Notes under the pieces: generated by a model
Told to the model about the DNA's origin: nothing
Databases searched by the model: none
What the model saw: the letters and a program-made list of their open reading frames with translations, nothing else
In this document: positions 1 to 58,975 of the stretch, piece by piece
Layout of the letters: every line of letters begins with the position of its first letter
How positions within the stretch are numbered: position 1 is the first letter of the stretch
Program-made: the position numbers and the translations under genes
From: Alphaproteobacteria bacterium
GTDB taxonomy: Bacteria; Pseudomonadota; Alphaproteobacteria; GCA-2731375
Length of the DNA: 58,975 bases
Assembly (NCBI GenBank): GCA_016869175.1
Contig: VGEV01000004.1
Coordinates: 1 to 58,975 of the forward strand
Direction of reading: 5' to 3'

Positions 1-141
1 GTTCTCTATCGTCGGCCATGGCGGGCGTGGCGCCTCCCTGCTCTCGTGAAGGACCGGCTTAGACCACCAAATCCTGAACGAAATCAGTGAGCTATGCTAC
101 ACCCGCCGCACCGATACGGCCCGCGTCACGAATAATCCAGG
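1..141. other. Window-edge intergenic segment, no assigned gene
   Basis: No recognisable gene lies between the window edge and the lepA stop codon. On the minus strand an ATG at 19 reads MADDREN off the window edge, and an AGGGAGG purine run sits 13 bases upstream (33-39). This could be the first codons of the next minus-strand gene, but the spacing is long and only about six codons are visible. Confidence 0.25.
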
Positions 142-1941
142 CTAGACCTCGCTCTTCAGGGCGGCGATGAACGCTTCCTGCGGGATCTCCACCTTGCCGA
201 ACTGGCGCATGCGTTTCTTGCCGGCCTTCTGCTTGTCCAACAGCTTGCGCTTGCGCGTGACATCGCCGCCATAGCACTTGGCCAGCACGTCCTTGCGCAA
301 CGCCCGGATCGTCTCGCGCGCGATGATGCGGCCGCCGATCGCCGCCTGGATCGGGATCTGGAAGAGCTGCGGCGGGATCAGCTCCTTCAGCTTCTCGCAC
401 AAGGCCCGGCCGCGCCGCTCGGCCCGGGCGCGATGCACGATGGTGGCCAGCGCATCGACCGGCTCGGCGTTGACCAGGATGCTCATCTTCACCAGGTCGC
501 CCGTCTCGTAACTGTCCAGCCGGTAGTCGAAGCTGGCATAGCCGCGGCTGACCGATTTCAGGCGGTCGTGGAAATCGAACACCACCTCGTTGAGCGGCAG
601 GCGATATTCCAGCATGGCGCGGTTGCCGACATAGGTCAGGTTGACCTGGGTGCCGCGGCGTTCCTCGCACAGCTTCAGCACCGCGCCCAGATGCTCGTCC
701 GGCACCAGGATGGTGGCGCGGATCCAGGGCTCCTCAATATGGTCGATGCGGCCGGGGTCGGGCAGGTCGACCGGGTTGTGGATCTCGCGCATCGCGCCAT
801 CGCTCATATGCACCCGGTAGATCACCGAAGGCGCGGTGCAGATCAGGTCCAGGTTGAATTCGCGTTCCAGCCGTTCCTGCACGATCTCCATGTGCAACAA
901 GCCAAGGAAGCCGCAGCGGAAGCCGAAGCCGAGCGCGGCCGAGCTTTCCGGCTCGTACTGGAAGCCGGCGTCGTTCAGCCGCAGCTTGCCCAGGCTTTCG
1001 CGCAAGTCCTGGAAGTCGGCGGCGTCGATCGGGAACAGGCCGCAGAACACCACCGGCACCGCCGGCTTGAACCCTGGCAGCGCCTCGGCGGTCGGTTGGC
1101 GCTCCTCGGTGATCGTATCGCCGACGCGGGTCTCGGCCACTTCCTTGATCGAGGCCGTGAGATAGCCGATCTCGCCCGGCCCCAGCCGCTCGACCGGCTG
1201 CTTCTTGGGCGTGAAGACACCCACCTGGTCGACCTGGTGCACGCCGCCCGTTCCCATCAGGCGAATGCGCTGGCCGCGCCTGAGGCTGCCGTCGATCAGC
1301 CGCACCAGCACCACCACGCCGAGATAGGCGTCATACCAGCTGTCGACCAGCAGCGCCTTCAGCGGCGCCTCGGCCTCGCCCTTGGGCCCGGGCAGGCGGG
1401 TGACCAGGGCCTCCAGCACCTGCTCGATGTTGCGCCCGGTCTTGGCCGAGATGGCGATGGCGCCGGAAGCATCGATGCCGATCACGTCCTCGATCTGCTG
1501 GCGCACCCGTTCGGGCTCGGCCGCCGGCAGATCGACCTTGTTCAGGACCGGCACGATCTCGTGGTGGTTGTCGAGCGCCTGATAGACGTTGGCCAGCGTC
1601 TGCGCCTCGACGCCTTGCGTCGAATCGACCACCAGCAGCGAGCCCTCGCAGGCCGCCAGGCTGCGGTTCACCTCGTAGGAAAAATCGACATGGCCGGGCG
1701 TGTCGATCAGGTTCAGCACATAATCCTGTCCGTCCGCGGCGCGATAGCTGAGACGCACCGTCTGCGCCTTGATGGTGATGCCGCGCTCGCGCTCGATATC
1801 CATGGAATCGAGCACCTGCTCCTGCATCTCGCGCTTTTCCAAGCCGCCGCAGCGTTCGATCAGCCGGTCGGCCAGCGTCGACTTGCCGTGGTCGATATGC
1901 GCGATGATGGCGAAGTTGCGGATATGCGAGGGCTCTACCAC
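142..1941 (-). CDS. lepA: Elongation factor 4 (LepA), ribosome back-translocase GTPase
   Basis: This is the translational GTPase EF4/LepA, which acts on stalled or mistranslocated ribosomes. At 599 residues it has the usual family length. The N-terminal G domain shows the P-loop AHIDHGKST near residues 14-22, DTPGHVDF near 80 and NKVD near 135. EF-G-like domains follow, and the C-terminal LepA-specific basic tail ([14 protein letters not shown]) replaces EF-G domain IV. The start [15 protein letters not shown] matches the family N-terminus. The gene begins 13 bases after the pheT stop, so it is probably the distal gene of the pheST transcript. LepA's role comes from family knowledge. Confidence 0.98.
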
Positions 1942-1954
1942 CCGATCTCCTGGT

Positions 1955-4360
1955 TCAGCGGCGCAAGGTGGCGCCGGTCGCCTTGGTCACGGCCGCGACG
2001 ATGCGGCCGCACGCCGCTTCGATCTCGGCCTCGGTCAGCGTGCGCTCCTTCGGTTCCAGCCGCACCGCCACGGCGACCGACTTGTGTCCGTCGCCGACCC
2101 CCGGCCCGGCATACACATCGAACACCGACACATCGGCGATCAGCCCGCGTTCGGCCTTGCGCACGGCCGCCAGCACCGCTTCAGCCGGCACCTCGCGCGG
2201 CAGCACGAAGGCGAAATCGCGCTCGACCGCCTGGAACTCGTTCAGTTCCAGCTTTGCCCTGGCCCGGCCCACCCGGCCGCGCGGCACCGGCACCGCCTGC
2301 AAATAGACCTCGAAACCCACCACCGGCGGCCTGACGTCGAGCGCTTCCAGCACGGCCGGGTGCAGTTCGCCGAATTGCGCCAGCAGCGTCTGCGGCCCCA
2401 GGCGCAGGCCGCCACCGCGCCCGGGATGATACCACGCGGGCGCGCCGGCCACGCTTTGCGCCGCGCCGGCCGCCAGGCCGAGCGCCGTCAGCACCGCCAG
2501 CGCATCGGCCTTGGCGTCGAAGGCGTCCACCGGGCGCGGCGGCGCTGCCCAGTGCCGGGGTCCGGTCGTACCGGCGCGGATGCCGCCAGCCACCAATTGC
2601 TGGCCCTTTGCCGTGTCGTCAACATATTGTGGGCCGACCTCGAACAGCGCGAGATCGTGGAAGCCGCGCGCTTGGTTGCGCGCCGCTGCTTGCAGCAGGT
2701 TGGGCAGCAGGCTGGGGCGCATGCAATCCAGTTCGCTGGAGATCGGGTTCTCCAGCACCAGCGCTTCCTGCCCGCCGCCGAAGGCCTGGGCGAAGCGCCG
2801 GGAGAGGAAGGAATAGGTGACGCATTCGTGCATGCCGCGCGCGGCCAACGCGCGCTTGGCGGCGGGTGGGCGCAATTGCACTGGACTGAGCGCGGGCCTG
2901 GCGACCACCGCGGGCCGCGGCAGCGGCACCGCCTGGATCCGGGCGAAGCCGGCGATGCGCGCCACTTCCTCGACCAGGTCGGTCGGTCCTTGGATATCGC
3001 CCCGCCAGGTCGGCGCGCTCACGCGCCATGCGCCGTCCAGCCGCTCCACCCTGAAGCCGAGCGCGGCCAGGATGCGCTCCTGCTCGTCCGCCGCCAGGTC
3101 CAGGCCGGACAGCCGGCGCATGCGTTCGGGCCGGTAGCTGACGGTGCGCGCCGGCACATCGGGCGCGCCGGCGACCACCAGATCGCTGGCCTCGCCGCCA
3201 CAGAGTTCCAGGATCAGGTGCGTGGCGTGCTCGGCGCCCGGCAGCACCATCGCCGGGTCGACGCCCCGCTCGAAACGATAGCGGGCGTCGCTGTCGATGC
3301 CTAGGCGCCGGCCGGTGGCCGCGGTGCGCTGCGGATCGAACAGCGCCACCTCCAGGAACATGTTCACGGTCGCGGGCGTGCAGCCGGAAGGCTCGCCGCC
3401 CATCACGCCGCCCAACCCCTCCGGACCCGCGGCGTCGGCGATCACCGTCATGGTCTCGTCGATGGCGTAGCTCTTGCCGTTCAGCGCCAGCAGGCTTTCG
3501 CCCGGCCGGCCCAGCCGCGCCACGATATCGCCCTTGACCTTGTCCGCGTCGAACACGTGCAACGGCCGGCCGAGGTCGAAGGTCACGTAGTTGGTGATAT
3601 CGACCAGGGCCGAGATCGGCCTGAGGCCGATGGCGCGCAGGCGGCGCCGCAGCCAAGCCGGGCTGGGACCGTTCTTCAGGCCGCGGAAATAGCGCCCGAC
3701 GAAGCAGGGACAGGCGCCGGCATGGGCCGGGTCGAATTGCAGGCTGACACCGATCGGGCTCTTGAAGCGGCCGGCAACCGGTCGCGGCTCGAACGGCTTC
3801 AGCCGGCCCACGCCGGCGGCCGCGAGATCGCGGGCGATGCCGCGCACCCCCAGGCAATCCTGCCGGTTGGGCGTGACCGCCACGTCGAGCAGCACGTCGT
3901 CGACGCCCAGCAGCGCCGCGAAGGGCTGGCCGATGGCGGCATCGTCGGACAGTTCGATGATGCCTTCGTGTTCGTCGCTCAGGCCCATCTCGCGCTCGGA
4001 GACCAGCATGCCGTTGGAGGCGACGCCGCGGATGGTGGTCGGCTTCAGCAGCAGGCCGGTGCCCGGCACCGTCACGCCGGAGGGCGCGAACACGCCCTTC
4101 ATGCCGGCCCGCGCGTTGGGCGCGCCGCACACCACCTGCACCCGTTCCGCGCCGGTATCGACCAGACAGACGCGCAGGCGGTCGGCGGCCGGATGCGGCT
4201 TCGCTTCCAGCACATGCGCCACCCGGAACGGCGCCAGTGCCAGGGCGCGGTCATCCACGCTCTCGATCTCCAGGCCGATGTCGGTCAGCCGCGCGGCGAT
4301 GGTGGCGGCGTCGGCCGAGGTTTCCAGGTGGTCCTTCAGCCAGGCGAGCGTGAACTTCAT
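1955..4360 (-). CDS. pheT: Phenylalanyl-tRNA synthetase beta subunit
   Basis: The beta chain of the alpha2beta2 phenylalanyl-tRNA synthetase, 801 residues from ATG 4360 ([14 protein letters not shown]). The reading frame stays open upstream, but the family N-terminus and the 4-base ATGA overlap with the pheS stop fix this start. The domain order is normal: an OB-fold tRNA-binding domain (about 40-150), B3/B4 editing domain (about 200-390), B5 domain (about 400-475), a catalytic-like core, and a C-terminal FDX-ACB anticodon-binding domain in the last 93 residues ([15 protein letters not shown] onward). The overlap implies translational coupling, which suits equimolar subunit supply. Confidence 0.97.
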
Positions 4361-5439
4361 CGGCTGAGTCCCCGGCCGAGCGAGGGCTGGTCGAGTGGCA
4401 CGAAGCCGTAATGGCGAAGCCAGCGCAGGTCGCAGTCGAAGAAGGCGCGCAGGTCGGGGATGCCGTATTTCAGCATGGCGATGCGGTCGATCCCCATGCC
4501 CCAGGCAAAGCCCTGCCACTCCTCGGGGTCGAGCCCGCAATTCTGCAGCACCTTGGGATGCACCATGCCGCAGCCCAGGATCTCCAGCCAGTCCTCGCCT
4601 TCGCCGATGCGCAACTCGCCGCTCTTGCGGCTGCAGCCGATGTCAACCTCGGCCGAGGGCTCGGTGAAGGGAAAGTGGCTGGGCCGGAAGCGCATCTTCA
4701 CTTCTGCCACCTCGAAGAAAGCGCGGCAGAACTCGACCAGCGTACCCTTGAGGTGGCCCATATGGGTGTCGCGGTCGATCACCAGGCCTTCCACCTGGTG
4801 GAACATCGGCGTGTGCGTCTGATCGCTGTCGCAGCGGTAGGTGCGACCGGGCACAATGATGCGATAGGGCGGCGGATTGTCCCGCATGGTGCGGATCTGC
4901 ACCGGCGAGGTGTGCGTGCGCAGCACCATGCGCTGCCCGTCGGGGCGCGGCTTCAGATAGAAGGTGTCCATCATCTGCCGGGCCGGATGTTCCGGGGGAA
5001 TGTTGAGCGCGGTGAAGTTGTGGAAGTCGTCTTCGATGTCGGGCCCTTCCGCCACCGTGAAGCCCATGTCGGAAAAGATCGCGACCAGCTCGTCCATCAC
5101 CTGGCTGACCGGGTGCACGCGGCCCTCGCCTTCGGGCCGCGCCGGCAGACTGAGGTCCAGGCGTTCGGCCGCCAGGCGGGCGTCGAGTTCGGCCGCCTTC
5201 AGCCGGTCGCGGCGCTGTTCCAGGGCGGCGGCGACGCCGTCCTTCAACGCGTTGAGCGCAGGCGCTATCCGCAGGCGCTGTTCGGGCGCCATCTTGCCCA
5301 GGCCCTTCAGCAGTTCCGTGACGCGGCCCTTGCGTCCCAGCACCTCGACCCGGATCCGCTCCAAGGCTTCCAGGTCCCCGGCGGCTTCGACCGCGCCACG
5401 CAATTCTAGCGACAAGCCGTCGATCTCGGATTGCAACAT
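4357..5439 (-). CDS. pheS: Phenylalanyl-tRNA synthetase alpha subunit
   Basis: The catalytic alpha chain, a class II aminoacyl-tRNA synthetase of 360 residues from ATG 5439 ([16 protein letters not shown]). The N-terminal coiled-coil arm covers about residues 1-100. The core carries [12 protein letters not shown] (motif 1/2 region), [33 protein letters not shown] and the motif 3 helix [18 protein letters not shown] with its ATP-binding arginine. An open frame continues 38 codons further upstream but does not resemble the family. Its stop overlaps the pheT ATG. The 133-base gap to rplT shows no clear attenuator. Confidence 0.97.
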
Positions 5440-5572
5440 CGCATGCGCCCCAGCCTGACAACATGCCGATACCGCGCCGTCGATTTGGCGCCGGGCCTGG
5501 CAATTCACCCCGCGGGCAAGGGCCCCGGCCCCCGCCCGACCGCGCCGTTCCAAGATGGCCGAAGGGCGCGGG

Positions 5573-5938
5573 TCAGGCGCCTGCGGGCAACGCCGCCTGG
5601 GCCTTGGCGACCAGCGCCTTGAAAGCCTCCGGTTCGCGCACCGCCAGATCGGCCAGCACCTTGCGGTCGACCTCCACGCCGGCCAGCTTGAGCCCGCTCA
5701 TGAAGCGGGCATAGGTCAGGCCCAGTTCGCGCGTGGCCGCGTTGATGCGGACGATCCACAGCGCGCGGAAATCGCGCTTGCGCTGGCGGCGGTCGCGATA
5801 GGCGTATTGTCCGGCCCGCTCGACCGCCTGCACGGCGACGCGAAACACGTTCTTGCGTCGCCCGCGATAGCCCTTGGCCTCCGCGATAACCTCGCGATGC
5901 TTGCGGGCGCCGTAGCCGCCCTTCTTGGCGCGTGCCAT
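5573..5938 (-). CDS. rplT: 50S ribosomal protein L20
   Basis: Ribosomal protein L20 of the large subunit, 121 residues. It has the expected basic N-terminal extension ([20 protein letters not shown]) and the globular RNA-binding half ([20 protein letters not shown]). It begins 13 bases after rpmI in the conserved infC-rpmI-rplT order. In enterobacteria L20 represses this operon by binding its mRNA; no equivalent structure is evident here. Confidence 0.98.
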
Positions 5939-5951
5939 ATGCCGTCCCCGC

Positions 5952-6149
5952 TCAGCCGTAGGGCATCCAGCGCTTCACCGTGCGCTCGTTGCTGGCATCG
6001 ATCAGGTCGGTGCCGCGCAACTGGCGGATCTGCTTCGGTGTGCGCTTAATCATGCCGTGTCGCTTGTTGGCGTGCGAGCGGCGCAACTTGCCGGTGCCCG
6101 TCAGCGCGAAGCGCTTCTTGCACCCGCTCTTGGTCTTCAGCTTGGGCAT
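5952..6149 (-). CDS. rpmI: 50S ribosomal protein L35
   Basis: Ribosomal protein L35, 65 residues from ATG 6149 ([20 protein letters not shown]). The open frame extends 13 codons further upstream, but the family begins at MPKLKT and this ATG is preceded by GGAGACCGAA, a fitting ribosome-binding site. The protein is strongly basic, with the conserved [19 protein letters not shown] stretch. It sits between infC and rplT as in most bacteria. Confidence 0.97.
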
Positions 6150-6284
6150 TTCGGTCTCCTTCGTTCGCATCGTCAGGCGGCCGGGCATGCCCTGGAAGCC
6201 TAGCTTCCGCGCCGGCGCGCCGCTGCCCGTTCGGGGCCGCCCTGTATAGCGATGCCCCGGTGGCCGGGCAAGCTTGGCAAGCGG

Positions 6285-6830
6285 CTATTTCGGTCCGATC
6301 AGCATCACCATCTGACGGCCCTCTACCCGCGGATGCTGTTCCACCTTGGAGATTTCCTGCAGGTCGTCGCGCACCCGCTCCAGCACCCGCATGCCCAGTT
6401 CCGTATGCGCCATCTCTCGCCCACGGAAGCGCATGGTGATCTTGACCTTGTCGCCCTCCTCCAGGAACCGGTTCATCGAACGCATCTTCACTTCGTAATC
6501 GTGATCGTCGATGTTGGGGCGCATCTTGATTTCCTTGATTTCGATCACGCGCTGTTTCTTGCGCGCTTCGTTGGCTTTCTTCTGAGCCTGGTATTTATAC
6601 TTTCCGAAATCGAGGATCTTGCAGACCGGGGGGTCGGCATTTGGGGATATCTCGACCAGATCGAGACCGGCCTCCGACGCACGTGCAAGGGCGTTGTCGC
6701 GCGACACGACCCCGACATTTTCCCCGCTCGCATCAATCAGCCGGACTTCCGGGACGTTGATCATTTCGTTGACGCGCGGACCTTCCCGGACGGGCGGCGC
6801 GTCGATCATGCGACGAACGATGGAAGCCAT
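6285..6830 (-). CDS. infC: Translation initiation factor IF-3 (start codon ambiguous, probable AUC at 6821)
   Basis: IF-3 keeps the 30S subunit free and proofreads initiation codons. The 181-residue frame has both halves: N-terminal domain ([40 protein letters not shown]) and C-terminal domain ([33 protein letters not shown]). The ATG at 6830 is directly abutted by AGGAG (6835-6831), leaving no spacer, with an in-frame TAG two codons upstream. The fourth codon, ATC at 6821, is 9 bases from that AGGAG, a normal spacing. Because infC classically uses AUU/AUC/AUA for autoregulation through IF-3 discrimination, initiation at ATC 6821 (178 residues) is likely. Downstream ATG 6809 is a third option. 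Confidence 0.96.
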
Positions 6831-6912
6831 CTCCTATCGGGACGAGCAATACCACACGGAACCCCAGCATGCGCCCCCACAGGCCAGGGTTCTTTCCGAA
6901 AGCCGGCCGAGC

Positions 6913-8826
6913 CTAACCGCCCGGCGCCTTCGCTTCCGTTAGCACTCTATCGACTGCCTCACCCAGCGCAAGCACCTCCTGCTCGCCCCCCGGCAGGCGG
7001 CGCAGCGCGACGCTGCCCTGCTCGGCCTCGCGCTTGCCCACCACCAACATCAGCGGCACCTTGGCCAGGGTGTGCTCGCGCACCTTGTAGCCGATCTTCT
7101 CGTTGCGCAGATCGCCTTCGACGCGCAGGCCCGCCCCCAGCAGCCGCTGGCGCACATGTTGCGCATAGCCGTCGCTCTCGCTGACGATGGTGGCGACCAC
7201 CGCCTGCACCGGCGCCAGCCAGAGCGGCAGCCGGCCGGCGTAGTGCTCGATGGCGACGCCGATGAAGCGCTCGAACGAGCCCAGGATCGCCCGGTGCAGC
7301 ATCACCGGCCGGTGGCGCGCGCCGTCCTCGCCGACATATTCGGCGTCCAGCCGTTCGGGCAATACGAAATCCACCTGCAAGGTGCCGCACTGCCAATCGC
7401 GGCCAATTGCGTCGCGCAGCACAAATTCCAGTTTCGGCCCGTAGAAGGCGCCTTCCCCCGGGTTCATGCTGTATGGCAGGCCGGTGGCCTCGATGGCAGT
7501 GCGCAAGGCCGCCTCGGCCCGGTCCCAGACCGCGTCGCTGCCGGCACGGGTCGGCGGCCGGTCGGAGAACTTCACGCTCACCTCGGCAAAGCCCAGGTCG
7601 GCGTAGATCGAGCGCAACAGCTCGGTGAAGCGCACGCTTTCCTCGGTGATCTGCGCCTCGGTGCAAAAGATATGGCCGTCGTCCTGCAGGAAGGCGCGCA
7701 CCCGCATCAGGCCGTGCAGCGCGCCCGAGGGCTCGTAGCGGTGGCAGGCGCCGAACTCCGCCAGCCTGAGCGGCAGGTCGCGATAGCTTTTCAGGCCTTG
7801 GTTGAACACTTGCACCGCGCCTGGGCAGTTCATCGGTTTCAGCGCGAAGGTGCGCTCTTCCGACTCGGTCACGTACATGTTCTGCCGGAACTTCTCCCAG
7901 TGGCCGGAAGCTTCCCACAGCACGCGATCCATGAGCTGCGGGGTCTTGATCTCGACATAGCCGGCACGCTCCAGTCGACCGCGCATATAGCGTTCGAGCG
8001 TGCGGTAGAGCGTCCAGCCCTTGGGATGCCAGAACACCATGCCGGCGGCTTCCTCCTGGAAATGGAACAGACCCATTTCGCGGCCGAGCCGCCGGTGATC
8101 GCGCCGCTCCGCCTCCTCCAGCCGGTGGAGGTAGTCCTTCAGTTCCTTCTCATTGCGCCAGCAGGTGCCGTAGATGCGCTGCAACATCGGGTTGCGGTGA
8201 TCGCCCCGCCAATAGGCGCCCGCCACCTTCATCAGCTTGAAGGCGGTGCCCAGCCGGCCGGTCGAGGGCAGATGCGGGCCGACGCAAAGGTCGGTGAAAC
8301 GCCCCTGGCTGTAAATCGAGATCGGCACATCGACCGGCAGGTCGGCCACGATCTCGGCCTTGTAGTGTTCGCCCGCCGACTTGAAGAAGTCGATCGCCCG
8401 CTGCCTCTCCCACACCTCGCGCCGGATCGGCTCGTCGCGCGCGACGATCTCGCGCATGCGCACTTCCAGCGCCGCCAGATCATCGGGCGTGAACGGCGTC
8501 GCCCGGGCGAAGTCGTAATAGAAGCCGTCCTCGATCGCCGGGCCGATGGTGACCTGGATGTCCGGCCATAATTCCTTGGCGGCCTCGGCCAGCACATGCG
8601 CGCAGTCGTGCCGCAGGATCTCCAGCGCTTCCGGCCGGTCGCGGGTGATGAGTTCCAGCCGCGCGTCCCCGTCGATCGGCGCAGCGAGGTCGGTCAGGCG
8701 GCCATCGATCCGCGCCACCAAGGCCTCGGCGGCCAGTCGCTTGCCAATGCCGCGCGCGACCTGTTCCGCACTGACAGGCGCGTCATACCGGCGGATGCTG
8801 CCGTCGGGCAGCGTGATCGCAACCAT
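6913..8826 (-). CDS. thrS: Threonyl-tRNA synthetase
   Basis: Class II threonyl-tRNA synthetase of 637 residues, starting at ATG 8826 ([18 protein letters not shown]). Upstream codons are open but non-homologous. It has an N-terminal TGS domain (1-64), an N2 editing domain with [16 protein letters not shown] and [12 protein letters not shown], a catalytic core with the zinc-site region [13 protein letters not shown] and motif 2 [20 protein letters not shown], and a C-terminal anticodon-binding domain ([20 protein letters not shown]). It lies upstream of infC on the same strand with an 82-base gap, a classical gene order. Confidence 0.98.
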
Positions 8827-8884
8827 GGCCTTGGGAACCTTCGCGGGGGCGAGCGGCCGGAATGTAGGTAGTCGCGGCGGCCTG

Positions 8885-9847
8885 TCAAGCCGCCGGGCTG
8901 GCGACCAGCAGGGCTTCCGCCGCCCGCCAGACCTCGTCGACCGGCAGGTCCGACAGCGCCGGCCGCCGCAGCACGCGCACCCGGGGGCCGCGGGGCGCGG
9001 TGCGGGCAGGGTCGGAGGCGGCGGAGAACAACACGAGACAAGGCGCGCCCACTGCGGCCGCAAGGTGCATCGGGCCCGTGTCGTTGCCGATCGCCAGGCG
9101 CGCGCCGCGCGCCAGCGCCGCCAGTTCGAACAGGCTGGTCTCGCCGCACAGGTTGCGGGCCTGCGGCGCTTCTTGCGCAATCGTCTCGGCCAGCGCGCGT
9201 TCGTCTCCGCCGCCCAGCAGCATCGGCACCACGCCGCGCGCGGCCAGCCGCGCGGCCAGTTCGCCGTAATGTCGCCACGGCCAGCGTTTCAGCGGCCGAT
9301 GCCGGGCCCCACCCGGCACCAGCAGCGCGTAGCTTGGCGGCAGCGCGAAACGGGCGAGCTCGGCGGTCAGCCAGGCAAGATCGGGCGGCGGCACCTCGGC
9401 GATGCCGATGTCCTTGAGCTGATCGCGCTGGCGCTCCAGGGTGTGCATGCGCTGGCGTTCGGGATGGCGGTGACGATGGCTGGCGCCGGCGGCGATGCCC
9501 GACCATTGCGGCCGACCGTGGCGCGGGAAGAAGCGGAGGTAGAAACTGGAGCGGTCCGAGGTTTGCAAGTCATAGACCCGCTGAAAGCCGCCTTGCCGCA
9601 GCCGGCGGCGCAAGGCGAGCCAGCGGCCGATCGCGTGCCACTTCGGCCGCTCGTCGAGCCAGACCCGGTCGACATAGCCGGATGCCGCGGCCAGCGCCTG
9701 GAACGGCTGCGTGGTCAGCAGCGTGATGCGCGCCTTGGGATGGGCGCGCCTGATGGCGGCGAGCGGCCCCAGCGCCAGGATGAAATCGCCGAGCGCGCCG
9801 TGCTTGATGACCAGGATATGTCGTGCGTCGGCAATGCCCGCCGTCAT
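8885..9847 (-). CDS. Glycosyltransferase family 9 (heptosyltransferase-like)
   Basis: A 320-residue GT9-family enzyme, the family of ADP-heptose:LPS heptosyltransferases. The N-terminal Rossmann half starts [20 protein letters not shown]. The C-terminal nucleotide-sugar half has [16 protein letters not shown] and the family signature [20 protein letters not shown]. The likely role is adding a sugar to the inner core of LPS on the cytoplasmic face; donor and acceptor cannot be read from sequence. Its ATG overlaps the stop of the upstream GT4 gene by 4 bases, so the two are probably translationally coupled and act on the same glycan. Confidence 0.88.
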
Positions 9848-10998
9848 GCCGGGAACAGCAGGTCGTAATAGACCTGCAAGGTGCGTTGGCGCATGGCGTC
9901 GAGCGAGAACTTCTCCAGGATGTGGCGGCGGGCCTGGCCGCCCAGCACCTGCCGCTGCGCTTCCGTCAGGTCGAGCGCGGCGGCCACCGCCCCGGCCAGC
10001 GCCTCGGCATCACCCGGCGGCACCAGCCAGCCGGTCTCGCCCGGCAGCACGGTCTCGCGCGCGCCGCCATGGTCGGTGGCCACCACCGGCCGGCCCATCG
10101 CCTGCGCTTCCGCTGCGACACGGCCAAAGCCCTCCGGTTCGGTCGAGGCCGAGACCACCACGTCGGCCAGCATGTAGGCGGCCGGCATGTCGCGGCTCTG
10201 TTCGACGATGCGCAGTCGTTCAGCCAAGCCCAGCCGCAACGCCAACTCCTCCAGCTCGCGGCGGTATTTGTCGCGGCCCTGCGCGCTGCCCAGCAGCACG
10301 CCTTGCACGTCGGGCCGCGCCAACGCGGCCAACGCGCGCAGCATCACGGTCTGGCCCTTCCACCGGGTGAGGCGGCCCGGCAGCAGCACCACCCGTGCGC
10401 CGTCGTCGATCCGCCAGGCGCGCGCCAGGTCGGCGATGCGCTGGCCGTTGACGCGGGCGGGATCGAACAGCGCGAGATCGATGCCACGATGGATGGTGAC
10501 GAGGCGCCGCTCGTCGACGCCGAACCGGCGGCGGGCATGCTCGGCCAGGAAGTTCGAGATGGCGATCACCCGCTCGCCCTTGGCCATGACGGCGTTGTAC
10601 CAGTGCTTCCAGGCCGCCTCGCCGTATGGGCTGTGGAAGGTGGTGACGAAGTGCGCGCCGGTCGAACGCGCGGCCGCCAGTGCGGACCAGGCCGGCGCCC
10701 GGCTGCGGGCATGCACGATGTCGATCTGGCGGACGGCGATCAACTCGGCCAGACGCTGCCGGTTGCGATGGATGACCAGCGGGTTCTTGCTGGCCAACGG
10801 CAGTTCAACATGCTCGGCGCCGTGGCGCGCCAGTTCGCGCGCCAACGGCCCGCCGGACGAGGCGACCAGCGAGCGCCAGCCGGCAGCGACCAGCGCGGCC
10901 GAGATCTCGATCGTGCCGCGCTCGACGCCACCCTGCTCCAGCGCGGGCAGCACCTGCAACACGGTCGGCGGCCGGGTCAGGGCCGGTGCCTCGGCCAT
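9844..10998 (-). CDS. Glycosyltransferase family 4
   Basis: A GT-B fold retaining glycosyltransferase of the GT4/GT1 group. From ATG 10998 (MAEAPALTRPPTVLQVLPAL) it is 384 residues; a GTG at 11037 would add 13 but would leave only 9 bases to the divergent hydrolase, so the shorter form is preferred. The N-terminal acceptor half opens with VLQVLPALEQGGVERGTIEI. The C-terminal half has LLPGRLTRWKGQTVMLRAL and the E-x7-E type donor site EPEGFGRVAAEAQAMGRPVV. With the GT9 partner it probably builds LPS core or another envelope polysaccharide. Confidence 0.88.
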   Translation of the reverse strand: MAEAPALTRPPTVLQVLPALEQGGVERGTIEISAALVAAGWRSLVASSGGPLARELARHGAEHVELPLASKNPLVIHRNRQRLAELIAVRQIDIVHARSRAPAWSALAAARSTGAHFVTTFHSPYGEAAWKHWYNAVMAKGERVIAISNFLAEHARRRFGVDERRLVTIHRGIDLALFDPARVNGQRIADLARAWRIDDGARVVLLPGRLTRWKGQTVMLRALAALARPDVQGVLLGSAQGRDKYRRELEELALRLGLAERLRIVEQSRDMPAAYMLADVVVSASTEPEGFGRVAAEAQAMGRPVVATDHGGARETVLPGETGWLVPPGDAEALAGAVAAALDLTEAQRQVLGGQARRHILEKFSLDAMRQRTLQVYYDLLFPA

Positions 10999-11046
10999 AG
11001 ACGGTGCGATACTGGTTTGCGCTGCTGCGCCAATCACGAGATTGCC

Positions 11047-11823
11047 ATGAGCGAATCAGGTCCAGCCAAGATACTAGTGCGCGCCGACGGCACCGCAATT
11101 GCCTATCACCGGCTGCCCGGCCGTGTCCCGGGGGTGATGTTCCTGGGCGGCTTCATGTCCGACATGACCGGCACCAAGGCGACCGCGCTGGAAGCCCACT
11201 GCCGCCGCGTCGGCCGCGCCTTCGTGCGCTTCGACTATCGCGGCCACGGCCAGTCCGCCGGGCGCTTCATCGACGGCACGGTCGGATTGTGGCGGGACGA
11301 CGCGCTGGCGGTGCTGGACGAACTGACCGCCGGGCCGCAGGTGCTGGTCGGCTCCAGCATGGGCGGCTGGATCATGCTGTTGGTGGCGCTGGCGCGGCCG
11401 CGACGGGTGGCCGGACTGGTGGGCGTGGCGGCGGCACCCGATTTCGTCACCCGCATGTGGCAGGACTTCACGCCGGAAATCCGCTCCCGGATCGAGCGCG
11501 ATGGCGTCTATCACCGGCCCTCGCAATACAGCGACGCGCCCTATGCGATCACCCGCCAGCTGCTGGCGGAGGGGCGGCAACATCTGCTGCTCCAGGCGCC
11601 AGTGTCGATCGCTTGTCCGGTCCGCCTGCTGCACGGCATGCTTGATCCGGACGTGCCGTGGCGGCTGTCGCTGGAAGTGGCGGAGAAGCTCTCGAGCGAC
11701 GATGTGACGGTGACGCTCGTCAAGCAGGGCGATCATCGAATGTCGGAACCGGCCGACATCGCGCGGCTGTTGGCCGCGGTCGACGAGCTGGCCGAACATC
11801 CGGCCGCGCCGCCAGCCGCGTGA
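11047..11823 (+). CDS. Alpha/beta-fold hydrolase (ABHD10-like)
   Basis: An alpha/beta hydrolase of 258 residues with a complete apparent triad. The nucleophile elbow is GSSMGGWIML, the acid lies in LLHGMLDPDVPW and the histidine in QGDHRMSEP. The oxyanion-hole segment is FLGGFMSDMTGTKA. The pattern resembles the ABHD10/serine-aminopeptidase-like group (carboxylesterase or thioesterase), common as a single gene in alphaproteobacteria. No signal peptide is evident, so a cytoplasmic location is likely. The substrate is unknown. It is divergently transcribed from the GT4 gene. Confidence 0.85.
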   Translation: MSESGPAKILVRADGTAIAYHRLPGRVPGVMFLGGFMSDMTGTKATALEAHCRRVGRAFVRFDYRGHGQSAGRFIDGTVGLWRDDALAVLDELTAGPQVLVGSSMGGWIMLLVALARPRRVAGLVGVAAAPDFVTRMWQDFTPEIRSRIERDGVYHRPSQYSDAPYAITRQLLAEGRQHLLLQAPVSIACPVRLLHGMLDPDVPWRLSLEVAEKLSSDDVTVTLVKQGDHRMSEPADIARLLAAVDELAEHPAAPPAA

Positions 11824-11826
11824 GGC

Positions 11827-12073
11827 CTAGCCCGTTTGTGGCCGCATGCGATCGGCCGCATCGAAGTACTTGCGGGCATAGGCCACGACCTGCCCGTCGC
11901 TGGGGTGGTCGACGGTTTCCACCGCCACGACCTTGCGCTCCACCGCCGGGGCGTGGCCGTGCAGGTGGCGCATCAGCGCCAGTTTGGCCGTGCCGGGGCC
12001 GACCACCAGGCTTTCCTGCGCGCCCGCCAGCGCTTCCCCGATCGAGCCATAGAACCGCGTGGTGATGCGTCAT
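11827..12073 (-). pseudogene. Degraded paralogue of the adjacent translational-machinery-type protein
   Basis: Two frames hold the two ends of one protein family. From ATG 12073 the frame reads MTHHHAVLWLD, the family N-terminus. In a different frame, from about 12035 to the stop at 11827, it reads EALAGAQESLVVGPGTAKLA followed by VAVETVDHPSDGQVVAYARK and YFDAADRMRPQTG, the family C-terminus. The roughly 45 residues that normally separate these parts are missing, and the junction changes frame. The junction lies in CGGGGAAGCG, a sequence that can encode both the REA of the N-terminal part and the GEA of the C-terminal part, so deletion through a short direct repeat is likely. Confidence 0.8.
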
Positions 12074-12172
12074 GGGCAAGGCACCGTTCGCGCTCGCACC
12101 TGCGGCGCCAAGTGCCCAAGGGATCGGCGCCTTCAGCAAAGCCCGAGCCGCTGCCCGGCGCCTTGCGGCAAA

Positions 12173-12601
12173 TCAGTAGGCCGCCGCCGGCAGGTCCTCC
12201 GGCCGGCCTGGTTCGGCCGGCTCGGCCGGCTCGCACGTCGCCGCCTGGTTTGCACGGCGATGGCTGAAATACTGCCGGGCGAACTCGGTCAGGCAGCCGT
12301 CGCCGCCGGCCACCGTCTCAACGCCCACGACTTGCCGCTCCAGCGCCGGCTGATGCGCCGCCAGATGGCGCAGGAAAGCGAGTTTCGCATCGCCCGGTCC
12401 GACCAGCAGGATGGCCTGCGCGCCGGCCAGCGCGGCCGCGACCGCTTGATGGAAGCCGGTCGTATCCGGCTGGCCACAACCGTGCCGTCTGATCCGGAAG
12501 GGGCGCGCCCCAGACGGTTCAGCTTGAGCCCCCGCGGTCGAGAAATGCGCGAAACGCGCTTCCCGCGCATTCAACCAGACGACCGTGCTGCAAGCGCACA
12601 T
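12173..12601 (-). CDS. Translational machinery-type / host-attachment-like protein
   Basis: A 142-residue protein of a small family annotated in Alphaproteobacteria as translational machinery protein, related to eRF1-domain-like host attachment proteins. Key segments are STVVWLNAREARFAHF (N-terminus), GFHQAVAAALAGAQAILLVG, GPGDAKLAFLRHLAAHQPAL and VVGVETVAGGDGCLTEFARQ. The tail after YFSHRR is an unusual proline/glutamate-rich extension (CEPAEPAEPGRPEDLPAAAY) not expected in the family. A damaged paralogue lies immediately downstream in the same orientation. The molecular function of this family is not established, and the name is family nomenclature only. Confidence 0.72.
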   Translation of the reverse strand: MCACSTVVWLNAREARFAHFSTAGAQAEPSGARPFRIRRHGCGQPDTTGFHQAVAAALAGAQAILLVGPGDAKLAFLRHLAAHQPALERQVVGVETVAGGDGCLTEFARQYFSHRRANQAATCEPAEPAEPGRPEDLPAAAY

Positions 12602-12682
12602 GACGGCACTCCGTTAACAAGCGTCAACCAGATCGCATGTCTGGAGATACGCTTCGCCGCGGCGCAGGGTGGTTGACGGCCG

Positions 12683-13552
12683 TCACGTTGCGGCCAGGCT
12701 TTTCGCCAGGGCGGCTAGGCCCTGGCGATAGGTCGGGTAGCGGAGCCGGACGCCAAGTTCCTGTTTCATCAGGCGATTGTCGATCCGGCGGTGGTCCTCG
12801 AAGAAGCTGCGGGCGAGCGACGACATGTCGGCCTCGGCCAACGGCACGGGCGGCGGCACCGGCAGGCCCAGCAGCCGGGCGCCATGCGCCAGGACATCCT
12901 GCGGCGCGGCCGGTTCGTCGTCCGCGAGGTTGTAGATGACGCCGGCCCGTGGCCGCGCCATGGAGGCGGCAAGCGCCTGCGCGACGTCCGCTGCGTGGAT
13001 GCGCGAGAACTGCTGACCTGGCTTGACGATGTTGCGCGCGGTGCCGGCCCGCAGACGATCGAGCACGCTGCGCCCCGGCCCATAGAGTCCCGCCAGACGG
13101 AAGATGTGTACCGGCAGGCGGTGCCGCAGCCAAAGCTCGCGCCAGCCGGCTTCCGCCGCGGCCCGTCGCTCTCCACGCTCGCCGCTGGGCCGCACCGGCG
13201 CCGTCTCGTCGACCCAAGCGCCGCCGCAATCGCCATAGACGCTGGTGGCGGACAGGTAGCCCAGCCAGCGCAGCGAGGCGAGCGCCGCCAGGTCCCGGCC
13301 ATGCCAACGCAGCACCGCATCCTCGGGCTCCGGCGGCACGCTGACCAGCACGTGCGTGGCGGCTTTCAGCGCCGCCAGGAAATCCGGCAGCGGACGGTCG
13401 CCATCGAAGGCGTGGATGGCAACCCCGGGCAGCGCGCGCCGGGCGCGCGCGAGGTTGCGCGCGGTGCCGGCGATCCGCCAGGCCTCCCGATCGAGCGAAC
13501 GGGCCAGCGCCTGCGCGCAGTAGCCGAAGCCGAAGCAGAACAGCTCGGGCAT
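12683..13552 (-). CDS. SDR-family NAD(P)-dependent epimerase/dehydratase-like protein
   Basis: A 289-residue Rossmann protein of the extended/atypical SDR group, similar to YeeZ-type proteins. The N-terminus FCFGFGYCAQALARSLD is a GxGxxxxxL-type dinucleotide motif. YLSATSVYGDCGGAWVDETA supplies a serine and tyrosine in the SDR catalytic region, though a clean YxxxK is not evident; downstream is FRLAGLYGPGRSVLDRLRAG. A sugar-nucleotide or other hydroxyl substrate is possible, but no function can be assigned. It is a stand-alone minus-strand gene. Confidence 0.8.
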   Translation of the reverse strand: MPELFCFGFGYCAQALARSLDREAWRIAGTARNLARARRALPGVAIHAFDGDRPLPDFLAALKAATHVLVSVPPEPEDAVLRWHGRDLAALASLRWLGYLSATSVYGDCGGAWVDETAPVRPSGERGERRAAAEAGWRELWLRHRLPVHIFRLAGLYGPGRSVLDRLRAGTARNIVKPGQQFSRIHAADVAQALAASMARPRAGVIYNLADDEPAAPQDVLAHGARLLGLPVPPPVPLAEADMSSLARSFFEDHRRIDNRLMKQELGVRLRYPTYRQGLAALAKSLAAT

Positions 13553-13614
13553 GTTGGCGCAGAGTTAGCGGCGACGGTTCGCCGAAACAAGGCGGGGATT
13601 GCTAGACTGCCGGG

Positions 13615-14367
13615 ATGTCCTGGCGGTCGCGAACCGGCGCGGTGGCGCTGGCGGCGCTGATGCTGCCGGCCGGAGCGGCAGGGGCCGACCAGGCCGGCGA
13701 GTATCACACCTGCCTGAAGCTTGTCGGGCGCGATGCCGCACAGGCGTTCGAAGCGGCACTGGCCTGGCGCGAGCGGGGCGGCGGCGCGCCGGCCCGGCAC
13801 TGCGCGGCGCTGGCCCTGGTGCAGCTCGGCCTCTACGCCGAGGCGGCCGCCCGGCTTGAGGAACTGGCGGCGGCCTTGCCGGCCGAAGGCCGCGTGCGCG
13901 CGGCGGAAGTGCTGGCGCAGGCCGCCAATGCCTGGCTGCTCGCCGAGCAGATCGAGCGCGCCGAAGGAGCAGCACGCGCCGCCGCGGCGTGGGCGCCGGA
14001 GGACGCCGAACTGCTGGTCGACTTGGCGCGCATCGTTGCCGAGGCCGGCCGCGACAGCGAAGCCTTGGCGCTGCTTGAGCGCGCGCTGACACTGGCGCCC
14101 GAGCATGACGACGCGCAGGCGTTCCGCGCCGCTGCCTTGCGGCGGCTCGGCCGGCCGGGCGAAGGCTTGGCCGCGGCCGAGCAGGCGCTACGGCTCAACC
14201 AGGAGAACGCGGTGGCCCTGCTGGAACGCGGGCTGGCGCATCGCCAACTCGGCGATCGCCGGGCGGCGCGGGCGGACTTGCATGGCGTGGTGCGCCGACA
14301 TGCCGGGACGCCGGCCGCCAATGCGGCGCAGCGCGAACTGGAAACGCTCGATCTCAAGGTGGAATGA
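13615..14367 (+). CDS. Tetratricopeptide repeat protein, probably exported
   Basis: A 250-residue TPR protein. The first ~24 residues (WRSRTGAVALAALMLPAGAA then GAD) look like a Sec signal peptide, so it is probably periplasmic. The rest is alanine/leucine/glutamate-rich helical repeats. The clearest TPR units are APEDAELLVDLARIVAEAGR, APEHDDAQAFRAAALRRLGR and NQENAVALLERGLAHRQLGD. TPR arrays act as protein-protein scaffolds; no partner is indicated. Its stop codon directly abuts the stop codon of queG on the other strand. Confidence 0.82.
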   Translation: MSWRSRTGAVALAALMLPAGAAGADQAGEYHTCLKLVGRDAAQAFEAALAWRERGGGAPARHCAALALVQLGLYAEAAARLEELAAALPAEGRVRAAEVLAQAANAWLLAEQIERAEGAARAAAAWAPEDAELLVDLARIVAEAGRDSEALALLERALTLAPEHDDAQAFRAAALRRLGRPGEGLAAAEQALRLNQENAVALLERGLAHRQLGDRRAARADLHGVVRRHAGTPAANAAQRELETLDLKVE

Positions 14368-15498
14368 TCAGGCGTTCCATTCCGCCCGCACTGCGGCGTC
14401 TGGCTCGTCCGCTCCGTGCTGCCGGCGCGCGCGCTGGAAGTCGTCGGCCGGCGCCAGGCGCGCCAGGGCCCAGACCGCCATGGCGCGGACCAGCGGCGAA
14501 CGATCGCTCAGCCGTTCCCGCACGACCGGCAGCAAGCCGGGATCGCCGCTGTTGCCGATGGCGATCAGGACGTTGCGCAGAAAGCGCGCGCGCCCCAGCC
14601 GCTTGACGGCGCTGCCGGCGAAGCGACGGCGAAAGCCCACCTCGTCAAGCCGTGCGAGTTCCGCCAGCGGCGGATCGTCGGCCGGCGGACAGGCAGCGAA
14701 AGCCAGCTCGCGCGACTGCCGGGCAAAGCGATTCCATGGACAGACCGCCAGGCAATCGTCGCAGCCATAGATCCGGTTGCCCATGGCGACCCGGAACTCC
14801 GGCGCGATCGTGCCGCGATGTTCGATGGTCAGGTACGAGAGGCAGCGCCGGGCGTCGAGCTGGTAGGGCGCCGGGAAGGCCGCGGTCGGGCAGATGTCGA
14901 GGCAGCGCCGGCAGCGGCCGCAATGGTCGTCATGCGGGCGGGCGGCCGGCAGCGCCAGGTCGGTCAGCAGCACGCCCAGGAACAGCCAGGAGCCGTGTCG
15001 GCGCGACACCAGATTGGTGTGCTTGCCCTGCCAGCCAAGGCCGGCGGCCGCGGCCAGCGGCTTTTCCAGGACGGGGGCGGTGTCGACGAACACCTTGACG
15101 GCGGCGCCATGCCCGCTGGCGACGAACTGCGCCAAGTGCTTCAGTCGGCCCTTCAGCACGGTGTGGTAGTCGCGGCCTTGCGCATAGACCGAAATCGCGC
15201 CCCGGCCGCGCCGGCCCAGCACCGCCAACGGGTTGCGGCCGGGTGCGTAGGACAGGCCGACCACCACGGCGCTGCGCGCGGCCGGCCATAGCACGGCCGG
15301 ATCGGCCCGCCGCGCCGCCTTGGCTTCGAGCCAGGCCATGTCGCCGTGCCGGCCGAGCGCGAGGAACTCCAGGAAGCGTCGACCCGCGGTCCGCACGGCT
15401 TGCGGTTCGGCGATGCCGGCCGCGTCGAAGCCCAGGGCGCCGGCCTTGGCCAGGATTGCCCGCGCGGTCCCGCTCGGCTCAGAAATCGAGATTGGCAT
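14368..15498 (-). CDS. queG: Epoxyqueuosine reductase QueG
   Basis: QueG catalyses the last step of queuosine tRNA modification, reducing epoxyqueuosine with a cobalamin cofactor and two [4Fe-4S] clusters. The 376-residue protein has the conserved segment VFVDTAPVLEKPLAAAAGLG with the catalytic aspartate, then WQGKHTNLVS. Two ferredoxin-type sites follow: CGRCRRCLDICP and CDDCLAVCPWNRFA. A C-terminal HEAT-like part reads FLRNVLIAIGNSGDPGLLPV. Its start at 15498 lies inside the 3' end of the upstream GST gene (20-base overlap), so the two are co-transcribed. Confidence 0.95.
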   Translation of the reverse strand: MPISISEPSGTARAILAKAGALGFDAAGIAEPQAVRTAGRRFLEFLALGRHGDMAWLEAKAARRADPAVLWPAARSAVVVGLSYAPGRNPLAVLGRRGRGAISVYAQGRDYHTVLKGRLKHLAQFVASGHGAAVKVFVDTAPVLEKPLAAAAGLGWQGKHTNLVSRRHGSWLFLGVLLTDLALPAARPHDDHCGRCRRCLDICPTAAFPAPYQLDARRCLSYLTIEHRGTIAPEFRVAMGNRIYGCDDCLAVCPWNRFARQSRELAFAACPPADDPPLAELARLDEVGFRRRFAGSAVKRLGRARFLRNVLIAIGNSGDPGLLPVVRERLSDRSPLVRAMAVWALARLAPADDFQRARRQHGADEPDAAVRAEWNA

Positions 15499-16147
15499 AA
15501 TGCTTGGGCGGCGACATGCCGACGATATGGTCGGCCAGGATGGCGCGAAAGCTCGGCCGCGACTTCACCTTGGCATACCACGCCTTGGCTTCGCCATGGC
15601 GCTCCCAGGCCACGTCGCTCAGATAGTCGATGCAGGACAGGTGCGCCGCCGCCGCGATATCGGCAAGGCTGAATTCGTCGCCGGCCAGGTAGTTCCGTCG
15701 CTCGGCCAGATAGCCGACATATTGCAGGTGATAGTCGAGGTTATAGGCGGCGGCGCGCAGCACCTCGGAATCCGGCCCGCCTTCGCCGTTCAATCGCTTC
15801 ACGACCTTCTCGCGCAACAGGTAGTGGCTGACCTCGCGTTCGAACTTGCGGTCGAACCAGGCGACGAGCCGGCGGGTTTCGGCGCGCTGGCGGGGGCTGC
15901 CGCCCAGCAGGCCGGGCCGCGGCTGGGTTTCCTCCAGATACTCCGCGATCGCCTGGCTGTCCGACAGCACGAGGTTGTCGCCGTCCAGCAGCACCGGCAC
16001 CTCGCCCACGGGGTTGAGCGCCAGGAACTCGCGCCGCCGTTCCCAATAGCGCTCCTCGCGCAGCTCCACCTCGATGCTCTTTTCGCGCAGCTGCACGCGC
16101 AACTTGCGCGACTGCGGCGAGAGCCAGAAGTGATAGAGCACGAGCAT
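15479..16147 (-). CDS. Glutathione S-transferase family protein
   Basis: A 222-residue GST from ATG 16147 (MLVLYHFWLSPQSRKLRVQL). The thioredoxin-like N-terminal domain has the cis-proline segment NPVGEVPVLLDGDNLVLSDS followed by QAIAEYLEE. The all-helical C-terminal domain has the N-capping motif EFSLADIAAAAHLSCIDYLS. The tip residue SPQSRKLR takes the place of a catalytic Ser/Tyr region, so conjugation, reduction or a non-catalytic role are all possible. The open frame extends far upstream but is antisense to other genes. The gene overlaps queG, an arrangement often seen in alphaproteobacteria. Confidence 0.88.
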   Translation of the reverse strand: MLVLYHFWLSPQSRKLRVQLREKSIEVELREERYWERRREFLALNPVGEVPVLLDGDNLVLSDSQAIAEYLEETQPRPGLLGGSPRQRAETRRLVAWFDRKFEREVSHYLLREKVVKRLNGEGGPDSEVLRAAAYNLDYHLQYVGYLAERRNYLAGDEFSLADIAAAAHLSCIDYLSDVAWERHGEAKAWYAKVKSRPSFRAILADHIVGMSPPKHYANLDF

Positions 16148-16185
16148 GCGGGGTTGGGGGTCCTGGGCTGCCTGCCGGGGGGCGT

Positions 16186-17163
16186 TCAATCCATCCGTAG
16201 CACGACCTTGCCGATCGCCTGGCGGTCGACCAGCAGCCGCAAGGCCTGGGCGGCATCGGCCAAGGGCAAGCAGTGCGAGACATGCTGGCGCAACCGGCCG
16301 GCGGCCGCCAGGCGGTAGACCGCGTCGTTCAACTGGCGGCCGATCGTCGCATCTTGCCGGCCGGCTTCGCCGGCGCGCAGGCCGATCACGCGAGCACCTT
16401 TCAGCAATGCGTAGTTGGCCGGCAATTCGCCGGGGCGGCCGCTGGCGAAGCCCACAGCCAGCAGGCGGCCGCCCCAGGCGAGGCAGCGGAGCGATTGCTC
16501 GAAGGCTTCGCCACCCACCGGATCGAAGACCAGGTCGGCGCCTTGCCCGCCGGTCAGGCGCAGCACCTCGTCGCGGAAGTTCTCTGCCGCCCGGTCGATC
16601 GCCCCATCGACGCCGTACTCGATGAGGAAACGGCGCTTGCTCTCGCCGCTCGCCACCGCGATCACCCGCGCACCAAGCTGGCGGCCCAGGTCGACCGCGG
16701 CCAGTCCCGCCCCGCCCGCGGCGCCATGCACCACCAGCACCTCGCCCGGCCGCAATCGGCCGCGTTGCACCAGGGCGTGGTAGGCCGTCAGATAGGCGAC
16801 CGGCAGGGCCGCGCCGGCGACGAAGTCGAGGCCGTCGGGCAGGCGGTTCAACCGCTGCGGCGCCACCGAGACCTCCTCCTGGAAAGTCCCCGGGCGCAGC
16901 TTGACCGTGACCCGGTCGCCCGGGCGGAACGCCTGCACGTCTGGCGCGCATTCCAGGACCTCGCCGGCACCTTCCAGGCCCGGCACGAACGGCAACGGCG
17001 GCCGCAGCTGATAGTCGCCCGCCACCATCAGCACGTCGGGGAAATTGACCGCCGCGGCGTGCAGCCGCACGCGCACCTCGCCCTTGCCCAATTCGGGCCT
17101 GGGCACTTCCTCCAAGCGCAAGACCGATGGCGGCCCCAGCCTGTGGCAGAGCACGGCTTTCAT
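16186..17163 (-). CDS. NADPH:quinone oxidoreductase family protein
   Basis: A 325-residue zinc-independent medium-chain dehydrogenase/reductase of the quinone oxidoreductase (QOR) type. The GroES-like N-terminal domain (MKAVLCHRLGPPSVLRLEEV; AAVNFPDVLMVAGDYQLRPP) lacks the zinc ligands of alcohol dehydrogenases. The Rossmann domain carries VVHGAAGGAGLAAVDLGRQL, the AAGGVG-type NADPH motif, and VFDPVGGEAFEQSLRCLAWG. It probably reduces quinones or enoyl-type carbonyls with NADPH in the cytoplasm. It lies 38 bases upstream of the GST gene on the same strand. Confidence 0.92.
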   Translation of the reverse strand: MKAVLCHRLGPPSVLRLEEVPRPELGKGEVRVRLHAAAVNFPDVLMVAGDYQLRPPLPFVPGLEGAGEVLECAPDVQAFRPGDRVTVKLRPGTFQEEVSVAPQRLNRLPDGLDFVAGAALPVAYLTAYHALVQRGRLRPGEVLVVHGAAGGAGLAAVDLGRQLGARVIAVASGESKRRFLIEYGVDGAIDRAAENFRDEVLRLTGGQGADLVFDPVGGEAFEQSLRCLAWGGRLLAVGFASGRPGELPANYALLKGARVIGLRAGEAGRQDATIGRQLNDAVYRLAAAGRLRQHVSHCLPLADAAQALRLLVDRQAIGKVVLRMD

Positions 17164-17222
17164 GCGCGGCTAGCCTTGATCCGGAGAAGCGCCGGGCAGG
17201 CAAGCACAAATGCGCCGCTGCC

Positions 17223-17948
17223 TCAAGCGGCGTCGTGAAAGATCAGGCCAAGCGCGTAGCGTTGGCCGCAAACCAATGGGCTGACGCCGTGGCGCACGCT
17301 CGCCCGCAACAGTCCGCGCCGCCCCGCCACCGGTCGTTCGTTGACCGCGAAAACGATGCCCTCGCCCCGGCGCAGGGCGATGGCCTGGCCGATCGCCTGT
17401 TGCCGTGGCCGGTTCTCCACCAGCAGGAACTCGCCGCCCGTGAACTCACGTCCGGGCTCGCTCAACAGCACGGTGGCCTGCAGCGGAAAGGCCAACGGAC
17501 CGTACAGATCGCGGTGCAGCCGGTTATAGCCGCCGGCCTGGTAACGCAGCAGCAGCGGGGTCGGCTTGGCCTGGCCATGCCGTGCGCAGACCCGGCGATA
17601 GGCGGCAAGCGCGTCCGGGTAGCGCTCGGGGCGGCCGAGCGCCTGGCACATTCGGTTGGCGATGGGTGCCAGCCGCGCATAGAGCAGGACACGGGCCAGT
17701 GCGACCAACGCCGGCAACGGCTCGGCGAAATACTTGTAGGTCCCTTCGCCGAAACCGTGCCGGGCCATGTCGACCGTGCTGCGGAACAGCCGCGCTTCGG
17801 CAAACTGCCGGCAGAGGCCCCGGCATTCCGTGGCCGTCAGCAGGCCGGGCAGCCGGCAATGGCCCTGGCGATCGAGCGCCGCCTCGGCGGCGGTCCAATC
17901 GAGCGCGGCCAGACGGTCGGCGAGGGCGGGTTCGGGTGTCGGGGCCAT
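17223..17948 (-). CDS. 2OG-Fe(II) oxygenase (prolyl-hydroxylase-like)
   Basis: A 241-residue Fe(II)/2-oxoglutarate dioxygenase of a family widespread in bacteria. Iron-ligand candidates are the HxD in YNRLHRDLYGPLAFPLQ and the distal histidine in RASVRHGVSPL, with the 2OG-binding arginine in CGQRYALGLIFHDA. Other family hallmarks are TPLLLRYQAGGYN and FTGGEFLLVENRPRQQ. The N-terminal part (about 1-90) has the conserved helical TYKYFAEPLPALV segment. The substrate is unknown; protein or small-molecule hydroxylation are both possible. Confidence 0.88.
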   Translation of the reverse strand: MAPTPEPALADRLAALDWTAAEAALDRQGHCRLPGLLTATECRGLCRQFAEARLFRSTVDMARHGFGEGTYKYFAEPLPALVALARVLLYARLAPIANRMCQALGRPERYPDALAAYRRVCARHGQAKPTPLLLRYQAGGYNRLHRDLYGPLAFPLQATVLLSEPGREFTGGEFLLVENRPRQQAIGQAIALRRGEGIVFAVNERPVAGRRGLLRASVRHGVSPLVCGQRYALGLIFHDAA

Positions 17949-17999
17949 GGCGCGACTATCGCCCGGGCGCCGCGCCCGGCGCCATCCGCTTCTTGCCGG

Positions 18000-19487
18000 C
18001 TATGGCTGCCGCAAGCCGAAGAACAGCCGGATGCGGCGCAGCACCTGCGCCTGGTTCGCCAAGGTCAGGTCCGGCAAATCCGGCAGGCGCACGCCAAAGG
18101 CCGCGCGTTGGGCAGCGCGCTGCGCGACGATCTCGCCCAGCTTCTGTGCCAGTTCCTGGCGCCGCTCCAGGATCGGGCTGAAGGTTTCCTTGGTGATTTC
18201 CAGCAATTCGCTGGCCGTGCTGGTGGTGACGGTGGCGCTGCGCGGCTCGCCGGTCAGCAGCGACAGCTCGCCGAAGATCTCACCCGGCCGCAACTGGCCG
18301 AAGCGGCGGCTGCTGCCGTTCTCGGTCGCTTCGCTGACATGCAGCAGGCCCTCCAGCACAACGAATAGCGAGGCGCCCGGCTCGCCCTGGCGCACCACCG
18401 CTTCGCCGGCGGCGAACGAGCGCACGCCGGCGGTGCCGGCCAGCGCGGCCAGCTCGGCCGCGTCCAGCGGCTGGAACAGCGGAACGCGGCCGATCAGCGT
18501 GTCGAGATGGCGGCGCCGGTCGATGTCGCGGGCCGGCATCGGCGCATGGAACAGATCGAGCCGCGGCCCGGTGACGGCGATGCCGGCCTGGTGCAGCTGC
18601 TGCAGGATGTTGCGCCGCACTTCGTCATGCAGGCGCCAGCGGCTCTCGTAGTCGGGCACCCAGAAGCGCAACTGATAGACGATGCCGCGCGGGCTGAAGT
18701 CGATCACCCGCACTTCCGGCTGGCGCGGCAGCGCGTTGACCTCGGGCACCGCCACGGCCGCCGCCAGCAGGATGCGCTCGGCCTGCGCCGGCGGTACGCC
18801 GTTGTCCAGGCTGACGTCGATCCGGTCGCGCCAGTAGGGTTCGGGCGTGCTGTAGTTGCGCAGCACAGTGCTGGCGGCAAGCGCGTTGGGCAGCACAATG
18901 CCGATCCGGTCGATGGTCAACAGCCGGGTGGTGCGCCAGGTCACTTCCACCACTCGACCGGCGGTGTTGGGATCCAGTTCGATCCAGTCGCCCAGCCGGT
19001 AAGGCCGGTCGAGGCTGAGCGTGAGGCCGGCGAAGATGTCGGCCAACGTGTTGCGCAACGCGAAGCCGACGACCGCGACCAGGATCGAAGAGGCGGCCAG
19101 CAGGCCGGTGAGCACACCCTCGAACAGGCTCAAGACGATGGCGGAGAGCGCGAACGCCCAGACGCCCGCCGCCATCAATTCGCGCAGCAATCGTGGCGTC
19201 GATTGCCCGGTGCGGGCCGGCATCAGCCGGAGGAAGACGAGGCCGTCGACCAGGCGCACGGTAAGCCAGGCGGCCGCCGCCCAGAACAGCACATTCGCCG
19301 CCGGCTCGCCCAGCCGGTCGAGCGCCGAGCCCGGCGGCAGGGCCATCCGGGCGCGCCATTCCGGCCAGAGCAGGGTCAGCGCCAAGCCGGCGCCGGCCAA
19401 CAGGGCCGGCAGGGCGATGGCGAGGCGGCGCGGCGCGATGCGCGGGTCGCCGTTCATGCTGGCGTCAGGATGACCCAAGCCAGGCAT
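18000..19487 (-). CDS. MscS-family mechanosensitive channel with C-terminal cyclic-nucleotide-binding domain
   Basis: A 495-residue inner-membrane channel of the bCNG/MscS type. There are several hydrophobic segments in the first ~150 residues, then the MscS pore/beta segment VAVVGFALRNTLADIFAGLT and LDRPYRLGDWIELDPNTAGR. A cytoplasmic alpha-beta region follows, then a cNMP-binding domain from about residue 350. The phosphate-binding cassette LRPGEIFGELSLLTGEPRSA retains the glycine-glutamate and arginine needed to bind cyclic nucleotide. Starts at ATG 19487 or ATG 19457 (MNGDPRIAPRRL) are equally possible; neither has a clear Shine-Dalgarno. Gating by cAMP or cGMP is inferred from the domain. 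Confidence 0.9.
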   Translation of the reverse strand: MPGLGHPDASMNGDPRIAPRRLAIALPALLAGAGLALTLLWPEWRARMALPPGSALDRLGEPAANVLFWAAAAWLTVRLVDGLVFLRLMPARTGQSTPRLLRELMAAGVWAFALSAIVLSLFEGVLTGLLAASSILVAVVGFALRNTLADIFAGLTLSLDRPYRLGDWIELDPNTAGRVVEVTWRTTRLLTIDRIGIVLPNALAASTVLRNYSTPEPYWRDRIDVSLDNGVPPAQAERILLAAAVAVPEVNALPRQPEVRVIDFSPRGIVYQLRFWVPDYESRWRLHDEVRRNILQQLHQAGIAVTGPRLDLFHAPMPARDIDRRRHLDTLIGRVPLFQPLDAAELAALAGTAGVRSFAAGEAVVRQGEPGASLFVVLEGLLHVSEATENGSSRRFGQLRPGEIFGELSLLTGEPRSATVTTSTASELLEITKETFSPILERRQELAQKLGEIVAQRAAQRAAFGVRLPDLPDLTLANQAQVLRRIRLFFGLRQP

Positions 19488-19511
19488 ATCGGCCGGGCAC
19501 CGATTTGCCCG

Positions 19512-20641
19512 TCATTGCGCCGGGTAATCTGGGTCGAGCAAGTCGTCAATGGCGAACGGGCACGCCTCGGGCAGGCTCTCGACGGCGAGGCCGGTCTCCT
19601 TTGCCGCCCAGCGTCGGGCGCTGGCGTAGGTCGTCCCTAGCGCTTCGGCGAGACGGGCATCAAGCTCGGGCTCTCGGCCAGCAGTTCGGCGATTTCGCCG
19701 CGTGCGTCGTCGATGGAGCCGCGCCAGCTTCGCGAGTGACGCTTGGGCTGGAACTGCCATTTCAGCAAATGCAGCAGCAAACGGCCAAGTTGGTGCTTCA
19801 GCGCACGCTGATCGGAGCGTCCCAAACTCTCGAGCTCCATGGCAAGACGCGTGGCATCCAGTTTCGCGAGTTCGCCTTCGCGCAACAATTCGCTCTGCGA
19901 GGCGAGCCAGCCGACCCAGTCCTCGGCATGCTCGCGCGAAACGTCGATCCAGGCGTGCGAATTGCCGAACAGATCAACGTGTACGATGTCGCCGAAACTC
20001 ATGTGCACTTGGCGAAAACAACCGATGTCGGAGCCAAGCGTTGCACGCTTCAGGCGTTGCAAGCCATCGAGCACGATGGATCGGTCCGCCATCGCGCCGC
20101 CCTCGCTGATCACGTGGAGAAGCAGATCGCACGCGGGCACCCCGGCATAGCGGCCCTGACTTGCCTTGGCGGCCTTCCGGCGGATGGCCTGCTCGACATC
20201 GTGGACGACGTACTGCTCAGCGATGTCGCCTTCATAACCGTCGTTCTGTCCGCCTTCGCCGGGGAAGAAAACAGCACCAGACCTCTTGTCGGCCTTGCTC
20301 AGCCACTGCTGCCAGGAGGCACTGCCTGCTTCCGTGACTTCCACGCCGAGACGCTCGTTCCCTCGCCAAGAAAACGTGAAGTCCGGCAGCCGATTGTCGC
20401 GACCGAAGGCTGCCTCGTGCGCTTGGACGCTGACCGGCAACTCGAGCCGCTTGAGCGCGACCAGCGCAACGAGCAGGCGGCGCAAGGAATAGTCCTCGCG
20501 CTGCGCGGCGGTTCGCCGCTTTGGACCGGTCCGCGGCCCAACGGAACGGCCGAAAAAGGCCAAATCGTCGGCAAGACTGTCGCGGCCCTGCAGCCGCAAT
20601 TCCACCCGCACGCCCGCACGCAGCTCGCCACGTAACGTCAT
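19512..20641 (-). pseudogene. Nuclease-like domain fused to DUF29, frameshifted near the C-terminus
   Basis: The frame from ATG 20641 runs 334 residues to a TAG, and the remainder of its C-terminal domain continues in another frame to 19512. Residues about 240-328 are DUF29: DWVGWLASQSELLREGELAK, AMELESLGRSDQRALKHQLG, LLLHLLKWQFQPKRHSRSWR. The DUF29 tail then reads LDARLAEALGTTYASARRWA and SLPEACPFAIDDLLDPDYPA in the second frame. Adding one G at TTGATG (about 19651) joins the frames. Residues about 75-180 have LPDFTF, GVEVTEAG and a basic helix IRRKAAKASQGRYAG before DLLLHVI, resembling a PD-(D/E)xK nuclease core. The shift may be real decay, a sequencing error or programmed. Confidence 0.75.
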
Positions 20642-20691
20642 GCGGCATCATAGCGCGTTCCCGGCAATTCTGGCGACCGCGTGGACGGTGC

Positions 20692-20697
20692 TATAAG
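20692..20697 (+). promoter_or_regulatory. Candidate -10 element for uppP
   Basis: TATAAG, a 5/6 match to the sigma-70 -10 hexamer, lies 39 bases before the uppP ATG in an otherwise GC-rich 95-base divergent gap. No convincing -35 hexamer is seen at the expected distance, so this is a weak call. Confidence 0.3.
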
Positions 20698-20736
20698 CGC
20701 TGGCGACCCACCGACAAAGCAAACGCCGAATCGTTC

Positions 20737-21540
20737 ATGGACGCCACGTTGTTCGCCGAGGCCGTGCTATTGGGCGTGGTCGAGGGGCTGACCGAGTTCA
20801 TCCCGGTCTCGTCCACCGGGCATCTCATCCTGCTGGTCGATCTCCTGGGCTTCCGGGGGGCGCCCGGCAAGGTGTTCGAAGTGGTCATTCAGCTGGGCGC
20901 GATCCTGGCGATCTGCCTGTTGTATATCGCCCGCTTGTGGGGCGTGGCGGCCGGGCTGGCGCGCGATCCGGCCGCCCGCCGCTTCGTCGCCAACATCCTG
21001 GCGGCCTTTCTGCCGGCGGCCGCGCTGGGCGCGCTGGCGCATGGCTACATCAAATCCGTGCTGTTCTCGCCCTACGTCGTCTGCACCGCACTGATCACCG
21101 GAGGCGTGCTCATTCTGATCCTGGAGCGCTTCCGGCCGAAGCCGCGCCATGGGCAGGTCGAGGCGATCCCGCTCGCCACCGCCCTGCGCATCGGCCTGTT
21201 GCAGTGCCTGGCGCTGGTGCCCGGCGTGTCGCGCTCGGGCGCCACCATCATGGGCGCGGTCTGGCTTGGCGTCGAGCGCCGCGCGGCGGCGGAGTTTTCG
21301 TTCTTCCTGGCGATTCCCACCATGCTGGGCGCGGCGGTGTTCGATCTTTACAAGAGCCGTGCGTTGCTGGCGGCGGACGGCCTGCTGCTGATCGCGGTCG
21401 GCTTCGCTGCCGCGTTCGTGTCGGCCCTGGTCGTGGTCCGCTGGCTGGTCGGCTATGTCTCCCGCCGAGGCTTCGCGCCATTCGGTTGGTATCGCATCGC
21501 GCTGGGTCTCGCCATGCTGGCGATCCTGGGCCTGCGCTAA
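20737..21540 (+). CDS. uppP: Undecaprenyl-diphosphate phosphatase UppP (BacA)
   Basis: This inner-membrane phosphatase recycles undecaprenyl pyrophosphate to the monophosphate carrier used for peptidoglycan, LPS O-antigen and other envelope polymers. The 267-residue protein has about eight hydrophobic helices. It carries both BacA signatures: GLTEFIPVSSTGHLILLVDL with the catalytic glutamate region near residue 17, and the arginine motif VPGVSRSGATIMGAVWLGVE. The start at ATG 20737 gives MDATLFAEAVLLGVVEGLTE. It is convergent with the NDUFA9-like gene, 4 bases between stops. Confidence 0.97.
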   Translation: MDATLFAEAVLLGVVEGLTEFIPVSSTGHLILLVDLLGFRGAPGKVFEVVIQLGAILAICLLYIARLWGVAAGLARDPAARRFVANILAAFLPAAALGALAHGYIKSVLFSPYVVCTALITGGVLILILERFRPKPRHGQVEAIPLATALRIGLLQCLALVPGVSRSGATIMGAVWLGVERRAAAEFSFFLAIPTMLGAAVFDLYKSRALLAADGLLLIAVGFAAAFVSALVVVRWLVGYVSRRGFAPFGWYRIALGLAMLAILGLR

Positions 21541-21544
21541 ACCG

Positions 21545-22495
21545 TCAGTTGGCGTGCGGCGCCGGCAACTGGCCGTGCCGGCGAAAACGGAAGAGATAGC
21601 TGGGCACGATGACTTCGAGCGGCGTCGGCGCGATGCCGAGGTCGGCCAGGCCCGGTCGACCGGGGCTGACGACATTGTCCTGCCGGAGCAGCTCGACCTG
21701 ATCGGGGGTCAGCGGCGGCACCGGCAGCAGTTGCAGGAAGGCCGCCTGGAACTTGGCGAGGCCGAAGGGCAGCGGCAGCAGCAGGCGGTTGCGGCCGGTT
21801 TCCTTCAGCACGTATTGCAGCAACTCCTTGAAGCTATAGCTGCGCGGACCGCCCAGCTCGTAGATTTGCCCGGCCGTCTCGGGCCGTCGCAGGATGACGT
21901 GAATGGCTTCCGCCACGTCGCCAACATAGACCGGCTGGAAGCGTGTTGTCCCGCCGCCAAGCAGCGGCAAGGCCGGCAACAGCCGCGCCAGGGCGGCGAA
22001 GCGGTTGAAGAAATCGTCCTCCGGTCCGAACACGAGGCTCGGCCGCACGATGCTGGCATCGGCAAACGCCTCGGTCACCGCCAGCTCGCCGAGCGCCTTG
22101 CTGCGGGCATATTCCGCGCTGCTGGCGAGGTCCGCGCCGATCGCCGAGACATGCACCAGGCGGCGAACGCCCGCTGCCTTGGCGGCGGCGGCCACCCGGC
22201 GGGCGCCTTGCGCGTGCACCGCCGCGAAGCGCTGGCCGCCGCGTTGATAGAGAATGCCGACCAGGTTGACCACCGCGTCCGCGCCGGCCACCGCCTGCCG
22301 CACCGAGGCCTCGTGCCGCAGATTGGCCGCCATCGGCATCACTTGGCCGACATCGCCCATGGGCTTGAGGAAGGCGGCAGCTTCCGGATCGCGCACCGCG
22401 ACCCGAACCCGCGCCCCGGCCTGTGCCAGGCGCCGGACAAGGTGTCGGCCAAGGAAGCCCGAGCCGCCGAACACCGTGACGTTGTCGATCCGCAT
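21545..22495 (-). CDS. Complex I NDUFA9-subunit-like SDR protein
   Basis: A 316-residue atypical SDR resembling the complex I accessory subunit NDUFA9. It starts at ATG 22495 with the NAD(P)-binding motif VTVFGGSGFLGRHLVRRLAQ, followed by VNLVGILYQRGGQRFAAVHA, HVSAIGADLASSAEYARSKA and RPSLVFGPEDDFFNRFAALA. The conserved C-terminal end includes TPDQVELLRQDNVV. In alphaproteobacteria this protein can bind complex I or act as an orphan NAD(P)H-binding protein; which applies here is unknown. The neighbouring uppP is a recurrent partner. Confidence 0.88.
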   Translation of the reverse strand: MRIDNVTVFGGSGFLGRHLVRRLAQAGARVRVAVRDPEAAAFLKPMGDVGQVMPMAANLRHEASVRQAVAGADAVVNLVGILYQRGGQRFAAVHAQGARRVAAAAKAAGVRRLVHVSAIGADLASSAEYARSKALGELAVTEAFADASIVRPSLVFGPEDDFFNRFAALARLLPALPLLGGGTTRFQPVYVGDVAEAIHVILRRPETAGQIYELGGPRSYSFKELLQYVLKETGRNRLLLPLPFGLAKFQAAFLQLLPVPPLTPDQVELLRQDNVVSPGRPGLADLGIAPTPLEVIVPSYLFRFRRHGQLPAPHAN

Positions 22496-22658
22496 GCGAT
22501 CCCCCAATCGGGCGTCGTGCGCATTGATAGTGGGGCCGGCCGTCCGGGGCAACGCCGCGCGCCGAGGCCTCCCGCGAGGGCGCTTGCATGCGCCAGGGCG
22601 CTTGGCTAAAACCCGCCCTTCGGCCGGGCTGCGTGTGCTCGGCCCAGCTTCGCCCCTT

Positions 22659-22745
22659 GCCCAGGTGGCGGAATCGGTAGACGCGCTAGCTTCAGGTGCT
22701 AGTGGGGGAAACCCCGTGGAAGTTCGAGTCTTCTCCTGGGCACCA
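22659..22745 (+). tRNA. tRNA-Leu (anticodon CAG)
   Basis: An 87-base class II tRNA with encoded CCA. The acceptor stem GCCCAGG (22659-22665) pairs with CCTGGGC (22735-22741), followed by A and CCA (22743-22745). The anticodon stem CTAGC/GCTAG encloses the 7-base loop TTCAGGT with anticodon CAG, reading CUG, the dominant leucine codon in a genome this GC-rich. The long variable arm GTGGGGGAAACCCCGT is typical of tRNA-Leu, and GTTCGAGTC is the T-loop. A possible promoter is TTGCAT (22584) with TAAAAC 17 bases downstream. Confidence 0.97.
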
Positions 22746-22770
22746 ACGGCTGTCCCTGAGCGATCGCGGC

Positions 22771-23382
22771 ATGACCAACCATCTGCATACGGGCGACCTG
22801 CCGGCCGGCCTTGGCTTCGGCCCGCTGCTGGCGATCGACACCGAGACGATGGGCCTGGTGCCGGGACGCGACCGCCTCTGTCTCGTGCAGCTGTCGGCCG
22901 GCGACGGCGACTGCCATCTGGTGCATTTCCCCAAGCCCGATTACGCCGCGCCGCATCTGCGCCGCCTGCTGGTCGATCCCGCGATCACCAAGCTGTTCCA
23001 TTTCGCGCGCTTCGATCTCGCGGTATTGCGGCACTATCTGGGCGTCGACTGCCGGCCGGTCTATTGCACCAAGATCGCCGCCAAGCTGGTGCGCACGTTC
23101 ACCGATCGGCACGGCCTGAAGGACCTGTGCAAGGACTTGCTGGGCGTCGATCTGTCGAAGCAGCAGCAGATGAGCGACTGGGGCGCCGAGAGCCTGAGCC
23201 GCGAGCAACTGGAATACGCCGCGACCGATGTCCTTTATCTGCACAGGCTGCATGCCAAACTGGAAGCGCTGCTGGCGCGCGAGGGCCGCCAACAGCTGGC
23301 GCGGGCCTGCTTCGAGTTCCTGCCCGCACGGGCGGAGCTCGATCTGGCCGGCTGGCGCGAACTCGATGTCTTCGCGCACTGA
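22771..23382 (+). CDS. rnd: Ribonuclease D-type 3'-5' exonuclease (short form)
   Basis: A DEDDy-family 3'-5' exonuclease of 203 residues, which contains only the exonuclease domain and lacks the HRDC domain of E. coli RNase D. The catalytic residues are visible: LAIDTETMGL (Exo I D and E), LFHFARFDLAVLRHYLG (Exo II D) and LEYAATDVLYLHRLH (Exo III Y and D). Short forms like this are common in alphaproteobacteria and trim structured RNA 3' ends, including tRNA precursors. It starts 25 bases after tRNA-Leu and could share its transcript. Confidence 0.9.
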   Translation: MTNHLHTGDLPAGLGFGPLLAIDTETMGLVPGRDRLCLVQLSAGDGDCHLVHFPKPDYAAPHLRRLLVDPAITKLFHFARFDLAVLRHYLGVDCRPVYCTKIAAKLVRTFTDRHGLKDLCKDLLGVDLSKQQQMSDWGAESLSREQLEYAATDVLYLHRLHAKLEALLAREGRQQLARACFEFLPARAELDLAGWRELDVFAH

Positions 23383-23390
23383 AACTTGAA

Positions 23391-23414
23391 CCGCCGCTTG
23401 CACCTGCGGCGTTT
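23391..23414 (+). terminator. Possible weak terminator after rnd
   Basis: CGCCGC and GCGGCG form a 6-bp stem around TTGCACCT about 10 bases after the rnd stop, followed by only a short T run (TTTG). The stem is GC-rich but the tail is poor, so termination efficiency is doubtful. Confidence 0.35.
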
Positions 23415-23441
23415 GACCCTGCGCGGAACGGCCGGCATAGT
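23413..23441 (+). promoter_or_regulatory. Candidate sigma-70 promoter for the kdsD-lpt-rpoN operon
   Basis: TTGACC (23413-23418), a 5/6 match to the -35 hexamer, is separated by 17 bases from CATAGT (23436-23441), a 4/6 match to the -10 hexamer. It lies about 85 bases before the GTG of kdsD in a 144-base intergenic gap. Confidence 0.45.
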
Positions 23442-23455
23442 GCCCCGTATGGAAG

Positions 23456-23472
23456 TTGGCATGATTTTCGCT
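23456..23472 (+). promoter_or_regulatory. Candidate sigma-54 (-24/-12) promoter before kdsD
   Basis: The sequence TTGGCATGATTTTCGCT contains the invariant GG (23458-23459) and GC (23470-23471) separated by exactly 10 bases, the hallmark of sigma-54 promoters. It differs from the consensus TGGCACG-N4-TTGC by T for C in the -24 box and C for T in the -12 box. It lies 55 bases before the kdsD start, upstream of the operon that ends in rpoN itself. It could be chance. Confidence 0.4.
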
Positions 23473-23526
23473 TGTCGCCCTCGGTGGGCTGAAACCCTAA
23501 TGGTTTCGGCAGGCTAGGGGGTCGCG

Positions 23527-24525
23527 GTGCATCCCGAATCCCAGCGGCTAGGCGCTGAGTTTGCAGCCGAAACCGACGCCGACCTGAAGGCGGGTCGACG
23601 GGTGCTGGAACTCGCCCGCGACGGGCTTGCCGCTGTTGCCGGCCGGCTGGGTCAAGGCTTTGTCGCGGCGGTCGGCCTGCTGGCCCAGCCCGGCGGCAAA
23701 CTGGTGGTCAGCGGCATGGGCAAGAGCGGCCATATCGCCAACAAGATCGCCGCCACCTTCGCCTCCACCGGCACGCCGGCGCATTTCGTGCACCCGGCGG
23801 AAGCCAGCCATGGCGATCTGGGCATGGTGGCACGCGAGGATCGGCTACTCCTGCTGTCGAATTCGGGCGAGACCGCGGAATTGCGTGATCTGGTCGGTTA
23901 TGCGCGACTGGTGCGGGTGCCGCTGCTGGCGATGGTCGGCCGGCCTGCGAGCAGCCTGGCGGAGGCCGCCGACGTGGCGCTGGTCCTGCCGCCGGTCGCG
24001 GAAGCCTGTCCGTTGGGCCTTGCCCCGACCACTTCGACCACTTTGATGCTGGCGCTGGGCGACGCGCTGGCGATCGCGGTCATGCAGCGGCGCGGGTTCT
24101 CCGCCGAACAGTTCCATGTACTGCACCCGGGCGGACGGCTGGGTCGGCAGTTCGTGCGGGTGGCCGACATCATGCACCGCGGCTCCGAACTGCCGCTGGC
24201 GGCGCCGGAGGCGGTGCTGGCCGACGCCATCCTGGTGATGACGGAGAAGCGCTTCGGCTGTCTGGGGGTGTGCGACGGCGAGGGTCGGCTGGTCGGCATG
24301 GTGACCGACGGGGATCTCAGGCGACACATGGCGCCCGATCTGCTGGGTCGGCGGGTTGGCGAGGTGATGACCGCCCGCCCCAAGACCATCCGTCCGCAGG
24401 CCCTGGCGGCGGAGGCGTTGGGCTTCATGAACGCCAGCCAGATCACCTGCCTGTTCGCGACCGAGGACGAACGCCCGGTCGGCATCGTGCACGTCCACGA
24501 CATCCTGCGCTCCGGGATCGCCTAG
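23527..24525 (+). CDS. kdsD: Arabinose-5-phosphate isomerase, KpsF/GutQ family
   Basis: Interconverts D-ribulose 5-phosphate and D-arabinose 5-phosphate, the first committed step to Kdo for LPS. The 332-residue protein has a SIS sugar-isomerase domain (KLVVSGMGKSGHIANKIAAT; FVHPAEASHGDLGMV; LLLSNSGETAELRDLVGYAR) and two C-terminal CBS motifs (RVADIMHRGSELPL; RVGEVMTARPKTIRPQALAA). The start is GTG at 23527. The stop is followed after 3 bases by lptC, placing Kdo synthesis with LPS export in one operon, a typical proteobacterial arrangement. Confidence 0.95.
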   Translation: MHPESQRLGAEFAAETDADLKAGRRVLELARDGLAAVAGRLGQGFVAAVGLLAQPGGKLVVSGMGKSGHIANKIAATFASTGTPAHFVHPAEASHGDLGMVAREDRLLLLSNSGETAELRDLVGYARLVRVPLLAMVGRPASSLAEAADVALVLPPVAEACPLGLAPTTSTTLMLALGDALAIAVMQRRGFSAEQFHVLHPGGRLGRQFVRVADIMHRGSELPLAAPEAVLADAILVMTEKRFGCLGVCDGEGRLVGMVTDGDLRRHMAPDLLGRRVGEVMTARPKTIRPQALAAEALGFMNASQITCLFATEDERPVGIVHVHDILRSGIA

Positions 24526-24528
24526 GCG

Positions 24529-25194
24529 ATGGCGCGCGACACCGCGGCGCTGTCAGGGTCGTTGGGCGAGGCGCTGGAACTGGCGCCGCTTGGACAGCGC
24601 CGGCGGGCCGGCAGCATTGGCTACAGCCGCTTCGTGCAGGCCATGAAGCTGCTGCTGCCGCTGGCCGCGGGCGGCCTGCTGCTGGCCGTGCTGGCCTGGC
24701 CGGGCGCTATTCAGGCGCCGGGCGAATTCCGGCTGTCCTATGTCGCGGGCGAGCCGGCGGACAGCCCGCCCACCATGGAGCGGCCGCGCTATGTCGGGGT
24801 CGAAGGCGCCGAACGGCGCTATTTCATCACCGCCGAGCGCGCGACGCACGACGTCAGCGAGCAGGGCCGCATTGCCCTCAGCCGGCCACAGGCCGACATG
24901 ATCGATGGCAATGGCCATTGGCTTTCGGTCATCGCCCGGTCCGGGGTTTTCCGCCAGCCGCAAGGCCGGCTCAGGCTGGAGGGGCCGGTCGACATCCATT
25001 CCGACCTTGGCTACGAGCTTCGCGCCCGCTCGCTCGACCTCGACCTGAAGGGCGGAACCGCGGAAACCGCCGAGCCGGTGGAAGGTCAGGGGCCGCTCGG
25101 CCTGATGACCGCGGAGCGGGCGCGGATCGCCGAGAAGGGCGCCCGATTGTGGTTCGAAGGTCGGGTGAAAGTGGTGCTCCATGCTGGCCGGTGA
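24529..25194 (+). CDS. lptC: LPS export system protein LptC
   Basis: LptC is the bitopic inner-membrane protein that receives LPS from LptB2FG and passes it to LptA. The 221-residue protein has one transmembrane helix near residues 40-60 (KLLLPLAAGGLLLAVLAWPG) and a periplasmic beta-jellyroll-like remainder (RPRYVGVEGAERRYFITAER; VDIHSDLGYELRARSLDLDL). Identification leans on weak family similarity plus position between kdsD and lptA. The 3' end runs just past where the preceding codons of the lptA frame open. Confidence 0.88.
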   Translation: MARDTAALSGSLGEALELAPLGQRRRAGSIGYSRFVQAMKLLLPLAAGGLLLAVLAWPGAIQAPGEFRLSYVAGEPADSPPTMERPRYVGVEGAERRYFITAERATHDVSEQGRIALSRPQADMIDGNGHWLSVIARSGVFRQPQGRLRLEGPVDIHSDLGYELRARSLDLDLKGGTAETAEPVEGQGPLGLMTAERARIAEKGARLWFEGRVKVVLHAGR

Positions 25195-25225
25195 TCGCCG
25201 GTCGTGTCGGGTCGGGACTAGGGCG

Positions 25226-25807
25226 ATGAAAGCCTTGCGCTCCGTCGCCGTCGTTGCCGCCCTGGCGGCGTTGGCGGGAGGCGTCGGCGCGGCGACCCGT
25301 GGCGGCAGCCCCGCCCCCGCCAGGTCGCAGCCCGGCAATCCGCTCAACGCCGAGGCGCCCATCGAAATCAACGCCGACCGGCTGGAAGTGCAGCAGGATC
25401 GCCAGCTGGCGATCTTCCGCGGCAACGTCGAGGCGGCGCAAGGCGAGATGCGTCTGCGGGCCGATCGGCTGACCGTGCACTACCTCGCGGCGCGGTCGGG
25501 CCAGTCGCGCGGCGGGCCGGCTGATCCCGGCGGCGCGGTCTCGCGTATTGAGGCGGAGGGAAATGTGTTCGTCTCCTCGCCGCAAGAGACCGCGCAAGGC
25601 GCGGCCGGCATCTACGACGTGCTGCGCAAGGAGATCGTGCTGACCGGCCAGGTGGTGCTGACGCGCGGCGACAACGTGATCCGCGGCGACCGCTTGGTGC
25701 TCAACCTGGCGAGCGGCCAGAGCCGCGTCGAAGGCGGCGGCACCGGCGGCCGGGTGCGCGGCCTGTTCCTCCCGCCGAAGTCCGGCGAGAGCCCCACAAC
25801 CCGTTGA
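25226..25807 (+). CDS. lptA: LPS transport periplasmic protein LptA
   Basis: The periplasmic bridge of the Lpt system, 193 residues from ATG 25226 (MKALRSVAVVAALAALAGGV), which starts a signal peptide with probable cleavage after GAA near residue 23. The OstA-like beta-jellyroll has APIEINADRLEVQQDRQLAI, FRGNVEAAQGEMRLRADRLT and the repeat ITLTGQVVLTRGDNVIRGDR-like segment near residue 150. The upstream in-frame ATG 25181 would add a non-signal extension and overlap lptC, so 25226 is preferred. It is followed after 15 bases by lptB. Confidence 0.92.
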   Translation: MKALRSVAVVAALAALAGGVGAATRGGSPAPARSQPGNPLNAEAPIEINADRLEVQQDRQLAIFRGNVEAAQGEMRLRADRLTVHYLAARSGQSRGGPADPGGAVSRIEAEGNVFVSSPQETAQGAAGIYDVLRKEIVLTGQVVLTRGDNVIRGDRLVLNLASGQSRVEGGGTGGRVRGLFLPPKSGESPTTR

Positions 25808-25822
25808 CGACACGGAATATTA

Positions 25823-26611
25823 ATGGCGAGTGCCGATAACAACGGGAGTGCTGACAGAGGCGCCGCCGGACCGCGGCTGGTGGCCGAGAGCCAGGGGCTA
25901 TGGGTCAGCAGGATTGGCAAGCGGTTCAAGGGACGGCCGGTTGTGCGCGAGGTCAGTTTGCAGGTGCGGCGGGGCGAAGCGGTCGGCCTCCTGGGCCCCA
26001 ACGGCGCCGGCAAGACGACCACCTTTTATCTGATCTCTGGCCTCTTGGCGCCGGACAGCGGCAGTATCGAGCTGGACGGCCAAGACATCACCGCCCTGCC
26101 CATGTATCGCCGTGCTCGGCTCGGCCTGGGCTATCTGCCGCAGGAGGCCTCGGTGTTCCGCGGCCTGAGCGTGGAGAACAATCTGCGTGCCGTGCTGGAG
26201 GTGGTGGAACCGCTGCCGGAGAAGCGTACCGCCATGCTGGAGGCTCTGCTGGCGGAGTTCTCGCTCACCCATCTCCGCCGCGCGCCGGCGCTGGCGCTGT
26301 CGGGCGGTGAGCGGCGGCGGGTCGAAATCGCCCGGGCGCTGGCGTGCCGGCCCAGCTTCCTGCTGCTGGACGAGCCCTTGGCCGGCATCGACCCGATTGC
26401 GCTCGGCGAGATCCGCGATCTCGTCAGCCATCTCAAGGAACGCGGCGTCGGCGTGCTGATCACCGAGCACAACGTGCGCGAGACCCTCGACATGATCGAC
26501 CGCGCCTACATCCTGCACGAGGGACGCGTGCTGATGCAGGGCCGGCCCGAGGAAATCGTGGCCAATGCCGAGGTCAGGCGGTTCTACCTCGGTGACCGAT
26601 TCAGTCTGTAG
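25823..26611 (+). CDS. lptB: LPS export ABC transporter ATP-binding protein LptB
   Basis: The cytoplasmic ATPase driving LPS extraction by LptB2FG, 262 residues. It has Walker A GLLGPNGAGKTTTFYLISG, Q-loop YLPQEASVFRGLSVENNLRA, signature LSGGERRRVEIARALACRP, Walker B LLLDEPLAGIDPIALGEI and H-loop ITEHNVRETLDM. The first ~20 residues (MASADNNGSADRGAAGPRLV) are a low-complexity extension relative to typical LptB; an internal start is possible. Permeases lptF and lptG are not in the window. Confidence 0.96.
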   Translation: MASADNNGSADRGAAGPRLVAESQGLWVSRIGKRFKGRPVVREVSLQVRRGEAVGLLGPNGAGKTTTFYLISGLLAPDSGSIELDGQDITALPMYRRARLGLGYLPQEASVFRGLSVENNLRAVLEVVEPLPEKRTAMLEALLAEFSLTHLRRAPALALSGGERRRVEIARALACRPSFLLLDEPLAGIDPIALGEIRDLVSHLKERGVGVLITEHNVRETLDMIDRAYILHEGRVLMQGRPEEIVANAEVRRFYLGDRFSL

Positions 26612-26625
26612 CGGCAGGAGCGTCG

Positions 26626-28101
26626 GTGGCGATCTCGCAAAAGCTGGAGCTGCGGCAGTCGCAGGGGCTAGTGATGATGCCCCAGCTGCAGTTCGCCATC
26701 AAGCTGCTGCAACTGTCCAACCTGGAACTCAGCCAGTTTGTCGAGCAGGAGTTGGAGCGCAACCCGCTGCTGGAACGCGAGCAGGAAGGACCGTCCGGCG
26801 ACGAGGCGCCGCTGGCTGAACCGGCGACCGCGCCGCTCGAGGCGCCGGAAAGCGTCGCCGAACAGGCGATCGATGCGGATTTCTCCAACCTCTACACCGG
26901 GGATTCGTCGAGCGACGCGGCCGGTCAAGCGGGCGGCGGCAACCTGTGGTCGAATGTACGCGGCGGCCGCTTCGACGATGCCGAAGACTATGGCGTCGAA
27001 CAGGCCGCCGGCCACGCCGGCAGCCTGAAGGAGCATTTGCTGCAGCAGCTGAACGTGGCGACCGCGGACCCGGCCACGCGGCTGATCGGCGCGCACCTGA
27101 TCGAGAGCCTGAACGAAGCCGGCTATCTGACCGAGAGCCTGGAGCTGATGGGCGAGCGGCTGGGTTCGACGCCAGAGGACATGGCGGCGGTCCTGCGCCT
27201 GATCCAAGGCTTCGATCCGGCAGGCATCGCGGCGCGCGACCTGGCGGAATGTCTCGCCCTGCAGCTTGCCGAGCGCAACCGGCTCGACCCGGCGATGCAG
27301 GCATGCCTCGACCACCTGGAACTGCTCGGCAAGCGCGACCTGGAGGGCCTGCAGCGGCTCTGCGGGGTGGATGCGGAGGACCTGGCGGAAATGATCCAGG
27401 AAATCCGCCAGCTCAACCCGAAGCCCGGTCTGGCCTTCGAACACGACGTGGCGCAGGTGGTGGTGCCGGATGTCTATGTGCGGGAAAGCCCTGCCGGCGG
27501 CTGGTCGGTCGAGCTCAACAGCGATACCCTGCCGCGCGTGCTGGTGAACGGCCGCTACTATTCGCATATCGCCCGCAAGGCCAAGGGCAAGGAAGACAAG
27601 GTCTACTTGCAGGAGTGCATCAGCAGCGCCAACTGGCTGGTCAAATCGCTGGACCAGCGGGCGCGCACGATCCTCAAGGTGTCGAGCGAAATCGTCCGCC
27701 AGCAGGATGCCTTCCTGGCGCATGGCGTGGAGCACCTGCGGCCGCTCAACTTGCGGACCATCGCCGAGGTGATCGGCATGCACGAGAGCACGGTCAGCCG
27801 GGCGACGGCGAACAAGTATGTGGCGACGCCGCGCGGCGTGTTCGAGCTGAAATACTTCTTCACCTCGGCCATCGCCTCGACCTCGGGGGGCGAGGCGCAT
27901 TCGGCCGAGGCGGTGCGGCACCGCATCCGCAAGCTGATCGATGAAGAGACCGGCGCCAATATCCTGTCGGACGACCGCCTGGTCGAATTGCTGAAGGCCG
28001 AAGGCGTCGACATCGCCCGGCGAACGGTAGCCAAATACCGCGAAACCATGGGCATTGCCTCCTCGGTGCAGCGCCGGCGCGCCAAGCTCGTGCCCGCCTA
28101 G
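26626..28101 (+). CDS. rpoN: RNA polymerase sigma-54 factor
   Basis: Sigma-54 directs transcription from -24/-12 promoters with enhancer-binding activators. The 491-residue protein starts at GTG 26626. Region I is glutamine/leucine-rich (QKLELRQSQGLVMMPQLQFA), ending at VEQELERNPLLE. A short acidic region II follows, then the core-binding domain (LIGAHLIESLNEAGYLTESL; RLIQGFDPAGIAARDLAECL), the helix-turn-helix (IAEVIGMHESTVSRATANKY) and the C-terminal RpoN box IARRTVAKYRETMGI, where ARRTVAKYR is the -24 recognition motif. Position after lptB and before hpf/ptsN is the standard order. Confidence 0.98.
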   Translation: MAISQKLELRQSQGLVMMPQLQFAIKLLQLSNLELSQFVEQELERNPLLEREQEGPSGDEAPLAEPATAPLEAPESVAEQAIDADFSNLYTGDSSSDAAGQAGGGNLWSNVRGGRFDDAEDYGVEQAAGHAGSLKEHLLQQLNVATADPATRLIGAHLIESLNEAGYLTESLELMGERLGSTPEDMAAVLRLIQGFDPAGIAARDLAECLALQLAERNRLDPAMQACLDHLELLGKRDLEGLQRLCGVDAEDLAEMIQEIRQLNPKPGLAFEHDVAQVVVPDVYVRESPAGGWSVELNSDTLPRVLVNGRYYSHIARKAKGKEDKVYLQECISSANWLVKSLDQRARTILKVSSEIVRQQDAFLAHGVEHLRPLNLRTIAEVIGMHESTVSRATANKYVATPRGVFELKYFFTSAIASTSGGEAHSAEAVRHRIRKLIDEETGANILSDDRLVELLKAEGVDIARRTVAKYRETMGIASSVQRRRAKLVPA

Positions 28102-28126
28102 CGGCAGGGTGGCCCGGCGGCGGGCG

Positions 28127-28155
28127 TTGACAGGCCGGTTGTGGCTACCTATGTT
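28127..28155 (+). promoter_or_regulatory. Sigma-70 promoter for hpf-ptsN
   Basis: A perfect TTGACA (28127-28132) and TATGTT (28150-28155, 4/6 to TATAAT) are separated by an ideal 17-base spacer. They lie in the rpoN-hpf gap, about 75 bases before the hpf ATG, which suggests hpf-ptsN can be expressed independently of rpoN, for example on entry to stationary phase. Confidence 0.7.
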
Positions 28156-28229
28156 CCGTGCGTCGCAAGCGGCCCCTGGCCGCGCCCATGATGAGGCCAG
28201 CCGGAACCATCCGGTCCCGCCAGCGATCC

Positions 28230-28853
28230 ATGAAGGTACAAATCACAGGCAAGCAGGTCGCCATTTCCGAGGCCGTGAAGCAGCATGTCGAGCGCCGGTT
28301 GAAGGCAGGCATGGACAAGTATTTCGGCCATGCCATCGAGGCACATGTTGTGTTCTCGCGTGAGGCCAACCACTACCGGACAGATTGTTCCATCCATGTC
28401 GGGCATGGCATCCAGGCTTTCGGCCATGCCAACGCGGACGAGCTCAAGGATTGCCTGGACGCGGCGCTCGACCGGCTGGAAAAGCGCTTGCGGCGCTACA
28501 AGCGTCGGCTGCGCGACCACCACGACCGCCGCAGCGCGCGGGCGGCGGAAGTGCTTTCCGGCCAGAGTTATGTGCTCGAGGCCGAGGACGAGCCGGAAGC
28601 CGAGCCGGAAGCCGAACAGGTGGCCGCCCAGGCGGCGGTGCCGCCGGTGATCGTCGACGAAAGCCCAACCGAGATCCATCTGCTGGACTTGGCCGAGGCG
28701 GTGATGCGACTGGAACTTGCCGATCTGCCGATCCTGTTCTTTCGCAACCAGGCAAGTGGGCAGTTCAACGTGGTCTACCGGCGGGCTGACGGCCGAATTG
28801 GCTGGATCACGCCGGAGACAGGCGGGAACGCCGCCAGCCAAGCGAGGCGTTGA
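28230..28853 (+). CDS. hpf: Long-form ribosome hibernation promoting factor
   Basis: A 207-residue long HPF that dimerises 70S ribosomes into inactive 100S particles. The N-terminal S30AE/RaiA domain (MKVQITGKQVAISEAVKQHV; NHYRTDCSIHVGHGIQAFGH; YKRRLRDHH) binds the decoding site. An acidic linker (EAEDEPEAEPEAEQ) leads to the C-terminal dimerisation domain (LLDLAEAVMRLELADLPILF; FNVVYRRADGRIGWITPE). The upstream frame is open, but ATG 28230 matches the family start. Its TGA overlaps the ptsN ATG. Confidence 0.96.
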   Translation: MKVQITGKQVAISEAVKQHVERRLKAGMDKYFGHAIEAHVVFSREANHYRTDCSIHVGHGIQAFGHANADELKDCLDAALDRLEKRLRRYKRRLRDHHDRRSARAAEVLSGQSYVLEAEDEPEAEPEAEQVAAQAAVPPVIVDESPTEIHLLDLAEAVMRLELADLPILFFRNQASGQFNVVYRRADGRIGWITPETGGNAASQARR

Positions 28854-29317
28854 TGGAGATCGCAGACCTCATGGGCGTCGAGGGCGTGGTGGCGAACCTT
28901 CGCGCCACGAGCAAGAAACAGGCCCTGCAGGCGCTGGTGGCGCAGGCGGCGAAGCTGACGGGGCTGAACGAGCGGACGCTGTTCGACGTTCTGCTGGAGC
29001 GCGAACGGCTGGGCACGACGGGCGTCGGCCGTGGCGTGGCGATCCCGCATGGCAAGCTCAGGGAGCTGAAGCGGCTGCACGGGCTGTTCACCCGGCTGGA
29101 GCAGCCGGTCCCTTTCGACGCGGTGGACGACGAGCCGGTCGATCTGATTTTCCTGTTGCTGGCGCCTGAGTCGGCTGGCGCCGATCACTTAAAGGCGCTG
29201 GCGCGGGTGTCGCGCCTGTTGCGCGACCGGGCGATTACCCAGCGCCTGCGTAGCGCCGAGGACGCGGCGGCGCTCTACGCCATTCTGGCTGAGACGCCGG
29301 CCACCAAGGCGGCCTGA
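28853..29317 (+). CDS. ptsN: Nitrogen-regulatory PTS EIIA protein
   Basis: EIIA-Ntr of the nitrogen phosphotransferase system, 154 residues from ATG 28853, which overlaps the hpf stop as TGATG. The phosphorylatable histidine lies in VGRGVAIPHGKLRELKRLHG. Other conserved segments are TSKKQALQALVAQAAKL and PVDLIFLLLAPESAGADHLK. It receives phosphate from PTSNtr carriers and controls potassium uptake and stress or nitrogen responses in other proteobacteria. Linkage to rpoN and hpf is conserved. Confidence 0.96.
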   Translation: MEIADLMGVEGVVANLRATSKKQALQALVAQAAKLTGLNERTLFDVLLERERLGTTGVGRGVAIPHGKLRELKRLHGLFTRLEQPVPFDAVDDEPVDLIFLLLAPESAGADHLKALARVSRLLRDRAITQRLRSAEDAAALYAILAETPATKAA

Positions 29318-29327
29318 ACGCCGCCGG

Positions 29328-29546
29328 TCAGTGCACGCTGACCGGTTCCAGGTCGTTCTGCCAGCAGGCCGCGGCCGCCGAGGCCTGGGCATCGAAATCG
29401 CCAAGCAGCCTGCCGTCGGCGGCGTGCACGGCAAATCGCGGCATGCCGTCAGCTAGGTGCCGGCGGATATAGGCCACCTCTTCCAGCCCGATCGCCAACA
29501 GCGCCTGGCGCGAGAGCGGCGAAGCCGATTTCAGTAATTCTGGCAT
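29328..29546 (-). CDS. DUF1150 family small protein
   Basis: A 72-residue protein of the DUF1150 family, found mainly in alphaproteobacteria next to small heat-shock genes. Family features are EEVAYIRRH, FAVHAADGRLLGDFDA and the C-terminal ending QNDLEPVSVH. Its function is unknown. It follows hsp20 by 23 bases on the same strand and is convergent with ptsN, the stops 10 bases apart. Co-expression with Hsp20 suggests a role in protein quality control. Confidence 0.85.
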   Translation of the reverse strand: MPELLKSASPLSRQALLAIGLEEVAYIRRHLADGMPRFAVHAADGRLLGDFDAQASAAAACWQNDLEPVSVH

Positions 29547-29569
29547 CCATTCCTGCCTTTCGCGGGCTT

Positions 29570-30034
29570 TCAGCGGCTTTCGCCTGGCGGCGTCCGCTTG
29601 GCCGCCGTCTGCGGCTGGGTCAGCTCACCGTTCCTGATCTCGATCGTGCGGCTGACCGGGTTGTGCTGCGGCCGTGCCAAGTCGATGCTGAGCAGCCCGC
29701 TGTCGAGCGTGGCGCCCGTCACCACGATGCCCTCGGCCAGAACGAAATTGCGTTGGAACTGGCGGGCCGCGATGCCGCGGTGCAGGTAGACCTTCCCGGC
29801 TTCCTCGGCCTGCTGGCCGCGGATCACGATCTGGTTATCCTCCAGCGTGATGTGCAGGTCCTCCCGCGCGAAACCGGCGACCGCCAAAGTGATGCGCAGC
29901 CCGTGCTCGCCAATGGCTTCGATGTTATGGGGCGGATAGCCGTCATGCGCCGACTTGGCGACCCGGTCGTGCAGCCGCTCGAAATGGTCGAAGCCCAGCA
30001 ACAGAGGGCTGTTGAACAGGGTCACGCGGTTCAT
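29570..30034 (-). CDS. Small heat shock protein, Hsp20 family
   Basis: An ATP-independent holdase of 154 residues from ATG 30034 (MNRVTLFNSPLLLGFDHFER), the usual alphaproteobacterial IbpA-type N-terminus. The alpha-crystallin domain covers about 35-130: YPPHNIEAIGEHGLRITLAV, AGFAREDLHITLEDNQIVIR, YLHRGIAARQFQRNFVLAEG. The IxI-like motif SRTIEIRN lies near the C-terminus. A longer frame to 30073 exists but reads through the putative ROSE hairpin. GAGGAGGG at 30042-30049 is a strong Shine-Dalgarno 7 bases from this ATG. Confidence 0.95.
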   Translation of the reverse strand: MNRVTLFNSPLLLGFDHFERLHDRVAKSAHDGYPPHNIEAIGEHGLRITLAVAGFAREDLHITLEDNQIVIRGQQAEEAGKVYLHRGIAARQFQRNFVLAEGIVVTGATLDSGLLSIDLARPQHNPVSRTIEIRNGELTQPQTAAKRTPPGESR

Positions 30035-30038
30035 CGGC

Positions 30039-30067
30039 CCACCCTCCTCGACGATGAGCGAGCATGG
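30039..30067 (-). promoter_or_regulatory. Candidate ROSE-type RNA thermometer hairpin sequestering the hsp20 ribosome-binding site
   Basis: On the mRNA the left arm CCAUGCUCGCUC (30067-30056) can pair with GAGGAGGGUGG (30049-30039) around the loop AUCGUC. The right arm is the hsp20 Shine-Dalgarno. The left arm contains UCGCU (30061-30057), which matches the ROSE signature U(U/C)GCU: UC and CU pair with AGGA, and the intervening G is unpaired opposite the SD. ROSE elements control hsp genes in alphaproteobacteria by melting on heat shock. The full element would extend to the transcription start near 30125. Confidence 0.6.
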
Positions 30068-30131
30068 CATCATTGCCCGGAGCCGGCACCGGCCTCCGCG
30101 TGCGGCCCGGCACGGCGCCGCACGCGATGAT

Positions 30132-30159
30132 ATGTAGGAGTGCGCCGGGCCCGATCAAG
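30132..30159 (-). promoter_or_regulatory. Candidate RpoH (sigma-32) promoter for hsp20-DUF1150
   Basis: Reading the minus strand, CTTG (30159-30156) is followed after exactly 17 bases by CCTACAT (30138-30132). This fits the alphaproteobacterial RpoH pattern CTTG-N17/18-CYTATNT with one mismatch. Transcription would start near 30125, giving a leader of about 90 bases that contains the ROSE-like hairpin. On the other strand the same gap feeds the 3-hydroxyacyl-CoA dehydrogenase gene. Confidence 0.55.
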
Positions 30160-30181
30160 CCGGGCGGGAAAGGGGCAGGGG

Positions 30182-31687
30182 GTGAAGGATTTCGCGACAG
30201 GGGCCGTTTGCCTGGCAGTGTTGGGCGCCGGCGTCATGGGCCGCGGCATCGCTCAGGTGGCGCTCGAAGGCGGCATGGCGGTCAAGCTGTTCGATACGCA
30301 AACCGGTGCCGCCTCGCGCGGCCGCGATTTCGTCGCCGACATGCTGCGGCGAGCCAGCCAGCGCGGCCGCCTGCCGGCCGCCGAGGCGGAGGCGGCGATC
30401 GGCCGGCTGAGCGTGGTGGACAGCCTGTCCGCGCTGGCCGATGCCGACGTGGCGATCGAGGCGGTGGTGGAGAACCTGGAGGTCAAACGCAAGCTGTTCG
30501 CCGAACTGGAGGCCGTGCTGCCGCCCACGGCGCTGATCGCCAGCAACACCTCTTCCTTCCGCATCGCCGCGATCGCCGCCGCGGCCAATGGCAAGGACCG
30601 CGTCGGCGGCATGCACTTCTTCAACCCCGTGCCGCTGATGAAACTGGTGGAAGTGGTGGCGACGCCGGCGACCCGGCCGGAGGTGGCGGCGGCGTTCATG
30701 GCGCTTGGCCGGCGCATGGGCCGCGTGCCGGTGCTGGTGAAGGACGGTCCCGGCTTCCTGGTCAATCTGGGCGGGCGGGCCTTCACCACCGAAGGCCTGC
30801 GTTTGGTGCAGGACGGCATCGCTACGCCGGCCCAGGTCGATGCCGTCATGCGCGACGCCTGCGGCTTTCGCATGGGGCCGTTCGAGCTGATGGACCTGAC
30901 CGGCATCGACGTCAATTTTCCGGCCAGCCTGGCCATCTGGCAGGGCTATTTCCAGGATCCGCGGATCCAGACCTTCGCGCTGCACGAGAGCCTCTACGTT
31001 TCCGGCCGGTTCGGCCGCAAGAGCGGCCTGGGTCACTTCGCCTATGACCGGGACGGCAACAAGCAGGCGCCAAGCGCGGATGCCCAGGTGAGCGCGGCGC
31101 CGACCAAGGCCGCGGTGCTGGCCGAAGCCGACCCCGCCTTGCGCAACTGGCTGACCGAGCGCGGCTGGCCGGTGTCGACGGCGGACGACGGGCAATGCCC
31201 GATCCTGGCTGCCCCTTGGGGCGAGGATGCGACGGCGGTTTCGCTGCGAACCGGCGCCGATCCCAGGCGGCTGGTCTGCCTCGACCTTGCCGGCGACACC
31301 GGCAAGCGGGTGACGGTGATGACCGCCCCGGGCGCCGACCTGGCGGTGCGCGACAGCGCCATCGCGCGGCTGGCCGGCGCCGCGCCGGTGACGGCGATCC
31401 ACGACAGCCCCGGCTTCATCGCCCAGCGCATCCTGGCCATGATCGCCAATCTAGGCTGCGAAATCGCCCAGATCGGCGTCGCCAGCCCGGCCGACATCGA
31501 CACGGCGATGACGCTGGGGCTCAATTATCCGCGCGGGCCGCTGGCGTTGACCGACAGCCTGGGGGCGGCCAAGGTGTTGCGGATCCTGGAAAATCTGCAA
31601 CGCATCACGGGCGAGCCGCGGTATCGGCCCAGCCAATGGCTGCGCCGGCGGGGGCTGCTGGGCCTGCCGGCGGCAACGCCCGATTGA
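30182..31687 (+). CDS. 3-hydroxyacyl-CoA dehydrogenase (PaaH/PaaC-like)
   Basis: A 501-residue NAD-dependent 3-hydroxyacyl-CoA dehydrogenase, starting at GTG 30182 (preceded by AGGGGCAGG). The N-terminal Rossmann domain has LAVLGAGVMGRGIAQVALEG and the catalytic segment GMHFFNPVPLMKLVEVV with its histidine; upstream is IASNTSSFRIAAIA. Two 3HCDH C-terminal domains follow: VKDGPGFLVNLGGRAFTTEG and, near residue 400, IHDSPGFIAQRILAMIANLG with LNYPRGPLALTDSLG. Single-function enzymes of this length act in phenylacetate or other acyl-CoA beta-oxidation. Confidence 0.92.
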   Translation: MKDFATGAVCLAVLGAGVMGRGIAQVALEGGMAVKLFDTQTGAASRGRDFVADMLRRASQRGRLPAAEAEAAIGRLSVVDSLSALADADVAIEAVVENLEVKRKLFAELEAVLPPTALIASNTSSFRIAAIAAAANGKDRVGGMHFFNPVPLMKLVEVVATPATRPEVAAAFMALGRRMGRVPVLVKDGPGFLVNLGGRAFTTEGLRLVQDGIATPAQVDAVMRDACGFRMGPFELMDLTGIDVNFPASLAIWQGYFQDPRIQTFALHESLYVSGRFGRKSGLGHFAYDRDGNKQAPSADAQVSAAPTKAAVLAEADPALRNWLTERGWPVSTADDGQCPILAAPWGEDATAVSLRTGADPRRLVCLDLAGDTGKRVTVMTAPGADLAVRDSAIARLAGAAPVTAIHDSPGFIAQRILAMIANLGCEIAQIGVASPADIDTAMTLGLNYPRGPLALTDSLGAAKVLRILENLQRITGEPRYRPSQWLRRRGLLGLPAATPD

Positions 31688-31739
31688 GCGCCGCCGATAC
31701 TTCCCCTAGCATTGCCCAAGCCAGCGCGGGAGACCGAGC

Positions 31740-32375
31740 GTGAGCCAGGACCTGAAGCAGAACTACAAGGGCGTGTTCGACGGCCGCATCGGTTTCGGCG
31801 AACGGCCAGCGGTGCTGGTGGTCGACTTCATCAACGCCTATGTGACGCCGGGCTCGCCGCTCTACGCCGAAGGCGTGGTGGCGGCGGTCGAGGAGACGCG
31901 CGAACTGCTGGACGAAGCGCGCCGGCGCGGGGTTCCGGTGGTCTATTTTCTGGTGCGTTACCAGCAGGGCGGCATCGACGGCGGCATCTTCGTGCGCAAG
32001 GTGCCGACCTTGAAGATCTTCGCCGAGCCGGGCCCGTTGGGCGAAATCAGCCCGCGGCTGCCACCGGGACCTAAGGACATCGTCATACCCAAGCAATATG
32101 CCAGCGCGTTTTTCGGCACCTCGCTGGCGGCGCTGCTGGCCGCCGAGAAGCGCGACACGCTGATCGTCACCGGCTGTTCGACCAGCGGCTGCGTGCGCGC
32201 CACCGCAGTCGACGGCATGCAGTACGGCTACCGGGTGATCGTGCCGCGCGAATGCGTCGGCGACCGCCATGCCGGTCCGCACGAAGCCAACCTGTTCGAT
32301 ATCGACAGCAAGTACGGCGACGTGCTGCCGAAGGCCGAGGTGCTGGACTATCTGCGCGGCCGCAACGCGGCATAG
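31740..32375 (+). CDS. Isochorismatase-family amidohydrolase (N-carbamoylsarcosine amidase-like)
   Basis: A 211-residue cysteine hydrolase of the isochorismatase fold, starting at GTG 31740. The catalytic triad is visible: aspartate in AVLVVDFINAYV, lysine in IVIPKQYASAFFGT and cysteine in VTGCSTSGCVRATAVDGMQY, with the cis-peptide preceding it. The N-terminal FGERPAVLVVDFINAY and the GIFVRKVPTLKI stretch resemble N-carbamoylsarcosine/N-carbamoyl amidohydrolases. A C-N bond substrate is likely. It is followed after 4 bases by the acetamidase gene, so the two probably act in sequence. Confidence 0.88.
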   Translation: MSQDLKQNYKGVFDGRIGFGERPAVLVVDFINAYVTPGSPLYAEGVVAAVEETRELLDEARRRGVPVVYFLVRYQQGGIDGGIFVRKVPTLKIFAEPGPLGEISPRLPPGPKDIVIPKQYASAFFGTSLAALLAAEKRDTLIVTGCSTSGCVRATAVDGMQYGYRVIVPRECVGDRHAGPHEANLFDIDSKYGDVLPKAEVLDYLRGRNAA

Positions 32376-32379
32376 ACCC

Positions 32380-33315
32380 TTGGCAACGCACAACCTGGCG
32401 GCTTCGCCCGCGACGGTGCACTGGGGCTATTTCGAGGCCGCACTGAAACCCAAGCTGACGGTGCGCTCGGGCGACCGGGTGCGCATCGAGACCGTCTCCG
32501 GCGCCGTCGACGTGCTGCCGGCGGCGCCCTTCACGGTATTGCCGCAGCACCGCGACATTCTGGAAAAGGTCAGTCGCCGCATGGTGCCGGGACATATCCT
32601 CACCGGACCGGTGGCGGTCGAGGGCACCAGGCCGGGCGATGTGCTGGAAATCCGCGTGCACGAGGTGGAGCTGACCGCGGACTGGGGCTGGAATGTCATC
32701 CGGCCGTTGATGGGCACGTTGCCGGAGGACTTTCCCGACTACCACCTGACGCATATTGGGCTGGACCGCGCGCGCATGCGCGGCCGCCTGCCCTGGGGCG
32801 GCGAAGTGCCATTGCAGCCGTTCTTCGGCGTGATGGGCGTGGCCCCGCCAGCGGCCTGGGGTACGTTGAGCTCGGTCGTCCCGCGCGCGTTCGGCGGCAA
32901 CCTCGACTGCAAGGAGCTGGGCGCCGGGGCCGTGCTGTTGCTGCCGGTGTTCGTCGAGGGCGCGCTGTTCTCCGCCGGCGACGGCCACGCCACGCAAGGC
33001 GACGGCGAGGTCAACGTCACCGCCATTGAGACCTGCCTGGCCGGAACCTTCGAACTAACGGTGCGGCGCGACCTCAAGCTTGATTTCCCGCGCGCCGAGA
33101 CCGCAAGCCACCACATTACCTTCGGCATCGATCCGGTGCTGGACGCCGCCGCCAAGCAGGCACTGCGGGGCATGATCGCGTTGATCTGCGAGCGGCGGAA
33201 CCTGTCGCGCGAGGAAGCCTATACGCTCTGCAGCCTGGCCTGCGATCTGCACGTCACGCAACTGGTCAACCAGCACAAGGGCGTGCACGCCATGCTGCCG
33301 AAATCGGTGTTGTAG
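32380..33315 (+). CDS. Acetamidase/formamidase family protein
   Basis: A 311-residue metal-dependent amidase of the FmdA/AmdA family, releasing ammonia from short amides. The family N-terminus is matched by the frame starting at TTG 32380 (ATHNLAASPATVHWGYFEAA), with no better start nearby, though no clear Shine-Dalgarno is seen. Conserved parts are HILTGPVAVEGTRPGDVLEI, PRAFGGNLDCKELGAGAVLL and FSAGDGHATQGDGEVNVTAI with metal-site histidine and aspartates. It directly follows the isochorismatase-like gene. Confidence 0.9.
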   Translation: MATHNLAASPATVHWGYFEAALKPKLTVRSGDRVRIETVSGAVDVLPAAPFTVLPQHRDILEKVSRRMVPGHILTGPVAVEGTRPGDVLEIRVHEVELTADWGWNVIRPLMGTLPEDFPDYHLTHIGLDRARMRGRLPWGGEVPLQPFFGVMGVAPPAAWGTLSSVVPRAFGGNLDCKELGAGAVLLLPVFVEGALFSAGDGHATQGDGEVNVTAIETCLAGTFELTVRRDLKLDFPRAETASHHITFGIDPVLDAAAKQALRGMIALICERRNLSREEAYTLCSLACDLHVTQLVNQHKGVHAMLPKSVL

Positions 33316-33322
33316 GCCGCGT

Positions 33323-33526
33323 TCAGTGTTGCATCCGCTGCCGCAGGGCGCGGGCCACCGCGTCCTCGTGTTGCTCCAGTTCGGTCGTGTAGAGCAGCCA
33401 TGTCCGCCAGCTTGCGGCGCCGATATCGAGCGACACCTTGCCATCGCGCCAGGCGAGATCGAGCCCTAGCCGTTCGGCGTCCGTCAGCCAGTCTTGCGCA
33501 TCGAAGAGCGCGGCGTCCTTGGTCAT
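33323..33526 (-). CDS. Small hypothetical protein
   Basis: A 67-residue minus-strand frame squeezed between the stop of the acetamidase gene (7 bases away) and the CoA-ester lyase leader. The sequence (AALFDAQDWLTDAERLGLDL; SLDIGAASWRTWLLYTTELE) has an ordinary soluble composition with four tryptophans and no recognisable domain. It fills an otherwise empty gap, and its ATG is preceded by a weak purine run. I do not recognise it. Confidence 0.45.
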   Translation of the reverse strand: MTKDAALFDAQDWLTDAERLGLDLAWRDGKVSLDIGAASWRTWLLYTTELEQHEDAVARALRQRMQH

Positions 33527-33708
33527 CGACCGTCTCCCGTTGCCCCAGCGCCCATGGCCGCGCCACTGCGGTGCCGGTTGCGCAAATCATTCCGCATGCG
33601 GCGGGCGATGTCGAATCCGTCCGCGCGACATGGTTAACGGTGCGGCCCTCGCCATTGACCCGGCCACCGCCAGCGCCTTAAGCAGACAAGCGACAGGGAG
33701 GACATCGC

Positions 33709-34608
33709 ATGCAACGTCAACTGCCGTTCTGGCGCTCGATGATGTACGTGCCGGGCAACGTCGAACGCTTCATCGAGAAGGCCCATACCCGCGGCGCCGA
33801 CGCGCTGATCATCGACCTGGAGGACAGCGTGCTGCCGGCCGACAAGCCGGCCACGCGCGCCGCCGTGCAGCAGGTGGCCGAACGGATCGGCCGCACCGGC
33901 CTCGACATCGCCGTGCGCATCAACCGACCCTGGCGGCTCGCGGTGCCGGATCTGGAGGCCGTGATCTCGCCGCGCATCCGAGCGCTGGCGCTGCCCAAGG
34001 TGGCCGATGCCTCGCATGTGCGCGCCATCGCCGAAATCTGCGACGAGCTGGAGGCCGAGCGCGGCATGGTCAACGGCCATACCGTGTTCGTCGCCATGGT
34101 GGAGACCGCGGATGCCTTCTTCGAGTTGCGCGAAATCGCCAAGGCCAGCCGGCGGGTCGTCGGCCTGACGCTGGGCTCGGAGGATTTCGCGCTGTCGCTC
34201 GGCATGTTGGCCGAGCCGGAAGGGCTGCACACCTTCACCCTGCCGACCGTGGCGGCGGCTCGCGCCGCCGGGATCCTGCCCATGGGCTTCGTCGGCTCGA
34301 TCGCCCAGTTCGGCGATCGCGAAGCCTTCCGCGGCATGATCCGCCAGGCGCGGCGGCTGGGCTTCGAGGGGGCGATGTGCATCCACCCCGACCAGGTGGC
34401 GATCCTCAACCAGGAATTCGCCCCCAGCGAAGCGGAAGTCCGCCATGCCGAGAAAGTGATCGTCGCCGACCGCGAAGCCCGCGCGCAAGGCCGCGGCTCG
34501 TTCACCGTCGACGGCAAGATGGGCGACATCCCGATCGTGGTGCGGGCCGAGCAGACGCTGGCCAAGCGCGACCGCATCGCCAAGCTGCAGGCGAAGGCGG
34601 GGGGCTAG
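33709..34608 (+). CDS. HpcH/HpaI aldolase / CitE-family CoA ester lyase
   Basis: A 299-residue TIM-barrel C-C lyase of the CitE/malyl-CoA lyase superfamily. Conserved parts are RSMMYVPGNVERFIEKAHTR, GADALIIDLEDSVLPADKPA (metal-binding acidic motif), VFVAMVETADAFFELREIAK (catalytic glutamate), LTLGSEDFALSLGM and GFEGAMCIHPDQVAILNQEF. It probably cleaves or makes a 3-hydroxy-dicarboxyl-CoA ester such as malyl- or citramalyl-CoA. It has a strong AGGGAGGA Shine-Dalgarno. Its TAG stop is the first base triplet of a palindromic repeat. Confidence 0.92.
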   Translation: MQRQLPFWRSMMYVPGNVERFIEKAHTRGADALIIDLEDSVLPADKPATRAAVQQVAERIGRTGLDIAVRINRPWRLAVPDLEAVISPRIRALALPKVADASHVRAIAEICDELEAERGMVNGHTVFVAMVETADAFFELREIAKASRRVVGLTLGSEDFALSLGMLAEPEGLHTFTLPTVAAARAAGILPMGFVGSIAQFGDREAFRGMIRQARRLGFEGAMCIHPDQVAILNQEFAPSEAEVRHAEKVIVADREARAQGRGSFTVDGKMGDIPIVVRAEQTLAKRDRIAKLQAKAGG

Positions 34609-34652
34609 CGCAATTTCCGTTCCAATCGAACCGGCAGGTTCGGTTCGAACGG
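34606..34652 (+). repeat. Dispersed palindromic repeat, copy 1 (truncated)
   Basis: The sequence begins TAGCGCAATTTCCGTTCC and folds into a near-perfect 16-bp hairpin: CCGTTCCAATCGAACC (34617-34632) against GGTTCGGTTCGAACGG (34637-34652) with loop GGCA and two mismatches. The outer ATTGCCC arm of the full element is missing. The leading TAG is the stop codon of the CoA-ester lyase. Lying between two convergent genes, it may also act as a bidirectional terminator. Confidence 0.8.
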
Positions 34653-34660
34653 ACCCCGCG

Positions 34661-35923
34661 CTAGGCGGAGGAGCGCCGGTGCGGCGCCAGGAACCAGAGG
34701 AAGCCCAACACCTGAAGGAGCAGCGCCGCGCCGAAGGCTGCCTGATAGGCCTCCGGTGCGTAGCCGCCGCTGGCGGCGCGCGGGAACTGGTCGATCACCG
34801 CGCCGATGGCGTATTGCAGGCCGAAGGCGCCGCAGCCGAACACCAGCAGATTGAGCGCGGTGTTGCTGCGCCCGCTGACGCTTTGCGGGAAATGGCCGGA
34901 CAGCATCGCGTAGCAATAGCCGCCGACATTGCTCAACAGGCCGATGCCGGCCAGCACCACCCACATCCCGCCCGGCCATCCGAAGACCAACGGCAACTGG
35001 CTCAACAGCAGCAAGAGCATGCCCCAGCCCAGCGCCTGCATCAGCGTCACGCCGCGGCGCGTCAGCAGGTCGGCCGCCACGCCGCCTAGCACGAAGCCGG
35101 CGGTCAGCAGGACGGTCAGATAGAACAGGTGCTGCGCCACTTCGGCGCGGTCGAAGCCGACCACATCGCGCAGCCAGGGGCCGACCCACAGGCCCTGGAA
35201 CGCCATGCCGATGCCCATGGTGCCGATGCCGAGCGGGGCCAGGCGCCAGAAGAACCGGTCGCGGTAGATGGCGACGAGGCTGCGCACCGCCTCGGCCAGC
35301 GTCGAGCCCTCGGCGCCGGTCGCGCGTTCCGGCACAACCAGGAAGATCGCCGCGCTGACCGCGACATTTAGCGCCGCCATGCCCAGGAAGATGCCGCGCC
35401 AGTCGGTGATGCCCAGCAGCGCCTCGATGGGCGTGGTGGCGGCGAGCGCGCCCAGGCCGCCCATGCCCATGAAGCAACCGTTGACCAGCGGCCAGCGCTC
35501 CTTGGGGAACCACATCACGATCGCCTTGAACGACGACATGAGACCGCCCGAGACGCCGAGGCCGATCAGCGCCCGGCCGACCAGCAGCTGCCAGGCGGTG
35601 CTGCCTTGCGAAAACAGCACCGCGCCAAGCACCGCCGACAGCAACAGGCAACTCTGCACCCGGCGCGGCCCGAAGCGGTCAAGCAGGATGCCAAGCGGGA
35701 TCTGGAAGAGCGCGAAGGTGGCGAAATAGACGCTGGTCAACAGGCCCAGGTCGCCCGCCGACAACGTGAACTCCGTCACCAGGTTGGGAGCGATGACGGC
35801 ATTCACCGAGCGGTAGAGATAGGACATGAAGTAACCGCAGGCGAACGGCAGGAACACCGTCAGCACGATGCGCAGCATGGCCGGCGGGTGTGCCGCCCGC
35901 CCGGCAGGCAGGGCTTCGCTCAT
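34661..35923 (-). CDS. MFS transporter
   Basis: A 420-residue major facilitator superfamily carrier from ATG 35923, which overlaps the amidase stop by 4 bases (ATGA). About twelve hydrophobic helices can be traced, beginning AMLRIVLTVFLPFACGYFMS. The A-type loop motif appears as GILLDRFGPRRVQSCLL between helices 2 and 3. FWRLAPLGIGTMGIGMAFQG opens the second half. It resembles nitrate/anion-cation symporter-like MFS proteins but the substrate is unknown. Coupling to an amidase suggests uptake of an amide or its product. Confidence 0.88.
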   Translation of the reverse strand: MSEALPAGRAAHPPAMLRIVLTVFLPFACGYFMSYLYRSVNAVIAPNLVTEFTLSAGDLGLLTSVYFATFALFQIPLGILLDRFGPRRVQSCLLLSAVLGAVLFSQGSTAWQLLVGRALIGLGVSGGLMSSFKAIVMWFPKERWPLVNGCFMGMGGLGALAATTPIEALLGITDWRGIFLGMAALNVAVSAAIFLVVPERATGAEGSTLAEAVRSLVAIYRDRFFWRLAPLGIGTMGIGMAFQGLWVGPWLRDVVGFDRAEVAQHLFYLTVLLTAGFVLGGVAADLLTRRGVTLMQALGWGMLLLLLSQLPLVFGWPGGMWVVLAGIGLLSNVGGYCYAMLSGHFPQSVSGRSNTALNLLVFGCGAFGLQYAIGAVIDQFPRAASGGYAPEAYQAAFGAALLLQVLGFLWFLAPHRRSSA

Positions 35924-37260
35924 GCCGGTTCCCGCAACGCCGCCTCGACCGCCAGCGCCAGCGCCAACAGGTCGCGGTCGCCGCCCTGTTCGCCGATCAG
36001 CATGAAACCGACCGGCGGTTCGCCAGGGCGCTGGCACGGCAACGAAATCGCGCAGCGGTCGAGCAGGTTGGCGATGGAACAATTGCGCAAGGTGAGCAGG
36101 TTGAGGCGGGTGAAGGCGGCATCGTCGCCGATCTCGGCGAAGCGCGGCGCCAGCATCGGCACGGTCGGCATGGCCAGCGCGTCGAAGGGTTGGCTGGCGT
36201 GCGCCGCCCGCTCGATCAACAGCCGGCGCTGGCGCTGCAGCTCAAGGTAGTCGACCGCGCTGATCGCCGCGCCCCGCTCGATGCGTGCGGCCACCCGGGG
36301 GTCGTAATCCTGGCGCGCGCGCCGCAAGAGCTGGCGATGCCAGTGATGCGCCTCTGCCGCCACCAGGCCGCCGGCGGCGCTGAGTTTTGGCAGGTCATCA
36401 AGTTCCGGCATGGCAAACTCGACAACGCGGGCGCCGGCCGCCGACAGCCGGCCGAGTGCGCGCTGGAAGGTCGTCGCCACCGCGGTATCGAGGTCGTCCA
36501 GCGCCAGGTTGCGCGGCACGCCCAGCCGCAGGCCGGCCAGCGCGAGCGGCGGCGGCGGTTCGGGCGGCCGGCCGGCCAGCACGGCATCGGCGATGGCACA
36601 GCAGGCGACGCTCGGCGCCAGCGGTCCGATGGAATCGAGGCTGGGCGAAAGCGGCAGGCAGCCGCTCAGCGGCACCCGTGCTTGCGTCGGCTTGAAGCCG
36701 GTGACACCGCAGAACGCCGCCGGAATGCGCACCGAGCCGCCGGTGTCCGTGCCAAGTCCGATCACGCCCAGGCCGCGCGCCACCGCGGCGCCGGCGCCGG
36801 AGGACGAACCGCCGGGAATGCGCGCCGGATCGGTCGGGTTGCCGGGCGTGCCGTAATGCGGGTTGAGGCCGAGGCCGGAATAGGCGAACTCGGTCATGTT
36901 GGTGCGGCCGAGAACGACCGCGCCGGCGGCGCGCAGGCGCGCTACCACGGGCGCATCGGCCGTGGCCGGCGGGCTGTCCTTCAGCACGCGCGAGCCGGCC
37001 GCGGTCGGTTGGCCCCGCTGATCGAACAAGTCCTTGAGCGTAATCGGCACGCCGGCCAGGGGCGAGGGCACCAGCCCGAATTCGCGCAGACGGTCGCTCG
37101 CGGACGCCGCCGCCATTGCCGCGTCGCGGTCGAGCCTGAGGAAGATCGGTCCCGCGTCCTTGGCCGCTTCCAGCCGTTCCAGCGCCGCCCGCGTCAGCGC
37201 GCGGGCGGAGGTCTTGCCGGCGGCCAGCATTTCGGCGGTCGCTTGCAGGGTCGGCAACAT
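35920..37260 (-). CDS. Amidase signature family protein
   Basis: A 446-residue amidase from ATG 37260 (MLPTLQATAEMLAAGKTSAR). The Ser-cisSer-Lys triad is present: lysine in GVPITLKDLFDQRG, cis-serine in IPGGSSSGAGAAVARGLGVI and nucleophilic serine in GLGTDTGGSVRIPAAFCGVT. The C-terminal part (ALAMPTVPMLAPRFAEIG; ISLPCQRPGEPPVGFMLIGE) is typical of cytoplasmic amidases. The frame continues upstream to 37767, but that stretch is antisense to the GGT gene. It hydrolyses an amide of unknown structure and is coupled to the MFS carrier. Confidence 0.92.
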   Translation of the reverse strand: MLPTLQATAEMLAAGKTSARALTRAALERLEAAKDAGPIFLRLDRDAAMAAASASDRLREFGLVPSPLAGVPITLKDLFDQRGQPTAAGSRVLKDSPPATADAPVVARLRAAGAVVLGRTNMTEFAYSGLGLNPHYGTPGNPTDPARIPGGSSSGAGAAVARGLGVIGLGTDTGGSVRIPAAFCGVTGFKPTQARVPLSGCLPLSPSLDSIGPLAPSVACCAIADAVLAGRPPEPPPPLALAGLRLGVPRNLALDDLDTAVATTFQRALGRLSAAGARVVEFAMPELDDLPKLSAAGGLVAAEAHHWHRQLLRRARQDYDPRVAARIERGAAISAVDYLELQRQRRLLIERAAHASQPFDALAMPTVPMLAPRFAEIGDDAAFTRLNLLTLRNCSIANLLDRCAISLPCQRPGEPPVGFMLIGEQGGDRDLLALALAVEAALREPA

Positions 37261-37337
37261 GGGCGGGCGGTTCCACTCTCGGCCTGATGGCCAAACTCTA
37301 GTCGCTTGGATGGCCCGGGGATAGCGCGGACGAGGTG

Positions 37338-38906
37338 CTATGCGGCGGCGACGTAGGCCCAGGGCGAAGCGACATAGGCGGCGCCTTCCTGCCGTCCGGA
37401 TCGCAGCCAGGTGACCGCGTTGGGGCAGGCATAGGAGATCGGATAGACGCCGTGCGGTCGCCCGTCGGTGGCGAACCGCGCGGCCAATGCGGCCTGGATG
37501 TCGGCCGGCAGCGCGGTGTCGAAGGCCACCGTCTCGCCGCCGCTGGCATCGATGCGGGGGGTGTGGATGGCCACATCCAGACCGAGCCGGTAGTCGGTCA
37601 GAAACGAAACGAGCTGCATCACCGCCGGCAGGATGCGTCGGCCGCCGGAGCCGCCCAGGGCCGTGCGGCTGCCGTCGGCCCGGCGCAGCAGCGTCGGCGT
37701 CATGTTCGAGAGCGGCCGACGGCCGGGTCGGATCGAGTTCGGCCGGCCGGGCGTCGGATCGAACCACATGATCGCGTTGTTCATGGTGATGCCGGTACCG
37801 GGCAGCACCACCTTGCTGCCGAACAGCGACAGCAGGGTCTGCGTCAGCGCCACCATGTTGCCGTGGCGATCGACCACTGAGAGATGCGTGGTGCAGGATG
37901 GCGCCTTGCCCTCGCCCGTGTCGCCGAGGTTGGCTAGGCGGAAGGCGAAGGCATCGCTCAGCGCAGCGGCGTAGGCGAGGTAGGCCTCTGCGTCCGGACG
38001 CGCGGTCGGCCGCCAGCGCTCCGCCAGCAGCGCCAACGCATGGCGCAGCGTGCCACCGGCGGTCAGGCTGGGCGGGCCCCAGAGCGTGGCGTCGCGATAG
38101 CTGTACTGCTCGGCCGCGGTGATCGCGGCCTGATATTGCGCCAGGTCGTCGGCCGCCAGGCGATTGCCGCCGGCGCCAAGGTCCGCCAGCAGGCTCGCGG
38201 CGATCTCGCCTTGGTAGAAGTCGCCCGCGCCCGCGCCGGCAAGCCGCTCCAAGGTCTCGGCCAGCCGCCCCAGTTTCAGGCGCGGCATGCGGCCGTCCCA
38301 GTCGACCACGGGCGGCATCCGATCCGGCAGGTAGACGCGCCGGCTCTCGTCGAAGTGCATGAGGTCGCGGGCGCCGGTGGAGATCAGCAAGGTGGCATAC
38401 CAGTCGACCGGCATGCCGGCCTTGGCCGAGGCGATCGCGGGCGCCAGCAGTTCGGTCCAGGGCAGCCGGGCGAAGCGTTCATGCGCCAGCCCCATGCCGG
38501 CGACATAGCCGGGCAGCGCGATCGCCGGGTAGCCCAGCAGGTTGCGGTCCCCCAGCACTGTCGGCCAGCCGAACAGATCGCCCAGCCGCCGGCCGCCGGT
38601 CAGCGGATAGTCGGCCGGATCGAGCCGGCGCGGTGCCACCATCGGGAACTCGACCGTGTAGCTGCGGTCCTCGGCCGCCAGGTAGACCAGCATGTAGCCG
38701 CCGCCGCCAAGGCCGCTCATCCATGGTTCGACCGTGGCGATGGCGAAGCCGGCGGCAATCGCGGCGTCGACCGCGTTGCCGCCCCGGCGCAGCACATCGG
38801 CGCCGGTCTCGGAGGCGAAGTAATGCTGGCTGGCGACCAAGCCGGCCGCGCCGCCGACCGCCGGCTTGCGGAGCTGCCAAGTCTCCCGCGTTCGCTCGCT
38901 GGCCAT
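37338..38906 (-). CDS. Gamma-glutamyltransferase-family Ntn hydrolase
   Basis: A 522-residue protein of the GGT superfamily. The processing site and nucleophile lie at SCTTHLSVVDRHGNMVALTQ: by comparison with E. coli GGT the first threonine (T339) becomes the N-terminal nucleophile after autocleavage. The large-subunit motif GGNAVDAAIAAGFAIATVEP and the small-subunit segments GTGITMNNAIMWFDPTPGRP and RRPLSNMTPTLLRR are present. No signal peptide is seen, unlike periplasmic glutathione-degrading GGT, so this is probably a cytoplasmic acylase or peptidase of the YwrD/cephalosporin-acylase-like type. Confidence 0.9.
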   Translation of the reverse strand: MASERTRETWQLRKPAVGGAAGLVASQHYFASETGADVLRRGGNAVDAAIAAGFAIATVEPWMSGLGGGGYMLVYLAAEDRSYTVEFPMVAPRRLDPADYPLTGGRRLGDLFGWPTVLGDRNLLGYPAIALPGYVAGMGLAHERFARLPWTELLAPAIASAKAGMPVDWYATLLISTGARDLMHFDESRRVYLPDRMPPVVDWDGRMPRLKLGRLAETLERLAGAGAGDFYQGEIAASLLADLGAGGNRLAADDLAQYQAAITAAEQYSYRDATLWGPPSLTAGGTLRHALALLAERWRPTARPDAEAYLAYAAALSDAFAFRLANLGDTGEGKAPSCTTHLSVVDRHGNMVALTQTLLSLFGSKVVLPGTGITMNNAIMWFDPTPGRPNSIRPGRRPLSNMTPTLLRRADGSRTALGGSGGRRILPAVMQLVSFLTDYRLGLDVAIHTPRIDASGGETVAFDTALPADIQAALAARFATDGRPHGVYPISYACPNAVTWLRSGRQEGAAYVASPWAYVAAA

Positions 38907-38915
38907 CGCCCGGCC

Positions 38916-39386
38916 TCAGATATGGCAGTGCGCCAAGCCGCGTTTCTCGAGATATTGCTGATGATAGTCTTCGGCGATCCAGTAGTCGGTCATCGCGACG
39001 ATCTCGGTCACGATCGGCTTGCGAAAGCGGCCGGAGGCTTGCAGCCGGCTCTTGGCGGCCTGCGCCGCCTGTTGCTGCGCCTCGTCGTGATAGAAGATCG
39101 CGGTGCGGTACTGGGTGCCGAAATCCGGGCCCTGGCAGTTCATCTGGGTCGGGTCGTGGCAATCGAAGAACACGTCCAGCAGCCGCTCGTAGCTGATGCG
39201 GGCCGGGTCGAACTCGACCTGTACCACCTCGGCATGGCCGGTGCGGTCGGTGCAGACCTGCTGGTAGGACGGCTGCGGTACATGGCCGCCGGCGTAACCG
39301 ACCGAGGTGGCGACCACCCCTTGGGTTTGCCGAAAGGCTGCCTCCACGCCCCAGAAACAGCCGGCGCCGAACGTTGCCTTTTGCAT
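38916..39386 (-). CDS. msrA: Peptide-methionine (S)-S-oxide reductase MsrA
   Basis: Reduces the S form of methionine sulfoxide in proteins and free methionine. The 156-residue protein starts at ATG 39386 (MQKATFGAGCFWGVEAAFRQ), where GCFWG holds the catalytic cysteine. Further motifs are GVVATSVGYAGGHVPQPSYQ, TGHAEVVQVEFDPARISYER and HDPTQMNCQGPDFGTQYRTA. There is a cysteine in MNCQGPD but no C-terminal resolving cysteine pair in the short tail. It is 9 bases upstream of the GGT gene's start region on the same strand, so possibly co-transcribed. Confidence 0.97.
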   Translation of the reverse strand: MQKATFGAGCFWGVEAAFRQTQGVVATSVGYAGGHVPQPSYQQVCTDRTGHAEVVQVEFDPARISYERLLDVFFDCHDPTQMNCQGPDFGTQYRTAIFYHDEAQQQAAQAAKSRLQASGRFRKPIVTEIVAMTDYWIAEDYHQQYLEKRGLAHCHI

Positions 39387-39479
39387 GCCGCCCCTCCCTT
39401 GCGATGGCTTGGCAGCCAGCCTAGCCAGCGCCACCGAATAGGCCAATCGGCCAAGCTGGGCAAGCCGGCCGTCGGCCGG

Positions 39480-39710
39480 TCACCGCTTGGCGTCGCCGTG
39501 TTGCCAGAGCACGCCAATACAGGCCGCGGTGGTGCTGGCGGTCAGCGTGTACCAGAACACCAGCTCGCTTTGCCACAGGCCGGCGGCGCCAATGCCCGTG
39601 CCGCAGCACAACGACAGCAGCCATTGCAGCGGCCGCGCGCGGCCACGCGCCGGCGGACGGACGGCGACATCCTCGAGCGCGTTCGGCGCAGGCTGCGGTG
39701 CATTCTGCAT
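39480..39710 (-). CDS. Small membrane protein, unknown function
   Basis: A 76-residue minus-strand protein from ATG 39710 (MQNAPQPAPNALEDVAVRPP). A soluble proline-rich head is followed by a basic stop-transfer-like RGRARP and one or two hydrophobic helices (LQWLLSLCCGTGIGAAGLWQ; LVFWYTLTASTTAACIGVLW). The frame stays open upstream, but that region has no family resemblance. I do not recognise it. Its location upstream of msrA in the same direction is the only context. Confidence 0.5.
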   Translation of the reverse strand: MQNAPQPAPNALEDVAVRPPARGRARPLQWLLSLCCGTGIGAAGLWQSELVFWYTLTASTTAACIGVLWQHGDAKR

Positions 39711-39908
39711 CGGCAGTCTCTCCTCTCGCGGCGCGCCCGTTCGCGCCGCTTGCCGGTCCGGAACGGCGCGGCCGGCGGCGCTCGTTCTGCCGCCGGGAGC
39801 GCAGACTACGCGCGCTCGATGAATGCCGGTTGACGAAGCAAGATGAAAGGCTGCTTGCTGGCCGCGGTTAACCGGATTTCGGCCGCCCGCCCTCGCTGAG
39901 CTACGGAT

Positions 39909-40544
39909 ATGCCTCTTCGCCTGCTCGACCATCCCTTTCGCGCCGAGCATTTCCGCCGCGCCGACGAGGCGTCGGACGCGGACTTCTACAGTTTCCCGCG
40001 CCTGGTCACGCATATCGACGACGCCGCGATCGCGGCGCTGACCCGCTTCTATGGCGACTTTCTGGCGCCAGGCAGCGATGTGCTGGATCTGATGTCGAGC
40101 TGGGTGTCGCACCTGCCGCCGGCGGTCGACTACCGCAGTGTTGTCGGCCTCGGCATGAACGCGGCCGAGCTGGCCGCCAATCCGCGGCTGTCGCGCTGGC
40201 TGGTGCACGATCTCAACCAGGCGCCAGGTTTGCCCTTCGCCGATGCCCACTTCGATGCCTGCCTCATCGCCGTCTCGGTGCAGTATCTGGCACGGCCCCT
40301 CGAAGTGTTCACCGAGATTGCTCGCGTGCTCCGGCCGGGCGGCGGTCTGGCGGTGTCGTTCTCCAACCGCATGTTCGCGACCAAGGCGGTGGCGGTCTGG
40401 CGCGCGCTCGACGCCGCGGGGCACGCGCAGTTGGTCGCGCTCTATTGCCAGCTGGCCGGGTTCGCGGCGCCGGTGCTGGCGGACCTGTCGCCCGCTCCCG
40501 GCCGCGGCGACCCGCTTCATGTCGTTGCCACACGCAAGGCCTAG
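39909..40544 (+). CDS. Class I SAM-dependent methyltransferase domain protein
   Basis: A 211-residue protein of the Methyltransf_11 type. The cofactor-binding part is LAPGSDVLDLMSSWVSHLPP, where the usual GxGxG is replaced by DLMSSW, a variant seen in a bacterial subfamily. Motif post-I is SVVGLGMNAAELAANPRLSR, and AHFDACLIAVSVQYLARPLE and EIARVLRPGGGLAVSFSNRM are the later motifs. A methyl acceptor cannot be named, and loss of activity is possible given the altered glycine loop. Confidence 0.82.
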   Translation: MPLRLLDHPFRAEHFRRADEASDADFYSFPRLVTHIDDAAIAALTRFYGDFLAPGSDVLDLMSSWVSHLPPAVDYRSVVGLGMNAAELAANPRLSRWLVHDLNQAPGLPFADAHFDACLIAVSVQYLARPLEVFTEIARVLRPGGGLAVSFSNRMFATKAVAVWRALDAAGHAQLVALYCQLAGFAAPVLADLSPAPGRGDPLHVVATRKA

Positions 40545-40639
40545 CGCCGGCATGGGCGCCCATCGACAGTGCCGGGGAACCGGCCGAATCCGGCGGGAAA
40601 TCGACCAAGAAGGCCCGCGGCAAGCCGGTGACGAAAATC

Positions 40640-40662
40640 GGTGAAAGCTTATCTTTTTCACC
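40640..40662. terminator. AT-rich hairpin between convergent genes
   Basis: GGTGAAA (40640-40646) and TTTCACC (40656-40662) form a perfect 7-bp stem around GCTTATCTT in a conspicuously AT-richer patch (about 40625-40715) of the 202-base gap between the methyltransferase and the first LLM gene. It could terminate transcription from the plus strand (T run inside the 3' arm) or be foreign sequence. Confidence 0.4.
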
Positions 40663-40746
40663 ATATTCCATCCGCTGGCTAACCGGTGACAGCTAATGAT
40701 TTACTGCCTCGGACGGCTGCGCTTCGCCGCGGCGGCCGGCCCCGCG

Positions 40747-41691
40747 CTAGACGATGGCGCCGAGCAACGGCCGCACCTCGTTGGCGAAGCGCTGGTACTG
40801 CTCCGGGCGCTCCTCGTTCGTGCCGATCGGATCGAGCACCAGGTGGCGCACGCCGGCGGCATGGAATTGCGCGATCCGCGCGGCGATCTCCTCGGGCCGG
40901 CCGAGCGCGGCGTATTTCTTGGCGGGGCCGCGGAAGTCCATGCCGTAGCGGCGGCTCAGATGCTGGCTCGCGGTCTCGTGCGCCTGCTCGAAGTTCGGCC
41001 CCAGCCGCAGGAACAACAGGTGCGAGCTGCCAAACCGCGTCAGCGTGCGTTTCGCCTCCTCGGCCGCCTTGGCGATGGTCTTGAGACCGTCGGCGAACAT
41101 TTCCGGCGTCACCACATAGGACATCCAGCCGTCGGCCTGCCGTCCGGCGCGCCGCAGCGCCGCCTCCTGCCGGCCGCCGCACCAGATCGGCGGTCCGCCC
41201 GCCTGGGCCGGCGCCGGCAGCATGCGCAGCTTGGGGAAGCTGTAAAAGCGGCCATCGTGCGACACCTCCTCGCCCGCCCACAGCTTGCGCAAGACGGCGA
41301 TGCCCTCGCTCAAGCGGGGCCCGCGTTCCTTGACCGGAACGCCGGCCGCTTCCCATTCCAAGGGATACTCGCCGCCGACGCCGACGCCGAAGATGACGCG
41401 GCCCTCCGACAACAGGTCGAGCGTTGCCACCTGCTTGGCCACCGCCACCGGATGGCGCAGCGGCAGCAAGAAGACGGCGGTGCCGACCTTCAAGTTCGTG
41501 CTCAAGCTGGCCGCCAGCGCCAACTGGATCAGCGGGTCGGAGATCGGCACGTGAAAGATCAGATGGTCGCCCAGCCAAAAGGCGCTGAAGCCCAGGCGCT
41601 CGGCCATCGCCACATAGTCGCGCAAGGCGCGCGGGCCGGCTTGCGTCAGCGTAACGCCAAAGGTCAGCTTGGCTTCGAGCGGCAACGGCAT
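40747..41691 (-). CDS. LLM-class F420-dependent oxidoreductase (1)
   Basis: A 314-residue TIM-barrel flavin/F420 oxidoreductase of the luciferase-like monooxygenase superfamily. Characteristic segments are KLTFGVTLTQAGPRALRDYV, FSAFWLGDHLIFHVPISDPL, VGTAVFLLPLRHPVAVAKQV, LLSEGRVIFGVGVGGEYPLE and [23 protein letters not shown] proteins use FMN or F420; linkage to the F420 pathway here favours F420. The substrate is unknown. It is 22 bases downstream of LLM 2 on the same strand, so the two form a pair. Confidence 0.88.
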   Translation of the reverse strand: MPLPLEAKLTFGVTLTQAGPRALRDYVAMAERLGFSAFWLGDHLIFHVPISDPLIQLALAASLSTNLKVGTAVFLLPLRHPVAVAKQVATLDLLSEGRVIFGVGVGGEYPLEWEAAGVPVKERGPRLSEGIAVLRKLWAGEEVSHDGRFYSFPKLRMLPAPAQAGGPPIWCGGRQEAALRRAGRQADGWMSYVVTPEMFADGLKTIAKAAEEAKRTLTRFGSSHLLFLRLGPNFEQAHETASQHLSRRYGMDFRGPAKKYAALGRPEEIAARIAQFHAAGVRHLVLDPIGTNEERPEQYQRFANEVRPLLGAIV

Positions 41692-41713
41692 GGGCGGTTC
41701 CCCGGTTGGCGGG

Positions 41714-42655
41714 TCAGGCGGCGGCGGCGAGCTTGATCAGCCCCGGGCCGTGCGGCAGCACGTCCTCGATCAGCCGACGGGTCTGCCGCAGCATGTCCTC
41801 GTCGTCGATGCCGACCGGCCGCAGGATGAACTTGAACACGCCGCCGCGCACATAGATGGCCAGCCGCTCCAGCATCTGCTCGGCCGTGCCGATGACATAC
41901 TGGTTGCCCGGATCGCGGCCGGTGCGCCGGCGATAGGCCTCGAAGCGCTTGACCAGGAAGGGTTCGTCGGGGCGGCCGAAGCGCACCTGGAAGCCGGCGC
42001 CGAAATGCTCGGGGTCGATCTCGCGGCCTGCTTCGCGGCAGGCACGCTTGATGGCCTCGACCACCGGCCCCACCTGCTCCGCGCTTTCCAGGCCGGCCAG
42101 CCAGCCGGTGCCGAAGCGCGCGGTGCGGCGGATCGCCGCCTCGCTGGAACCGCCGATCCACAAGGGGAAGTCCTTCTGCAGCGGCTTCGGCGAAATGCAG
42201 GCGTCCTTGTACTGGTAATACTTGCCTTCGAAGCTGACGCTGTCCTCGGTCCACAAGCGGCGGATCAGTTCCAGGCCCTCGTCGGTGCGCTGGCCGCGGC
42301 CTTGCGTCGGCCGGCCCATGGCGGCCCAGTCGGGCGCCTTCTCGTTGCCGATGCCGAAGGCCGGCAACAGGCGGCCGTTGCTCAAGAAATCGATGGTGGC
42401 GCACTGCTTGGCCAGCAACAGCGGGTCGCGCAGACCGACGCTCGCGACGTTCATGCCGAACTTCAGGCGCCTGGTGCCGCCGGCCAGGGCGGCCATCATG
42501 CTCATGCATTCCAGGATCGGGTCGCGGCTGACCAGGCGGTCGGTCTGCCACAGCGAATCGACGCCGCCCGCTTCGCACAGGTCGACCCAACGCCAGAACG
42601 CCCGGCCGTCGGAAAACGGCATGTCCGCCAAGCCCAAGCCGATGCCGATGCCCAT
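41714..42655 (-). CDS. LLM-class F420-dependent oxidoreductase (2)
   Basis: A 313-residue LLM-superfamily protein: GIGIGLGLADMPFSDGRAFW, VDSLWQTDRLVSRDPILECM, KFGMNVASVGLRDPLLLAKQ, FLSNGRLLPAFGIGNEKAPD and PKPLQKDFPLWIGGSSEAAI. The C-terminal part (FILRPVGIDDEDMLRQTRRL) is distinct from the other LLM genes here, so it belongs to a different subfamily. It is divergent from LLM 3 across a 106-base gap that may hold promoters for both. Confidence 0.87.
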   Translation of the reverse strand: MGIGIGLGLADMPFSDGRAFWRWVDLCEAGGVDSLWQTDRLVSRDPILECMSMMAALAGGTRRLKFGMNVASVGLRDPLLLAKQCATIDFLSNGRLLPAFGIGNEKAPDWAAMGRPTQGRGQRTDEGLELIRRLWTEDSVSFEGKYYQYKDACISPKPLQKDFPLWIGGSSEAAIRRTARFGTGWLAGLESAEQVGPVVEAIKRACREAGREIDPEHFGAGFQVRFGRPDEPFLVKRFEAYRRRTGRDPGNQYVIGTAEQMLERLAIYVRGGVFKFILRPVGIDDEDMLRQTRRLIEDVLPHGPGLIKLAAAA

Positions 42656-42761
42656 GCTTCCTTCCCCCCGGTGTTGCCGACCGGCCCTGGCCAGGCGAAA
42701 CGGACTGGTTCAAGCTGCCGCCGGGCAAGCTTAGCCCAGCAGTCGTGAGGGGCGATAGGTC

Positions 42762-43634
42762 ATGCAGCTGGGCGTCGTGTTCCCGCAACTCGACATCGGT
42801 CCAGATCCCGGCGCCATCCGCGCCTATGTCGCCGCGGCCGAGGCGCTGGGCTATCGCCATCTGCTGGCCTTCGATCACGTGATCGGCGCCAATGCCGCGA
42901 GCCGCCCGGATTGGAAAGGCGCCTATCAGCTCAACGACCTGTTCCACGAGCCGTTCGTGCTGTTCGGTTTCCTGGCCGGCATCTGCAAGCTGGAGCTGTT
43001 CACGGGCGTGATCATCCTGCCGCAGCGGCAGACCGTGCTGCTGGCCAAGCAGGCGGCCGAGATCGACGTGCTGGCCGAGGGCCGCTTCCGGCTCGGGCTG
43101 GGACTTGGCTGGAACGAGGTGGAGTACGAGGCGTTGGGCGAGAGCTTCGCCAATCGCGGTATCCGTTCGGAGGAGCAGATCGCGCTCTTGCGCGAACTCT
43201 TCACCAAGCCGGCCGTCACCTTCCGGGGCCGCTGGCACCAGGTGAGCGATGCCGGCATCAATCCGCTGCCCCGACAGCGGCCGATCCCGCTCTGGCTGGG
43301 CGGGCGCGACGAGCGGCAGTTGCGCCGGGTGGCGCGGCTGGCCGATGGCTGGCTGGTGCCGCCCTTCATCAAGCCTGAGCGCGACGCGGCTGACTATCTT
43401 GCCAGGCTGCGCGGCTACATGGCCGAAGCCGGGCGCGATCCCAAGAGCTTGCAGATCGAGGCCTGGATCGGCCTGCGCGACCGCACGCCCGAGCAATGGG
43501 CCGATGCCGCCCGGCGCTGGCGCGCGCTTGGCGCGACCCACCTGTCGATCGACACCATGCGCTCCAACCTGCCCAACCTGGACGCGCATATCGCCGGCAT
43601 ACGCCGGTTCAAGGAAACGATCGACCGGCTCTAG
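42762..43634 (+). CDS. LLM-class F420-dependent oxidoreductase (3), TIGR03619-like
   Basis: A 290-residue LLM protein: MQLGVVFPQLDIGPDPGAIR, GYRHLLAFDHVIGANAASRP, FTGVIILPQRQTVLLAKQAA, GRFRLGLGLGWNEVEYEALG and RQRPIPLWLGGRDERQLRRV. It resembles the Rv2161c-type F420 family (TIGR03619). A GAGGGG Shine-Dalgarno precedes the ATG. It ends against a strong palindrome separating it from the convergent molybdoenzyme gene. Confidence 0.87.
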   Translation: MQLGVVFPQLDIGPDPGAIRAYVAAAEALGYRHLLAFDHVIGANAASRPDWKGAYQLNDLFHEPFVLFGFLAGICKLELFTGVIILPQRQTVLLAKQAAEIDVLAEGRFRLGLGLGWNEVEYEALGESFANRGIRSEEQIALLRELFTKPAVTFRGRWHQVSDAGINPLPRQRPIPLWLGGRDERQLRRVARLADGWLVPPFIKPERDAADYLARLRGYMAEAGRDPKSLQIEAWIGLRDRTPEQWADAARRWRALGATHLSIDTMRSNLPNLDAHIAGIRRFKETIDRL

Positions 43635-43637
43635 CTC

Positions 43638-43688
43638 GGGGGTCCGATCAGATGGCATCGCGCTCAGCGATCCAACTGATCGGAACCC
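43638..43688. terminator. Long palindrome between convergent genes, probable bidirectional terminator
   Basis: A long imperfect hairpin fills the gap after LLM 3. TCCGATCAG pairs perfectly with CTGATCGGA, continued by TGG/CCA across an A-A mismatch and by ATCGC/GCGAT after one bulged C, closing on loop GCTCA. Outer GGG/CCC extends it. There is no U run, so it is either a GC-rich terminator for both convergent genes or a second palindromic repeat type. No second copy is seen in this window. Confidence 0.55.
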
Positions 43689-43733
43689 GCCGCGCTGCAT
43701 CATAGGTTGTCCTAGCGCAAGACCCTGCTGCCG

Positions 43734-46055
43734 TCAGGCGCCCGCCGGGACGGAATGCGCGCTGACCTCCGGCAACGCGCCATCATGCCGTTCGACCTCC
43801 ACCAGCGCGGTCTGCGCGCTGGGGCCTTGCGTCAAGCGCGAGGTGCCGCGATCGAGCGTCAGCATGTTGGGGTTGCCGTGCTTGTCCAGGCTGCCGACCT
43901 GGCCGGGCTCGGCCGGGTCGTACCAAGCGCCGGTTGGCAGTTGCACAACGCCCGGCCGCATGGCATCCGTCACGCTTGCCGCGGCCAGCAGCGCGCCGCG
44001 CGCGTTGAACACGCGCACGATGTCGCCTTCGCCAATGCCGCGCGCCACCGCATCCTGGGGCGAGAGCAGGATGCGCTCGCGGCCCCGCAGCTTGGCGGCG
44101 CGGCTGATCCCGGTATGATCCAGTTGGCCGTGCAGGCGGGCGGCCGGCTGGCTCGACAGGAGGTGCAAGGGATAGCGCCTGGCCGCCGGCGCGCCTAGCC
44201 ATTCGCTGGGCGGCAGCCAGCGCGGATGGCCCGGGCAGTCGGCATAGCCCAGCCGAGCGATCGTCTCGCAGAAGATCTCGATGCGGCCGGAGGGGGTTTT
44301 CAGCGGATGGCGCACGGGATCGGCGCGGAATTCGCCGAACTGCACATAGGGCTGTTCGGGCGGCGCAATCTCGACATGGCCGGCCGCCCAGAATCCGTCG
44401 AAATCGGGCAGCACGATGCGGCGCTCGGCGGCCTGCTGCCGCGCCACGTCATACAGGTGCCGCAGCCATCCCATCTCGCTGCGGCCCTCGGTGAACGTCT
44501 CAGCCGTGCCCAGGCGCCGGGCCAGGCCCGCGAAGATGTCGAAGTCGCTGCGCGCCTCGCCCTGCGGCGCGATCGCCTGCTGCATGGCCAGCCAGAAACG
44601 GTCGCGCGCGCCGGCGCCGATGTCGTTGCGTTCCAGTGTCGTGGTGGCCGGCAACACGATGTCGGCATGGCGGGCCGTCGCGGTCCACCAGGGCTCGTGC
44701 ACGATCACGGTTTCCGGCCGCTGCCAAGCGCGCAACAGGCGGTTCAGGTCCTGATGATGATGGAACGGATTGCCGCCGCACCAATAGACCAGCCGGATGT
44801 CGGGATAGGCGCGCTGCCGGCCTTCGAACTCGTAGGCTTCGCCCGGCTGCAACAGCATGTCGGCGATGCGGGCGACCGGGATGTCGTCACCGACCGGGTT
44901 GGCGCCGGTCGGCAATTGCGGGGCGCGCAACTCGGTGCGCGGATGCCCGGTGCCACCGACGCAGGAATAGCCGAAACCGAAGCCGCCGCCGGGCAGGCCG
45001 ATCTGGCCCAGCATGGCGGCCAGCGTGATCAGCATCCAGAACGGCTGCTCGCCGTGTTCGGCGCGCTGCAAGGCGAGCGTCGCCGTCAGCATGGTGCGGC
45101 CCGCCGCCATGCGCCGTGCCAGCGCGCGAATGCGCTCGGCCTCGATGCCGCAGAGTGCTGCCGCCCAATCGGCGTCCTTCGGCTGGCCGTCGCTGGTGCC
45201 CAGGAGATAGGCCTCGAAGCGCGGATAGCCGACGCAATAGCGATCCAGGAAGGCGCGGTCGTGCCGGCCTTCCACCGCCAGGGTGTGCGCTAGTCCCAGC
45301 ATCAGCGCGCTATCGCTATGCGGGCGCGGCGCCAGATGTTCGGCCTGCGCAAAGTCCGGCATGTCGTCGCGGCAGGGCGAGATATTGACCACCCACATGC
45401 CGCCGGCCAGCGCGCGACGCAGCCAGAGTTCGCCCAGATGCTCGCCCGAGCCGCCGGTCGTCACCTGGTCGTTGCGCAGCGGCAGACCGCCGAACGCCAC
45501 CAGCAGGTCGCAATGCTGCGCGATGCTATCCCAGCCGGTCACCGGGCCGACGGCGGCCTGCGCGCTGCCCAGGATGAACGGCAGCAAGGCCTGCGCGGTC
45601 GCCATGGAGTAAGTATGTACCTGGCCGACGAAGCCGCCGATTGTGTTGAGAAAGCGCGCCTGCACCGTGCGCGGATGATGCAGCTTGCCGGCGCTGGCCC
45701 AGCCATAGGAGCCGGCAAAGATGGCGCGATTGCCGTGTTCGCGCCTGACCCGCGTCAGTTCGCCCGCTACCAAGTCGAGCGCCTGGTCCCAGCTCACCGG
45801 CACGAACGCTTCCGCGCCGCGCCGCTCGCGCCGGCCGCCGGGCCCGTCTTCCAGCCAGCCCTTGCGGATGGCGGGACGCCGCACCCGGTTCTCGGCATAG
45901 ACCGCGTCGATCAGGCCGCCCAGCAACGGCGAAGGGGCAGGATCTTTGGCGAACGGCTCGACGCCGACCAGCCGCCCCTCCTCGACAACCGCGGTGAAGG
46001 CACCCCAGTGCGATCCATGATGCCGTCGAAGTCGGCCGACGAGCGTTTCGCTCAT
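43734..46055 (-). CDS. Molybdopterin oxidoreductase of the DMSO/TMAO/biotin-sulfoxide reductase type
   Basis: A 773-residue molybdenum enzyme. The N-terminus lacks both a Tat signal and the cysteine motif for a [4Fe-4S] cluster, as in cytoplasmic BisC and periplasmic DorA/TorA catalytic subunits. Family hallmarks are FVPVSWDQALDLVAGELTRV, IFAGSYGWASAGKLHHPRTV and GQVHTYSMATAQALLPFILG, where the serine is the candidate Mo ligand. The C-terminal cofactor-binding domain has LHLLSSQPAARLHGQLDHTG, TGAWYDPAEPGQVGSLDKHG and NPNMLTLDRGTSRLTQG. It probably reduces an S- or N-oxide in the cytoplasm. GGAG precedes the ATG. Confidence 0.92.
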   Translation of the reverse strand: MSETLVGRLRRHHGSHWGAFTAVVEEGRLVGVEPFAKDPAPSPLLGGLIDAVYAENRVRRPAIRKGWLEDGPGGRRERRGAEAFVPVSWDQALDLVAGELTRVRREHGNRAIFAGSYGWASAGKLHHPRTVQARFLNTIGGFVGQVHTYSMATAQALLPFILGSAQAAVGPVTGWDSIAQHCDLLVAFGGLPLRNDQVTTGGSGEHLGELWLRRALAGGMWVVNISPCRDDMPDFAQAEHLAPRPHSDSALMLGLAHTLAVEGRHDRAFLDRYCVGYPRFEAYLLGTSDGQPKDADWAAALCGIEAERIRALARRMAAGRTMLTATLALQRAEHGEQPFWMLITLAAMLGQIGLPGGGFGFGYSCVGGTGHPRTELRAPQLPTGANPVGDDIPVARIADMLLQPGEAYEFEGRQRAYPDIRLVYWCGGNPFHHHQDLNRLLRAWQRPETVIVHEPWWTATARHADIVLPATTTLERNDIGAGARDRFWLAMQQAIAPQGEARSDFDIFAGLARRLGTAETFTEGRSEMGWLRHLYDVARQQAAERRIVLPDFDGFWAAGHVEIAPPEQPYVQFGEFRADPVRHPLKTPSGRIEIFCETIARLGYADCPGHPRWLPPSEWLGAPAARRYPLHLLSSQPAARLHGQLDHTGISRAAKLRGRERILLSPQDAVARGIGEGDIVRVFNARGALLAAASVTDAMRPGVVQLPTGAWYDPAEPGQVGSLDKHGNPNMLTLDRGTSRLTQGPSAQTALVEVERHDGALPEVSAHSVPAGA

Positions 46056-46094
46056 GTTGGTCTCCAGCGGACGTGCGCAGCGACATGCGAAGCC

Positions 46095-46153
46095 TAGGGC
46101 AATTTCCGTTCAAATCGAACCGGCATGTTCGGTTTGAACGGAAGCCATTGCCC
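46095..46153 (+). repeat. Dispersed palindromic repeat, copy 2 (complete)
   Basis: A 57-bp palindrome after TAG: outer arms GGGCAAT (46097-46103) and ATTGCCC (46147-46153), and an inner 16-bp hairpin CCGTTCAAATCGAACC against TGTTCGGTTTGAACGG with loop GGCA. It lies 40 bases upstream of the molybdoenzyme ATG, in the divergent gap before LLM 4. Copy 3 is its inverted near-copy 1.2 kb away, and the match extends about 20 bases further on the LLM 4 side (to about 46175). Confidence 0.88.
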
Positions 46154-46262
46154 TGCAACCATGACCGGAGCGCGGCGGCGATGTGTTGGGAAACGCCGCG
46201 AGCGGCTGGACAGCCGGCGGCACCGGCCGTTGAATGGCGTCGGCCCGCCAAGGACGAAACCG

Positions 46263-47300
46263 ATGCGCGTCTTTACCACCTTGCCGCAAGAAGACCTGGC
46301 GGCCGTCGCCGCCGCCGCCAAAGCCGCTGAGACGGCCGGCTTCGACGGTCTGATGACCATGGAGAACCGGCACGATCCCTTCCTGGCGCTGGCCGTGGCG
46401 GCCACCGCCACCACGCGCATCCAGCTCATGACCGGGATCGCCATTGCCTTCGCGCGCAGTCCCATGGTGGTGGCCAATGCCGGCTGGGACTTGCAGGCCG
46501 GCTCGCGCGGCCGTTTCGCCATCGGCCTCGGCAGCCAGGTGCGCGCGCATAACGAGCGTCGCTTCAGCGTGCCCTGGTCGGCCCCGGCGCCGCGCATGCG
46601 CGAATACGTGCTGGCGCTGAAGGCGATCTATCGCTGCTGGAAGCAGGGCGAGAAGCTGGACTTCCAGGGCGAGCATTACCGCTTCGGCCTGATGACGCCC
46701 AACTTTGTGCCGGAAGCGATGGCGGCCCCGACCCCGCCCATCACCATCGCCGCGGTCGGCCCCGCCATGCTGCGGGTGGCGGGCGAAGTGTGCGAGGGCG
46801 TGCGCCTGCATCCCTTGTGCACGCGGCGCTATATCGAGGAGGCGGTGCTGCCGCGCTTGCGCGAGGGCTTTGCCAAGTCGGGCCGCCGACGCGAGGATTT
46901 CGAGATCACCGGCGGCGGCTTCATCGCCACCGGTCCGGACCGGGCGGCGGTCGAACGCATGCGCGAATGGGTGCGCGTGCGTGTCGGCTTCTATGGCTCG
47001 ACGCCGGCCTATTGGCCGGTCCTGGAACTGCACGGCCATGGCGAGTTGGGCCGCAAGCTGAACGAACTGTCGCGCCAAGGTCAATGGGCGGAAATGACCA
47101 AGGCGGTTTCGGACGAGGTGCTGGAGTGGTTCTGCGCTGCCGGCACGCATCGGGAGATCGCCGGCGTCATCGAACGGCGCTTCGGCGGCCTGTCCGACGC
47201 CATCATGGCCAGCGCCAACTCGGCCGTGCCCTCGGACATGCCGGCCGATCTGTTGCAGGACATCCAGCGTCTACCGGTGGCCTTCCGGGGCTTTGCCTGA
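46263..47300 (+). CDS. LLM-class F420-dependent oxidoreductase (4), TIGR03617-like
   Basis: A 345-residue LLM protein from ATG 46263 (MRVFTTLPQEDLAAVAAAAK). Segments IAFARSPMVVANAGWDLQAG, GRFAIGLGSQVRAHNERRFS, PPITIAAVGPAMLRVAGEVC and TRRYIEEAVLPRLREGFAKS match the MSMEG_2256-type F420 family (TIGR03617). It is a clear paralogue of LLM 7, with near-identical stretches such as GSQVRAHNERRFSVPW versus GTQVKGHNERRFSVPW. It is flanked by inverted copies of the palindromic repeat, which suggests it may be an inserted cassette. Confidence 0.9.
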   Translation: MRVFTTLPQEDLAAVAAAAKAAETAGFDGLMTMENRHDPFLALAVAATATTRIQLMTGIAIAFARSPMVVANAGWDLQAGSRGRFAIGLGSQVRAHNERRFSVPWSAPAPRMREYVLALKAIYRCWKQGEKLDFQGEHYRFGLMTPNFVPEAMAAPTPPITIAAVGPAMLRVAGEVCEGVRLHPLCTRRYIEEAVLPRLREGFAKSGRRREDFEITGGGFIATGPDRAAVERMREWVRVRVGFYGSTPAYWPVLELHGHGELGRKLNELSRQGQWAEMTKAVSDEVLEWFCAAGTHREIAGVIERRFGGLSDAIMASANSAVPSDMPADLLQDIQRLPVAFRGFA

Positions 47301-47328
47301 GGCCCACCGCGCTGCGGTCATGGTTGTC

Positions 47329-47387
47329 GGGCAATGGCTTCCGTGCAAACCGAACATGCCGGTTCGATGTGAACGGAAATTGCCCTA
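47329..47387 (-). repeat. Dispersed palindromic repeat, copy 3 (complete)
   Basis: The minus strand reads TAGGGCAATTTCCGTTCACA and continues as copy 2 with only three differences over 57 bp: outer arms GGGCAAT/ATTGCCC and an inner hairpin. The leading TAG is the stop codon of fbiC. The homology with copy 2 extends through CAACCATGACCG and AGCGCGG (47307-47326), one mismatch in 20, giving inverted arms of about 80 bp around LLM 4. It lies between convergent genes. Confidence 0.88.
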
Positions 47388-49850
47388 TTCCGCGAGGCCA
47401 GGGCGGAGCAATTCGCGCGCTGCCGAAGTGCGCTCGTAGCGGCGCGCCGGCGTGTTGATCGCCTCGCGCATTGGCGCCGCATCGAACGAGGCGACGATGC
47501 GTTCCTGTGGCACCTTGCCGTAGGTCGTCGTGCGTTGCACCGGCACGCGGCCGATGTCGCGGATCAGCCGCTCCATCGCCTCGGGCGGCATCTCCTGGCC
47601 GTGCTCGGCGCCGGCCGCCCGCGTGATCGTCTCGTTCATCAGCGTGCCGCCCAGGTCGTTGGCTCCGGCATTGAGGCAGGCGGCCGCGCCCTCCGGTCCC
47701 ATCTTCACCCAGCTCGTCTGGATGTTGCGGATATGCGGATGCAGCGCCAGGCGCGCCACCGCGTGCATCAGCACCGCCTCGCGATAGGTCGGCCCCTTGC
47801 GCGCGCAGCCCTTGAGATAGATCGGCGCTTCCATGTGCACGAAGGGCAGCGGCACGAACTCGGTGAAGCCGCCGGTCTCCTGCTGTTGCCGGCGCAGGCG
47901 CAGCAGGTGGCGCGCCCAGTGCAGCGACCGCTCCACGTGGCCGTACATGATGGTGGTGGTGGACATCAGGCCGGCACGGTGCGCCGCCGCCATCACCTCC
48001 AGCCATTGCTGCGTGGTGATCTTGTCGGGGCAGATCACCTTGCGCACCTCGTCATCCAGCACCTCCGCGGCCGTGCCCGGCAGCGAGCCGAGACCGTGCC
48101 GTTTCAGTTCGGCGAGGTAGTCGGGCAGCGGCAGGCCCAGGGTCTTCGCGCCCTGATAGACTTCCAGCGGCGAGAAGGCATGCACATGCATTGCCGGCGT
48201 GGCCGCCTTCACGGCATCCAGAATGGCGAGATAGGTGGCGCCGGTATATTCGGGGTGGATGCCGCCCTGCATGCACACTTCCGTGGCGCCCCGCTCCCAG
48301 GCCTCCAGGCTGCGGCGCTGGATCTCGGCGGCATCGAGATCGTACGGCCTGCCGCGCAGGTTCTCGCTCAGCTTGCCCTTGGAGAAGGCGCAGAACTGGC
48401 AGCGAAAGTAGCAGACGTTGGTATAGTTGATGTTGCGCGTGACGACGTAGCTGACCCGATCGCCGTTGACTTCGCGCCTCAGCCCATCGGCGGCCTGGCA
48501 GAGCCGGGCGACTTCGGCCCCCCGCGCCTGGAAGAGCCGCGTCACTTGCGCCTCGCTCAACTCCGCGCCGTCGCGCCCGCGCGCCAGGATGCGGTCGAAC
48601 TCCTCGCCCACCGGCGTCGCCGGAAAATCCGGCCAGGGATCGAGCGCGTCGGCGGGCGGCCGCTTCGCCTCGCCCGGCGACCAATCGTCCACCCGCGCCA
48701 GACCTTCCGCGTCGATCGCCTGCAGGACCGGCGTACGGAACAGCGGATCCAGCCAACGGTCGCCATCCAGCGCGTAGGCGGGATAGATCGCCAGCCGCTG
48801 CACCAGCGTCTTGCCGGCCGCTGCCGTTGCCTGTTGCAGGCGCCGCAATTCCGGCCAGGGCGCTTCCGGGTTGACGTGGTCGGGCGTCACCGGCGAGACC
48901 CCGCCCCAGTCGTTGATGCCCGCGCCGATCAGGCGCGGCAGCGCATCCGGGCTGAGATTGGGCGGGGCCTGGATGTTGGCCGCCGCGCCCAGCAGCAAGC
49001 GCGCGACCGCGATGGTCCAGACCAGTTCGTCGGCCGATGGCTCGGGCGCGCTGGCCATGCGCGTATCCGCCTTGGCGCGGAAGTTCTGCACGATCACTTC
49101 CTGGATGTGACCGTGCGCCTCGTGCAAGGCCCGCAAGGCGAGCAGCGCGGCGATGCGCTCGGCCCGCGTTTCGCCGATGCCGATCAGGATGCCGCTGGTG
49201 AACGGAATCGCCGCCTCGCCGGCCAGACGCAGGGTCTCCAACCGTACCGCCGGCCGCTTGTCAGGCGAGCCGTGATGCGGCCCGCCCTTCTGGCAAAGCC
49301 GCTCGGCGGCCGATTCCAGCATGATGCCTTGCGACACCGAGACCCGGCGCAGCCCGGCCAGGTCCTTGGCCGTCATCACGCCCGGATTGAGATGCGGCAA
49401 CAGGCCCGTTTCGCGAAACACCAGCTCGGCCATGGCGGCGAGATAGGACAGCGTCGTCGGATGGCCGAGCGCCTCCAGTTCGCGCCGGGCCACCGCGTAA
49501 CGCAGCTCCGGCTTGTCGCCCAGCGTGAACAGCGCCTCCTGGCAGCCGGCCCGCTGGCCGGCGCGTGCCACCGCCAGCACCTCCTCGGGCGTCAGGTATG
49601 CGCGCTCGCCGCGCCGTGGCGGATGCGCGAAGGTGCAATAGTGGCAGACATCGCGGCAGAGCTGGGTCAGCGGAATGAACACTTTCCGCGAATAGCTGAT
49701 CCGATCGCGATGGCCGGCATCGCGCAGCCGGGCGGCGGCGGACGCGAGCTGCTGCAAATCGCCGGCGTCGGCCAGCGCGCGCGCCTGGTCGTCGGTCGGC
49801 GGCCTGCCGGCCAACGCACGCGCCAGGATGCCGTCAAGCGTCAAGGTCAC
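47385..49850 (-). CDS. fbiC: FO synthase, CofG-CofH fusion (FbiC)
   Basis: Makes the deazaflavin FO (7,8-didemethyl-8-hydroxy-5-deazariboflavin) from tyrosine and the riboflavin precursor 5-amino-6-ribitylamino-uracil. The 821-residue protein fuses two radical-SAM halves. The N-terminal CofG part has CRDVCHYCTFAHPPRRGERA and the later ILIGIGETRAERIAALLALR. The C-terminal CofH part has NVCYFRCQFCAFSKGKLSEN and MQGGIHPEYTGATYLAILDA. Each has its own CX3CX2C cluster site. GTG 49850 is preferred over TTG 49865, because GAGGGG lies 9 bases before it. It starts 11 bases after cofC. Confidence 0.96.
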   Translation of the reverse strand: MTLTLDGILARALAGRPPTDDQARALADAGDLQQLASAAARLRDAGHRDRISYSRKVFIPLTQLCRDVCHYCTFAHPPRRGERAYLTPEEVLAVARAGQRAGCQEALFTLGDKPELRYAVARRELEALGHPTTLSYLAAMAELVFRETGLLPHLNPGVMTAKDLAGLRRVSVSQGIMLESAAERLCQKGGPHHGSPDKRPAVRLETLRLAGEAAIPFTSGILIGIGETRAERIAALLALRALHEAHGHIQEVIVQNFRAKADTRMASAPEPSADELVWTIAVARLLLGAAANIQAPPNLSPDALPRLIGAGINDWGGVSPVTPDHVNPEAPWPELRRLQQATAAAGKTLVQRLAIYPAYALDGDRWLDPLFRTPVLQAIDAEGLARVDDWSPGEAKRPPADALDPWPDFPATPVGEEFDRILARGRDGAELSEAQVTRLFQARGAEVARLCQAADGLRREVNGDRVSYVVTRNINYTNVCYFRCQFCAFSKGKLSENLRGRPYDLDAAEIQRRSLEAWERGATEVCMQGGIHPEYTGATYLAILDAVKAATPAMHVHAFSPLEVYQGAKTLGLPLPDYLAELKRHGLGSLPGTAAEVLDDEVRKVICPDKITTQQWLEVMAAAHRAGLMSTTTIMYGHVERSLHWARHLLRLRRQQQETGGFTEFVPLPFVHMEAPIYLKGCARKGPTYREAVLMHAVARLALHPHIRNIQTSWVKMGPEGAAACLNAGANDLGGTLMNETITRAAGAEHGQEMPPEAMERLIRDIGRVPVQRTTTYGKVPQERIVASFDAAPMREAINTPARRYERTSAARELLRPGLAE

Positions 49851-49861
49851 GGTTCCGCCCC

Positions 49862-50545
49862 TCAATCGGCGCCGGCGGCCGCCCTGCCGGCGGGCGTGTT
49901 GCTCAGCCGTCCGGCGATGCCGCTCTGCGACAGATAGGTATGCGCGCGCGTCGTGCCGGGGGTCGCCAACAACGCCGACAGATCCTCGGGCGTGTCGATG
50001 TCCCGCGCCAGACCCGGCAGCGGCAGCACGGTCGGCTCAATGCCGGCCGCGCGCGCCGCCGCCAGATGCGGGAAAAAGCTGTCGTCGCCGAACCGCAGCG
50101 CCACCGCCCCCGGCGGCGACAGCGCGATGCAATTCGACCCCTTGCGGTCGGCCGAGGGCACGATGGTGAAGGCGGGTGCCGCCCGGTGCGCCGCCAACAC
50201 CGCCTCGATCTCCGCCGCGGTCGCCAGCGGCACGTCGCCCGGCACCTGCAGCAGCCCGGCCGCGCCCTCGGCGCGCAACAGCGCTGCCGCCGCGTGCACG
50301 GCCGCCGTATGGCCATGGTTCTCCGGCTCCGGGCAAATCCGCGCGCCATACCGCTCCGCCAGGGCCGTGCACTCCGCGTCGCGCGTCACCGCCAGGATGC
50401 CGGCCAGGCCGCGGGCGGCGGCCAGCGCCGCTAGCACGTCTTGCGCCATCGCGGCGAACAGGCCGCGCCGCTCCTCCAGCGACAGCACCGCCGCCAGGCG
50501 CTGCTTGGCCAGCGGCAAATCCTTCAGCGGCACGACGGCCCACAT
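49862..50545 (-). CDS. cofC: 2-phospho-L-lactate / phosphoenolpyruvate guanylyltransferase (CofC)
   Basis: Activates a three-carbon phospho-acid (2-phospholactate, phosphoenolpyruvate or 3-phosphoglycerate, depending on lineage) with GTP for attachment to FO. The 227-residue nucleotidyltransferase has the N-terminus WAVVPLKDLPLAKQRLAAVL, LLQVPGDVPLATAAEIEAVL with the catalytic aspartate, FTIVPSADRKGSNCIALSPP and FGDDSFFPHLAAARAAGIEP. The C-terminal ~25 residues (SQSGIAGRLSNTPAGRAAAG) exceed the family core. It is located within the cof operon between cofD and fbiC. Confidence 0.93.
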   Translation of the reverse strand: MWAVVPLKDLPLAKQRLAAVLSLEERRGLFAAMAQDVLAALAAARGLAGILAVTRDAECTALAERYGARICPEPENHGHTAAVHAAAALLRAEGAAGLLQVPGDVPLATAAEIEAVLAAHRAAPAFTIVPSADRKGSNCIALSPPGAVALRFGDDSFFPHLAAARAAGIEPTVLPLPGLARDIDTPEDLSALLATPGTTRAHTYLSQSGIAGRLSNTPAGRAAAGAD

Positions 50546-50566
50546 CGTCGGCGGTCCCCTTTCGCC

Positions 50567-51523
50567 CTACCTTAGCCCTGCCGGCAAGCAGCGGGCAAAG
50601 GCCAGCACGCCGGCGGCCAGGCATTCGCGCTCGGCCAGCGAGCGCATGATCGTCGGCAGGCAGGCGACGGCGATGCCCAATTGCGCGACCGAGGGCGCCA
50701 GGGGCGCATCCTGTTCGTCCAGCACGATGCCGGTCAGCAGGTCGCCGTAATGCCGGGCGATGGCCACCGGGCTGCTCTCTTGCCCCAGTTCGCCCAGCAT
50801 CTTGGCGGTCGGTCCCTTGATGGCCTGGCCGCCGACAATCGGACTGACCGCGACGATCGGCGCGCCCGATCGCCGCAAGGCGGCGCGAAAACCCGGGATG
50901 GCCAACATCGGATCGACGCTGATGAAGGGATTGGACGGGCAGATGACGATGGCGGCAAGGCCGGGCATGGTCAGCGCGTCGAGCACTTCTGGCGATGGCG
51001 TGGCCGCCTCCGCGCCCTGGAAGCGGAAGCCGGTCACGCTTGGCCGGCAGCGCTCGCGCACGAAATAGTGCTGGAAGGCAAGCGGTCCCTGCGCGGTCAG
51101 CACTTCGGTGCGCACCGGCTGGTCGCTGGCCGGCAGCAGCGCGGCGGCGATGCCCAGCCGGCTGACCACGGCGCGCGCGATCTCGGCCGGCCGCTGGCCG
51201 GCGCGCAGCCGGCGCGTGCGCTCGACATGCGTGGCGAGATCGCCATCGCCCAGAAAGAACCAGTCCTCGCCGCCCAGCGCCTTGAGCGCCGCCATGAAGG
51301 TGCCGGTCTCGCCGGCCCGGCCCCAGCCCTGTTCGGGGTGCGCCAGGCCCGAGAGCGTGTAGAGCAAGGTGTCGAAATCGGGCCATATGGTCAGGCCCAG
51401 ATGCTCGAAATCGTCGCCCGGATTGGCGATCACGCTCAGGCTGTTGGCCGGCAGCACGCGGTAGAGGCCGAGCGCCAGTTTGGCGCCGCCGACCCCGCCC
51501 GACAAGGCCACCACCCGCTCCAT
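50567..51523 (-). CDS. cofD: 2-phospho-L-lactate transferase (CofD/FbiA)
   Basis: Transfers the phospho-acid moiety from the CofC product to FO, giving F420-0 or its dehydro form. The 318-residue protein has the family N-terminus VVALSGGVGGAKLALGLYRV, the metal/phosphate segment VIANPGDDFEHLGLTIWPDF followed by DTLLYTLSGLAHPEQGWGRA, and CPSNPFISVDPMLAIPGFRA and VSPIVGGQAIKGPTAKMLGE. It starts 3 bases after the cofE stop and ends 21 before cofC, so it is firmly in the operon. Confidence 0.96.
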   Translation of the reverse strand: MERVVALSGGVGGAKLALGLYRVLPANSLSVIANPGDDFEHLGLTIWPDFDTLLYTLSGLAHPEQGWGRAGETGTFMAALKALGGEDWFFLGDGDLATHVERTRRLRAGQRPAEIARAVVSRLGIAAALLPASDQPVRTEVLTAQGPLAFQHYFVRERCRPSVTGFRFQGAEAATPSPEVLDALTMPGLAAIVICPSNPFISVDPMLAIPGFRAALRRSGAPIVAVSPIVGGQAIKGPTAKMLGELGQESSPVAIARHYGDLLTGIVLDEQDAPLAPSVAQLGIAVACLPTIMRSLAERECLAAGVLAFARCLPAGLR

Positions 51524-51526
51524 GGC

Positions 51527-52291
51527 TCAGCGGAACAGGTCGTCGGCGGCGGGGCGGACCAGCACATCGGCGCCGCCCTCGGCCGCCGGCAGGTCCAGCC
51601 CGCGCACCAGCACCACGGGCGTGCCCTCGGCCGCCTGGCCCTGCAGCAGCGAGGCGGCGGCGGCGATTTCGTCGGCCAGGCCCACTTGCGTGACCTGCAG
51701 CGGCCGCTCGAACAGGTCCGGCTGGCCGCGCAGGTCCATCAGCGCCGGCAGCCCGGCCGCGCCGAGCGCGGTGCCGACCGTGCCTTGCCGCCACGCCCGA
51801 CCGACGCTGTCGTTGATGATCACCGTCGGCGCCACGCCCGCCGTCCGCGCCAGCTCGTCCCGCAGCCGACGGCAGCTCGCGTCGGGATCGCGCGGCAGCA
51901 GCAGCACGCGCGGATCGCCCTCCTGCGCCTCGACGTTGGACGCGTCGATGCCGGCATTGGCCATGACGTAGCCCAGCCGGTGCACGACGATCACCAGGTT
52001 GGGCCGGGTGCGCAGCACCTCGCGCGATTCCGACAGGATCAGCTCAACCAGGCGCGCATCCTTGCCGGTGCTGGCGGCGATCTCGCGCGCCTGCCCCGAT
52101 GGCGTCACCTCGGCCAGCCGGGCATGGCGGCCTTCCGACTTGGAGACGACCTTCTGCGCCACCACCAGCACGTCGCCCGGCTGCAGGCGGGTGCCGGCGC
52201 GCGCCAGCGCCTCGCGGATCAACCGCGCCAGATCGTCGCCCGGCTGCACCATGGGCATGCCGGGCAGCGCGATGAGCCGGAGCTGGCGCAA
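51527..52291 (-). CDS. cofE: F420-0:gamma-glutamyl ligase (CofE)
   Basis: Adds glutamate residues to F420-0 with GTP to make polyglutamylated F420. At 254 residues it equals archaeal CofE and lacks the C-terminal nitroreductase domain of mycobacterial FbiB. Conserved parts are IALPGMPMVQPGDDLARLIR, DVLVVAQKVVSKSEGRHARL, VVHRLGYVMANAGIDASNVE and IINDSVGRAWRQGTVGTALG. The start appears to be TTG 52291; ATG codons at residues 12 and 14 would remove conserved sequence. It lies 7 bases after the npdG stop. Confidence 0.94.
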   Translation of the reverse strand: MRQLRLIALPGMPMVQPGDDLARLIREALARAGTRLQPGDVLVVAQKVVSKSEGRHARLAEVTPSGQAREIAASTGKDARLVELILSESREVLRTRPNLVIVVHRLGYVMANAGIDASNVEAQEGDPRVLLLPRDPDASCRRLRDELARTAGVAPTVIINDSVGRAWRQGTVGTALGAAGLPALMDLRGQPDLFERPLQVTQVGLADEIAAAASLLQGQAAEGTPVVLVRGLDLPAAEGGADVLVRPAADDLFR

Positions 52292-52298
52292 GGAAGCG

Positions 52299-52988
52299 CT
52301 AGTCGGCCGCCTTGGCGGCCGAGCCGGGCGTGCCGGTGATGCGCAAGCCCGCGCCCGCGATGCCGTAACGGCCGTTGATGAAGATCAGCACCGAGGTCAA
52401 GGCTTCCGCGACGGCAGAATTGTCGATGCGGCCGGCATGCCAAGCCTTGAGACCGGCCGCCTCGGCCAGCCCCACCACCACGTCGCGCGCCTGGGGGTCG
52501 TTGCCGGCGACCAGCACGTCGCACTCGACCCGCTCGTCGATGTGGCGCAGGCGCTCGGCGGCGACGTTCTGAAAGGCCGAGACGACGCGCACGCCTTCGC
52601 CCAGAAAGGCTTGCGCCGCCTTGGCGACCGAACCCTCGGGCGGCAGGCTGACGGTGCGCACCTTCTTGGCCTGCAACGGCACCGTCACGTCGACGAAGAT
52701 CTTGCCCTGCACGGCCGGCTTCACCGCTTCCAGCATGGCGCGGTGGTTGGCGTAAGGAACCGTCAACACCACGATTTCGGCGGCGGCGGCCGCCGCCGCG
52801 TTCTCCAGGCCGGCGATCGTGTTGACGCCCGCTTCGGCATTGAATGCCTTGGCGGCCGCCTGGGCGCCTTCCAGCTTGCGGCTGCCGATCACGATGCCAT
52901 AGCCGGCTCTCGCCCAGCGCAAGGCCAGACCCGACCCCAGATCGCCCGTCCCGCCCAGAATGGCGATCCTGGGTTTCGTTTCTACCAT
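52299..52988 (-). CDS. npdG: NADPH-dependent F420 reductase (NpdG/Fno)
   Basis: Transfers hydride between NADPH and F420, giving F420H2 for the oxidoreductases around it. The 229-residue protein starts at ATG 52988 with the Rossmann motif IAILGGTGDLGSGLALRWAR, followed by YGIVIGSRKLEGAQ with the NADP-phosphate-binding SR. Later segments are VVLTVPYANHRAMLEAVKPA, VVSAFQNVAAERLRHIDERV and SVLIFINGRYGIAGAGLRIT. A TTG at 53003 would lengthen it by 5. It lies 4 bases after the LLM 5 stop. Confidence 0.95.
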   Translation of the reverse strand: MVETKPRIAILGGTGDLGSGLALRWARAGYGIVIGSRKLEGAQAAAKAFNAEAGVNTIAGLENAAAAAAAEIVVLTVPYANHRAMLEAVKPAVQGKIFVDVTVPLQAKKVRTVSLPPEGSVAKAAQAFLGEGVRVVSAFQNVAAERLRHIDERVECDVLVAGNDPQARDVVVGLAEAAGLKAWHAGRIDNSAVAEALTSVLIFINGRYGIAGAGLRITGTPGSAAKAAD

Positions 52989-52992
52989 CGCT

Positions 52993-53949
52993 TCACTCGC
53001 CAATTTTCGGGCGCACGTCGCGCGCCCAGGTTTCGATGCTGGCGATGCTTTCCTTCAGCGTCGGCCGCACGAAGTTGAACATCAGCGTCCCGACCCCCAG
53101 GTCGCGCAGCCGCTTGGCGTCGTCGGCGATTTCCTGCGCGTTGCCGGTGAAGATGTGGCGTTCGCCCGTCGGCAGCGTGCTGCGCTGGTTCTCCACATAC
53201 CAGTTGGCCCAGAAGCCGAGCTGGATGCTGGCTGGATCGCGGCCCTGCTGGCGGGCCAGGTTCTGCATGCGGGCGAAGCCTTGGGCCAGACGTTGGGGAG
53301 TGTTCAGCGGGAACTGCGGATTGGCGCCGATCGGATACCAGCCGTCGCCATGGGCGATGAGGCGGCGAATGGCGGCCGGGCTTTCGCCGCCCACCCAGAT
53401 CGGCGGGTGCGGCTTCTGCACCGGCTTGGGCGCGAAGGTAAGGTCGGAGAACGCCACATACTTGCCCTGGAAACTGGGCTTCTCTTGCGTCCACAACGCC
53501 TTGTAGGCGGCGAGGTACTCGTCGGTCACCTTGCCGCGCTCGGCGAAGGGTGGCAGTTGCAGGGCCTCGAACTCCTCCTGCATCCAGCCGGTGCCGATGC
53601 CCAGGATCACCCGGCCGCCCGACAGCACGTCAAGGCTGGCGATGGCCTTGGCGGCCAGCACCGCCGGCCGGTGCGGCACCACCATCACCGAGGTGATCAG
53701 CCGCGCCTTGCGGGTGAGGGCGGCGACATAGGACATCAGCGTCAATTGCTCCAACCAGTCGCCGGCGCTGGCGCTGAAGGCGCCGGTGGCGCTGTAGGGA
53801 TAGCGCGAGGCGATCTGGTTGGGCTGGATCACATGGTCGGCGATGGCCAGCACGCCATAGCCCAGTTCCTCGCCCCGTCTGGCCAGCGCCTGGATCGCCT
53901 CGGGCGTGGCCAGCGGCCCCGCCGTCGGTATGCGATAGCCGAACTCCAT
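52993..53949 (-). CDS. LLM-class F420-dependent oxidoreductase (5), TIGR03619-like
   Basis: A 318-residue LLM protein: MEFGYRIPTAGPLATPEAIQ, GVLAIADHVIQPNQIASRYP, LITSVMVVPHRPAVLAAKAI, GGRVILGIGTGWMQEEFEAL and PKPVQKPHPPIWVGGESPAA. The SVMVVPHRPAV and LPPFAERGKVTDEY stretches are shared almost exactly with LLM 6 upstream, so the two arose by tandem duplication. It belongs to the Rv2161c-type F420 family and is the third gene from the 3' side of a seven-gene F420 operon start. Confidence 0.9.
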   Translation of the reverse strand: MEFGYRIPTAGPLATPEAIQALARRGEELGYGVLAIADHVIQPNQIASRYPYSATGAFSASAGDWLEQLTLMSYVAALTRKARLITSVMVVPHRPAVLAAKAIASLDVLSGGRVILGIGTGWMQEEFEALQLPPFAERGKVTDEYLAAYKALWTQEKPSFQGKYVAFSDLTFAPKPVQKPHPPIWVGGESPAAIRRLIAHGDGWYPIGANPQFPLNTPQRLAQGFARMQNLARQQGRDPASIQLGFWANWYVENQRSTLPTGERHIFTGNAQEIADDAKRLRDLGVGTLMFNFVRPTLKESIASIETWARDVRPKIGE

Positions 53950-54012
53950 GGCTCCCCCCGTTGCCGCCGGCCGCGCACCATAGTGGCCGGCGGCGGTTCC
54001 GTCACGCGCCGC

Positions 54013-54969
54013 TCAGTTCTTGGCCCGCGCCATCACGTCGGCGGCGAACCAGGCCATGCGATCGAGTGATTCCGTCATCTCGGGCGCCGCCAGGTTCAGC
54101 ACCACATGACCGACGCCCAGCCGGCGGAAGGCGCCGACATCGTCCAGGATGGCCGAAGCCGGGCCGGTGAACAGCCGGCGGCCGGCATCGCCCATGACCG
54201 GCTCCTTGCTGATCGGCCAGAGCGCCGCGAGGGCGAGCCCGATGGTCGCGGGATCGCGCTTGTACTTGCCGGCGGCCGCGCGCAGGTCGACCAGCGCCGC
54301 CGCGAACCGCTCGGCCGTGTCGAGCGGGCGCTGCGGGTTCATGCCGACGGGATACCAGCCATCGCCCAGGCGCGCCGCGCGGTCGATCGCCGGCCCGCTC
54401 TCGCCGCCGATCCACAACGGCGGGTGCGGCTTCTGCAGCGGCTTGGGCTCGAAGCGCACGTCCTTGAAGCGGACATACTTGCCCTGAAAGCTCGGCAGCG
54501 GCTGGGTCCACAATTCCTTGAAGGCGGCGATGTATTCGTCGGTCACCTTGCCGCGCTCGGCGAACGGCGGCAGGTTGAGCGCCTCGAACTCCTCGTGCAT
54601 CCAGCCGGCGCCGCAGCCCACCACCAGCCGGCCGCCCGAGAGCTGGTCGATGGTGGCGAGCTGCTTGGCCGCCTGCACCGCCTGGCGGTGCGGCACCACC
54701 ATGACCGAGGTGATGAGCTTGGGCTTGGTCGTGGCGGCGGCCAGGAACGCCAGCACGTTCAGGATGTCCATGCATTCGCCGGTGACGGAACCGGCCCATT
54801 CGCCGCTGGGCGTGTAGGGATACTTGGAATCGATGCGAGCCGGCACCACGATGTGATCGTTGATGGTCAGCGCGCCATAGCCCAGTTCCTCCGCGCGCCC
54901 GGCGATGGTGCGAATGCCCTTGGCGTCGCGCCCGATGCCGCGCGTCATGATGTTCACGGCGAATTCCAT
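54013..54969 (-). CDS. LLM-class F420-dependent oxidoreductase (6), TIGR03619-like
   Basis: A 318-residue LLM protein from ATG 54969 (MEFAVNIMTRGIGRDAKGIR). Shared family segments are GALTINDHIVVPARIDSKYP, LITSVMVVPHRQAVQAAKQL, GGRLVVGCGAGWMHEEFEAL and PKPLQKPHPPLWIGGESGPA. It is a tandem paralogue of LLM 5, 63 bases away, and is the first gene of the minus-strand F420 operon. The frame is open far upstream but that region is antisense to PPOX and SDR genes. The divergent gap of 45 bases to the PPOX gene should hold the operon promoter. Confidence 0.9.
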   Translation of the reverse strand: MEFAVNIMTRGIGRDAKGIRTIAGRAEELGYGALTINDHIVVPARIDSKYPYTPSGEWAGSVTGECMDILNVLAFLAAATTKPKLITSVMVVPHRQAVQAAKQLATIDQLSGGRLVVGCGAGWMHEEFEALNLPPFAERGKVTDEYIAAFKELWTQPLPSFQGKYVRFKDVRFEPKPLQKPHPPLWIGGESGPAIDRAARLGDGWYPVGMNPQRPLDTAERFAAALVDLRAAAGKYKRDPATIGLALAALWPISKEPVMGDAGRRLFTGPASAILDDVGAFRRLGVGHVVLNLAAPEMTESLDRMAWFAADVMARAKN

Positions 54970-55014
54970 GGTCCCCCTCCGTCGGCTGCGGCGCCGATGA
55001 TAGCCTTGGCCACG

Positions 55015-55434
55015 ATGCTTGAGCATGCGGAAAGAGCGTTCCTGGAAGCAGCACGCGTGGCGCATCTCGCCACCGCGGACGCCGCCGGCCGGCCGCATGT
55101 GGTGCCGGTCTGCTTCGGGCTGATCGGCCTTAGCGCCTATGTGCAGATCGACGCCAAGCCCAAGGGTGATCCGTTGCGCCTGAAGCGGCTCGACAATATC
55201 AGGCAGAACCCGGAAGTCGCCCTGGTGGCCGACCGCTACGACGAGGACTGGTCGCGGCTGGGCTGGGTCATGCTGCGCGGACGCGCCGAGATCCTCGCCG
55301 CGGGCAGCGAATTGGCGGCCGCGCAGGCGCTGCTGCGTCGGCGCTATCGCCAATTGGCCGCCATGGATCTCGCGGGCCTGCCCGCCATCGCCTTGCGCAT
55401 CGCGCGGGTGAGTTCTTGGGGCAAACTGGATTAG
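55015..55434 (+). CDS. PPOX-class F420-dependent oxidoreductase (Rv0121-like, TIGR03668)
   Basis: A 139-residue split-beta-barrel flavin/F420 oxidoreductase of the FDOR group. MLEHAERAFLEAARVAHLAT, PHVVPVCFGLIGLSAYVQID, AKPKGDPLRLKRLDNIRQNP and EDWSRLGWVMLRGRAEIL match the TIGR03668 (Rv0121) family, whose members use F420H2. It starts the plus-strand half of the island, followed by an SDR after 45 bases. The physiological substrate is unknown. Confidence 0.92.
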   Translation: MLEHAERAFLEAARVAHLATADAAGRPHVVPVCFGLIGLSAYVQIDAKPKGDPLRLKRLDNIRQNPEVALVADRYDEDWSRLGWVMLRGRAEILAAGSELAAAQALLRRRYRQLAAMDLAGLPAIALRIARVSSWGKLD

Positions 55435-55479
55435 CGGCCGAGTGCCCTGTAAACGATAGCGGCGGCAGGGGAGATCGGC

Positions 55480-56361
55480 ATGGCCGGAAGGCTCGACGGC
55501 AAGGTGGCGGTGATCACGGGCGGGGCAAGCGGCATGGGCCAGGCCTCGGTGCTGCGCTTTCTCGACGAGGGCGCCCGCGTCGTGTTCTGCGATCTCAACG
55601 ACAACAAGGCGGAGGAGAGCATGAGCCTGGCCGCCGCGCGCGGGCATGTCTCCTCGATCGCCTATCGCCACGCCAACGTGGCCGAGGAGGACGACATCCG
55701 CGGCCTGGTGGCGCTGGCCTTGCAGCGCTTCGGGCGGCTGGACTGCATGTTCAACAATGCCGGCATCGGCGGCGCCTTCGGTCCGATCGGCGAGACACGC
55801 GTGGAGGAATGGGACTTCACCTTCGCCGTGCTGGTGCGCGGCGTGTTCCTGGGCATCAAGCATGCGTCCAACGCCATGCGCCATCAGGGTCAGGGCGGCA
55901 GCCTGATTTCCACCGCCTCCATCGCCGGCCTGGCGGGCGGCGCCGGTCCGCACGCCTATTCCGCGGCCAAGGCCGCGGTCATCAATCTGACCCGCGCCGT
56001 CTCCTCCGAACTGGCGGCCGACCGTATCCGGGTCAACGCCATCGCGCCCGGCGCGGTGGAGACGCCCCTGGCGCATGGCGGCCACCCGGAACGCTTTCGC
56101 GCCCGCGCGCTCGGCCACCAGCCCTGGCCGCAGATGGGCCAGCCGGAAGACATCGCCAACGCCGCGTTGTTCCTGGCCTCGAACGACAGCGCCTTCATCA
56201 CCGGCGAGACCATCGTGGTGGACGGCGGCCTTTTGGCGCTGGGACCGAACCTGTGGGGGTATGACCGCGCCAGCAGCCCGATGTTGAAGAAGGCGGGCCT
56301 CAACACCGGCTCGACCGGCGGGGGCGGCAGCGTGCGAAACCTGCCGCCGGGCGCCGCCTGA
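55480..56361 (+). CDS. SDR-family NAD(P)-dependent oxidoreductase
   Basis: A 293-residue classical short-chain dehydrogenase. The cofactor motif is VAVITGGASGMGQASVLRFL with an acidic FCDLNDN that favours NAD over NADP. NNAGIGGAFGP, the catalytic serine in SLISTASIAGLAGG and the YxxxK in HAYSAAKAAVINLTRAVS are present, as are RVNAIAPGAVETPLA and FITGETIVVDGGLLALGP. The C-terminal ~30 residues (SSPMLKKAGLNTGSTGGGGS) are a flexible glycine-rich tail. It probably oxidises an alcohol in the same pathway as the flanking F420 genes. Confidence 0.93.
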   Translation: MAGRLDGKVAVITGGASGMGQASVLRFLDEGARVVFCDLNDNKAEESMSLAAARGHVSSIAYRHANVAEEDDIRGLVALALQRFGRLDCMFNNAGIGGAFGPIGETRVEEWDFTFAVLVRGVFLGIKHASNAMRHQGQGGSLISTASIAGLAGGAGPHAYSAAKAAVINLTRAVSSELAADRIRVNAIAPGAVETPLAHGGHPERFRARALGHQPWPQMGQPEDIANAALFLASNDSAFITGETIVVDGGLLALGPNLWGYDRASSPMLKKAGLNTGSTGGGGSVRNLPPGAA

Positions 56362-56389
56362 GCTAGGATACCGCGTGCTGGGGGGCGGG

Positions 56390-57436
56390 ATGCGGGCTTG
56401 GCTGTCGTTGCCGCTGGATGACTGGCGCGCGGCGCAAGACATGGCGCAGGCGGGCGAGGAAGCGGGCTTCTTCGGTCTCGCCACGTCCGAACTGGCGCAC
56501 GATCCCTTCGCGCCGCTGATCCTGGCCAGCACCCGGACCGGCCGGGTGAAGCTCGCCACCTCCATCGTCGTCGCCTTCCCGCGCAGTCCCATGGTGGTGG
56601 CCGCCACCGCGTGGGACTTGCAGACCAATTCCGGCGGGCGCTTCCAGCTCGGCCTCGGCACCCAGGTCAAGGGTCACAACGAACGGCGGTTCAGCGTGCC
56701 GTGGCTCAAGCCGGTCGCCCGCATGCGCGAATATGTCGAAGCCTTGCGCGCCATCTGGCGCTGCTGGGAGACGGGCGGCAGGCTCGACTACCAAGGCGAG
56801 CACTATCGCTTCACGCTGATGACGCCCGAATTCGCGCCGAAACCCTCGGGCCTGCCGATGGTGCCGATCACCATCGCCGCGGTCGGCCCCGACATGCTGC
56901 GGCTGGCCGGCCGGCTGTGCGACGGCGCGCGGCTGCACGGCTTTTGCACCAGGCGCTATGTCGAACAGGTCTGCCTGCCGCGCATCGAGGAGGGCTTGGC
57001 CGCGAGCGGCCGGGCGCGGGCCAATTTCGAGATCTCCGGCGGCGGTTTCGTCACATTGGCGGCGGACCAGGACGGCCTGCGTGGCGAAATTGCCAAGCTG
57101 CGCCACCGGGTGGGATTCTATGGCTCGACCCGCACCTATCTGGGCGTGTTCGCCGCGCACGGGCTGGAGGACCTCGGCCTCAAGCTGCACAAGCTGTCGG
57201 TCGAGGGCAAATGGGACCAGCTTGCCCAGGTGGTGCCGGAGGAGATCCTGCCGCTATTCTCCGCCATCGGCACCTATCGCGACATCGGCCAGGCGGTGGC
57301 GGAGCGCTATGGTGGGGCGGTCGACAGCATCCGCCTGGAGTTTCCGGCCGGCACGCCCGCCGGCCTGATGCGCGAGGTGGCGGACGAGGTGGCCCACGTG
57401 CCAAGCGCCTTCCAGGGATTCAGCCAGGCGGCCTGA
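56390..57436 (+). CDS. LLM-class F420-dependent oxidoreductase (7), TIGR03617-like
   Basis: A 348-residue LLM protein starting at ATG 56390 (MRAWLSLPLDDWRAAQDMAQ), preceded by GGGGGGCGGG; a GTG at 56375 is the alternative. Segments VVAFPRSPMVVAATAWDLQT, GRFQLGLGTQVKGHNERRFS, PITIAAVGPDMLRLAGRLCD and TRRYVEQVCLPRIEEGLAAS mark the MSMEG_2256-type F420 family. It is a paralogue of LLM 4 on the other side of the biosynthetic operon. It lies between an SDR and a GST on the same strand, so these are likely co-transcribed. Confidence 0.9.
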   Translation: MRAWLSLPLDDWRAAQDMAQAGEEAGFFGLATSELAHDPFAPLILASTRTGRVKLATSIVVAFPRSPMVVAATAWDLQTNSGGRFQLGLGTQVKGHNERRFSVPWLKPVARMREYVEALRAIWRCWETGGRLDYQGEHYRFTLMTPEFAPKPSGLPMVPITIAAVGPDMLRLAGRLCDGARLHGFCTRRYVEQVCLPRIEEGLAASGRARANFEISGGGFVTLAADQDGLRGEIAKLRHRVGFYGSTRTYLGVFAAHGLEDLGLKLHKLSVEGKWDQLAQVVPEEILPLFSAIGTYRDIGQAVAERYGGAVDSIRLEFPAGTPAGLMREVADEVAHVPSAFQGFSQAA

Positions 57437-57456
57437 GCGTCGCCGAAGGGGGAAGC

Positions 57457-58071
57457 ATGAAGCTCTACAACTCGATCGGCATGAACCCGCAGGCGGTGCG
57501 CGTGTTCATCGCGGAGAAGGGCCTGACTATCCCAATGAGCACGATCGACCTGCCGGGCATGGAGAACCGGCGCGAGCCCTATCTGTCCAAGGTCAATCCG
57601 GCAGGGCAGAGCCCGGCGCTGGAACTGGACGACGGCAGCGTGATCACCGAGGTGACGGCGATCTGCGAATATCTCGAGGACATGCACCCCAAGCCGGCGC
57701 TGATCGGCAGCAATGCCAAGGAGAAGGCCGAAGCCCGCATGTGGATCCGGCGCATCGACCTCAACATCCTGGAGCCGATGGCGAACGGCTTCCGTTACGG
57801 CGACGCGGCGGACTTCTTCAAGCCCCGCATGCGCATCATTCCGCAGGCCGCCGACGATCTGAAGAAGCTGACGCAGGAGCGGCTCACCTGGCTCGACGGC
57901 CTGATGGCCGGCAGGCAATGGGTGTGCGGCAGCCGCTTCACGCTCGCCGACATCATGCTCGCCTGCTGGGTCAACCTGTTCAAGGATCGCGGCCAGCCGC
58001 TCAACCCGGCCAACCGGAACGTCAACGCCATCATCGAACGCACCGCCGCCCGGCCGTCGATGAAGGCGTGA
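57457..58071 (+). CDS. Glutathione S-transferase family protein
   Basis: A 204-residue GST from ATG 57457, with GAAGGGGGAAGC upstream as ribosome-binding site. The N-terminal thioredoxin fold (MKLYNSIGMNPQAVRVFIAE) carries SKVNPAGQSPALELDDGSVI followed by TEVTAICEYLED (glutathione-binding cis-proline and Glu/Ser region). The C-terminal helical domain includes CGSRFTLADIMLACWVNLFK. It lies 20 bases after LLM 7, so it is probably part of the SDR-LLM-GST transcription unit. It may conjugate or isomerise a reactive product. Confidence 0.9.
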   Translation: MKLYNSIGMNPQAVRVFIAEKGLTIPMSTIDLPGMENRREPYLSKVNPAGQSPALELDDGSVITEVTAICEYLEDMHPKPALIGSNAKEKAEARMWIRRIDLNILEPMANGFRYGDAADFFKPRMRIIPQAADDLKKLTQERLTWLDGLMAGRQWVCGSRFTLADIMLACWVNLFKDRGQPLNPANRNVNAIIERTAARPSMKA

Positions 58072-58080
58072 AGCAGCCCC

Positions 58081-58975
58081 TCAGAAGGCGTAGCGCAGGC
58101 CGGCGGTGGCGTTCTGATAGGCGATGTCGTCGTCGCCGGTCGCGAAATAGCGATAATCGAGGGTCAGCGCGAAGCTGCTGAATTCATAGGCCAGACCGAC
58201 GATGCCTTGATAGGCGAATTCGGTGCCGTCCTTGGCCGGCGCGCGCCGGCCGGCGAACTGCACTTCGTCGCCGCTGATGAAGGCGGCGCCGAAGCCGACC
58301 CCGACGAACGGCACGAAACGGCCGAGCCAGCGCAGGTCGTAATAGCCGTTCAGCATGATGGCATAGCTGTTGACATCGCCGTCGCCTGGAAACAGCCTGC
58401 CGCCGAAACGGATGCCCTCGATGGCATTCTGACGCAAGTCGACCGCTAGCTCGCCCCTAAGGTCCTGGCCAAAGCTGCGGCCCAGCGCGAGCGAGGCCAA
58501 GAAACCGCTGTCGAATTCGTTCTGGAACGCGATGCCGCCAACCTGGTCGTCGTAGTCCTCCAGCAGCGCGATGCCGCCGGCGGCCGCCAGGTAGAGCCGC
58601 CGGAAGAAACCGCCGCCCAGCAAGGTGTCCTCGCTGTCGGGCGCTCGGAAGCGCTGGTCGCGCTCGCGCAGCACTTGCGCTGGTTGACCGGCGCGCGGCA
58701 CTGGCGGCGGCGTGTAGCCATAGGTCGGCGGCGCCGGTGCCACCGGGGCCAGAGCCGGTTGGCCTTGCGCCGCGGGGCGCGGCGGCACCGGTGCGGGGGC
58801 GCTCAGGCTGGGATAGCCGGGCGCCGGCGAACCGCGCAGTGGCGCGCGCGGCACAACGCCGGACGGCGGCACGGCCGGTGTCGTGGCCGGGCCGGCGAAG
58901 GGATGGGGTTCGGTCAGCGTGCGGCTGAAATCGTAGATGCCGCCTGTCGTGCCCGCCAGCGCCTCGCCAGGCGGC
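58081..58975 (-). CDS. Outer-membrane beta-barrel protein, 5' end beyond the window
   Basis: The reading frame is open from the window edge to the stop at 58081, so the N-terminus is missing. The visible part has a proline/alanine-rich linker (about 58660-58975) followed by a barrel-like region with alternating hydrophobics: RRLYLAAAGGIALLEDYDDQ, SLALGRSFGQDLRGELAVDL, LRWLGRFVPFVGVGFGAAFI and FALTLDYRYFAT. It ends in GLRYAF, the terminal phenylalanine typical of outer-membrane proteins assembled by BAM. It resembles the OmpW/opacity-type small barrels. It is convergent with the GST gene, 9 bases apart. Confidence 0.78.
   Translation of the reverse strand, partial: PPGEALAGTTGGIYDFSRTLTEPHPFAGPATTPAVPPSGVVPRAPLRGSPAPGYPSLSAPAPVPPRPAAQGQPALAPVAPAPPTYGYTPPPVPRAGQPAQVLRERDQRFRAPDSEDTLLGGGFFRRLYLAAAGGIALLEDYDDQVGGIAFQNEFDSGFLASLALGRSFGQDLRGELAVDLRQNAIEGIRFGGRLFPGDGDVNSYAIMLNGYYDLRWLGRFVPFVGVGFGAAFISGDEVQFAGRRAPAKDGTEFAYQGIVGLAYEFSSFALTLDYRYFATGDDDIAYQNATAGLRYAF

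Follow-up and report, generated by a model that had tools for sequence, protein, structure and literature searches.

The window, a 58,975-nt stretch of DNA from an alphaproteobacterial assembly, contains on its minus strand an open reading frame of 334 aa (19637-20641), in which an N-terminal domain of approximately 235 residues (the N-domain) is followed by DUF29 (PF01724). DUF29 occupies residues 240-329 of this frame, corresponding to positions 4-93 of the 138 positions of the Pfam profile, and positions 84-137 are carried by another frame that ends at 19512. Both pieces exceed the Pfam cut-off of 22.5 bits (95.9 and 40.5 bits, respectively), and no other piece of DUF29 was found in a search of the whole window genome. 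Combined, the two frames make up one complete DUF29, for which chance offers no explanation. The features of the locus are as follows:

17226-17948, minus strand: PF09859 protein (annotated as an oxygenase that carries out the oxidative methylation of damaged DNA), with the MscS-type gene lying just upstream
18000-19487, minus strand: MscS-type channel carrying a cyclic-nucleotide-binding domain at its C-terminus; its gene begins approximately 25 bases past the DUF29 tail
19512-19682, minus strand: C-terminal third of DUF29, read in the other frame (profile positions 84-137; PF01724, E 3.9e-10)
19650-19670, minus strand: approximate frame break inside DUF29, where the two DUF29 matches overlap; three relatives have a single frame
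19640-19930, minus strand: N-terminal two thirds of DUF29, sharing the frame of the N-domain (profile positions 4-93; PF01724, E 3.2e-27)
19931-20641, minus strand: N-domain, residues 1-237, with candidate active-site residues E49, P86-D87, E101, E104, and K156

The original prediction, made from the letters of the window, described DUF29 as preceded by a domain with the motifs LPDFTF and GVEVTEA, and both are indeed present ahead of DUF29 (residues 85-90 and 99-105, respectively). It also placed a basic helix directly after GVEVTEA; this helix instead comes approximately 35 residues later (residues 139-164 of a low-confidence model).

The frame break in DUF29

The two frames join just after the residues ESPSL, at about 19650-19670. 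A one-base break within DUF29 near 19651 had been predicted, and it is borne out by the two-frame match in the window and by three relatives (L074, L075, and L076), in which a complete DUF29 lies within a single frame; the break in the window assembly is thus established. Decay of a non-essential gene is its simplest reading. A sequencing or assembly error, with the gene intact in the living organism, has an appreciable chance of being the cause, though one clearly short of even: the break is single, with no second disruption, and the DUF29 tail retains a good profile score (E 3.9e-10), but homopolymers of at least four bases are absent from the region 19501-20000.

Regulation by frame, which the original prediction had offered beside decay, is unlikely. 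A programmed ribosomal frameshift yielding two products would agree with the overlap of the two frames and with a heptamer of slippery form upstream at 19826. This sole heptamer, however, lies approximately 160 nt too early, DUF29 homology continuing in the main frame beyond it, and neither a slippery heptamer at the junction nor a second frame in the relatives was found, so that such a frameshift appears highly improbable. Since the break itself has no slippery heptamer, frame regulation is a less likely cause than decay (or an assembly error).

Occurrence and genomic context of the fusion

Searches with the N-domain in plasmids, phages, and the first genome-collection scans gave no match. 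A relaxed search covering 385 genomes of the class revealed two true relatives (in G689 and G608), in both of which a single open frame spans the N-domain and DUF29. When the species-genome collection was scanned with a profile, the same two were recovered, as L074 in a Rhodospirillaceae MAG and L075 in an Alphaproteobacteria MAG, together with a third, L076, in a MAG labelled Gammaproteobacteria. All three fusions are intact, single-frame proteins of 361-371 aa that are 37-43% identical to the window frame, and all are matched by the Pfam DUF29 profile; every one of these homologues possesses the N-domain that the original prediction described. Together with the window, the fusion is present in four genomes. 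DUF29 itself was detected in 21 of the 398 genomes of a phylum search, and among those DUF29 loci that were read on the coding strand, a part of the matches, no further N-domain fusion was observed. Viral contigs scanned with the fusion sequences gave no match either. The N-domain-DUF29 architecture is therefore real, and it appears to be rare.

Three further candidates were rejected. The matches at L007 (G391) and L079 are due to chance, lying inside or opposite unrelated genes, and the open reading frame upstream of a Cupriavidus basilensis DUF29 with an upstream-running match (H11) encodes an unrelated short protein.

The third-position GC content (GC3) of the window gene is 0.76, compared with 0.85-0.90 in its neighbours, as the original prediction had noted. 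The three intact fusions show the same tendency (0.67 vs. 0.82-0.88, 0.77 vs. 0.86-0.88, and 0.64 vs. 0.81-0.88), and in all four cases the fusion is roughly 0.10-0.25 below its neighbours. The low GC3, being common to all four fusions, has long characterised the family and is no sign of recent transfer; the recent horizontal transfer that had been drawn from it is accordingly not supported, the more so as the locus matches a conserved neighbourhood.

That neighbourhood is the order epimerase, uppP, gltD, gltB, which is found in the genomes of L074 and L075 as well as in G001 and G004, which belong to the same family as the window genome. In L074 and L075, the fusion occupies the gltD-gltB junction exactly, in the same orientation as both genes, starting a few bases past the gltD stop codon and meeting or overlapping the gltB start at its end, whereas in G001 and G004 this junction is empty, with a gap of only 13-20 nt. 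In the window, the epimerase and uppP genes are followed by the fusion and then by the MscS-type channel gene. The best gltB and gltD matches of the window genome are located on another contig (G000:C3, L112) and share no more than 38-43% identity with the type that accompanies uppP in the relatives. Around the fusion, an entire block appears to have been exchanged in this genome. The window uppP, beside the epimerase gene (20737-21540 and 21545-22552), is of a different type, being 30-37% identical to the uppP occupying the same place in genomes of the same family. The L076 fusion is located elsewhere, between an SDR gene and aceE.

The four fusion loci, few as they are, have no partner gene in common (uppP and the MscS-type gene in the window, gltD and gltB in L074 and L075, SDR and aceE in L076), and no flanking transposon-type repeats stood out around the fusion. 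That three families share a similar neighbourhood makes a recent arrival in the window genome less likely, and the overall pattern fits a gene moving over longer times. One conceivable form of such movement is a free-standing selfish gene, similar to homing endonucleases, that would settle in conserved operon junctions such as that of gltD and gltB, with DUF29 serving in targeting or control; overlap with the next start codon would hinder its loss, and sporadic spread would be followed by decay. This idea arises from the gltD-gltB junction, exactly occupied in two families and empty in G001 and G004, and the sporadic occurrence of the fusion and its broken window copy keep it under consideration. 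It is weakened by the different site of L076 and by the lack of any known cleavage activity or target, and we consider it quite improbable.

The N-terminal domain and its stand-alone relatives

The N-domain gave no match to Pfam, NCBIfam, PHROGs, or PADLOC families or to PDB sequences. A profile built from the four fusions, however, detected a stand-alone protein of 236 aa (L082 in G587), and further stand-alone relatives were found on plasmids of Shewanella, Massilia, Pseudomonas, Cupriavidus, and Dyella, the Cupriavidus copy being broken over several frames. The stand-alone profile additionally matched one locus on a viral contig (L088). The fusion and stand-alone profiles align over 179 columns (hhalign probability 97.2%, E 3.7e-11), from which the N-domain of the fusion is homologous to these plasmid proteins. 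Representatives such as WP_014620922.1 of Shewanella baltica and WP_259213762.1 of Massilia share the same conserved residues but have no DUF29; unlike the window fusion, the stand-alone proteins occur alone, in accessory plasmid regions and on the viral contig. Some of them adjoin Abi and SieB genes and others integrases. The original prediction considered that the gene might be a nuclease-type defence or toxin component, and it may be one. The PADLOC-DB 2.0.0 models of defence proteins matched neither the window frame, nor the intact fusions, nor the stand-alone relatives. Two genes after the N-domain relative, the viral contig encodes a long protein (L088, 3526-6252) that looks, by eye, like a SIR2-type defence protein.

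Eight sequences that are 18-40% identical to one another have the following residues in common without exception: M1, E49, L57, P69, P86, D87, E101, E104, A105, K156, and L173. The viral-contig protein retains the P-D pair, E101, E104, and K156, and the Dyella relative retains P-D, E101, and K156, with Q at position 104. The original prediction of a PD-(D/E)xK-like domain stands in part. A P-D pair followed by an acidic residue in the next strand is present (P86-D87 and E101), and E49, D87, E101, and K156 are kept across the fusions and the stand-alone relatives. The canonical (D/E)xK lysine, expected two residues after E101, is missing, its place being taken by T, S, I, V, or other residues in every aligned sequence; the conserved helix lysine K156 could stand in for it. 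A low-confidence model predicts the order helix (E49), strand, P-D, strand (E101), helix (K156), strand, and this arrangement of structural elements and residues fits the active site of the PD-(D/E)xK superfamily. With these phosphodiesterases the N-domain thus shares the predicted element order, an invariant P-D, a glutamate in the following strand, and a lysine in the next helix, and it differs from them by the missing (D/E)xK lysine and by having no sequence match to a known member. AlphaFold models of the N-domain obtained with one or five sequences reached a pLDDT of 47-48, too poor to judge the fold, and the Foldseek and VIA-align results for them were at noise level. A nuclease-like character of the N-domain is supported, short of proof, and is the likeliest reading.

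Its main rival is that the domain derives from a nuclease but is catalytically dead and retained for binding, the fusion being a DNA- or RNA-binding regulator or an antitoxin-like protein. The replacement of the (D/E)xK lysine in all sequences would agree with this, as would a plasmid cluster in which DUF29 accompanies a RelE/ParE-type toxin gene, and the position of L074 and L075 inside a metabolic operon with overlapping ends would suit a benign protein. The invariance of D87, E101, and K156 at such low identity is, however, likelier for an active site than for a binding surface, and we hold a dead domain to be rather unlikely, though with a real chance of being correct. It is also unlikely that the N-domain is unrelated to PD-(D/E)xK and that its conserved residues are those of a different alpha/beta fold with another activity. 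Known nucleases gave no match by profile or by fold, as this would lead one to expect, but the conserved residues are placed and ordered among the predicted strands and helices in a way that fits PD-(D/E)xK, and models of low confidence cannot demonstrate a different fold.

DUF29 and the possible role of the fusion

For the solved DUF29 structure (3fcn), the description goes no further than an alpha-helical protein whose function is unknown, and no paper naming DUF29 was found in the literature collection that was searched; the string "duf29" in a paper on HEPN proteins belongs to DUF294. The C-terminal part of the window gene corresponds to this domain, complete across its two frames. The other DUF29 loci that were read encode stand-alone proteins, from which the window gene differs by the additional N-domain of approximately 235 residues and by the frame break. 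On the Acidiphilium cryptum plasmid pACRY06 (L093, 101-2111), genes for a RelE/ParE toxin, DUF2283, DUF29, DUF4160, and DUF2442 form a tight row, which hints that DUF29 may act in toxin-antitoxin systems. DUF29 genes were also observed as tandem arrays with two or three copies, on plasmids too (G220:C111, G445:C23, and G344:C75; L095, 3567-4420).

The reading we prefer, to which we give an even chance, is that of a two-domain protein encoded by one gene, in which an N-terminal domain with a PD-(D/E)xK-like set of acidic residues and lysine precedes a helical DUF29. The N-domain would be an accessory, metal-dependent nuclease, probably of the genome-conflict type, and DUF29 may regulate or position it. 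The window copy, in which a one-base change of frame has apparently removed the end of DUF29, would then be an impaired or decaying allele. Plasmids commonly carry DUF29, to which no function has been assigned, and its natural fusion to a candidate catalytic domain provides a testable idea of what it may do. The fusion also links an unnamed plasmid-borne family to DUF29, and its intact relatives would offer clean material for assays.

Follow-up and report, generated by a model that had tools for sequence, protein, structure and literature searches.

The gene hsp20 in the window (the whole stretch of DNA analysed here, 58,975 nt of an alphaproteobacterial contig) is preceded by a leader whose 3' end might pair with its own Shine-Dalgarno (SD) region. 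Is this leader an RNA thermometer, and would the gene then respond to heat in translation as well as in transcription? Thermometers of the ROSE-like class are described as having a terminal hairpin, in which the SD is imperfectly paired to U(U/C)GCU with an unpaired G (PMC12857270). They are reported from the 5' untranslated regions (UTRs) of small heat-shock protein (sHsp) genes, which are about 60 to over 100 nt long and form two to four stem-loops (PMC4166951, PMC10474464). Our analysis suggests that the hsp20 leader is most likely a ROSE-like thermometer under an RpoH promoter, controlling the sHsp and the larA homologue behind it.

The hsp20 locus and its orthologues

The features of the locus are listed in Table 1. 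The hsp20 ORF begins with an ATG at 30034, and its product scored well over the PF00011 cut-off of 20.8 bits. The homologue of LarA encoded by the next gene was just above the PF06620 cut-off of 25 bits, and a shortened query of 66 aa fell under it (17.3 bits). The gene after hsp20 is a DUF1150/LarA homologue, and the leader therefore heads a presumed sHsp-larA operon. The best DUF1150 match also lay directly 3' of the window-type hsp20 in 18 of 18 genomes, which were chosen by handle and whose coordinates were compared by eye. In Caulobacter, LarA (annotated as DUF1150) was reported to be induced by heat shock and to activate Lon; larA and shsp2 form one operon there, reported to be directly controlled by sigma-32 (PMC10665427). 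On the other side, hsp20 shares its intergenic region with a divergent 3-hydroxyacyl-CoA dehydrogenase gene. The window also contains a tRNA gene at 22659-22742 on the plus strand (Rfam RF00005, 52.9 bits).

Table 1. Positions of the hsp20 leader, its putative RNA elements and the neighbouring features in the window
Feature	Position	Strand	Basis
RpoH (sigma-32)-type promoter, CTTG-N17-CCTACAT	30132..30159	minus	exact sequence
hsp20 5' untranslated leader, 91 nt	30035..30125	minus	start inferred from -10 spacing
Hairpin I, GCGUGCGGC-[bulged G]-CC-GUGCC-GG-GCCGCACGC	30098..30125	minus	MFE fold
Possible hairpin II, GGAG-[bulged G]-CC-GGUGCC-GG-CUCC	30079..30097	minus	sequence; MFE at 15 C only
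SD hairpin (ROSE-like), CCAU-G.G-CUC-[G]-CUC-loop-GAGGAG-G-GUGG	30039..30067	minus	local MFE
SD region, GAGGAG	30044..30049	minus	sequence
hsp20 (sHSP2 type), small heat-shock protein gene	29570..30034	minus	PF00011, 59.4 bits
DUF1150/LarA homologue, next gene 3' of hsp20	29331..29546	minus	PF06620, 25.7 bits

Orthologues of the window hsp20 were found in 156 of 289 genomes of the class (E<=1e-38). For the comparison, 109 leaders were gathered (29 of a first set of 30 loci and all 80 of a second set), and removal of nine near-duplicates left 100. One locus at a contig end (L029), two other hsp20 genes (L001 and L002) and a duplicate of the window's own locus (L003, of L004) were excluded from the counts. 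The 100 leaders are related sequences, and the counts given below are therefore of non-independent events. In refining the start codons, those with an SD were preferred, which inflates the SD counts and leaves the counts of YYGCU and of bulges unaffected.

The RpoH-type promoter

The promoter CTTG-N17-CCTACAT had been named by the sequence-only reading without a strand. It is exact on the minus strand, with CTTG at 30159-30156, a spacer of exactly 17 bases and CCTACAT at 30138-30132. The site has the features expected for RpoH: a CTTG -35 element, a suitable spacing and a C-rich -10 element ending in A/T. Placing the transcript start about seven bases beyond the -10 element, near 30125, gives a leader of 91 nt, in agreement with the roughly 90 bases proposed before.

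The site scored 9.4, and only one other site in the 59-kb window scored as high. An ATG follows about 35 nt downstream of the latter (8861-8889, minus strand, CTTGACAGG...CCTACATT), and the product behind this ATG begins like what we take to be threonyl-tRNA synthetase. A weaker RpoH-like site (8.5, N18) is located near 39464 on the minus strand, upstream of another ORF, presumably one for peptide methionine sulfoxide reductase MsrA from the way in which its product begins.

The assignment to RpoH also agrees with the rest of the genome, which encodes an RpoH homologue over the curated cut-off, along with two weaker sigma relatives. Two further genes of this genome carry the same type of promoter: groES, with CTTGACGG...CCTAAAT and a score equal to that of the window site, and a second hsp20, with CTTGACC...CCTACGT and a score of 8.8. 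A strong RpoH-type site (score >=8.5) was present in 71 of the 100 orthologous leaders vs 0.3% of shuffles; the promoter weights were set after inspection of the leaders, and the contrast likely exceeds what such tuning would give.

Predicted folds of the leader

The local minimum free energy (MFE) fold of the last 38 leader nucleotides and six coding nucleotides is the SD hairpin, with the loop AUCGUC. In its helix CUC[G]CUC pairs with GAGGAG and leaves one G bulged; after a G.G mismatch, pairing continues with CCAU/GUGG. The hairpin that had been proposed for the leader end, in which UCGCU pairs with AGGA around an unpaired G, is recovered in this fold and lengthened at both sides. The window leader thus has the U(U/C)GCU pairing on the SD with an unpaired G that marks the ROSE-like class. 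It also belongs to a PF00011 gene, and both hairpin I and the SD hairpin appear in the MFE fold of its 91 nt, counted from the deduced start. UUUU is absent from the window leader, so a fourU thermometer, in which at least four U pair with the SD, is not indicated.

The response of these folds to temperature is less simple. In the local hairpin, the mean unpaired probability of the SD rose from 0.19 at 25 C to 0.23 at 42 C. When the full leader was folded from 30125, the ROSE helix was part of the MFE at 25-55 C, with ensemble probabilities of 0.20 (25 C), 0.35 (37 C) and 0.39 (42 C). When 30130-30020 was folded, a competing pairing of GCUCGCUC with GGGUGGGC was preferred. Nearest-neighbour folding showed no melting between 25 and 42 C, neither of the local hairpin nor of the full leader. 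For the full leader, the folding predicts a ROSE helix that becomes more, not less, probable as the temperature rises, which counts against a thermometer. The result was weighed lightly, because non-canonical pairs, which have been reported for ROSE elements (PMC4166951), are not covered by nearest-neighbour parameters. Because the folding programs show no melting, it is homology and conservation that point to the putative thermometer.

The computed folds might instead be taken at face value. Only transcription would then be controlled by heat, and the SD hairpin would be a constitutive damper of translation, unresponsive in the physiological range. The almost constant accessibility of the SD from 25 to 42 C and the GC-rich leader suit this explanation. 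However, a simple damper needs no conserved imperfection, such as the bulged G, and the non-canonical pairs lie outside the parameters that gave the constant accessibility. Moreover, conversion of the bulged G of ROSE-G to a paired base was reported to abolish switching (PMC12857270). We therefore regard a constitutive damper as improbable.

The 5' bulged-G hairpins

The 5' part of the leader also appears to be structured. Two to three pairs from its loop, the 9-bp stem of hairpin I has a single bulged G, and possible hairpin II is a second copy of the same modular design. Of the 71 strong-promoter leaders, 42 had a single bulge on the 5' side of their first MFE hairpin, at a distance of 2-4 pairs from the loop (vs 6.2% of shuffles), and in 39 the bulged base was G (vs 1.2%). 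In this test the 50 nt around and after the presumed start were folded without any sequence anchor. It repeats an anchored search whose GCC...GG anchor was picked after inspection of the leaders. In that search, five to six of the six flanking positions could pair at the first anchor in 43 of the 100 leaders (1.8% of shuffles), and at the best anchor in 56 (3.2%). At each of the six pairs that flank the core of hairpin I, several standard types occur in a compensatory manner, for example GC, AT and CG. Because these pairs covary, hairpin I has very probably been conserved as an RNA structure, and this 5' bulged-G hairpin deserves attention in its own right.

Two pattern-defined copies of the hairpin were found in 12 of the 100 leaders vs 1 of 1000 shuffles. 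The leaders of L056, L063 and L075 have two tandem bulged-G hairpins 5' of the SD hairpin. Hairpin I and the SD hairpin share a Y-[bulged G]-C / GG core, outside which the stem of hairpin I is free to covary. It is conceivable, though rather unlikely, that a single module is used repeatedly along the leader, and that the conserved distal bulge might be another sensor, or a place where for instance the sHsp docks. If so, the sHsp-larA operon would respond to the unfolded-protein load as well as to temperature, and would set the Lon activity accordingly.

A related explanation makes protein binding the main role of the leader: free sHsp would repress its own translation, and heat-made aggregates would titrate the sHsp away. 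The gammaproteobacterial IbpA is reported to bind its own 5' UTR and to repress translation; this self-repression was reported to act via Arg93, and the authors note conservation in alphaproteobacteria (PMC10474464). In the window protein, R91 and Y33 occupy the positions of Arg93 and Tyr34 of the E. coli IbpA, and both are invariant in 23 aligned orthologues. On this view it would be the structure, not the melting, that is conserved, and the 5' bulged-G hairpin is a conserved element though remote from the SD. However, two conserved residues within a conserved fold are little evidence, and the anti-SD signature is explained without any protein. Binding of the sHsp as the main role is therefore considered unlikely. 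The E. coli ibpA leader (L165) ends in TCTCGCTGATTTCAGGAG, which is very like the alphaproteobacterial CUCGCU...AGGAG.

Conservation of the layout

The SD core was found in 96 of the 100 leaders. The anti-SD motif YYGCU lay 2-14 nt 5' of the SD in 91 of the 100, vs 7.9% of shuffles that kept the SD; it occurred at 6 of 136 control starts, which are other SD-preceded ORF starts in 61 of the same loci. In 54 of the 96 leaders the local MFE contained a helix with a bulged G on the SD, vs 3.7% of shuffles and 4 of the 136 control starts. Nine of the 100 leaders are without YYGCU, and the folded bulged-G helix is missing from 42 of the 96.

The pattern GCC-N5-GG...TCGCTC...GAGGAG matched in 63 of the 289 genomes of the class, and 16 of these loci were immediately 5' of the window-type hsp20 on the same strand, as compared by eye. 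Most of the remaining matches look like chance, because the reversed pattern also matches many genomes. The leader of the window itself is spaced differently and so is not matched by the pattern.

The same layout of promoter and leader recurs 5' of this hsp20 across many alphaproteobacteria, so that the leader is well supported as a member of an established kind of RNA thermometer. The reading as a ROSE-like motif behind an RpoH-type promoter has therefore held: both are exact in the window, and both are conserved far above the shuffled and real-gene controls in the 100 leaders. Chance is hardly credible as the source of the hairpin and the promoter in this GC-rich intergenic region. It is already contradicted by the enrichment over controls, and a bulged-G 5' hairpin, a bulged-G SD helix and YYGCU occurred jointly in only 1 of 5000 dinucleotide shuffles of the window leader. 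In favour of chance, the folding energy of the whole stretch is ordinary (z-score -0.95) and the window has no Rfam ROSE match.

Proposed mechanism

For a ROSE-like thermometer under an RpoH promoter, we infer the following course. At growth temperature the RpoH activity would be low, and the CUC[G]CUC:GAGGAG helix would block the entry of the ribosome. Upon heat shock, RpoH would raise transcription, and the imperfect helix would open, so that the sHsp is made. LarA would rise alongside via the operon, and possibly via translational coupling. The 5' hairpins might stay folded and have a passive role, which would be to prevent mispairing of the SD hairpin.

A likely thermometer in front of an operon with a LarA homologue would put a protease regulator, and not just a chaperone, under dual heat control in many alphaproteobacteria.

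Comparison with Rfam families

The sequence-only reading had proposed the score of the Rfam ROSE covariance model as a check. This did not bear the reading out for the window: the window gave no ROSE or ROSE_3 match at the gathering threshold, and at E<=10 neither a scan of 281 bases nor the window's own locus (L004) gave one, although some orthologous leaders matched weakly. The gathering cut-offs are 45 bits for RF00435 (ROSE) and 43 bits for RF02523 (ROSE_3).

RF00435 gave 13 matches of 21-31 bits in the window's own genome and 60 relatives, all below the cut-off, and all sit just 5' of the other type of hsp20 paralogue. One of them precedes the second hsp20 of the own genome (29.6 bits, below the cut-off, at G000:C5:51063-51154; L036, L161), whose leader has UUGCUC facing AGGAGG. 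The idea of a single ROSE-like leader in this genome was rejected, as this other hsp20 has an RF00435-like leader. Over the 289 genomes RF00435 had 73 matches, one of which (28.0 bits, G274:C27) was directly 5' of a window-type hsp20. The sequence-only account was sound for the promoter and the SD hairpin; it had missed the 5' bulged-G hairpin, the larA homologue and the leader of the other hsp20, which is nearer to ROSE.

RF02523 matched 3 of 12 orthologous loci tested (L097, 35.1 bits; L118, 25.9 bits; L124, 23.8 bits) and 1 of 12 loci in the window's own family (L010, 21.6 bits, E 2.7). Its search of the class reached window-type loci in G294 (39.1 bits), G030 (25.9 bits) and G295 (24.8 bits), and many further places were listed at E<=1. 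The highest score among the orthologous leaders, 39.1 bits, is still under the cut-off. Rfam as the sole arbiter was rejected, as it is silent on the window yet gives weak matches in relatives. Most leaders in this orthologous group escape the present Rfam ROSE models.

The consensus of RF02523 has a bulged-G 5' hairpin with the bulge near the loop and ACUcGCu facing aGgAG, which is the layout of the compact orthologous leaders such as L097; the window leader differs in its possible hairpin II and in a longer spacer between the two elements. The consensus of RF00435 is also similar, with a bulged G in stem I and CCAugUUGCUC facing GAGGAuaUGG; whereas its match in the own genome is the leader of the other hsp20. 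The window leader has the ROSE/ROSE_3 layout, but a longer spacer and a possible additional hairpin place it outside both models. It is not filed under either family, and is assigned to the ROSE-like motif class.

Comparison with known systems

Published accounts already describe ROSE elements upstream of sHsp genes, and also the joint use of such elements and sigma-32 (PMC4166951, PMC3669281, PMC3989490, PMC2873474). For example, ibpA of P. putida is reported to combine sigma-32 with a ROSE-like thermometer (PMC3669281), and an Rfam ROSE element is listed 5' of an Hsp20 gene in Gluconobacter (PMC5756330). In the literature as covered, which was mostly open-access, the kind of element is known, and neither the orthologous group of leaders nor its link with larA was found in print. 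The papers covered on ROSE in Azospirillum and Rhodospirillum, or on DUF1150 in heat shock, gave no thermometer upstream of shsp-larA. The same holds for larA and RNA thermometers, where none of the matches listed was evidently on this LarA. A genome survey of ROSE elements was reportedly published in 2005.

The Caulobacter shsp2-larA operon is similar to the present locus in its gene order, with hsp20 followed by the DUF1150/LarA gene behind an RpoH-type promoter. In contrast to the leader considered here, the published account covers transcriptional control and LarA proteolysis, and the word 'untranslated' is absent from its main text (PMC10665427). The Caulobacter sHSP2 is also named in PMC8119881, in which no mention of an RNA thermometer was found.

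ROSE-G also has a bulged G in the anti-SD strand, as does the window leader. Its motif is CUGCU, and its bulged G lies opposite a bulged G of the SD (PMC12857270); whereas the window leader has UCGCU with a one-sided bulge, and the two opposed bulged G of ROSE-G are not found in it. Compared with the ROSE-like thermometers in general, the window helix is longer, with a G.G mismatch beneath it, and is known here from its sequence and predicted folds. It has in common with them the UCGCU opposite AGGA, the one bulged G, and the 5' UTR of several hairpins in front of a small heat-shock gene.
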